Below are positions 1 to 33,271 of a stretch of 33,271 bases of DNA, in pieces. Source of the stretch: Fibrobacterota bacterium (GTDB lineage: Bacteria > Fibrobacterota > OXYB2-FULL-49-7 > JAEUSG01); the NCBI GenBank assembly GCA_016788315.1, contig JAEUSG010000388.1, positions 1 through 33,271 of the forward strand, given 5' to 3'. The translations under genes and the position numbers were made by a program. The notes under the pieces are model-generated. The model saw only the letters and a list, made by a program, of their open reading frames with translations. It had not been told where the DNA came from and did not search any database. The number at the start of each line of letters is the position of its first letter. Positions within the stretch are counted from its first letter, which is position 1.

Positions 1-1761
1 ACTCATATAACCCACATAGGCATCCATAATCACCCGGGTCCATCCGGCCATTCCGAACCGGTTGGCTGCTGCAGAGGCGCCGTAATCCACAACAAGCTGT
101 GCATTAGGCACGGTGAACAACAGCTTTGTTCCGGCGGCAATAGCATTGGGGGTTTTGGCACGGTCTGTGATTCCGTTTAATGTGATGGTGTAGCTTGCAG
201 TAAAGCTGAGCGGCGCTGAGGTCAGGGTAACGGTTTTCCCGTCTGCTGAAAGAGCTGCACCCCGGACGATGCCGTTATTGTCAAGTGAATAGTGTGTCGT
301 ATTAACTGCAGAAGCGGAATCAAGCGGTTCTGTAAAGGTGAGAACAATTGTGGAACAGCGGGCGATTAGAGGTGAAAGAGTCACCAGGGAAGGAGGAATT
401 GTATTGGCAGAGGTGGTCACAGCGGCTGGTGTGGACTGAGAGGATTTCATCTGAACAGCATTCACCGCAGCCACCGTGTAAAGATAACGCGTCAGTTCCG
501 TAAGAGCAGAATCACGGTAAGTCAATGTATCGGTCCGACCCACCTCTTTCCCATCGCTGAAAACAATGTAGCGGGTCACTGGGTTTTCAGGATCAGTGGA
601 TAAATTCCAGCTGATCTGCACCACAGTATCCGAAAGAGCAGTGGCATTGACATTTTGCGGTGTGGTTGGGGGAGTAACATCTGCTACAGGTGCCCCGCGC
701 CGATACCGGTAGGCATAGACCCGCGTTTTGTAGTTAACCACAGCAATATAGAGAAAGACACTGTCCGCCGAATCATAAAAGAATCGACCGTAACAGCGGT
801 CACCAGCCATTGAGGGCAGGACTCCCTTGGTGGTGATGAGTTCCACGCTGCTGTCTTTGGCATGGAATACAACAAATTTACTGCCCCCTTCATTGGGAAT
901 GAGCAGGTCATCCCACACTTCGTCATAGCCACTGTAGACCATGCTACCCACTGGAAGCACCGCCTGCTCTGACCAGGATCGTGATGCCACATCATATACC
1001 GATACGGCATGCGTACTCACATTGTTTACGGTTTTCGGATTCACCATAAAAAACTGTGCCCTTTTTCTTGAAGGGATGAGGCTTCCATCATAACCGGATG
1101 GCTTGTAGGAACCGGTAAGACTGACCTGTGACCATTTATCAAGGGATGCATTGTACGAATAAAAAACATCATTACTATAAGCATAATAGAGGCTATCGAA
1201 TGAGCAGTAGGCACCGCATTTGGCTTCGCCCGTTGGTTGGGTCATCCGGGTCTGATTCCCATAGCTCCATTTCGCGGTAGCCGGATCAAAGAGCCAGGTG
1301 TCCTTTGGAAGGGTGTTGCCCGGGCAGCTCCAGAGCGGCGAATAGGTAGGTCCGGACCACATCACCATTTTATCAACATGGTCCAGATATTCAATCATGT
1401 CATAGGTATGGCGGGAAGCGGGCCGTCCACTGCTTTTCAGCATTCCTGGTGTGACGGTGTCAACATTGGAGCAGGTATAGGCCGAACCCGGGTCAGCTGT
1501 ATAAGGGATGTTCCATGTGGCCGTGGCAATATCAAAAATCGGCACATCATTCAAATAGCCATCCCAGTGGCCGCCTCCGAACATCATGAACCGGTTACGC
1601 GAACGGTCGTAGCCACCACCGGAGTACGCATTTCGTCCGCCTATATCAATTCCTGCACTGTCCAGTATCATCCAGCTATTCGCTGGGAGTGTTGCCAGTT
1701 TTGGATTGGTGGCTGTACACACAAGCGAGACGGAAAGAAGCAGAATGAAAAACACCTTCAT
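1..1761 (-). CDS. Secreted kelch-like propeller protein with FN3 and Ig-like modules (C-terminus beyond window)
   Basis: I read this frame by hand: it is open from the ATG at 1761 to the window edge (587 codons, no stop), so the 3' end is missing. A signal peptide (about residues 1-17, hydrophobic core FFILLLSVSLV) is followed by kelch-like blades to about residue 355, with repeated Y-D-x(n)-FGGG and D-x-W-x-F/Y-D patterns such as MMFGGGHWD and the SRHTYD motif. An FN3 module follows (about 365-455), then a bacterial Ig/SbsA-like module (about 460-550). The last residues (RFGMAGWTRVIMDAY) begin the same beta-sandwich found late in the neighbouring pectate lyase. Ribosome binding site AGGAG lies at 1771-1775. 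Kelch propellers of this kind bind or oxidise carbohydrates, but I see no evidence for catalysis. Role in polysaccharide use is inferred from neighbours. Confidence 0.85.
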   Translation of the reverse strand, partial: MKVFFILLLSVSLVCTATNPKLATLPANSWMILDSAGIDIGGRNAYSGGGYDRSRNRFMMFGGGHWDGYLNDVPIFDIATATWNIPYTADPGSAYTCSNVDTVTPGMLKSSGRPASRHTYDMIEYLDHVDKMVMWSGPTYSPLWSCPGNTLPKDTWLFDPATAKWSYGNQTRMTQPTGEAKCGAYCSFDSLYYAYSNDVFYSYNASLDKWSQVSLTGSYKPSGYDGSLIPSRKRAQFFMVNPKTVNNVSTHAVSVYDVASRSWSEQAVLPVGSMVYSGYDEVWDDLLIPNEGGSKFVVFHAKDSSVELITTKGVLPSMAGDRCYGRFFYDSADSVFLYIAVVNYKTRVYAYRYRRGAPVADVTPPTTPQNVNATALSDTVVQISWNLSTDPENPVTRYIVFSDGKEVGRTDTLTYRDSALTELTRYLYTVAAVNAVQMKSSQSTPAAVTTSANTIPPSLVTLSPLIARCSTIVLTFTEPLDSASAVNTTHYSLDNNGIVRGAALSADGKTVTLTSAPLSFTASYTITLNGITDRAKTPNAIAAGTKLLFTVPNAQLVVDYGASAAANRFGMAGWTRVIMDAYVGYMS

Positions 1762-1811
1762 GATAGAACTCTCCTACTTTGAAGAAAGGATTCACCGGAG
1801 GCTTGTCCGGT

Positions 1812-1849
1812 CCCGCTCCTTATAACATTGTTTCCAATGTTGTTCCGGG
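1812..1849 (-). terminator. Hairpin between two minus-strand secreted-protein genes
   Basis: A perfect 7-bp stem AACATTG/CAATGTT (1824-1830 and 1835-1841) closes a 4-nt loop that reads GAAA on the minus strand, with an outer CCCG/CGGG pairing at 1812-1815 and 1846-1849. No U-run follows in the minus direction, so it is not a classical intrinsic terminator. It could be an RNA processing or stabilising hairpin in a two-gene transcript. Confidence 0.35.
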
Positions 1850-1880
1850 TCAAATTATCAATGCAGCCACCAAAACCCCC

Positions 1881-4586
1881 TTACTGCTGTAACAACACTT
1901 TGCGGGAAAAGATACGGTTCCCAGCCACAACTTTGACCAGGTATACGCCCGCAGGAAATCCGGCTGGACGCCAGGTCCATGCATGCTCTCCCGCCTTAAA
2001 GACATGGGCTGCCGCAAGCCGTCCCCGGATGTCGTAAATCTGCGTGTGGCCCCCTTTTATTGTCCCGTGAAGGCCAATGCAGAGTTCGCCGGAAAAGGGA
2101 TTGGGAAGTGTACTGAAATGTAAAGGTCCCATCGCTGCACCCGACAGCTCCACCGCAATGGTGGCTCCGGCCAGTTCTATTTTGTCGCAAATAAGCGTGG
2201 CGGAGTTACTGTAATTACAGTTGATGTTAACCAAAGTCCTGCTACCAGCCGATGCTGCAGTCACCAAATACACGGAGGTTCCAGTATCCCGGGGCTGAAT
2301 GGTACAGGCGGTCATATTATACCAGGTTCCGCTCGTCGCCGAGCCACTTGTAAAGGATATTCTCGGCGTGAACGTGATTGGCGCAGATGAATTATTATAC
2401 CAGGTCACTACAATCCTGTTGCCATCTTTGAAAGTAAAGGCTGGTCCTGTAACCCCCTGGTGATTGTAGGAACCATTGTTTCCGACCAGGATGGTTGTAC
2501 CGCCCGGCCCGAAACTCCGGAACCCCGAATATCCCTGCACCAGTACGGAATCCCAGCCAGGCAGACCAAAAAGACAAGCATTGGCCGTTGCGCCGAAATC
2601 CACAAGCAGAACATTCGGTAATCGAAAGGTCATACGGGTATCTGTTGCTATGATGTTACGAGCCAGAGAGGCATCCCTCACGTTGTTGATAGTCAGAACA
2701 TACTCCTGGTCGGGAACAAGGGCAGATGTTGACAATGTAATACTTTTATGGTCAACGGAAAGAACTACAGCAGTAACATTAGCACCTGAACCAAGGCTGT
2801 AGGCAGACAAGGCAACTGCGCTCGCAGAGTCCACTCTTTCGCTAAACAACACCATGACACCGTTGTTCAGGGCGGTTAGTCGGATGACAGTCGGAGCCGA
2901 GGTATCGGCCCGGGTGGTGGCAACGGCTGGACCTGCGGCGGCTGAAACCAGACCGATTCCGTTTACAGCCTTGACAGTGTAGCTGTAACGGGTGTTTTCA
3001 GTCAGGCCGGTATCCTGCATGGCAAGAGTGGCAGTGCGTCCTATTTCCGTATTGTCGCGATACAGAATGTAGGTTTCAACACCACTTTGCGCGTCAGCAG
3101 ATGCAGTCCAAGTCAAAGAGACCACCTTGTCCGAGAGTGCGGCAGCGGTGAAGGCACCGGGTACCGACGGAGCTGTGGTGTCGCGCTGATCGCAGCAGCC
3201 GGGATTATAGTCCGGCCAGTTCGAAGGAATGGGATACACGGCATTGAAATAATCCTGGCAGGTCCTGGCCAGGGCGAGGTCGTTCAGGTATTCTTCCAGG
3301 TTGGTATAACCGTCGGCATCGTGGTCTTTGACACCATCGGTGGAATCTGCAGGTTTGAACCCCATACCCGTTTCCCAGAAATCAGGCATACCGTCATTAT
3401 CCGAGTCAGCTGGCGCGTCTGGTCCAGAGGTAATCATAGCATCATCGCATTTACCCAGAGCGCCTGTTCGGTTGCGCGCTTCGGCTACCGTCCTGATGTT
3501 CATTGGATCACGTGGCCAGGCACCAGCCCGGTCCAGCACCTGCGTATATGCCACGGACGCCGGCGTAGTGGTCACGGGAATGGCAGACATTACCCAAGGT
3601 GTTGCCACACGAACAGGGTCTCTTCCGAAGCGGTGATCAATTATGGTGTCGCTCGGAACACCGCCGTCCCAGGAGTTTCTGGTGCGGTCAAACGCGCAGC
3701 CGGATTCATAGAATCGGGTTGAGTTTGCCAGACTCACTGGAGGATACAGATAGGCTTCGTGAGAAGGTCCTTCCCGGTAATAATTACCGACAAGGTTGAC
3801 GTGCACAGGTCCCGGACTGTTAAGTATGGTAACCATGTGTATATTGAAGTTGTAGTTGACATTGTTGCGAAGGTCAATCATTCCGTTGTTCGGTGCCACT
3901 GCTTCGTACCAGTGGATTTCCGGACCCCGTTTGTTGTGATGTGCCACGAAATTATGATGCAACGTTAACTTGTTGATTTTACTCCCTGCCAGAAGCATGC
4001 CGTAAACCTGGCCAGTGGGGCCTGAATTGGTGATGGTACTCCATTGAATTGTGAAATTCGACGTATTGGCCATATCAAGACATTCATCTCCGCCGCCTGA
4101 AAAGTCGCAATGGTCGATAATGTAGTTGTAGGAGTTGAAATGCTGAAAAGAGTGGTTACCTCCATTAGCGCCCTGACTTTGGACGCGAAAACGTAAAAAG
4201 CGCCAAATGGCGTCATGAAACTGACAAGCCTGATACTGCCAAAGCGGACCATCCTCGCTCCCTCCGCCGGTGATGGTGACACCTCCTGGAGAGGTCTGGC
4301 CTGCGACAGTAACATTAGAGAGATTTTCATTTTCTATCTTTATCGCCAGAGTTCCTACATCAATGACCCCGCTGACCTTGAAAACAATGGTCCGAGGACC
4401 CGGAGTGGTAATGGCGCTTCGGAATGAACCGGGTCCGTCGGCGTTCGTATTGGTGACAAAGATAACCTTGCCCCCTCGTCCACCCGCTGTTTCAGCACCA
4501 TAACCTTCCGCTTCAGGAAAAGCGGGCAACGCACCAAGTGATGCTGTCAATAGTATAAGTAACAGGGCCAAGACATTGATTTTCAT
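1881..4586 (-). CDS. Secreted pectate lyase, PL1-like, with multi-module tail and sorting domain
   Basis: Probable endo-pectate lyase cutting polygalacturonan by beta-elimination outside the cell. After a signal peptide (residues 1-22) the start of the domain reads FPEAEGYGAETAGGRGGKV, a typical PL1 N-terminus. The parallel beta-helix (about 23-390) carries YIIDHCDFSGGGDECLDM, the PL1 calcium/active-site region, and NKRGPEIH followed by a NN motif, consistent with the catalytic Arg. Then come a calcium-binding DxDxDGxxD thrombospondin-3-like stretch (about 395-440), an FN3 module (about 480-570), an SbsA-like Ig module (about 570-660), an unassigned beta-sandwich starting VDFGATAN (about 660-805), and a C-terminal sorting tail (LPNPFSGE ... 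FPAGVYLVKV). Ribosome binding site AAGGAG at 4595-4600 fixes the start. A sigma-54-like promoter lies just upstream. The exact PL1 subfamily is not determined. Confidence 0.9.
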   Translation of the reverse strand: MKINVLALLLILLTASLGALPAFPEAEGYGAETAGGRGGKVIFVTNTNADGPGSFRSAITTPGPRTIVFKVSGVIDVGTLAIKIENENLSNVTVAGQTSPGGVTITGGGSEDGPLWQYQACQFHDAIWRFLRFRVQSQGANGGNHSFQHFNSYNYIIDHCDFSGGGDECLDMANTSNFTIQWSTITNSGPTGQVYGMLLAGSKINKLTLHHNFVAHHNKRGPEIHWYEAVAPNNGMIDLRNNVNYNFNIHMVTILNSPGPVHVNLVGNYYREGPSHEAYLYPPVSLANSTRFYESGCAFDRTRNSWDGGVPSDTIIDHRFGRDPVRVATPWVMSAIPVTTTPASVAYTQVLDRAGAWPRDPMNIRTVAEARNRTGALGKCDDAMITSGPDAPADSDNDGMPDFWETGMGFKPADSTDGVKDHDADGYTNLEEYLNDLALARTCQDYFNAVYPIPSNWPDYNPGCCDQRDTTAPSVPGAFTAAALSDKVVSLTWTASADAQSGVETYILYRDNTEIGRTATLAMQDTGLTENTRYSYTVKAVNGIGLVSAAAGPAVATTRADTSAPTVIRLTALNNGVMVLFSERVDSASAVALSAYSLGSGANVTAVVLSVDHKSITLSTSALVPDQEYVLTINNVRDASLARNIIATDTRMTFRLPNVLLVDFGATANACLFGLPGWDSVLVQGYSGFRSFGPGGTTILVGNNGSYNHQGVTGPAFTFKDGNRIVVTWYNNSSAPITFTPRISFTSGSATSGTWYNMTACTIQPRDTGTSVYLVTAASAGSRTLVNINCNYSNSATLICDKIELAGATIAVELSGAAMGPLHFSTLPNPFSGELCIGLHGTIKGGHTQIYDIRGRLAAAHVFKAGEHAWTWRPAGFPAGVYLVKVVAGNRIFSRKVLLQQ

Positions 4587-4635
4587 ACGATATGCTCCTT
4601 ACGAGTTTAAATTTTGAAATCAGACAATTTGTATA

Positions 4636-4651
4636 TGCAAAATTAAAACCA
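4636..4651 (-). promoter_or_regulatory. Candidate sigma-54 (-24/-12) promoter of the pectate lyase gene
   Basis: On the minus strand the sequence reads TGGTTTTAATTTTGCA. It has the invariant GG and GC separated by exactly 10 nt and a full TTGCA -12 element; the -24 element keeps only TGG of TGGCAC. A transcription start about 12 nt downstream would leave a leader near 40 nt before the ATG at 4586, with the ribosome binding site in between. The match is by eye and has no experimental support. Confidence 0.55.
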
Positions 4652-4752
4652 TTACTCTATTTTAGCCTAACCTGTTTAATGATAGATTGTTACAAAGTAT
4701 GTGGGAATTAATAGTAGATTCAAAAAAATTCAATAGAGACTATTTAGATACT

Positions 4753-4773
4753 TTAATGACACCTTAATGATAC
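4753..4773. promoter_or_regulatory. Helically phased direct repeat, possible enhancer site
   Basis: TTAATGACAC (4753-4762) is repeated as TTAATGATAC (4764-4773), 11 bp apart, about one DNA turn. It sits roughly 130-150 bp upstream of the predicted start for the sigma-54-like promoter at 4636-4651, the usual distance for an activator binding site. The regulator is unknown. Confidence 0.35.
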
Positions 4774-4923
4774 TTGTGTTATGATTCTGGAGTCAGTACT
4801 ACCAGCCAAACTGGCAATATTTATGACTCCATCAAATAGATCAATTTTACCTTTCACATATTTTCAAGAAACGACATGGCGTTTCGCCAGCTAAATACAG
4901 GTCACTTTTCTAGATGTTTATCA

Positions 4924-7026
4924 CTAGCGCAGTAACAATAGCTTTCTGTTTGCATGATAATCTCCTGCTGTAAATTGCGCGATATATACACCGGGAGAGA
5001 GGCTTTTTCTTGAAAGGTTTATAGAATAATTTCCACCATTTTTATGTTCATCCATTGCGTGTGAAATAAGTCGTCCGCAAATGTCATAAACATTTATAGA
5101 GACCCGCGCTGGTTCAGAGAGCTTAAAATTAATTAACCCGCTGCCTGTTGGTATTAATAAGATTGGTTCTGAGGCAGATTTTAGATGTGAAACGGACAAC
5201 GGAGGTTTCTCCATATCCGGTTTTGGCGCTTTATCGACACCATTGCCAAGAAAAAAACTTAGATGAGGAGGTTGATTATAGGATGATTGCTCCGCTGAAA
5301 CTCCAGCACGATAGCCGGGATCGTGCATAAGAGTATAAAGACGGTTGGTTGTTGGAATAATCGTAGTATAAAGATAAAGTTTTGAAGCACCATCATGGAG
5401 TATGACTTCTTCCCTCCAATCACCTAATAGATCGGCCGATATATTAGGAGTTGACTTTGTTCCATTACAGGAATTACCGATCAATGTTACAAGACGCGTT
5501 GTAAAGCTGCCGGTCCACTTGTCAATTTTATTTCCATCAAGAAGTTCGTCCTGAAGATCGCCATCCCAATATACTCGAAAGTTAACCGTACCCTTATTCG
5601 AGGAGAGTTTAAGACCCTTACAGCTGTAAATGCCGTCTGTACAACTTGACCACATCTCATATCCAGGAGAACTGCTGTCTATATCAGCAGCTATTCCCCG
5701 TCCAACATCCGAATTTTCCGTCACTTTATAGCCCCATAATACAGCGCCGGTAACTGCATCTGCCATATATGAACCATATGATCCGGCCACAACTCCTTCT
5801 CTGACAAGCCATAACTCTTTTCCATTTCTTGATGGATCCAGCTTCCCGATATGTCCAGCATCACCATGCCCCATTCCATTAGCAAATAATAATTTTCCAT
5901 CATCATCGAGTGCGGATGCACCAAAAAAGACTTCATCTTTTCCATCATCGTCAACATCTTCAACCATGATACCGTGGTTTCCTTGATCGCTCATGCTTCC
6001 GTACCCGGTAGTTTTCCGTGAATCAACTGACCAACGCTCTGTCAGTTTCCCGTCACGATAGTCCCATGCCGTACATGTTAGACGGTAATAGTATCCCCTT
6101 TGAAAGATTATACTGGGACGCTTTCCGTCAAGCCATGCGGTTGCCGAATTAAATCTATCTACTCTGTTTCCGTAATCATCACCCCAATTGGACTTCAAAT
6201 AGCTGCCGCGTGCAACTACAAAATTTGCTGTAGCCATCTCTTTCCCGGTTTTCCCATTAAATACAGTCAAATATTCCGGACCGGCAAGAATGTATCCGTC
6301 TAAGTTTCGGTAATCGACAGAATCAGTATCTTCGGCTGCTGGTCCAAGATTTAAATATGTACCTGTGCCATCCTTCGTACCTGGTGCTGTTTTACAAACA
6401 ACTTCAGCAAATCCATCTCCATCGTAATCATAAACCTGGTGCTGGGTGTAATGAGCACCTCCACGTATATTGACGCCTAGATCTACTTTCCATAAACAGG
6501 TTCCATCCAGCTTGTATGCGTGAAGGTAAACTTTGTCAACGAAACCGGATAGCGAATTGTCCTTTGTGTTGTTAGGGTCATATTTGACAACAAGCTCATA
6601 TTCACCATCTCCGTCCAGATCACCCACATTAATATCATTCGGAGCATAAATCGGTGAAGGCTGCTGAAGATTTATAGTCAGACAATTAGATGCCCATACT
6701 GAAACTTCTTTTGAAGAAACCGTTTCAATGTTATTTATTACGGATCGAACACTGTACTTCGCCTGTGCACTTCCATTAGAGTCGGTAAAGTTTGAAGCAC
6801 CCGATATTGGAACTGTATTTATTTTACTGGAACCTCTATAAATATTAAACAAGATATTATCGGGATCATTTCCGAAAATACGCCAACTTAGGAATACTTT
6901 GGAACCACCTGCATTGACAGCTACGAGCCCTCGATCCAATGTTTCCATCTGGCGCTGTGGGAAAACTTGTATGAATGTTAAACAGATGAATACAATTACA
7001 ATAATTTTATTTGCTGAGTTTTTCAT
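4924..7026 (-). CDS. Secreted rhamnogalacturonan lyase, PL11-like, with sorting tail
   Basis: Probable rhamnogalacturonan I lyase (YesW/YesX type), which cleaves the rhamnose-galacturonate backbone by beta-elimination. The signal peptide (about 1-23) is followed by RQMETLDRGLVAV and VFLSWRIFGND, the characteristic PL11 N-terminus. The propeller has repeated acidic calcium-binding loops, for example GDLDGDGEYELV and YDYDGDGFAEVVCKTA, plus EDVDDDGKDEVFFG and SADLLGDWREEVI. At 700 aa it is the family core plus a C-terminal sorting module (about 620-700, ending SPGVYIAQF...KLLLLR). No good ribosome binding site precedes the ATG at 7026, but the start immediately begins the signal peptide. Same strand as the pectate lyase, 337 bp upstream of it; together they attack smooth and hairy pectin regions. 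Confidence 0.93.
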   Translation of the reverse strand: MKNSANKIIVIVFICLTFIQVFPQRQMETLDRGLVAVNAGGSKVFLSWRIFGNDPDNILFNIYRGSSKINTVPISGASNFTDSNGSAQAKYSVRSVINNIETVSSKEVSVWASNCLTINLQQPSPIYAPNDINVGDLDGDGEYELVVKYDPNNTKDNSLSGFVDKVYLHAYKLDGTCLWKVDLGVNIRGGAHYTQHQVYDYDGDGFAEVVCKTAPGTKDGTGTYLNLGPAAEDTDSVDYRNLDGYILAGPEYLTVFNGKTGKEMATANFVVARGSYLKSNWGDDYGNRVDRFNSATAWLDGKRPSIIFQRGYYYRLTCTAWDYRDGKLTERWSVDSRKTTGYGSMSDQGNHGIMVEDVDDDGKDEVFFGASALDDDGKLLFANGMGHGDAGHIGKLDPSRNGKELWLVREGVVAGSYGSYMADAVTGAVLWGYKVTENSDVGRGIAADIDSSSPGYEMWSSCTDGIYSCKGLKLSSNKGTVNFRVYWDGDLQDELLDGNKIDKWTGSFTTRLVTLIGNSCNGTKSTPNISADLLGDWREEVILHDGASKLYLYTTIIPTTNRLYTLMHDPGYRAGVSAEQSSYNQPPHLSFFLGNGVDKAPKPDMEKPPLSVSHLKSASEPILLIPTGSGLINFKLSEPARVSINVYDICGRLISHAMDEHKNGGNYSINLSRKSLSPGVYIAQFTAGDYHANRKLLLLR

Positions 7027-7102
7027 ATATCTATGTCAATATATGAAGCCATTTCCCTCGAAAACAAGTCATTTGTACCGGCACTGCTAAAAACGTTAAT
7101 AT

Positions 7103-8467
7103 TCACTCTTGTAAAGTAGGTCTGACTGGAGTAAATAAATTCTCCAACAATTTTGAAGCGTTCGGTACAACAGAGGCAACTGCATAAAGCGGAAAGGAAT
7201 CAACCCATTCACCCTGCTCAAATGGACCACCCCAAAAGCGTATTCCTTTGCCACAGCCAGGACGACTTTCCAGGAATCGTTTCATGCTTTTCATGTGACC
7301 AGCTGCACTACTCTTGACTTCCACAGGACAGACCAATCCGTTTCTTGACATGAGAAAATCTATCTCTGCACTTCCTTCTGAACCATTCTTCTGCCAATAA
7401 TACAGCTCAGCTCTTCTATCGGGTGACGAATATGCCATCAATTCTCTGCCAACAAAAAACTCTGTTATTGCACCACGGTTGATTATAGCAGCTGCGGTAT
7501 CGATTACCCATTCTGCTATATCAACCTGAAGCATGTTCTGAGCTAAACCAAGATCAAGGAAGAGCCCTTTGAAATGTTCCGGATCTGCATCTGCTCCAAT
7601 TGGTATACCTCGTCCACCGGCCTGTGTTATTTTGTCTGCAATGCCTGCCTTTACTAACATATCAAATGCTACTGATAATTCTCTCTTTCTAAATCCACCA
7701 GGGACTGTATGATATCTGAATCTCTCGCCGAGTGCAGGAGGTATGGCGTTAAATATTAGATCCAGATATTTTATCTGATGTTTTTTGCCATATTTAGTGA
7801 AATCCTGTCTGAACGATTGTATCAGACTATTGTGTATTGCCGTGATTTTTGAGGCATCTGTTTTTTCGACCCAGGATTTTACTGCTTCCGGCATACCACC
7901 AACCACAAAATAACGTCCTAGCATCGTTATAAGTTTGGAATGAACTGCTTGAGGAAATGGCTCATTAACATTATGCTCGACAATTGCACGAACCAAACCG
8001 CCTTCATTTTGTGCGGCTAAAAATTCCATAAATGATAATGGATACATATAAAAAGAGGTAACTCGCCCTACAGGAATACCTATTTCCTCAATAGCAAATT
8101 CAAGCAAAGAACCTGCTGCAATTACGTGCAGGTCTGGCATTATTTCGTAAAAGTAACGAAGGGCAGCAATTGCACGTGGAGCTTCCTGAATTTCATCAAA
8201 AAATATCAGTGTTTTGCCTGGAATTATTTGCTGTTGATAGAGTAGTGTAAGGTCTTTGCAAATACGGTTCACATCCAAGTCTTTCTCAAACAAACTTTTC
8301 AGCTCAGGCTGCAAGTCGAAGTTTATCTCAATATTGTGGTTGAAGGTACGACTAAGCTCGCGAATTATAAATGTTTTGCCAACCTGACGAGCCCCCCTAA
8401 TTAAAAGTGGCTTCCTGTCTGGATCATTTTTCCATGATAATAATGAGCTAAAAATGTGTCGTCTCAT
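7103..8467 (-). CDS. AAA_14/DUF4143 ATPase with PD-(D/E)XK-like C-terminus
   Basis: A 454-aa P-loop ATPase of the widespread AAA_14 plus DUF4143 class, whose function is not established. Walker A is GARQVGKT (25-32) and Walker B is LIFFDE (87-92), followed by a sensor-like AAGS segment. The C-terminal part has EIDF (358-361) and VEVKSS (372-377), the spacing of a PD-(D/E)XK nuclease-like core, which is usual for DUF4143. It is full length. No strong ribosome binding site is visible before the ATG at 8467. Upstream lie degenerate 33-bp repeats. These genes are often scattered as single accessory genes in anaerobes; here it separates the pectin lyases from an envelope protein gene and shows no obvious link to either. 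Confidence 0.9.
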   Translation of the reverse strand: MRRHIFSSLLSWKNDPDRKPLLIRGARQVGKTFIIRELSRTFNHNIEINFDLQPELKSLFEKDLDVNRICKDLTLLYQQQIIPGKTLIFFDEIQEAPRAIAALRYFYEIMPDLHVIAAGSLLEFAIEEIGIPVGRVTSFYMYPLSFMEFLAAQNEGGLVRAIVEHNVNEPFPQAVHSKLITMLGRYFVVGGMPEAVKSWVEKTDASKITAIHNSLIQSFRQDFTKYGKKHQIKYLDLIFNAIPPALGERFRYHTVPGGFRKRELSVAFDMLVKAGIADKITQAGGRGIPIGADADPEHFKGLFLDLGLAQNMLQVDIAEWVIDTAAAIINRGAITEFFVGRELMAYSSPDRRAELYYWQKNGSEGSAEIDFLMSRNGLVCPVEVKSSAAGHMKSMKRFLESRPGCGKGIRFWGGPFEQGEWVDSFPLYAVASVVPNASKLLENLFTPVRPTLQE

Positions 8468-8481
8468 GTATTTGCCTGTTA

Positions 8482-8594
8482 TTAAACAAGATAACTATTT
8501 GTATGGTCGTTTTCAATAGTAAATATCTGCCACTGATGGTCGTATTTAATAGATAATTATCAATATTTATGGTTGTATTTACTAGATAACTATA
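8482..8594. repeat. Degenerate tandem repeats, 33-bp period, upstream of the ATPase gene
   Basis: Three units begin ATGGTCGT (8503), ATGGTCGT (8536) and ATGGTTGT (8569), spaced exactly 33 bp. The shared core is approximately ATGGTYGTWTTYAMTAGATAA, and a poorer fourth copy lies at about 8482-8500 (TTAAACAAGATAACTAT). The array fills the space between the ATPase start (8467) and the stop of the next gene (8614). Units lack unique spacers, so it is not a CRISPR array. Possible roles are repeated operator sites for the ATPase or a recognition site for its nuclease-like domain; both are speculation. Confidence 0.7.
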
Positions 8595-8613
8595 ATAATA
8601 TTACATTAAATAC

Positions 8614-10044
8614 TTAAAATTTGAACTGTAAACCAGCTGAAAGAGTATTCTCAAAAGAGAATTTAGACTGACCACTATTGTCTGACTGACCATCTGCGGA
8701 AGAACTCTGTTCTGAAAGCTGCTCTTTAATGCCAAGCAGTACGCGGTCTGTTATAACGAAATAAAGGTGTTTGTATCCCACCTTAAGATTAAGTGTCGGT
8801 CCGCCCCAGTAACCAAATTTACTGCCGAAAGATTCTGGATTTACCGGTGCATAACTTACGCCGGCTGCAGATAAAGCTGCTCCTTTTAAGGTAACACCAT
8901 TTTCCCTCTTTATAAATCCTCCTGAAACACCAGGACCGAATGTCAGGATACCTGGAATTATTCTGAATAAATGGGCATAGTCAAAAAGAGCACCATAGAC
9001 CTTTGCATTTGTTTCCAAGTAAAAAGTATCGTTGACGGCATTTGTTTTCTTGAGATCGCGGGTGATTCCCGGAAAGTAATAACCGCTGATGCCGAAATAG
9101 TCACGGCCATCATCCCAGCCAATTGACATAAGAGGTGCGAAGGGAAGATCTGACTTATAATCCAGATTAAGACGGATTGTATCAGAGGAATTTACACCAA
9201 TTCCAGAATATTTTAACTCTTGATTCAGCTCTGTCCTTCTAAAAAAGAGAGTTGTTCCGACTGTAATAGAAAAAGGTGTTCGTTCAATCAGTGTAATATT
9301 CAATGGAGTTTCCTGATTCTCTATTACCTCAATCTTTTGACGAAGTTTTCGATAACCTTCACGACGAATTAGGATTTTGTGTGCGCCGGACGGAATGTAA
9401 TCAATTACGATGCTCCCTTTACCATATAAAGAGTCATCAATCACTATTTCTGCGTCTGATGGATTTACAATAATATTAAGAGAACCGACCGGACTGTTTG
9501 ATATTCCTTTGTATTTGACTACCTTCCTGCCCCGCAGTCTGGCAGTTATCGATGCATCCTCCTGTTCTTTCAGGCCGGCCAATTGAAGGGCCGCATTCCG
9601 GATACCGGTAAGCATAATCTCTTCAATATCCTTATCGATAAAATCCAGTTTAATACTTTTACTGATCTCTCCGCTTTTTACACTTACAGAACGTAAATTT
9701 ACAGAATAAACTCTGCCTATTTTATCTATGCTGCCAAGCACAATAAATTCTACATTCAGCAGCTGCCCCGCCTCAACAGCACATGCCGCATCTGTGCAGC
9801 CGGTCTGCTGAAATCCCTGTTCTTTGAGAATAACCTCCATCTGTCCACGTTCTACAACAATGAATTTCTGCGTTTCGAACAGCTCCGTGCGTAAACGGTT
9901 CGACAATGTCTGCAGATCATCCGCCGACAGACCTGCACCTGTAAGATCGATAACTGCAATGTTCGGCTTAGTTTCAGCTGCCGAAAGTGTTGCGAGAGAG
10001 ATTATCATCAGGAATAGAAAATGTAAAATTACACTGTTTTTCAT
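8614..10044 (-). CDS. Envelope protein: CsgG-like domain, PEGA domain, beta-barrel-like C-terminus
   Basis: A 476-aa exported protein (signal peptide to about residue 23, LATLSAAE). Residues about 25-165 resemble the CsgG/FlgT-type periplasmic domain: IAVIDLTGAGLS, then LRTELFETQKFIVVERGQM and FIVLGSIDKIGRVYSV. Residues about 185-255 form a PEGA domain (NPSDAEIVIDD, GAHKILIRREGYR). The rest is rich in aromatic alternating strands and ends in phenylalanine (GLQFKF), as outer-membrane barrels do. This suggests a surface-tethered or outer-membrane assembly factor; the substrate is unknown. Ribosome binding site AAGGCGG precedes the ATG. A sigma-70-like promoter lies at 10097-10124, and the gene is divergent from the glycyl radical enzyme gene. 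Confidence 0.8.
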   Translation of the reverse strand: MKNSVILHFLFLMIISLATLSAAETKPNIAVIDLTGAGLSADDLQTLSNRLRTELFETQKFIVVERGQMEVILKEQGFQQTGCTDAACAVEAGQLLNVEFIVLGSIDKIGRVYSVNLRSVSVKSGEISKSIKLDFIDKDIEEIMLTGIRNAALQLAGLKEQEDASITARLRGRKVVKYKGISNSPVGSLNIIVNPSDAEIVIDDSLYGKGSIVIDYIPSGAHKILIRREGYRKLRQKIEVIENQETPLNITLIERTPFSITVGTTLFFRRTELNQELKYSGIGVNSSDTIRLNLDYKSDLPFAPLMSIGWDDGRDYFGISGYYFPGITRDLKKTNAVNDTFYLETNAKVYGALFDYAHLFRIIPGILTFGPGVSGGFIKRENGVTLKGAALSAAGVSYAPVNPESFGSKFGYWGGPTLNLKVGYKHLYFVITDRVLLGIKEQLSEQSSSADGQSDNSGQSKFSFENTLSAGLQFKF

Positions 10045-10096
10045 TTGTCCGCCTTATGCTGTTTCAAAATGTTAACAAAAATGCTTCAACTAGAAA

Positions 10097-10124
10097 ATTA
10101 TATCATCTATCATACACAGATCAA
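10097..10124 (-). promoter_or_regulatory. Candidate sigma-70 promoter of the CsgG-like gene
   Basis: On the minus strand TTGATC (10124-10119), a 16-bp spacer and a perfect TATAAT (10102-10097) precede the ATG at 10044 by about 50 nt. Confidence 0.5.
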
Positions 10125-10147
10125 TATCAAGGATCATTTGATAAAGC

Positions 10148-10166
10148 GATAAACAATAGTTTTATC
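10148..10166. promoter_or_regulatory. Dyad in the divergent promoter region, possible AraC-type or other operator
   Basis: GATAAA (10148-10153) and TTTATC (10161-10166) form a perfect inverted repeat with a 7-bp spacer. It lies about 80 bp upstream of the glycyl radical enzyme start and 25 bp beyond the -35 of the divergent promoter. The bound factor is unknown. Confidence 0.3.
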
Positions 10167-10242
10167 CATCAGTATTTCATATTCATCCATTCTTATTGAG
10201 GTCAAACCGCACTATATTAATCCATGACGCAAAGGAGGTGTC

Positions 10243-12357
10243 ATGCGATTATCGGAGCAGACTCATGCCATTGCCCGCCCCATGCTTCGGGGCGAACTAG
10301 CCCATCATTATTCCTATCTCGAGCCGCAGCCTGACTTCAATTCCCTTAATGCATTGACGCCCAATAAACGTTATGCAGCCCTTGCACAGATTGCCGCGGA
10401 AAGGGCTCCTCTCTTTATTCGTCCCTTTGAACGCATTGCGGGTGCAGCCACCCTTCGCGAGGGCGCCGAACACCGCTTTTTCGACATGCCGTCAATCAGT
10501 CACACAACTCTCGATTTCGGTTCAATAATGCGGATGGGCCTTTCGGGGCTTGAAAAAAAAGTCAATGAACGCCTTTCAACAGCAAATGAAAAGGGGCGTG
10601 ACTTTCTGGAGTCTTCGCTTCTCTGCATTCAGGCGCTGCGTCATTGGAACTACCGCTATCTGTCAACCTTAGATGAACTCATTGCCAGTTCAAGCGATCC
10701 TGTTTGCAAGGTTTATATGGAAGTCCGGAACAATATGGCTCGTGTGCCGGAAAATCCACCATCCACATTCCACGAAGCTGTGCAGTCCTTCTGGTCATTG
10801 TACGCCTTCATACGGCTCCTGGGTAATTGGAGCGGATTGGGCCGCCTTGACAAAATTCTTGGCCCTTTTTTGAATGCTGACCTGGATTCCGATCGATTGA
10901 CAATTGATGAAGCCCGTGAAATTCTGGCCCATTTTTTTATCCGCGGCACAGAATGGACTGCCCTTTTCGGCAATAATTATCACTGGGGTGGATCGGGCGA
11001 TAAGCAGTTTTACCAGAACATCCTGATTGGCGGTATTGATGAGTCCGGCTGTGAGGTAACCAATTCGGTGAGTTACCTGATTCTGGACATTGTCGAAGAG
11101 CTGGGAATCAGTGACTTTCCCATTTCGGTCAGACTCAACCGCCAATCGCCGGAACTGCTGATAAAGCGGACAGCCGAGGTCATCCGCAAGGGCGGCGGCA
11201 TAGTTGCCTGGTACGATGAGGCGCGTGTAATCGAATCGCTGGTCAAATTCGGTTTTCCTTTACATCATGCGCGTGAATTCACCAATGACGGCTGCTGGGA
11301 GGCCATAATCGGCGGCAAAACCGCTTTCAGCTATACGTCGTTCGATATGCTGGCCCATTTTCAACTCTCACTTCAGGAATCCGCTGTAAATGGTGACAAT
11401 TTCGAAGAACTTTACAACCGCTTTTTCAAACGCGTAAAAGGAGAGATATCCAAACATATTGAAACCCGCACTTCGGGATTCATGAAAACAAACGCACCCG
11501 CTCCATTTTTATCGTTATTTGTTGAGGGCTGCATTGACAAAGCCCGTCAATACACGGAGCAGGGCGCCCTGTATTCGATATTTGCATTGCACGCAGGCGG
11601 CATGCCTGATACAGCAAATGCACTGACCGCGGTGAAGAAGCTGGTCTTTGATGAAAGACAGATGACACTGAAGGAATTGGCTGACGCGGTTGCCAATGAT
11701 TGGGAAGGAAAGGAGGAGTTGCGTGCCATGATTCGCATCTCCTTGACACGCTACGGCAACGATGATGGTACTGCAGATGCTTCGATGACCCGCCTTTTCA
11801 ACGATTATACAGAAGAAATGGCTAAAGTGCGTTCCGTCAATGGTGTCCTGATACCGGCCGGTCTTTCAACCTTCGGCCGCCAATTGGAATGGCGGCAGAC
11901 CCGGACAGCCACACCGGACGGGTTCAAGCGAGGGGCTATTCTATCGGGTAACTCATCACCAACTCCGGGCACCGCATATAATGGACCCACTGCTGTATTA
12001 CGCTCTGCAGGAAAACTTGATTACACGCGATTACCCAACGGCTGCGCACTGGACCTCTCTCTTGATCCGGGATTGCTTTCCGGAAACGATGGTCTGGAGG
12101 CCTTGTGCGCCTTAATAAAAGGCTCTCTTGAAACCGGTGTTTTTCTGGTGCAGGTGAATGTAACCGACCCCGCTCTTTTACGCCGGGCGCAAGAACATCC
12201 TGAACAGTTTCCCGAACTAACGGTCCGCATTTCCGGATGGTCAGCCCGTTTTGTTTCGCTCGGACGCCACTGGCAGGACATGGTTATTGAACGGCTCGAG
12301 CAGAACGGTAGATATGCACCTCCACCTATAATCATTTCTGTTGCGGAGGATATATGA
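10243..12357 (+). CDS. Glycyl radical enzyme of the pyruvate formate-lyase superfamily, substrate unknown
   Basis: Radical enzyme of anaerobic cytoplasm. The glycyl-radical loop is RISGWSARF with Gly665 near the C-terminus. The thiyl-radical site is NDGCWE with Cys351 and Glu353. The Cys-x-Glu pattern is that of the dehydratase/lyase branch (glycerol dehydratase, CutC, HypD type); true pyruvate formate-lyase has two adjacent cysteines. At 704 aa it is shorter than most members (about 750-850), with a reduced N-terminal part (RAPLFIRPFERIAGAA is the recognisable family element). Ribosome binding site AAAGGAGGTG is very strong. Its stop overlaps the ATG of the activase by 4 bp (ATGA), so they are translationally coupled. 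AraC regulators follow. A sugar- or polyol-type substrate from pectin breakdown is a guess from context. Confidence 0.93.
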   Translation: MRLSEQTHAIARPMLRGELAHHYSYLEPQPDFNSLNALTPNKRYAALAQIAAERAPLFIRPFERIAGAATLREGAEHRFFDMPSISHTTLDFGSIMRMGLSGLEKKVNERLSTANEKGRDFLESSLLCIQALRHWNYRYLSTLDELIASSSDPVCKVYMEVRNNMARVPENPPSTFHEAVQSFWSLYAFIRLLGNWSGLGRLDKILGPFLNADLDSDRLTIDEAREILAHFFIRGTEWTALFGNNYHWGGSGDKQFYQNILIGGIDESGCEVTNSVSYLILDIVEELGISDFPISVRLNRQSPELLIKRTAEVIRKGGGIVAWYDEARVIESLVKFGFPLHHAREFTNDGCWEAIIGGKTAFSYTSFDMLAHFQLSLQESAVNGDNFEELYNRFFKRVKGEISKHIETRTSGFMKTNAPAPFLSLFVEGCIDKARQYTEQGALYSIFALHAGGMPDTANALTAVKKLVFDERQMTLKELADAVANDWEGKEELRAMIRISLTRYGNDDGTADASMTRLFNDYTEEMAKVRSVNGVLIPAGLSTFGRQLEWRQTRTATPDGFKRGAILSGNSSPTPGTAYNGPTAVLRSAGKLDYTRLPNGCALDLSLDPGLLSGNDGLEALCALIKGSLETGVFLVQVNVTDPALLRRAQEHPEQFPELTVRISGWSARFVSLGRHWQDMVIERLEQNGRYAPPPIIISVAEDI

Positions 12358-12968
12358 ACGGCAGAGTAGCCAATATCCAGCGTTTCTGTCTTCACGACGG
12401 ACCAGGTATCAGGACGACAGTTTTTTTACAGGGGTGTCCTTTGCAATGTGCATATTGTCATAATCCCGCCATGCAACCGCGTGAAGGCGGACGTTCTATG
12501 AGTGTAGAAGAAGTTATGATGCAGGTGGAGAGAGATATACCATTCTATAGATCAGAAGGAGGGTTGACACTCTCCGGCGGCGAACCTTTGATGCAGGCAG
12601 CTTTTTCAGCTGCCCTTCTTGAGGCAGCCCGCATGCGGGGCATCAATACCTGTGTTGAAACCTCCGGTGCCGGAACTTCCGAAGCGGTTCGTCAACTGGC
12701 CCGACACACGGATCTATTTCTTTGGGATGTAAAGTTTACAGAACCGGATGTCGTGCTACCAATAGATAAACTGAGGGCAGTTGAATCGGCTGGCGCCGGT
12801 ATAAGACTGCGTACTGTTCTAGTCCCGGGGATTGATGAAGAGGCGGTGAGAACAAAACTGCTTGGAGCAGCCCGTCAATTGTCCAACTGCGAGTATGTTG
12901 AACTGCTTCCATATAACGAGCTGTCAGGCGCCGGGCTGCTCCCGCTGAATACGGTAAGCCGTGGGTGA
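12354..12968 (+). CDS. Glycyl radical enzyme activase (radical SAM), unusually short
   Basis: Generates the glycyl radical on the preceding enzyme using S-adenosylmethionine and a [4Fe-4S] cluster. The cluster ligands are Cys28, Cys32 and Cys35 in GCPLQCAYCHNP (CX3CX2C); HDGPGIR (14-20) and SGGEP (74-78) are family signatures. There is no ferredoxin-like insert after the cluster motif, so it is of the pyruvate formate-lyase-activase type without auxiliary clusters. At 204 aa it is about 40 aa shorter than that type: the usual TG-x-S/N segment after DVK is missing, and the protein stops soon after ELLPYNELSG, losing the normal KY...LG...Y tail. The last 45 bp overlap the convergent AraC gene. 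The gene is coupled to the enzyme gene by a 4-bp overlap. Confidence 0.93.
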   Translation: MNGRVANIQRFCLHDGPGIRTTVFLQGCPLQCAYCHNPAMQPREGGRSMSVEEVMMQVERDIPFYRSEGGLTLSGGEPLMQAAFSAALLEAARMRGINTCVETSGAGTSEAVRQLARHTDLFLWDVKFTEPDVVLPIDKLRAVESAGAGIRLRTVLVPGIDEEAVRTKLLGAARQLSNCEYVELLPYNELSGAGLLPLNTVSRG

Positions 12969-13772
12969 AAGCCCCGACCACTTTTTGAAATTACGGCTGA
13001 AATGAAACGGGTCATCATATCCGTGCGCAAGACCGATGGCATCCACGGACAGCTCTGTTGTCATTAACTGGATAGCCGCCTGTTTCAGCCGAAGGTCTGC
13101 AAAATAACGGTGAGGAGAAACGCCTAAGGTTGATTTAAAGAGAGCATGAAGCCTTGGTACTGACAAACCAACCAACCGCGCCATGTCTGCAAGGTCAAGC
13201 AGTTTATCATGGTTGCCACGAAACCCCTCAATCAGCGGACGCAGCCGTTCAAGGCCAGCTGCAGGGCTCTCCTTTCCGATTCGCGGTGTTCCTAAAAGAG
13301 CAATTTTCCGGACAATATCAAAGCCCGCTTTTTTGCTTTCAAGTATACTTTCCAGCGTTGGAGTTTTTTTCTGCAGCGCACGGACTTTTGACGCCATTTC
13401 ACCCAGCGGCCGCGCCTGTACGGGTGAAAGTATCAGCGGCAGATCCATAAGCGAAAGAATATCCAATGTGCCGAATAGGGTGCATTGAATATGCAGCCAA
13501 TTGATCTCCATTGCTCCGTTGATGGTATGATGTACAATCTTCATCTGATGGTTAGCCGGCACCAGAAAAGCTCCACCCTCAGCAGTTCTGCCTACCCGTT
13601 TCTGGTTTACCCACAGTTCGTAATGACCTTTGACTGATTGCGCATAAACAGCCCAGGGAATTGTTTTAACGTGGGTGACGGGAGCTGTTGACGCCATGGA
13701 ACCGCCACCGGCCTGCAACCGGGAGATGTTGATCCCTTCGTAGAACAGAGGCATTTTCAAAAGTTCATCCAT
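12924..13772 (-). CDS. AraC-family transcriptional regulator 1
   Basis: A 282-aa regulator with an N-terminal cupin-like sensor region (about 30-125, including the WLHIQCTLFG strand) and a C-terminal double helix-turn-helix (about 185-275): LADMARLVGLSVPRLHALFK and IGLAHGYDDPFHFSRNFKKW, then GLSPTAYR. This is the usual arrangement of sugar-responsive AraC proteins. Ribosome binding site GAGGAAA precedes the ATG at 13772. The 3' end overlaps the activase gene tail to tail by 45 bp, and the conserved FKKWSGLSPTAYR segment itself lies in or next to that overlap. A 14-bp palindrome 20 bp upstream of the start could be its own operator. Regulation of the adjacent glycyl radical enzyme operon is likely but inferred from position. 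Confidence 0.92.
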   Translation of the reverse strand: MDELLKMPLFYEGINISRLQAGGGSMASTAPVTHVKTIPWAVYAQSVKGHYELWVNQKRVGRTAEGGAFLVPANHQMKIVHHTINGAMEINWLHIQCTLFGTLDILSLMDLPLILSPVQARPLGEMASKVRALQKKTPTLESILESKKAGFDIVRKIALLGTPRIGKESPAAGLERLRPLIEGFRGNHDKLLDLADMARLVGLSVPRLHALFKSTLGVSPHRYFADLRLKQAAIQLMTTELSVDAIGLAHGYDDPFHFSRNFKKWSGLSPTAYRIQREQPGA

Positions 13773-13791
13773 ACCGTTTCCTCAATATATG

Positions 13792-13805
13792 TTGACTTTA
13801 GTCAA
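13792..13805. promoter_or_regulatory. Palindrome upstream of AraC regulator 1
   Basis: TTGACTTTAGTCAA is a perfect 6-bp inverted repeat with a 2-bp centre, located 20-33 bp upstream of the regulator start codon. A partial copy (TTGACTA) recurs at 13854-13860. It may be an autoregulatory operator, although AraC proteins more often bind direct repeats. Confidence 0.35.
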
Positions 13806-13857
13806 TTTGCTACGATAAAATAAAATTACATTATACAAAACTGAATTCATACATTGA

Positions 13858-14688
13858 CTAATTTACCTCTTTTCTGAAGCGACTTGGACTCTTACCCGTA
13901 TATCTTTTGAACAATCGAAAAAAATGTGAGTAATCATGAAACCCGAGTTCTGCTGCAACAGGCGGCGGAGTATCCCGGAAAAACCTCAGAAAATCCTTTG
14001 CCTTCTCCAGTTTCAGCTGCATCAGATATCTATGAGGTGTAAGGCCTGTTTTTTCCCTGAATGCAATAATGAAATTGGATACGGGCATGGATGCAATCTC
14101 CGCCAGTGTTTTTACAGATATTCTCAATTTGTAATTACGATGGATATAAGCCAGAGCGTCATCCAGCCTTTCGAAAGAATCACGATTATCAGGCCTTTCC
14201 GGAAAGCGGCGTGAAGAGTCTGCATCAGGCTGCAGTGCCAGAATTAAGGAGGTAGCCACAATTGAACTTCGTGTAAGTCTGTTCGGCTCTCTTTCATTAA
14301 AAATGGCTTCCAGCTGTTTTAAATATCTTTGTACAATTTTTGGTTTAGCTGCCGTAAACATTGGTTGAAAACCGATGTCTTCGACCTTAAGTGCCTCTGT
14401 GTTTTTTATGTATGGTGTAAATTCAAAAACAAAATAGCTCAGCGGTGATTTGTATGGTTTTAATACCATTGCTTCTCCCGGCGCCCATATGTGTACCCCT
14501 TTGGGGCGAACAAGAAAGCTCTTATCATTTTTACAAACTTCTAAAATACCCTGTGTTACAAAATTGAGAGTAAATGAGACAGAGGCTGAATTTAATTTTT
14601 TGTCATAGTGGAGAGTCCGATATCTCTCTCTATGGTGACAGGCAAGGACTTCAATGCCTATCAAAGGATTTCTCGCTTTATTTATCAT
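13858..14688 (-). CDS. AraC-family transcriptional regulator 2
   Basis: About 276 aa from the ATG at 14688; the frame stays open to an ATG at 14787, but that start would lie inside the leader of the divergent gene and adds residues unlike the family. The N-terminal part has a cupin-like pattern (NFVTQGILEV, VHIWAPGEAMVLKPY). The C-terminal double helix-turn-helix includes VKTLAEIASMPVSNFIIAFR and AAELGFHDYSHFFRLFKRYT, then GKSPSRFR. No clear ribosome binding site is visible at 14688, and a TATAAT-like sequence lies directly before it, so the true start is uncertain. It is upstream of and parallel to AraC regulator 1 (85 bp gap) and divergent from a large secreted kelch protein, either of which it may control. 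Confidence 0.88.
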   Translation of the reverse strand: MINKARNPLIGIEVLACHHRERYRTLHYDKKLNSASVSFTLNFVTQGILEVCKNDKSFLVRPKGVHIWAPGEAMVLKPYKSPLSYFVFEFTPYIKNTEALKVEDIGFQPMFTAAKPKIVQRYLKQLEAIFNEREPNRLTRSSIVATSLILALQPDADSSRRFPERPDNRDSFERLDDALAYIHRNYKLRISVKTLAEIASMPVSNFIIAFREKTGLTPHRYLMQLKLEKAKDFLRFFRDTPPPVAAELGFHDYSHFFRLFKRYTGKSPSRFRKEVN

Positions 14689-14785
14689 ATTATAATATAC
14701 ATATTTGAACAAATTCTGTACATTGCATGAATATATATATGGCTGTATCTTATGTGTATAACAGTCCACAGCAAATTCACCATGC

Positions 14786-14791
14786 AAGGAG
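14786..14791 (+). promoter_or_regulatory. Ribosome binding site fixing the start of the large kelch gene
   Basis: AAGGAG ends 5 nt before the ATG at 14797. It selects this start over the in-frame upstream ATG at 14752, which lacks such a site and would bury the signal peptide. Confidence 0.8.
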
Positions 14792-14796
14792 TCACC

Positions 14797-17364
14797 ATGA
14801 TCCGCATAATTTTTATAATTCTTTATTCATCAGCAATGCTTTTATCTCAAATCAACAACTGGGTTCAGATTACAGGAAACCAAACTGGACTACGTCCTTA
14901 TGGAGCCCTGGTTTACATTCCGGACAGTAACTCATTTATCCTCAGCATGGGCACCTTTGAACAAAACGCAAGTCAACCGTATACCGAAATGGGTTTTAAC
15001 TGGAATTCCGGACAATGGACCAATCTGCTTCCGCATGATTCACTTTATGGCAAATGGGCAAACATAACCGGCAACACCTTCGGAAAGGGAGTTTATAAGG
15101 AACCCTATTTCGACCTATACACAATTGACGGATATCTACGCCCCAATCTTTATCCGGTTAAGGGTCCGAAAGCTTATTATCAGTTTGCCTATAACAGCGA
15201 TAATGGACGGATTTTTTATTACCTGAATAACAAAACTTTCTCATACGACACCAGAACCAGAAGGTGGAATGACCTTGCCCCTGCTACAAATCCGGTTCTG
15301 AATTGTAAAGGAGGTTCTCTCGCTCTTATTTGGGGCGCAATGTGTTATGATCCTGTAAATCAGGAAATTTTATTGTTCGGCGGTGGCGGAGCTGATGTCG
15401 ACAGTGGCAATGTAGGTACCTGGATATACAAACCCTCCAGCAATACATGGACCCGGCTGACACTTTCAATTCAACCTCCTCCCAGAGCAATGTCGCAAAT
15501 GGCTTACGATGCTAAAAACAAAGCTATAGTGCTTTTTGGTGGTGACCACCTTGATTATCTGTTATGCGACACATGGATTTATGACTGCACTTCAAAAACA
15601 TGGATTGAAAAAAGTCCTTCTGTAAGTCCGCCTGCAAGAGCGGGTCATGCTCTTCTTTATCTTCCCCGCAGCAAAAAGGTTGTGCTAATCGGAGGATATA
15701 AGTACACTTCCTGCGCAACCTGGGGATGTGATCCTCAAAGTCAAGTTTTTGATATATGGGTTTACGATGCTGCACTGAATACCTGGCAATATCTGACCAC
15801 TCCCTCATCAAGCCCTAAATATCTCAGCCATGTTATTTCAACTGCAATGATGGTGTGCGATACTGCCGACAATATTCTGGCGTTGGGAGATACAATTAGA
15901 AACTGGTACATGACAGCAAAAACTTTTAAAATGCAATGCGATCCATCCAGAACAGATGCAGCTGAAACCATAAGACTTGGAATTAATGGTAAAACTGAGG
16001 TTCACAGAACAGGTTCATATTTACCATCATTTTATGATGCTAATGTTCCTGCTGTTGACACCGCATTAAACGAACAGACTTTAAAATCTTTACCTCCGAA
16101 TGTATGGACAAAAATATCCACGCCCAAAAACCATCTTTTTAACCGAGATTACGGATATGCTGTTTACGATTCAGATAGAGATTTAATCTTACGCTGGGCC
16201 GGCGGCCATGCAAGTTACCATGGAAACGATATGCCTCAGTATTCACCACACACAAACCGCTGGCATATCAGCCATGAACCTGCGCTACCAATTGAATTCA
16301 ATTATGCCAATGCAATGTCTCCATTCAACATGGATTTTTACAACCGTCCTATGATGACCGGCCATACTTACAGCACATACAGTTATGATCCTGCAATCAA
16401 ACGTCTTGTCCTTTTCACATGGAGAAAGACCTACCTTTACAATCCAACAACTATGCTATGGGAAATGGATAAGCAGATTGCAAACCATCCTGACATGGTC
16501 GATTTGAATTCATATCCTGAGATCCGTATGTATTCCTCCCTCACCGGTACACCGCACGGAACTTTGGGCTGGATTCGTACAAAACCTTATCCCTTTACTA
16601 CCGCCCTATTTCTTTTGGATCCTGACAGCCTTAGGTGGAAGAGGCTCTCTATCTCCTTATCCATTCCTCCCTTTTACGGTGACAACGGAGGAACTGCATA
16701 TGACAGTAAGAGAGATCGTGTGATGCTCTATCGCGGCGGTTCTGATACTGTGTGGTTCTACAATTTTAAAACCGGCTCCCTGTCAATAACCATCCCTTCA
16801 GGAACTCCGGCTAACGGCCATGCAGGTCGGGTTGCGGCAATGACATATGATGAAGAAAATGATGTTGTCTATATTCAGGGCGGAATTTATTACGACTGTG
16901 AGAATAACTCTTGGAAAAAATCATCTGTTCCTAATGAATCTGTACTGAACAGTTATAATTCCGGAATGGTATACGACCAGAAAAGGAAAATTATCTTCGG
17001 AAACGAGACCAATGGTGAGATTTTTGCAATGAAATTCATCAAAGATACAACATCGACAAAATACGAAAGTTCTTCGCCATGCTCCGATAAATCAAGTATT
17101 TCCGTACACCCTAACCCGTTCAACCCTTCAACCACATTTTATATTAATATCAAAAATACTAAAACTGTTGATTTTCAAATATTTAATTCTCATGGTGTAT
17201 TGATTCAGAAGATATTCAGGAGCAAGATTTTAACAAATGGTGTCCATACTATAACATGGAATGGACAAAATATGAACGGACGAAGAGTTGCCAGCGGTAT
17301 ATATACCTGCAAATTCAGCGCCGGTACGTTCAAAAAAACATTTTCAATACATTTTATGAGATGA
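14797..17364 (+). CDS. Large secreted kelch-repeat protein with FlgD-like sorting tail
   Basis: 855 aa, beginning with a signal peptide (IRIIFIILYSSAMLLSQ). Kelch blades run through most of the protein: MCYDPVNQEILLFGGGGAD, MAYDAKNKAIVLFGGDH, LLYLPRSKKVVLIGGYK, YDSKRDRVMLYRGG and MTYDEENDVVYIQGG, each followed by a WxxL or W motif. Two propellers could fit in this length. The C-terminal about 85 residues (HPNPFNPSTTFYIN ... NGRRVASGIYTCKFSAG) form a FlgD-Ig-like sorting tail. Kelch propellers in degraders bind glycans or act as lyases or oxidases; no catalytic residues can be assigned here. The gene is divergent from AraC regulator 2 and ends 6 bp from the convergent DTW gene. Confidence 0.88.
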   Translation: MIRIIFIILYSSAMLLSQINNWVQITGNQTGLRPYGALVYIPDSNSFILSMGTFEQNASQPYTEMGFNWNSGQWTNLLPHDSLYGKWANITGNTFGKGVYKEPYFDLYTIDGYLRPNLYPVKGPKAYYQFAYNSDNGRIFYYLNNKTFSYDTRTRRWNDLAPATNPVLNCKGGSLALIWGAMCYDPVNQEILLFGGGGADVDSGNVGTWIYKPSSNTWTRLTLSIQPPPRAMSQMAYDAKNKAIVLFGGDHLDYLLCDTWIYDCTSKTWIEKSPSVSPPARAGHALLYLPRSKKVVLIGGYKYTSCATWGCDPQSQVFDIWVYDAALNTWQYLTTPSSSPKYLSHVISTAMMVCDTADNILALGDTIRNWYMTAKTFKMQCDPSRTDAAETIRLGINGKTEVHRTGSYLPSFYDANVPAVDTALNEQTLKSLPPNVWTKISTPKNHLFNRDYGYAVYDSDRDLILRWAGGHASYHGNDMPQYSPHTNRWHISHEPALPIEFNYANAMSPFNMDFYNRPMMTGHTYSTYSYDPAIKRLVLFTWRKTYLYNPTTMLWEMDKQIANHPDMVDLNSYPEIRMYSSLTGTPHGTLGWIRTKPYPFTTALFLLDPDSLRWKRLSISLSIPPFYGDNGGTAYDSKRDRVMLYRGGSDTVWFYNFKTGSLSITIPSGTPANGHAGRVAAMTYDEENDVVYIQGGIYYDCENNSWKKSSVPNESVLNSYNSGMVYDQKRKIIFGNETNGEIFAMKFIKDTTSTKYESSSPCSDKSSISVHPNPFNPSTTFYINIKNTKTVDFQIFNSHGVLIQKIFRSKILTNGVHTITWNGQNMNGRRVASGIYTCKFSAGTFKKTFSIHFMR

Positions 17365-17370
17365 ACAGTA

Positions 17371-18000
17371 TTATTCTCTTTTAGTTCGAGATTTAATATT
17401 GTTTCTTAAAAGCCCTGTTATCATTTCGTTTAAAACGTTTTTGAGTTTTTTATATACCTCTTCATCTTCGATAATTCTTAACGCACGTATTACTGCTTCA
17501 AATGTTGAAAAGTAGAAATCGTTTTGCGGTTTTCTAACAAAGTTAAAGTCATTATCCTCTTTTGGAAGTGACACCTGGGTAATAGAGTGAAGGATCTTTT
17601 CGGTTCGGAAAATCTTTCTTGTCTGCCGCCATGTTCCGTCAGGAACTATAAGGTTTACCGGTTTTGACAATTTTTCAATAAATGTTTTTGTCAATTGCTG
17701 TCCTGCATCAGGATAGAGAATCATATTTACATAATCATCTGATCTAATCTCTTCTGGTTTGTAATTAGTGCCTGTCCCTTTTTTTTCAATTATTCTATGG
17801 TTGGTCAGACATAAAGAGGTAAGTCTTCCGGTGTTTGTTATCCGCAACAACTCTTTTTGGGGAAGAATCAATGTTATCCTGGTTTGCAATGATATTTTTT
17901 CAATTATTTCACAAATACAGATCTCTTTGTGTAAGAGACAGACTTGACAATATTTGATGGACTTCTCAGGTTTGTTATTCAATTTTAATTTGGTTTGCAA
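17371..18000 (-). CDS. DTW-domain protein, probable tRNA-uridine aminocarboxypropyltransferase
   Basis: 209 aa with the DTW-domain features: an N-terminal cysteine cluster CQVCLLHKEICICE (about 18-31), then TRITLILPQKE and the signature VPDGTWRQTRKIF. The family (TapT/YfiP type) transfers a 3-amino-3-carboxypropyl group from S-adenosylmethionine to uridine in tRNA. The start is a TTG at 18000 with no strong ribosome binding site; the frame continues upstream without an ATG, so ATT or TTG initiation is likely and the exact start is uncertain. The lysine-rich C-terminus is slightly variable as in the family. Convergent with the kelch gene, 6 bp apart; a housekeeping function without link to pectin use. 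Confidence 0.88.
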   Translation of the reverse strand: MQTKLKLNNKPEKSIKYCQVCLLHKEICICEIIEKISLQTRITLILPQKELLRITNTGRLTSLCLTNHRIIEKKGTGTNYKPEEIRSDDYVNMILYPDAGQQLTKTFIEKLSKPVNLIVPDGTWRQTRKIFRTEKILHSITQVSLPKEDNDFNFVRKPQNDFYFSTFEAVIRALRIIEDEEVYKKLKNVLNEMITGLLRNNIKSRTKRE

Positions 18001-18098
18001 TTTAAGGTTAATGGTGTCATACCAAACATTTATTAAACAATATATTCATTTGTCTAGTAAGATTTAAGTAAAATTCACATTATTTTTATAATTATTAC

Positions 18099-18117
18099 GG
18101 TAAAATACTATCTTACC
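18099..18117. promoter_or_regulatory. Imperfect 19-bp palindrome between divergent genes
   Basis: GGTAAAATACTATCTTACC is nearly symmetric (perfect GGTAA/TTACC arms) and lies 31-50 bp upstream of the small secreted protein gene at 18149. It could be a repressor operator; no regulator is assigned. Confidence 0.35.
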
Positions 18118-18148
18118 TGAAATACAATATTTCCAAAAAAGAAAGACT

Positions 18149-18484
18149 ATGAATCGTTTTATATGGACTGCATTATTGATTGCTGTGTTTTTACAACCTG
18201 CTTTTCCAGCAAGTGAACCCCGGATGGCAAATGTGGAGAAGCTTCTGGATCTCCTGTATGCTATTCCTGCATATCAGGCATATGTTGTCCCGGATGCAGA
18301 TCGCGAAACCATCATGCATCAGGTAGTAAATAATGCTGGCGACGAATTACCCATCTTTGAACAGTACGAACCGGCTATAGAGGGCTATTATGTTAACTTT
18401 GATAGCGATCGTGAATATTATCGCAGTTATACTGATGAACTAACGGCCTGTAAAGCAGCTTTCCAAAAGGCTTTTTCTGAATAA
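18149..18484 (+). CDS. Small secreted protein of unknown function
   Basis: 111 aa. A signal peptide (FIWTALLIAVFLQPAFPA, cleavage near residue 21) is followed by a mature part of about 90 residues, acidic and tyrosine-rich (YYVNFDSDREYYRSYTDE), with one cysteine near the end. I do not recognise the family. The ribosome binding site is weak (GAAAG). It lies 31 bp before the lipoprotein gene on the same strand, so the two probably form one transcript. Confidence 0.7.
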   Translation: MNRFIWTALLIAVFLQPAFPASEPRMANVEKLLDLLYAIPAYQAYVVPDADRETIMHQVVNNAGDELPIFEQYEPAIEGYYVNFDSDREYYRSYTDELTACKAAFQKAFSE

Positions 18485-18504
18485 GTTAATTTTTCAACAT
18501 ATTT

Positions 18505-18510
18505 AAGGAG
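18505..18510 (+). promoter_or_regulatory. Ribosome binding site fixing the lipoprotein start
   Basis: AAGGAG ends 5 nt before the ATG at 18516. It overlaps an in-frame GTG at 18510, so that GTG cannot be the start. Confidence 0.8.
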
Positions 18511-18515
18511 TGCTT

Positions 18516-19508
18516 ATGAAATTCATTTCGGTTTACATTAGTCTATTTTTGATTCTGCTGGTTATAATCGCCTGTGAATCGAAAGCTGTTAAGAGACCCT
18601 CATTAACCGGGAATCTTCTTTTGGCAAGCGATGCCGGACTCTTACTGAAAAATATAACGACCGGTAAAATTGATACTTTGTCTCCAAATCCACAGGGTTG
18701 TTTTTCTCCGGATGGAAAATACATTGCGTATTTCAATGAACAGGAAATGGCAATTTGTATTGTATCAGCAAAAGAGCGCAAAGAGGTAAAAAAAATAACT
18801 GTAAATGGCTACAATACCACTTTTAGCATGAGTGCTGCAAACGGCCAGTCCGTCATTTACTGGGAAGATACTGAGCCAGGCAAGAGCCCTGTCATTTTGC
18901 GCACCCTTATTGAAACCACCTCGGAGCCGCAGGTAGTCCATACCAATTCGCTGAATGATTCTCCTATGGTTGTCGCTGTGCCTGGCAGTATCTGCGGAAA
19001 CGGAAAGCAGGGTCTGGTGATTGGTTTTGACAATAATAACGGTTCGCCAATAAAAAGTATTGATGAAATTGATTTTTCTTCTTCGGTACGCCGTAATATC
19101 AATTTTGGTGCGGATGCAGGAACCTACAGTAATCTTGAAGTTTCAAAAGATGATAAAATGTGTCTGGCCATCATTGGAAGAACGAGTGGAAAATCAGAAG
19201 TTTTGCAGTGGCCCTGGTCAAAACCTGCTAATGCAACAGCCGTTACCCTTCCACCAGCAGTTTCCCGAGCGGACTCGCTTGTTGACAGCACGGCCTATAA
19301 AGCTGAAAACTGGCAGATTGCCGCAGCCTCTTTTTCGAGCGGCAGCAGTGATTACATTTGTCTTACAAACGCTTATTACAAATCTCTTGGTGCTAACAGT
19401 AAAATAATTGTCGCCACACGCGGCTATATTCTGAACAGAGAAACCAGCGAAGCTGTAGAAGTAAGTAATTTCGGTGTTCTTGACTATTTCCCTGGTGAAT
19501 TGAAATAG
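18516..19508 (+). CDS. Lipoprotein with TolB/WD40-like propeller pattern
   Basis: 330 aa. The N-terminus is a lipoprotein signal: the hydrophobic core LFLILLVIIAC ends in a lipobox with Cys20. The mature part starts with strands typical of TolB-type beta-propellers, for example GCFSPDGKYIAYFNEQE, followed by repeats with SxDxK (LEVSKDDKMCLAIIG). A sensor or binding role at the cell envelope is possible, but no function can be assigned. It follows the small secreted protein gene and converges on the NHL-propeller gene, which ends 42 bp away. Confidence 0.8.
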   Translation: MKFISVYISLFLILLVIIACESKAVKRPSLTGNLLLASDAGLLLKNITTGKIDTLSPNPQGCFSPDGKYIAYFNEQEMAICIVSAKERKEVKKITVNGYNTTFSMSAANGQSVIYWEDTEPGKSPVILRTLIETTSEPQVVHTNSLNDSPMVVAVPGSICGNGKQGLVIGFDNNNGSPIKSIDEIDFSSSVRRNINFGADAGTYSNLEVSKDDKMCLAIIGRTSGKSEVLQWPWSKPANATAVTLPPAVSRADSLVDSTAYKAENWQIAAASFSSGSSDYICLTNAYYKSLGANSKIIVATRGYILNRETSEAVEVSNFGVLDYFPGELK

Positions 19509-19550
19509 ATTAAGACCCTCCTTCATACTCAAGAGCTTGTTGATAGTAGC

Positions 19551-22346
19551 CTATTTTGTCAACACAGTCCTATAAGTAAGTGTCCGGCTGCCTGCAGTTA
19601 ATCTGTAAAGATAAATCCCTGCAGTTACGTTCAGGTTGCGATCGTCAACACCTTTCCATACGAAAGTATGGCTGCCGGCTGCCATTGAACCACCAGCAAT
19701 TGATTTTACATGCTTTCCAGTTATCGTATAAACGTCAAGTCGGACTTCTGTTTGAGTCGGCAGCTGCACAGTTATACGGCTGACAGGGTTAAACGGATTC
19801 GGCGAAGAGTTCATAGAAAGTTTTAAACTGCGAATTGACTTATCTGTTGAAGATGGATGATCTGTCAGTCCTGCAATATTGTCAAGTGCAAAGTTCATTT
19901 TTACGCGCACTATTCGTGCATTAACAGCATCAGCCACATAAATATAATCCTCGGATGAGCCTACAGATGTAGGCCAGGCAAAGGCGATGGCCGGCTCAGA
20001 AACTGTTTCACCCGGTCCGGTAAGCGGCCCGCGGGAGTCGGTGTTTCCATACGCGCCGAAAGTGAGGATGTTGTTGCCTGCATTATCAGAAATGTAGATT
20101 TGTGAAGTTGAGGCATTTGGAATTATGATACGTCCATAAGGATCGACATCAAAATAGGAATTACGGCAATTGCAAATGGATGAATTGTCTCCGGCAAATG
20201 GACCAAACGGTTGAGGGTAAATAAGAGCAGCACCTGTAACGGATAGGGGGTTTGTATTTACAGCTCCAACAGTACCTGCAGAAAATTTTATTACTGATCC
20301 ACTTCGTTTTGTGTACGCATTGTCAGTAGAAAAGCCGGGTATAACCATTGCATTGGTTGGACGCATCATTACACCGATGTAGAAATTACCGGCTGGATCG
20401 AAGCGAACACCATTGACATATTGCCTAATGCCTAATCCGACTCCATTTGTGGTCATCATTGTAATACCAGTATCTGTATTACCAGTGTCCCGGAACATCC
20501 ATAAATGATATGCTTCATCAAAGGATGCGAGCTGTCCCTGCCAGCCTACGGCGATGCCGCGGTGGTTTGTTCCTTCATAACCAATGTCAACGCCTGCATT
20601 GTTTCTTCCAGTGTTGCTGTATGGTGCAGGTGCAATAAGGCTGTCCCCTTTATAACGGCAGATAGGTGCAAGATATGCTTCACTGCGAGGGCGCCCGTAA
20701 AGATAGCCGTTAGGACCGTACGTAGGATTTGCTATCTGAAGCGGTGTTCTGCTTGTCGTATTTACAGGAAGAGAGACCGGGTTCTGCCAGTTCTTTATGA
20801 AATTGAGTCCGCCGGTTTGATAGACCTCCTTTTCCCACATAACTGCGTCTGTCTTACGGTTTACGGCTATTCGCTCAAACCGAAGAGCGCTGTTTGTATT
20901 TGAAGAAAAATCACGAACAAGAGAAAAACTGTTTCCATTATCCTGATAAAGTCTGAAGCCAATGCTGCCATATCCCACATAAATGCTGGTAGTAGTGCCG
21001 CTCTCTGTTACAGTCATAATAGGTGCCCCGCTGAAACCATCAACTGCTGAGGTCAGTACTGTTTTTGCAGTTGATGTGGTTACATTCTGCCATCCGTCAT
21101 ATTTAACAAGGCTTAACATTCCGGGACCTCTCGTTATGACATATACTGCACCTGTTCTCTTGCTTATGGCAACGTAATCAGGGTTGACGCAAGGAATAGA
21201 CCCTTTTAACTGAGCACTGGTGTCATATACACTGACTCGTTTGTGCAGACGGTCGCAGACAAAAACATTTCCTGATTCGTCGGTAGCAACACCGTGAATA
21301 GTGGCTATAGCATTTACACCCCAACCAATGGCAGTATTGCGTGCTGCGGCTGTTACAGGAACGGAATCCAGTTTCAGCCAGGAGGTTACGACACCTGTCT
21401 CAACATCGACACGGAAAACCTGCCCGTCTCCCCAAAAGCCCGATGTATCAGCTGTGGCAAGCCAGCAGCCCATGTCCCATGTTCCGTAGAACATTCCGGA
21501 AAGATAGAGATATTTTGGGTTGTGAGATGGTGTAAAATATTGCGGCCCGAAGGGACCATTTTTTGCAGGTGCTGCCGGTGAGGTGATAATTTTCTTAACT
21601 TTGTTATTTGTAAAGGAGCCATCTTTGCGGATAGTCTGAAGGTCCCAGCCGTTTACCAGAACAATTTCACCTTTATCATTCAGGTTTAACATTCTGGTAG
21701 AGGAGTTGTTCAAAATTGACGAAGTGATTGTTCGTCCTACAATAGAAACCGTTTTAGGAGCCCATCCGCCTTCCGGCAGAACATTAATGCCATATGCAAC
21801 TACAGAGTCTGTTGCAAGACCGGCAGCTGGTGGAAAAATCGTTTTCACGTAGTTACCGGCTGCATCGTATTTTCGAAGAAAAGTGTTGTCTGCCGCTTTT
21901 CCAAGAATAAAAACTGAACCATCTTTGTCAAGAAGCATGCTTGGTGTGCTCCTCGGGTTGCCTTGAAATGAATAAAGATCTTCGCCCGCAAGATCAGAAA
22001 GACGTGCCGACATGCCAGCTCTAACCCGTACCGAAAGAGATTCAGCGTTAGTAACGGCAGCGCCAAAATCATCCTTGCCATCCCAAACAATAGTTTGTGC
22101 CAGATTATTTACAGATAATGGTGCAGGCGGATTGGCACCTAAGAGACCTGCTGCCAGATGTCGAACTACTGAACTGTCATTTACATTAACAATGGATACC
22201 TCAACATCTGTGTTTTGGCTGATCTCAAAAGTGATAGTCCAGTTTGAAGAGCCTGCATTGAAGGTCATTTTAGGTTGCTTTATAAAGCTTATTGCTGCTG
22301 AAAGCTGAAGGATCAGTATTCCTATAGTAATTGTAACTGTTCTCAT
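19551..22346 (-). CDS. Secreted NHL-type beta-propeller protein with FlgD-like modules
   Basis: 931 aa. After the signal peptide (TVTITIGILILQLSAAISF) a FlgD-Ig-like module (about 25-125, VVRHLAAG ... IVWDGKDDFGAAV) precedes a long propeller with NHL-like blades: IHGVATDESGNVFVCDRLHKR, KYLYLSGMF, and YFDVDPYGRIIIPNASTSQI ending YIYVADAVNARIVRV. The last about 90 residues (SSPNPFNPVSRITVQ ... TAGIYLYRLTAG) form the sorting tail. The start at 22346 is set by a perfect AGGAGG; the longer open frame to 22403 would place 19 extra residues before the signal peptide. A near-perfect sigma-54 promoter lies at 22394-22409. Such proteins occur in polysaccharide loci; binding or lyase activity is undetermined. 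Confidence 0.88.
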   Translation of the reverse strand: MRTVTITIGILILQLSAAISFIKQPKMTFNAGSSNWTITFEISQNTDVEVSIVNVNDSSVVRHLAAGLLGANPPAPLSVNNLAQTIVWDGKDDFGAAVTNAESLSVRVRAGMSARLSDLAGEDLYSFQGNPRSTPSMLLDKDGSVFILGKAADNTFLRKYDAAGNYVKTIFPPAAGLATDSVVAYGINVLPEGGWAPKTVSIVGRTITSSILNNSSTRMLNLNDKGEIVLVNGWDLQTIRKDGSFTNNKVKKIITSPAAPAKNGPFGPQYFTPSHNPKYLYLSGMFYGTWDMGCWLATADTSGFWGDGQVFRVDVETGVVTSWLKLDSVPVTAAARNTAIGWGVNAIATIHGVATDESGNVFVCDRLHKRVSVYDTSAQLKGSIPCVNPDYVAISKRTGAVYVITRGPGMLSLVKYDGWQNVTTSTAKTVLTSAVDGFSGAPIMTVTESGTTTSIYVGYGSIGFRLYQDNGNSFSLVRDFSSNTNSALRFERIAVNRKTDAVMWEKEVYQTGGLNFIKNWQNPVSLPVNTTSRTPLQIANPTYGPNGYLYGRPRSEAYLAPICRYKGDSLIAPAPYSNTGRNNAGVDIGYEGTNHRGIAVGWQGQLASFDEAYHLWMFRDTGNTDTGITMMTTNGVGLGIRQYVNGVRFDPAGNFYIGVMMRPTNAMVIPGFSTDNAYTKRSGSVIKFSAGTVGAVNTNPLSVTGAALIYPQPFGPFAGDNSSICNCRNSYFDVDPYGRIIIPNASTSQIYISDNAGNNILTFGAYGNTDSRGPLTGPGETVSEPAIAFAWPTSVGSSEDYIYVADAVNARIVRVKMNFALDNIAGLTDHPSSTDKSIRSLKLSMNSSPNPFNPVSRITVQLPTQTEVRLDVYTITGKHVKSIAGGSMAAGSHTFVWKGVDDRNLNVTAGIYLYRLTAGSRTLTYRTVLTK

Positions 22347-22350
22347 TAAA

Positions 22351-22356
22351 CCTCCT
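22351..22356 (-). promoter_or_regulatory. Ribosome binding site fixing the NHL-propeller start
   Basis: A perfect AGGAGG on the minus strand lies 4 nt before the ATG at 22346 and excludes the upstream in-frame ATG at 22403. Confidence 0.85.
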
Positions 22357-22393
22357 AAATAAATATTGTGCAAGCTGTTCATATTTAAAAATA

Positions 22394-22409
22394 TGCAATT
22401 CACATGCCA
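22394..22409 (-). promoter_or_regulatory. Strong candidate sigma-54 (-24/-12) promoter of the NHL-propeller gene
   Basis: On the minus strand TGGCATGTGAATTGCA matches the consensus TGGCAY-N5-TTGCA at every fixed position, with GG and GC 10 nt apart. Predicted transcription start is near 22383, leaving a leader of about 37 nt to the ATG at 22346. It also overlaps the upstream in-frame ATG at 22403, another reason to reject that start. Confidence 0.8.
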
Positions 22410-22472
22410 TTATTAGGAAGCGATTAATGCGTAATTTAGCTATTTTATGCCGTATTCATTGATATAAAACAC

Positions 22473-22488
22473 TTTAGAACAGTCTAAA
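22473..22488. promoter_or_regulatory. Dyad, possible activator site for the sigma-54 promoter
   Basis: TTTAGA-ACAG-TCTAAA is a perfect 6-bp inverted repeat centred about 98 bp upstream of the predicted start, the normal position for an enhancer-binding protein. The protein that binds is unknown. Confidence 0.4.
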
Positions 22489-22553
22489 ACAAAAATACAT
22501 GTTTCATGAAGCAGGTTTGACAAATACTGTTACTATTAATAAAAATCAAACAT

Positions 22554-24344
22554 CTACAGGATCAGACGAAGTATACGAGTCTCTCGTCCTGCGTCACAGT
22601 GGATGAAATAAATTCCTGCTGCATCGGGAATCCCTGCTCTCATTTTATAAAACACACGGTCTGTGCTCCTGCCGGATAGGGCAAAGCTGCCATGTTTGCG
22701 GCCGCGGATGTCATACAGTGCCGGCGGGCGATTCAGCAACTGCGGGGCGGTGACCCATATTTCATTGCCGTAAAGGCGGGCGCTCCATATTGACAGGACC
22801 GTTCCCGGGATGGCTTCCTCTCCCGAGCTTGTCAGGACGGTAACAGTCCGGATGGTCATGGCGCTGTCGATGATCGTGTCGTCAGCGGAAATAACCAGTT
22901 TAATTTCATATCTACCTGGGGAGGCGGGGGTCCAGGAACCGAGAATCCCAAGGCGGACCTCTGTTGCCGCAGCAGCTCCCAGCGGTTGCCAGGAACCGCT
23001 GTCCGCAACCCGCCAGAAGAGCTGACGACTTAGCAGGTTGATAGAATTCCGGCTGCCACCATCCACCCAGGCGATACCCAGGATATTCGCTGTCCGCCCG
23101 ACCTGCAGCGTTTCGGGCAGTGATATATTTGCGTTCCAAACCGCGGCAGAGTCGAAGATTTGCGGAGCTTCGTGGAGATAGGTGCCCGTACAGACCAGCC
23201 TCGCTTTACGGGTGACGATGAGTCCAGAGCGGGTGTGGTAGGAGTTCACCAGCCTGACAAGGGTCGAATCCTGCACCGTGAGTTGCGTGCCGATGACGCT
23301 GGTCGTACAATTCACCACAGACGCTCCCATTATCTTACCCACACCGCCCCAACCGTCCACGTTCAGTGACCGGACACTCAGACGGGTATTGCCGAATACC
23401 AGGAAATCCCCGGTCAGGCAGTTCTGGTAACGCACCCCCACAGAACCAGCGTATGTCTCGCCGTAGAAGCCGCCAGGGTAAAAGTTGTACACTTCCACCC
23501 TTGTATTGATAAACCGCAGCGTCCGGTTCAGCAGAGGAAAGGTGAAATCCGGGTAAAGCGTGTGACTGATAATGCCTTCGAGAAAAGCGGAGTCCGGGGG
23601 CGGCATGACCACCAGTACGCCACGCAGATAGCTGTTCCGGAAGGTGACGCTGGAACCAGGGTAGGAGTAGGGGGCCCACTGCAGGTTGCCTATGGTGTCA
23701 AGCGTCAGATTGCAGCGGACGCCGGCGGTTCCAGGGGTGTTCCGGTTCAGCTCCCAGTGCAGGATACGGCCTGTGTCCAGCGTCAGGTCCGCGGTCACTC
23801 CGCTGCCAAAGGCGGGTTCTACAATCGCGGAGTCGCATTGCGCAATGTAAAGAGCTGCCGAATCACGGACGACCCATTCATACGCATAATTGACATTCCG
23901 GATAAATGCGGCAGCACCTTTGTCGACGGTACCGCTGAGCGAAGCGCTTTTGTTGCGGCACTGTTCCATGGAAAAAAGGGCGCCAGCCCCGCTTGAGAAC
24001 ATATTCAGGTGGGTAAAGGTCGTGGTGCAGGCATGCATCCGGAAGGCGCTGCCAGCAGCCGCGCCCCAAACGGATTCATAGCCCTGATTTTCATTCACGA
24101 GAATGGTGCAGGAGTCCAAAAGAATGCTGCCACCCAATGCTGCGGCCAAAGTACCAGTGAGATTGAGATGCGCTTTTTTTGCAATTAATACACCGCCGTA
24201 AACCTGGATATTGCCTGTCCGCGTCCAGGAGCCGCTAATCCGGAGCGTGTCGCCTCGGCTCAGAAGAAGGTCCTGCGCCTGCAGGGTTACTGGAAACAAG
24301 AAGAGAAGGCCCAGCTGGATGATGGCGCTTATTTTTGAAAACAT
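22554..24344 (-). CDS. Secreted beta-helix-like protein with sorting tail
   Basis: 596 aa. The signal peptide (IIQLGLLFLFPVTLQAQ) is followed by a long region of short beta-strand repeats (GNIQVYGGVLIAKKAHLNLT, then LGGSILLDSCTILV), the pattern of a right-handed parallel beta-helix. Later residues (about 400-500, SWQPLGAAAATEVRLGILG and SPGRYEIKLVIS) look like an Ig-like module. The C-terminus (ALYDIRGRKHGSFALS ... AAGIYFIHCDAG) resembles the sorting tail but lacks the usual PNPF start. I see no catalytic motif of a known polysaccharide lyase, so a glycan-binding or non-catalytic role remains possible. Base composition is clearly more GC-rich than in flanking genes, hinting at a different history. 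A GGAG precedes the ATG. Confidence 0.82.
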   Translation of the reverse strand: MFSKISAIIQLGLLFLFPVTLQAQDLLLSRGDTLRISGSWTRTGNIQVYGGVLIAKKAHLNLTGTLAAALGGSILLDSCTILVNENQGYESVWGAAAGSAFRMHACTTTFTHLNMFSSGAGALFSMEQCRNKSASLSGTVDKGAAAFIRNVNYAYEWVVRDSAALYIAQCDSAIVEPAFGSGVTADLTLDTGRILHWELNRNTPGTAGVRCNLTLDTIGNLQWAPYSYPGSSVTFRNSYLRGVLVVMPPPDSAFLEGIISHTLYPDFTFPLLNRTLRFINTRVEVYNFYPGGFYGETYAGSVGVRYQNCLTGDFLVFGNTRLSVRSLNVDGWGGVGKIMGASVVNCTTSVIGTQLTVQDSTLVRLVNSYHTRSGLIVTRKARLVCTGTYLHEAPQIFDSAAVWNANISLPETLQVGRTANILGIAWVDGGSRNSINLLSRQLFWRVADSGSWQPLGAAAATEVRLGILGSWTPASPGRYEIKLVISADDTIIDSAMTIRTVTVLTSSGEEAIPGTVLSIWSARLYGNEIWVTAPQLLNRPPALYDIRGRKHGSFALSGRSTDRVFYKMRAGIPDAAGIYFIHCDAGRETRILRLIL

Positions 24345-24410
24345 GGATTGGCTCCGCGTAAAAAGCTGATTGACTGATAGGCCATTAAACAGGATCCGTA
24401 TACGATACTA

Positions 24411-24540
24411 CGATCACTGTAACGGATATGAACAACAATATATCATGTCAATTTTCTCAAAAACAATCATTTACGCAAACGGCGCTGTATCAAAACATCC
24501 AACCCCTGCAGAAAGCGTTAACGATTTATCTTGTCAAATT
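24411..24540 (-). pseudogene. Decayed 3' fragment of a second DUF188 (YaiI-like) gene
   Basis: This stretch aligns with 30164-30319, the 3' end and downstream region of the intact DUF188 gene. The first 40 aligned bases from 24431 show 4 differences and the 66 bases ending at 24540 show 6; about 24 bp are missing near 24474. The reading frame gives FDKINR, a stop codon, then RFLQGLDVLIQRRLR, so it is inactivated. The match ends at 24540; the next part of the gene reappears at 28548. Confidence 0.85.
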
Positions 24541-24607
24541 TCGAAATATCATCACATCAGACCAAAATACCTACAGATTTATTTGAAGTTATTGCATTAA
24601 ATTATCA

Positions 24608-26926
24608 TTAAACGATAATCGTGTTGCTTTTACGCGGGTTTTTTCGAACCTCGTTGGGGTTGATACCGAGCTTTTTGAAGCCGTAATAAACAGTTCGTCG
24701 TGATACTCCTATAGCATCAGCGATATCGCGTATTACACCCCGGTAACGAACAAGAAGCATGAGAGCCTCTTCTCTGCTTAGTTCAAAAGGGGTCTTTTTT
24801 TTACGATTGTCCGTTGATAACGGGGTGTTCAAGGTTTGGTCAGCTTTTAAGTCAAGATCCGTTGTTCCGATTTGTCCGTTGGAGGTAAAAATGACAGCTC
24901 TTTCAAGCACATTTCTGAGTTCGCGCACATTTCCAGGCCAGGAGTAGGCATACAGTTTTTTGTATCCATCGGCCGTAATTCCGACGATGTTTCTATGATG
25001 ACTTTTTGAGAATTCCTGAATAAATTCCCTGCATAGTTCAGGCAGATCATCTAGTCGTTGTCTAAGTGGAGGCAGGTGAATTGGCACAACCGCCATCCGA
25101 TAATAGAGATCTTCTCTGAAAAGACCCTTTGAAACCATGTCGCTCAGATTCGCATTACTCGCGGCAATCAGGCGAATGTCCAGTTGAATGGGCTTTGTTC
25201 CACCAATTCGCATTATGGAAAAATCCTGAAGAAACTGCAGCAACTTGGTCTGTGTTTCATGAGTCAGATTACCCACTTCGTCTAAAAAGAGTGTGCCCTG
25301 TTCAGCCTGTTCAAACAGGCCCGTATGAGAATGGTAAGCTCCGGTAAATGCCCCTTTTTCGTGACCGAATAACTGACTTTCCATAAGTGTTTTTGGTAAA
25401 ACCGAGCAGTCAACTTTGATGAAAGGCCCCTTTGCATAAGGGCTTCGGCTATGGATGTGTCTGGCCAATATCTCTTTACCTGTCCCGGTTTCCCCTTGTA
25501 AAAGCACAGATACTTTTGTTACAGCAATCCGTTCTGCCTTTTCCTTAAGAATACTTGCAGCTTTACCAGAACCTATGAATTGCGATTTTGAGCGTTCGTA
25601 TCGTGAGGCCAGGTAACGATAACGCTGCTCCGCGGAATTCAGCCGGGTTTGGAGATCTGTTACTTCTGTGAGATGATACCCTGACAATTCACCGTTCTGA
25701 CCATTCAAATGAAAGCTCATAAACGGATTGATTAGAAAGAAGTGTCCACCTTCTCCGGCTTTGACCATAAACTGCTCATTTTTTACTGACGCATCGGAAG
25801 GCCGGACAGATACGGCGATAGATTTTAGAACGCATCTTCCTCCGGGGCGCAGGAAGAGAGTAAGCAATGTTGTGCCCCGGTTCAGAAAGTCATGGTCGTG
25901 GAAGCCGAAGATCCTTTGTTCTTTTTTGTAAACAAGAAAGCTGTCGCGTGATTTGAAATAAGTCAATTGTTGAGTTGCGGGAAAAGCTGTAATAGGAAGA
26001 GGGCATCCGGCAATAACAAAGCCGCATTTTTTTAGCAGCATCCGCTTATTTTTTATGTCCGGTCCAAGTCGATATCCGAAGAAGTCGTAATCAAGCATAG
26101 GGCCAGCCTCGTCACCGAATACCACTCCTGGCAGATCCGTGCTTTCTTGCTTTAGGTTTAGGTGGATGGCGACATCTGTTGTATTAATATCGGGGCGGAA
26201 AGGTAGAACCAGATACGAACTTTCATCATTTCCAGCAACCCATTCGAAACCATCAGCTGTGCAAGTTATGGTTCCTCCACCGCATGGTTTCAGCTCTCTT
26301 ACAGCCGAAATGTTATTGGTATCGAATTCACAAACAGTAGTCATCTTTAGTTTGAAAGGGGGAGCTGTTTTCGAGAGAATCTCTTCCTGAAGTGCCTGCG
26401 GGGTTGGAGAGAGAAGTTCAGAAACAGGTAGTCCAAGCAGGTGGCCGGGTGTTTTGTAGCGGTCTGAGAATGGGCTGAAAAAAGTATGGTTAAAGCCAGC
26501 CACTTTCTGAGAATTATCCAGGTAAAGAATACCGCCAGATGACATTTCTATAGTTTTGGGAAGTATGCCGGAAGGAGTTACCACACCATGCAGACGCTTG
26601 TTATCCTGAGGTATAAGTTTGAGTGTGACCACCGGCAGGTTTGTATAGAAGGGGTTGGGCTGTTCGCGGATGTCAAATGTGTCGGAGTATCCGTATAAAA
26701 CAGATTTTTCGGCTGCAAGTTTTGCCAGATCTGTCGAGGCGTCAATTCTGAACATTTTGCGGATGTTACCGGCTTTTCTTATTTGTGTGGCAATAAAATA
26801 GAGGTGTTCAAAGTTTGCATCTGAATCTTCAATAACATTTCCATCTACATCTAATAATAAAATGAGATGATGGTTTAATGCCCGGTAAGCAGGATTATTT
26901 TTTGTGAAAATTATATTGTTGTCCAT
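24608..26926 (-). CDS. Sigma-54-dependent transcriptional activator with PAS-like and jelly-roll-like sensor regions
   Basis: 772-aa enhancer-binding protein. The AAA+ domain (about 448-680) has Walker A GETGTGKE (478-485), the sigma-54 contact loop GAFTGA (525-530) and Walker B TLFLDE (545-550). A Fis-type helix-turn-helix (RDIADAIGVSRRTVYYGFK) lies near the C-terminus. The N-terminus has two PAS-like stretches (about 15-110 and 120-190). Residues about 215-380 (DGFEWVAGNDESSYLVLPF ... RIFGFHDHDFLNRGTTLLTLFLRPGG) look like a concanavalin/laminin-G-type beta-sandwich; this is judged from strand pattern only. A coiled coil (about 415-445) links to the AAA+ part. It is divergent from a secreted kelch gene, and sigma-54-like promoters occur at several secreted-protein genes, its likely targets. 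No signal peptide is present, so it is cytoplasmic. Confidence 0.92.
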   Translation of the reverse strand: MDNNIIFTKNNPAYRALNHHLILLLDVDGNVIEDSDANFEHLYFIATQIRKAGNIRKMFRIDASTDLAKLAAEKSVLYGYSDTFDIREQPNPFYTNLPVVTLKLIPQDNKRLHGVVTPSGILPKTIEMSSGGILYLDNSQKVAGFNHTFFSPFSDRYKTPGHLLGLPVSELLSPTPQALQEEILSKTAPPFKLKMTTVCEFDTNNISAVRELKPCGGGTITCTADGFEWVAGNDESSYLVLPFRPDINTTDVAIHLNLKQESTDLPGVVFGDEAGPMLDYDFFGYRLGPDIKNKRMLLKKCGFVIAGCPLPITAFPATQQLTYFKSRDSFLVYKKEQRIFGFHDHDFLNRGTTLLTLFLRPGGRCVLKSIAVSVRPSDASVKNEQFMVKAGEGGHFFLINPFMSFHLNGQNGELSGYHLTEVTDLQTRLNSAEQRYRYLASRYERSKSQFIGSGKAASILKEKAERIAVTKVSVLLQGETGTGKEILARHIHSRSPYAKGPFIKVDCSVLPKTLMESQLFGHEKGAFTGAYHSHTGLFEQAEQGTLFLDEVGNLTHETQTKLLQFLQDFSIMRIGGTKPIQLDIRLIAASNANLSDMVSKGLFREDLYYRMAVVPIHLPPLRQRLDDLPELCREFIQEFSKSHHRNIVGITADGYKKLYAYSWPGNVRELRNVLERAVIFTSNGQIGTTDLDLKADQTLNTPLSTDNRKKKTPFELSREEALMLLVRYRGVIRDIADAIGVSRRTVYYGFKKLGINPNEVRKNPRKSNTIIV

Positions 26927-26942
26927 ATTTACAATATTATGA

Positions 26943-26980
26943 AAATGTGCGCAAAACGCAATACATTTGGTGCAAATGTG
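26943..26980. promoter_or_regulatory. Repeated AAATGTG motif and dyad between activator and kelch gene
   Basis: AAATGTGCGCAA (from 26943) recurs as AAATGTGAGCAA (from 26974), 31 bp apart. The second copy also forms a perfect dyad ACATTT-GGTGC-AAATGT (26963-26979). The sites lie 17-55 bp upstream of the activator start and 110-150 bp upstream of the kelch start. They could serve both autoregulation and activation of the kelch gene. Confidence 0.45.
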
Positions 26981-27035
26981 AGCAATAATTGAGCGGTATT
27001 TTTAGTAACTCTTTGATATTTAATAAGATAAAAAC

Positions 27036-27050
27036 AGGTACTTTTGTTGA
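27036..27050 (+). promoter_or_regulatory. Degenerate sigma-54-like promoter of the kelch gene
   Basis: AGGTACTTTTGTTGA keeps GG, AC and TTG at the right spacing of a -24/-12 promoter, but the -12 GC is GA. Its position (about 40 bp upstream of the start) and the neighbouring activator make it plausible, yet the missing C weakens it. Confidence 0.3.
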
Positions 27051-27090
27051 TATATGAAATAAAGTATATATTTTAAAATGGAGGAAAACC

Positions 27091-28542
27091 ATGACGCGTA
27101 ATGCAATCTGTTCCGCTTTTGCTCTTCTTTTTTTCATAGCACCACTTTTTGCTTTTCCCAAAAATTCACTTTTATCAACTATATCCGACACAAGCTGGCT
27201 GCGCATTGGCGACTATAATTGCGGCAGAGCATCATGCGATCAGACGCTTGATTACAGCGGAATGGTGTATGATTTTCACAGACACAAGATACTCCTTTTC
27301 GGTGGTGGACATGCGACCGCGATGTGGAATCAAACCGAAGAATTCGATCTAGCAACCTTGACATGGAAGCAGCTCAACATTCCTGACTCCTGTACTTTTT
27401 ATCTTGACAGCACACGCGCATATTTTGGCGACACGGTAATGACGGACACAGGGAGAGTCGTCTGGCCTGCAGGCGGCACCATCGGATATGACGGTGATAA
27501 GCGACCAATCAGCCGTCACACTTATGACCAGTTGGATATGGCAGCTGACACCTGTCTTCTGATAATGTCAGCCACTCAGTGCGACAAGGGCGGTTGTATG
27601 TCCCCGTCACAATGGACAAATTGGGAATATTTTCACGACAGATATGTGTGGGTTTTCGATCCGGTTCGTGTTAGCTGGACAAGACTTTCTCCTGACGCAG
27701 TACCCGCTAACTTTGCTGTAGGTACAGCGCTTGACCCTTCGACAGGTCTGCTCTATATGGCGGGCGGCCGAAATTATGATGTGCATACTTACGACTGGAA
27801 GACCCGCAAAAGGGAGATTGTTGCCTCTTGTCCGGTCGGCTGGGCAAGCTGTCAGGCTATGACCTACAATCCTGTCAACCATTCAATGCTGCTGTTTGCC
27901 GCTGCCAATATATACGAATATGATATTACCGCCAAAACCTGGACTGCAAAAAACCCCCGTGGTACCCATGTCAATTCATATCTTCGGGCCGTATCTTTTG
28001 ATTCTGTTAATCAGGTGTTCGGTGTGATTAATAATGGTGCCTTCAGTTACTACAGTCCATGGACCAATACCTGGTACAGTCTGCCTTTCGATACCTCCCG
28101 TTTCCCGGTAAATCCGGCATTCAATTGTACAGTTTATGATCCTGTCAATAATGTCTATGTCCTTTTAACCTACGGCACCGGTTCGATTCGGTATAAAGGT
28201 TGGACCACCTGGACATACAAGTTCAGTGATACTCCGGGATTATTTCCCGGAACGCGACCTGTGTTGAATGCGTCGGAAAGAGGCATAACCGCCGGTCCCT
28301 TACTAACGATCAGTGTAACACCTAATCCATTCAAAACTGATGTCAGTCTGTATTGCCCGATCGGAAGCGGTGAGGTCGTTATATATTCGGTTGATGGAAA
28401 AGCCGTATGGAGTTCCGCTATCACGTCTGATAAGCGTGAAGTGTTATGGAACCCCGGTGTGACGGCATCCGGTCTTTATATTGCAGTATATTCGGTTGTG
28501 GGGAAAGGCAGCGTTTCAAAACCGTTGTATCTGATGAAATAA
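27091..28542 (+). CDS. Secreted kelch-repeat protein with sorting tail
   Basis: 483 aa. Signal peptide (AFALLFFIAPLFAF), then one kelch-type propeller (about 45-385): MVYDFHRHKILLFGGGHAT, EEFDLATLTWKQL, SRHTYDQLDM, WVFDPVRVSWTRLS and YEYDITAKTWTAK. The SRHTYD block and FGGGH pattern closely match the truncated protein at 1-1761, so the two are paralogues. The C-terminal tail (VTPNPFKTDVSLYCP ... GLYIAVYSV) is the sorting domain. GGAGG precedes the ATG at 27091. It is divergent from the sigma-54 activator, a likely regulator. A piece of a decayed DUF188 gene begins only 6 bp after its stop. Confidence 0.9.
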   Translation: MTRNAICSAFALLFFIAPLFAFPKNSLLSTISDTSWLRIGDYNCGRASCDQTLDYSGMVYDFHRHKILLFGGGHATAMWNQTEEFDLATLTWKQLNIPDSCTFYLDSTRAYFGDTVMTDTGRVVWPAGGTIGYDGDKRPISRHTYDQLDMAADTCLLIMSATQCDKGGCMSPSQWTNWEYFHDRYVWVFDPVRVSWTRLSPDAVPANFAVGTALDPSTGLLYMAGGRNYDVHTYDWKTRKREIVASCPVGWASCQAMTYNPVNHSMLLFAAANIYEYDITAKTWTAKNPRGTHVNSYLRAVSFDSVNQVFGVINNGAFSYYSPWTNTWYSLPFDTSRFPVNPAFNCTVYDPVNNVYVLLTYGTGSIRYKGWTTWTYKFSDTPGLFPGTRPVLNASERGITAGPLLTISVTPNPFKTDVSLYCPIGSGEVVIYSVDGKAVWSSAITSDKREVLWNPGVTASGLYIAVYSVVGKGSVSKPLYLMK

Positions 28543-28547
28543 CAAAA

Positions 28548-28642
28548 GTGAAAATGCGGAGGTTCGCCGGAGAATATACAAGCCTCGCGCATTGTCGTCA
28601 TTATCTCTCTGCTGGCGAGTGCTGATCCGTTATTCTCTTCTG
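28548..28642 (-). pseudogene. Decayed central fragment of a second DUF188 (YaiI-like) gene
   Basis: Aligns without gaps to 30312-30406 of the intact DUF188 gene; 13 differences were counted in the 88 bases from 28555 (about 85% identity). In the same minus frame it still reads EENNGSALASREIMTTMREA, against EENIGSALASREIMATMREA in the intact gene. The sequence on the N-terminal side is missing. The piece continues where the fragment at 24411-24540 stops. Confidence 0.85.
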
Positions 28643-28661
28643 CAGCAGTTCTTATGGACTG

Positions 28662-28686
28662 AAATTAAGCCGATAGAACTTAATTT
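28662..28686. terminator. AT-rich hairpin between convergent genes
   Basis: AAATTAAG (28662-28669) pairs perfectly with CTTAATTT (28679-28686) across a 9-nt loop, between the kelch gene (plus) and the M20 gene (minus). A TATTA-rich stretch follows on the plus side. The stem has few G-C pairs, so termination would be weak. Confidence 0.4.
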
Positions 28687-28688
28687 TA

Positions 28689-30119
28689 TTACTGGGCTAG
28701 ATTCATGTCAAGAGGGGGTTTGCGGGAACCAATAAGAGGTTCGTATTTAAACTCTTTTCCCCTCTTTTCATCGAATTCGGTTCTGACCTTTTTAAGAAGA
28801 TTTTTGTCCGAAATAAGATCGACTGTTGTGAGAGACAATACCTTGGCGGCATTGATCATTCCCAGAAAACCTGTCCTATGACCGGAAGCTGCTACGGCCT
28901 GCCATGTGTGTTCGCCGGTGCCAGGCACCCAGCAGGCGGTTGAAAGCCCCGATGATGGTGTGACCCAGCTGACATCAGCAACATCAGTTGAGCCATAAGT
29001 TCTGCGTCCGGTTGCAAAAGGCTGGATCTCTTCCACCTGTTTAATCCAGTCGGATTTTACAGAGTCGAATGTTCCAACAATTGAATCTGAAAAAGCCTTT
29101 GCAATCTCATCATACTTGACACCACCGATTTTTATCAGATTGGAATACAACGCTCTTGCAATCGTTTCGTTTGGAAGTGAAGGGTATGTTGCGCTGATCA
29201 TTTCACATTCTACTGTCGTTCCGGTTCCAATCGCCGCACCATTTGCAGCGTTAGTTGCCCTTTCGAAAAGCCCACGGAGTTCTGATACATCAAAGTGGCG
29301 GAAGTAATAGTAAACTTCAGCAAAATCAGGAACTACATTTGGTGCGAGTCCTCCATTTGTAATGACATAGTGAATTCTGGAATCACCCGATATGTGTTCA
29401 CGCATTAGATTCACCATCATGTTCATTGCTTCAACTCCGTCAAGGGCAGATCTGCCCTTTTCAGGTGCAATCGCAGCATGAGAGGATTTGCCCGAAAAAC
29501 GATACTTAGCCGAAATATTTCCGGTATGAGTCACTGTTGATGCTCCGTTAGAAGTACCCGGATGCCATCTCAAAACAGCATCTGCATCATCAAAGAGACC
29601 ATCCCGCACCATGTAAACTTTTCCAGCTCCCCCCTCTTCAGCCGGTGTGCCGTATAATCTCACAGTGCCATTGCTCCTGCTATTGACAAGCCACTCTTTA
29701 ACTGCAATCGCTGCTGCTGCTGATGCAACACCGAAAAGGTTGTGTCCGCATCCATGACCGAAACTGTTCTTTGTTAATGGTTTACGATATGGCACATTGT
29801 CCTGAGAGAGTCCCGGCAGCGCATCATATTCGGCTATAAGCCCTATAACAGGCTTTCCCGAGCCAAATTCAGCAACAAATGCAGTTGGAATTCCTGCAAC
29901 ACCACTCCTTACAGTGAATCCTGCATCCTTCAGGGCAGCAGCAAGCAACCCTGCACTTTTCGTTTCCATGTAGCCAGGTTCCGGATTACTCCATATTTCA
30001 TATGCCATCTTTTCATAAACAGTCCTGTTCTTTTCGATATGGTAAACAGGCAGACTATTTTTCTCTGCACTCAGAGATATGAACAGCAACAGTATTAATG
30101 ATATGATGTATGCAGACAT
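28689..30119 (-). CDS. Exported M20-family amidohydrolase (AbgB-like)
   Basis: 476 aa. Closest in pattern to p-aminobenzoyl-glutamate/indole-acetyl-amino-acid hydrolases of peptidase family M20D, which release an amino acid from an acyl group. A signal peptide (AYIISLILLLFISLSA) precedes the enzyme, so it acts outside the cytoplasm, unlike most relatives. Metal-site motifs are AEYDALPG (96-103), GHGCGHN (121-127), the Glu pair TPAEEGG (158-164) and RWHPG with His186; the dimerisation lid region starts SGKSSHAAIAPEKGRSALDG. It is full length and has no sorting tail. It lies between a DUF188 remnant and the intact DUF188 gene. The substrate is unknown. Confidence 0.9.
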   Translation of the reverse strand: MSAYIISLILLLFISLSAEKNSLPVYHIEKNRTVYEKMAYEIWSNPEPGYMETKSAGLLAAALKDAGFTVRSGVAGIPTAFVAEFGSGKPVIGLIAEYDALPGLSQDNVPYRKPLTKNSFGHGCGHNLFGVASAAAAIAVKEWLVNSRSNGTVRLYGTPAEEGGAGKVYMVRDGLFDDADAVLRWHPGTSNGASTVTHTGNISAKYRFSGKSSHAAIAPEKGRSALDGVEAMNMMVNLMREHISGDSRIHYVITNGGLAPNVVPDFAEVYYYFRHFDVSELRGLFERATNAANGAAIGTGTTVECEMISATYPSLPNETIARALYSNLIKIGGVKYDEIAKAFSDSIVGTFDSVKSDWIKQVEEIQPFATGRRTYGSTDVADVSWVTPSSGLSTACWVPGTGEHTWQAVAASGHRTGFLGMINAAKVLSLTTVDLISDKNLLKKVRTEFDEKRGKEFKYEPLIGSRKPPLDMNLAQ

Positions 30120-30209
30120 TTATGATCTTTTTTTTAAACCATCAAATCAGCTTCAGTATTTTCCGATCTCTGTATCAGTGAGTAACATCAATATATCATG
30201 TCTATTCTC

Positions 30210-30692
30210 TCAAAAACAACCATCTTTACTTTTGCTACCTTGAGACACAACACGCAAACGGCGCTGTATTAAAACATCCAGCCCCTGCAGAAAACGTGAA
30301 CGATCTCTCTTGTCAAATTGCGGTGGCCCGCCGGAAAACATGCCGGCTTCGCGCATTGTCGCCATAATCTCTCTGCTGGCGAGTGCCGATCCGATATTCT
30401 CTTCTGTAAACAGATTTCCTTTGTGGTCTATTACGGATGCGCCCTTCTTCAACGAGCGGGATGCGAGAGGAATATCAGCGGTGATTACAATGTCATTTTC
30501 AGAAACATTCTCTGCAATCCAATCATCTGCTGCATCCAGATTGTTTTCAACAACTACAAGCGTCAGCCACGGAAAAGTTGGTATCCGCATCCAGGAATTT
30601 GCAACGAGAGTTACTTCTAGTTTATGCCTTTCAGCAACTCGATATGTTTCCTGTTTCACAGGACAGGCATCGCCATCAATAAAAATATGCAT
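30210..30692 (-). CDS. DUF188/UPF0178 (YaiI/YqxD) family protein
   Basis: 160 aa, the full family length. Signature N-terminus MHIFIDGDACPVK, then VITADIPLASRSLKKGA and DHKGNLFTEENI, which together define the DUF188 family; members are thought to have a PIN/NYN-like fold with acidic residues for metal, function not established. The C-terminus ends KSKDGCF. Intact copy; two fragments of a related copy survive at 24411-24540 and 28548-28642. It is on the same strand as the M20 gene, 90 bp upstream of it. Confidence 0.93.
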   Translation of the reverse strand: MHIFIDGDACPVKQETYRVAERHKLEVTLVANSWMRIPTFPWLTLVVVENNLDAADDWIAENVSENDIVITADIPLASRSLKKGASVIDHKGNLFTEENIGSALASREIMATMREAGMFSGGPPQFDKRDRSRFLQGLDVLIQRRLRVVSQGSKSKDGCF

Positions 30693-30787
30693 CCTTTAAG
30701 ATACATATTTAACTTACGTTAAGGCTTAATGGGGAAAAATGAATAAAGGACTCAATTTTTATATGGGAAAGGTTGTTTTTTAGAGAA

Positions 30788-30818
30788 TTGACATAATATA
30801 TTGATAAAAAATTAAAAT
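30788..30818 (+). promoter_or_regulatory. Candidate sigma-70 promoter of the PstS-like gene
   Basis: A perfect TTGACA (30788-30793) is followed after 18-19 bp by TTAAAA/TAAAAT, about 12 bp before the ATG at 30829. The very short leader or long spacer makes this tentative; a GAGG lies 6 nt before the start codon. Confidence 0.35.
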
Positions 30819-30828
30819 AGAGGTATAT

Positions 30829-31998
30829 ATGCGTCCAGTTTATTCCATACTTATTATTATCTTCTGCGGGGTAGTTTTTGGTGAACAGATCTTGTCATCA
30901 AATTCTAATGACACACCATCATTCACACGTCAAACCTATCCAAAAGTTGATGGTTCAACTGTAACTATTCCACTTTCTGTTGCAGTAGCCGCACGTCTAA
31001 CCGGACTACCAAAAGATACCGTATCACGTTTTGTAATTCATAACAAAACTCATCAGGCATATTTGAATTTAGTAAACCGAAGGACAGATCTGATTTTTGT
31101 TACAAGCCCATCGGCTGAAGAACTGGATTCTGCCAGGGCAAAAGGCATTACACTTGAAGTCGTTCCAATAGTAAGTGAGGGATTTGTATTTCTAACCGGG
31201 CGTGACAACACTGTAGATAATCTGACATTACAGCAGATTGTTGATATTTACTCAGGGAAAATCACAAACTGGTCACAGGTTGGCGGATACGATACTATAA
31301 TTAGGGCATATCAGCGTCCGGTTAATTCAGGGAGTCAAACTGGATTTCTTGATTTGGTAATGAAGGATGTTACTCCTGTTACACCGCCTCCCTCTCTTGT
31401 TGTAGCACAAATGGATGAATTAATAGATATGGTCAGTTTGTATACAACTGTACCAAATGCTATCGGTTATACATATTACTATTTTATCAAATCAATGTAT
31501 GTTAATCCAAGAACTAAACTTCTAAAAATAAACGGGGTCCTTCCCGACACTTCAACTATTCGTAATATATCTTACCCCATTACAACTGCTTATTATGCTG
31601 TGTATCGCAACGATGAACCTGAAACGTCAAATGTAAGAAAAGTTGTAAAGTGGATACTAGCTGAACAAGGTCAGAATCTATGCGATTCGCTCGGATATGT
31701 AAAAGTAGGTAAATCAAATAAAGCTGAGTCATCGTACAAACTAAAACAAACGGCATTAACCTGTAAAATCAGCCCAAATCCTGTAAGTGGGCTTGTTAAC
31801 ATTTCATGGCCCAAGAACTCTGAAAATGGAATTCTGACTATTTCCCGTCTTGATGGCAAAGTAATTTTTACAAAGAACATTGCAGAAAATCTAACGACCG
31901 CATCATGGAATAGTGCAGGTTACCCACACGGTTTGTATTTGGTAAATATTAAATTCAGCAGAACCGCCTATTCCGTTCGGATTCTATTGGTCCGTTAA
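30829..31998 (+). CDS. PstS-like substrate-binding protein with C-terminal sorting tail
   Basis: 389 aa. A signal peptide (YSILIIIFCGVVFG) is followed by a phosphate-binding-protein-like domain (PBP_like_2 type, about 30-295): LTLQQIVDIYSGKITNWSQV is characteristic, as are RPVNSGSQTGF at the ligand site and the preceding FVFLTGRDN strand. The last about 80 residues (CKISPNPVSGLVNISWP ... YPHGLYLVNI ... RILLVR) are the same type of sorting tail seen on the secreted glycan-active proteins here. No pst transporter genes are adjacent. A cell-surface scavenging or sensing role for phosphate or another anion is possible; the ligand is unknown. Confidence 0.87.
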   Translation: MRPVYSILIIIFCGVVFGEQILSSNSNDTPSFTRQTYPKVDGSTVTIPLSVAVAARLTGLPKDTVSRFVIHNKTHQAYLNLVNRRTDLIFVTSPSAEELDSARAKGITLEVVPIVSEGFVFLTGRDNTVDNLTLQQIVDIYSGKITNWSQVGGYDTIIRAYQRPVNSGSQTGFLDLVMKDVTPVTPPPSLVVAQMDELIDMVSLYTTVPNAIGYTYYYFIKSMYVNPRTKLLKINGVLPDTSTIRNISYPITTAYYAVYRNDEPETSNVRKVVKWILAEQGQNLCDSLGYVKVGKSNKAESSYKLKQTALTCKISPNPVSGLVNISWPKNSENGILTISRLDGKVIFTKNIAENLTTASWNSAGYPHGLYLVNIKFSRTAYSVRILLVR

Positions 31999-32085
31999 AT
32001 TTGATTCCATACAACTTCAGCTGTAATTTTCTAAATACACTAGCGTATATTATTCCCGATACTATTTTCGTGCAAGGATGGACGT

Positions 32086-32427
32086 ATGAATTTTCAGGAA
32101 ACAATTCCAACGGAATTAAAGTCTCTTTATTCTGCATTGTGTAATTGGTGCAATTATTTATCAGAAAATAAATACTCGAATTTTGCCGAGACTTTACAAT
32201 TATCATTTAATAAGCTTCATGATAGCTTTACTGGCAACAACGAAGAACGGTACGAAGCTCTTTTAAATTTCCAAGACATGTTTAAAGGTGGAATGGGATC
32301 GATAAACGATATTTCCATTGACGATATTTTCTTACGTCAATCCGTTGAGAAAGAGCGCGACCTTCTTATTAGAAAATATTACGATCTTGTTTGTCTTAAA
32401 GTAAATCCAGAGAACATTATCAAGTAA
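32086..32427 (+). CDS. Small cytoplasmic protein, DUF6966-like
   Basis: 113 aa, mostly alpha-helical pattern, without signal peptide. The segment MFKGGMGSINDISI (about residues 64-77) resembles the conserved GGMGSFNDLxI motif I associate with DUF6966 proteins, some of which are found near toxin systems; this recollection could not be checked. AAGGATG precedes the ATG at 32086. It stands alone, 87 bp after the PstS-like gene and about 140 bp before the transporter. No toxin gene is visible nearby. Confidence 0.7.
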   Translation: MNFQETIPTELKSLYSALCNWCNYLSENKYSNFAETLQLSFNKLHDSFTGNNEERYEALLNFQDMFKGGMGSINDISIDDIFLRQSVEKERDLLIRKYYDLVCLKVNPENIIK

Positions 32428-32513
32428 TCTAACTTATGTAATTCTTTCAAAAGGTATCTCTTATGGATGCGTTTTCAGTAATCCAGTGTATCCATGTGGT
32501 TACAAATACTATT

Positions 32514-32542
32514 TTTACTTTCAACTGACATTGCAATATAAT
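32514..32542 (+). promoter_or_regulatory. Candidate sigma-70 promoter of the hexuronate transporter gene
   Basis: TTTACT (32514-32519), a 17-bp spacer and a perfect TATAAT (32537-32542). The -10 overlaps the first in-frame ATG (32541), so if it is real, translation must start at a later ATG. Confidence 0.45.
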
Positions 32543-32567
32543 GTCTAATACAGCCATGGAAAAGAAT

Positions 32568-33271
32568 ATGCTGAAAACATCAGGCCGATACCGCTGGGTG
32601 ATTTGCGCCCTCCTCTTTTTCGCCACCACGGTTAACTATGTTGACAGACAGGTTCTTGGCATACTCGCTCCCGATTTACAGAAACAGTTCGGCTGGAATG
32701 AAATCGGATACGGCAACATCGTTATGGCCTTTCAGGCAGCCTATGCAATAGGTCTTCTGGTAATGGGGCGTATTCTCGATATAATCGGCACACGGCTCGG
32801 GTATCTTATAGCTCTTATATTCTGGAGTGTAGCAGCCATGGCTCACGCATTGGCCGGAGGTGCATTCGGTTTCGGAGTTGCCCGCTTTTTTCTAGGTCTT
32901 GGTGAAGCAGGAAATTTTCCTGCAGCGGTCAAAACTGTAGCTGAATGGTTTCCAAGAAAGGAACGCGCTCTTGCTATAGGTATCTTCAATGCCGGCAGCA
33001 ATGTCGGTGCAATCGTCGCGCCGCTTACTGTTCCCTTTATAGCAATTACCTTCGGCTGGCAGTGGGCTTTCATACTTACCGGTGGCATAGGACTTGTCTG
33101 GATTATCTTCTGGCTTGCATTATACCGGAAACCAGCAGTCCACCCAAAACTCTCTGCCGACGAGTTAAAGTACATTCAGCAGGATCCTCCTGACACAGAT
33201 GTAAAGGTGCCATGGCTCCGTCTTCTGTCATTCCGCGGACTTTGGTCTTTCAGTTTGGGTAAATTTATGAC
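32568..33271 (+). CDS. Major facilitator transporter, ExuT-like hexuronate family (cut by window end)
   Basis: The frame runs open to the window edge, about 234 codons from the ATG at 32568. The N-terminus RYRWVICALLFFATTVNYVD and the following VLGILAPDLQKQFGWNEI are typical of the anion:cation symporter family that includes hexuronate transporter ExuT. Further motifs are FFLGLGEAGNFPAAVKTVAE and FPRKERALAIGIFNAGSNVG in helices 4-5. About six membrane helices are visible. In-frame ATGs also occur at 32541 and 32556; the one at 32568 has the best preceding purine run (GGAAAAG), fits homologue N-termini and lies downstream of a putative promoter. Import of galacturonate-type products fits the pectin lyases in this window. 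Confidence 0.9.
   Translation, partial: MLKTSGRYRWVICALLFFATTVNYVDRQVLGILAPDLQKQFGWNEIGYGNIVMAFQAAYAIGLLVMGRILDIIGTRLGYLIALIFWSVAAMAHALAGGAFGFGVARFFLGLGEAGNFPAAVKTVAEWFPRKERALAIGIFNAGSNVGAIVAPLTVPFIAITFGWQWAFILTGGIGLVWIIFWLALYRKPAVHPKLSADELKYIQQDPPDTDVKVPWLRLLSFRGLWSFSLGKFM

Follow-up and report, generated by a model that had tools for sequence, protein, structure and literature searches.

A truncated, decayed DUF188 gene copy with an IS91-type ori end, probably split by a 4.0-kb activator/kelch block, in a Fibrobacterota bacterium

Genes and features of the locus

The window, i.e. the whole analysed stretch of 33,271 nucleotides from a Fibrobacterota bacterium, contains an intact gene of the DUF188 family, two fragments resembling this gene and, between the fragments, a block of 4.0 kb with two genes. 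The features that are discussed in the following are:

7008-7077, + strand: weak IS-end-like remnant, or native promoter (21.6 bits, E 8.6e-4; nhmmer E 7.4e-5)
24373-24472, + strand: predicted IS91-family ori end of the second DUF188 copy, terminus left, body right, internally shortened
24473-24543, - strand: second DUF188 copy, 3' part, codons ~124-147, with a stop codon (90% identity to 30252-30322)
24541-28547, no strand: 4.0-kb block, putatively inserted, splitting the second DUF188 copy and flanked by two overlapping DUF188 pieces
24608-26926, - strand: sigma-54-dependent activator, 772 aa, intact (Pfam PF00158, E 5.4e-64)
27091-28542, + strand: kelch-like secreted protein, 483 aa, intact, with a C-terminal sorting-type tail and weak Kelch matches below the cut-off
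28548-28642, - strand: second DUF188 copy, central part, codons ~95-127, with the variable (ter-side) end at 28642
28689-30119, - strand: M20-family amidohydrolase, intact (TIGR01891, E 1.7e-74), its start codon adjoining the IS end at 30133-30250
30133-30250, + strand: predicted IS91-family ori end joined to the intact DUF188 gene at its 3' end (nhmmer 30147-30250, E 1.9e-19; 89.9 bits genome-wide)
30210-30692, - strand: DUF188 (YaiI/YqxD, UPF0178), 160 aa, intact (PF02639, E 1e-48; NF001095, 181.7 bits, cut-off 139)
30762-30825, - strand: inverted IS91-type end remnant, 24-bp core with 1 mismatch (39.2 bits)

The intact DUF188 gene, whose GTDB relatives show protein identities of at most 60%, is framed by IS sequence. 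At its 3' end the IS similarity extends to 30250, which corresponds to codon 148, while DUF188 homologues terminate at about residue 150 and lack the tail that follows residue ~147-148 (VVSQGSKSKDGCF); the last ~13 codons are, as judged from this comparison, IS-derived. A terminus-proximal motif, TAAACCATCAAAT, is found at about 30135-30147, and the outermost IS terminus has been lost from this end. The inverted third IS end is situated 5' of DUF188, just upstream of a PBP-like gene at 30829, so that an IS end facing inward is found on either side of the intact gene.

The two genes of the 4.0-kb block are divergent. The kelch-like protein has one full-length paralogue in the genome (contig C667, 37% identity) with no activator beside it, and a search of 120 further genomes of the phylum at a threshold of 1e-15 detected no relatives. 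Neither a transposase ORF within the block nor copies of its edges elsewhere in the genome were found. The search for the block with other flanks, suggested by a sequence-only reading of this DNA, revealed no full activator/kelch pair in the genome. The activator belongs to a large family with 87 matches in this genome (86 besides that of the window), many of them full length at 30-40% identity. The activators in the window and at loci L011-L029 and L130-L147 mostly neighbour, or are divergent from, genes whose secreted products have sorting-type C-termini. In G001, the only other genome of the order compared and a distant one, the activator matches mainly over the catalytic part. An excess of activators on IS-bearing contigs was also considered, but 7 observed versus an estimated ~3 expected by length is not convincing.

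The two fragments and their meeting point

The alignment of fragment 1 (24411-24543) with 30164-30322 contains 18 mismatches and one gap of 26 bp (local score 140, shuffle maximum 30), and that of fragment 2 (28548-28642) with 30312-30406 has 84% identity (local score 115, shuffle maximum 25; E 1.4e-7 by protein search). These scores uphold the initial observation of two fragments matching the intact gene in the right order and the same orientation. The fragments also meet at one point as claimed, both reaching 30312-30322 with a mutual overlap of 8-11 bp; the stretch 30312-30322 reads GTCAAATTTCG in fragment 1, GTGAAAATGCG in fragment 2 and GTCAAATTGCG in the intact gene. When the 160-aa DUF188 protein was searched against the 5.55-Mb assembly in six frames, the only hits were the intact gene and the two fragments, and this search located no second set of codons 1 to ~94 anywhere in the genome.

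Translated in the DUF188 frame, the fragments read EENNGSALASREIMTTMREACIFSGEPPHFH and KFDKINR*RFLQGLDVLIQRRLR, the latter corresponding to QFDKRDRSRFLQGLDVLIQRRLR in the intact gene. The stop codon reported in fragment 1 is indeed present in frame (KINR*RFLQ). Furthermore, substitutions hit residues which are conserved among the homologues (GGP to GEP, RDRS to INR*), hence the fragments are regarded as a derived, decayed copy. The second copy is colinear with the intact gene except for the 26-bp deletion and the block that came later. Third codon positions account for 10 of the 15 differences in fragment 2 and for 2 of the 7 in fragment 1; the use of this distribution as a measure of age was dropped, because it fits a recently functional copy and an intact gene diverging under selection alike. 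By alignment, the fragments are one old truncated pseudogene copy of the neighbouring DUF188 gene, apparently split by the 4.0-kb activator/kelch insertion.

Insertion of the block into an already present DUF188 piece is the best reading, because the two pieces share a break point and agree in 6/8 bases of their overlap. Since the block interrupts a decayed copy, the block, or a part of it, would have arrived after that copy. The proposal that the block was gained by insertion into the second DUF188 copy is supported in that the pieces meet at one point with order and orientation kept. The accompanying claim of an 8-bp target duplication (GTCAAATT/GTGAAAAT) is suggestive: the overlap of 8-11 bp is present, but only 6/8 bases agree, with P about 0.01 (P = 0.006 for at least 6/8, P = 0.018 for an equal ungapped extension). 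No site free of the insertion turned up in the comparison with other genomes, which covered the single other member of the order and GTDB DUF188 relatives, all of them distant. The reverse order, with an ancestral block beside which the two DUF188 pieces arrived independently, would be consistent with the closeness of the right block edge to the kelch stop codon, only 5 bp beyond it, and with the lack of clear transposon ends (best end-to-end terminal inverted repeat of 7 bp, out of register, P 0.024). Nevertheless, we regard it as very improbable, because it needs breaks within about 10 bp in the same order and orientation, a coincidence of roughly 2% by our estimate, and fragment 2 is without an IS end of its own.

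An IS91-family ori end in both DUF188 copies

The left ~100 bp of fragment 1 (including 24411-24470) and the stretch 30164-30250 match as copies of an IS91-family end and not as DUF188 sequence. With 24345-24607 as DNA query against the assembly, copies of 24411-24475 were identified on the contigs C127 (two copies), C737, C556, C701 and C637 with 83-93% identity. The 24-bp core ATCAATATATCATGTCAATTCTCT occurs 10 times in the genome with up to 3 mismatches, compared to 0 occurrences of a reversed control, and three of the ten are located in the window at 24434 (+), 30187 (+) and 30805 (-). On C127, C556 and C737, the repeat directly follows the 3' end of a gene for a 492-aa protein, or of a piece of this gene. 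The protein on C127 shows the Pfam domains Y2_Tnp (PF04986, E 1.3e-24) and Zn_Tnp_IS91 (PF14319, E 2.2e-19) and scores 167 bits against the NCBIfam model NF033538 for IS91 (cut-off 125). This position 3' of a gene with IS91 transposase domains identifies the dispersed repeat, on sequence grounds, as the ori end of a multicopy IS91-family element, whose HUH transposase is encoded on other contigs. Integron attC sites or island integration as the source of the repeat were no longer considered after the repeats had been recognised as IS91 ends. The earlier remark that no transposase is visible is true of the window, but the genome holds several IS91-family copies with ends matching fragment 1. 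Likewise, the IS half of fragment 1 recurs elsewhere as an independent, dispersed repeat, whereas the DUF188 halves are not dispersed.

The IS copies begin at ACTYATAGGAATTTTC...ATGTAAACCACCAAATT, and in seven copies the terminus reads ATAGGAA (ATAGTAA in two)...GTAAACCAC/T. In a by-eye comparison, this terminus resembles the reverse complement of the ISCR1 oriIS 22-mer GTGGTTTATACTTCCTATACCC (PMC13023784), in which the spacer is shorter. The ends on C701 and C637 share exactly 141 identical last IS bases and then diverge, which places the terminus and makes it probable that these copies are recent; the IS91-family element has evidently been active. Beside ori, GAGT or AAGT is found at every complete end and CAGT at fragment 1, bases that belong either to the target or to the element. 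Several IS copies are situated at contig ends of the fragmented assembly.

Further IS91 copies in this genome deserve mention in their own right. Over 349 bp, the copy on C183 and the one at the left end of C556 show 97% identity, and the C556 copy has attached to it the last codons (3' end) of the gene flanking the C183 copy (loci L203, C556:1-1600, and L198, C183:1-5000), which reads as a second putative capture in the same genome and a trace of ter-side read-through. At L159:15400-15700, one IS91 copy is inserted into the ori end of another, with the nested ends ACCAAATTACCCAAAG|ACTCGTAGGAA, and two further decayed end-like stretches are seen at L159:15011-15174. Four IS91 copies (among the loci L159:8380-8660, L166 and L197) have sequence in common far upstream of the transposase gene, which in 3/4 of them extends to a GC-rich hairpin, GCAGCCGTTTACGGCTG; the copies on C183, C388 and C556 lack it, and perhaps there are two ter-end versions of one element.

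The IS end in fragment 1 is recovered with nhmmer and a model of the genome's IS ends at 24407-24481 (E 4.9e-12), and scores 61.9 bits in the genome-wide model search. The IS-like part extends left to about 24373, where ACTGATAGG at 24373-24381 matches the terminus ACTCATAGG in 8/9 bases (P about 0.001). Fragment 1 shows the same IS/DUF188 junction as the intact gene, shortened by the 26-bp deletion, and the presence of the same fusion in both copies argues that the fusion preceded the copying. Left of this terminus, the sequence does not resemble what flanks the intact copy on its left. On the other side, the homology stops abruptly at 28642/30406 (codon ~95), and the sequence right of 28642 has no homology to DUF188 or its upstream region. 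In IS801 the tetranucleotide on the ter side resembles the target; here the 4-base ends, which are too short for a verdict, are CAGA for fragment 2 (transposase sense) and CAGT on the ori side of fragment 1. The second DUF188 copy has one fixed end at ori and one variable end inside the adjacent DNA, and for this reason was probably never a complete second gene. The idea of a duplicated DUF188 gene is therefore to be modified: a second decayed copy exists, but a whole gene is unlikely, as the copy starts at an IS ori terminus and its first ~94 codons are absent. It was probably an element-borne 3' piece, which was inserted, decayed and was then split.

All three solo ends in the window stand upstream of genes, compared to an intergenic base rate of 33%, which is a weak excess, and their outward promoter-like pairs point towards the genes that start at 24344 (-), 30119 (-) and 30829 (+). 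A related pattern, TTG-N20/21-TATATT(G), is enriched upstream of unrelated genes (upstream regions in the window and L130-L227). TTG-N20/21-TATATT may represent the ordinary promoter type predicted for this organism. As the pattern also occurs upstream of unrelated genes, simple promoters may account for the weaker matches on C266 and at 7008-7077, the latter upstream of a gene that starts at 7026 (-).

Proposed history and comparison with IS91/ISCR systems

We consider a history of two events, a one-ended IS91-type copying of a DUF188 piece followed by the 4-kb insertion, to be reasonably probable. In the first step, which is shown by the fusion itself, an IS91 ori end joined the 3' end of DUF188, placing DUF188 where the transposase gene usually stands. 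In the second step, a HUH transposase acting in trans may have started rolling-circle, one-ended copying at the ori end and into DUF188, stopping at codon ~95; the product, an ori end plus the 3' ~40% of DUF188, would have entered a site flanked by the gene at 22554-24344 and the amidohydrolase gene. Subsequently the non-functional piece decayed, as seen from the stop codon, the 26-bp deletion and the changes at conserved residues, and finally, in an order indicated by the interrupted copy, the 4.0-kb sigma-54 activator/kelch segment would have been inserted at GTCAAATT, where 8 bp of target were perhaps duplicated. The copying of DUF188 and the insertion of the block are two separate events, and an agent is visible for the first one only.

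There is precedent for such copying in IS801, a member of the IS91 family: in vivo, 26% of the captured insertions were one-ended fragments with the ori end, and a few insertions had recruited 290-1431 nt of neighbouring DNA (PMC3189936). However, the same study attributes the majority of the IS801 fragments in Pseudomonas syringae genomes to rearrangement and not to one-ended transposition (PMC3189936), and for this reason our confidence in the two-event history is kept limited. The same finding favours a rival explanation, in which dispersed IS91 ends, serving only as portable homology, recombined or were illegitimately rearranged and gave rise to the extra piece, with deletions afterwards. 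Three IS ends lie within 6.5 kb in the window, and homology would likewise stop at the IS terminus after such an exchange. But a simple unequal exchange between IS ends would duplicate the intervening amidohydrolase, of which there is no remnant left of fragment 1, and the truncation at codon ~95 needs a second event; hence we hold this explanation to be rather unlikely. Another explanation, already proposed as a tandem duplication, is that the DUF188 region was duplicated in tandem or as a segment, then rearranged and interrupted by an insertion; this would agree with a copy on the same contig, 5.7 kb away and in the same orientation. It appears quite improbable, because no neighbouring gene is duplicated alongside the second copy and the flanks are unrelated; moreover, the duplicated unit ends at an IS terminus with no further duplicated sequence on either side, and a second copy of the 5' ~94 codons is missing from the genome.

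On the preferred two-event history, the split gene can be read as a record in which a chromosomal gene gained an IS91-type end, gene and end were copied in truncated form, and an insertion followed. The split DUF188 is thus a good fossil of a known process and not a new process. ISCR-like one-ended copying is known mainly from resistance plasmids and from Pseudomonas, and the locus suggests that it shuffles pieces of ordinary genes in a distant lineage too; in addition, the intact DUF188 gene appears to have taken a coding tail from transposon DNA. More generally, the solo IS91-type ori ends of this lineage could be movable promoter-plus-origin units, which copy neighbouring genes, set blocks of the activator/kelch type into new sites and thereby add to the expansion of the activators (87 matches), but we regard this generalisation as highly doubtful.

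The intact gene is a full member of the DUF188/UPF0178 family (YaiI/YqxD, PF02639), but differs from the homologues by its tail of 13 residues, which is read from IS sequence. Regarding the element, a HUH transposase with the IS91-type zinc domain, as in IS91 and ISCR, is also encoded in this genome, on C127 and outside the window, but it is only ~27-29% identical to the plasmid IS91-family proteins. While IS801 targets are of the GAAC/CAAG type, NAGT adjoins the ori end here. Unlike full IS91 and ISCR elements, the window has solo IS ends without transposase, and the copied DNA adjoined a solo ori end, whereas in the IS91/IS801 system it is DNA upstream of ter. The second DUF188 copy corresponds to the one-ended products of the IS801 type, which have a fixed ori end and a variable end carrying neighbouring DNA. 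As in ISCR1, the ori end of the genome's element is located downstream (3') of the transposase gene and carries an ISCR1-like terminal motif. Moreover, the oriIS of ISCR1 contains functional outward promoters (POUT; PMC6218425), and the IS ends in the window resemble it in this respect as well, since 3/3 copies bear an outward promoter-like pair, TTGTTT-N18-TATATT.
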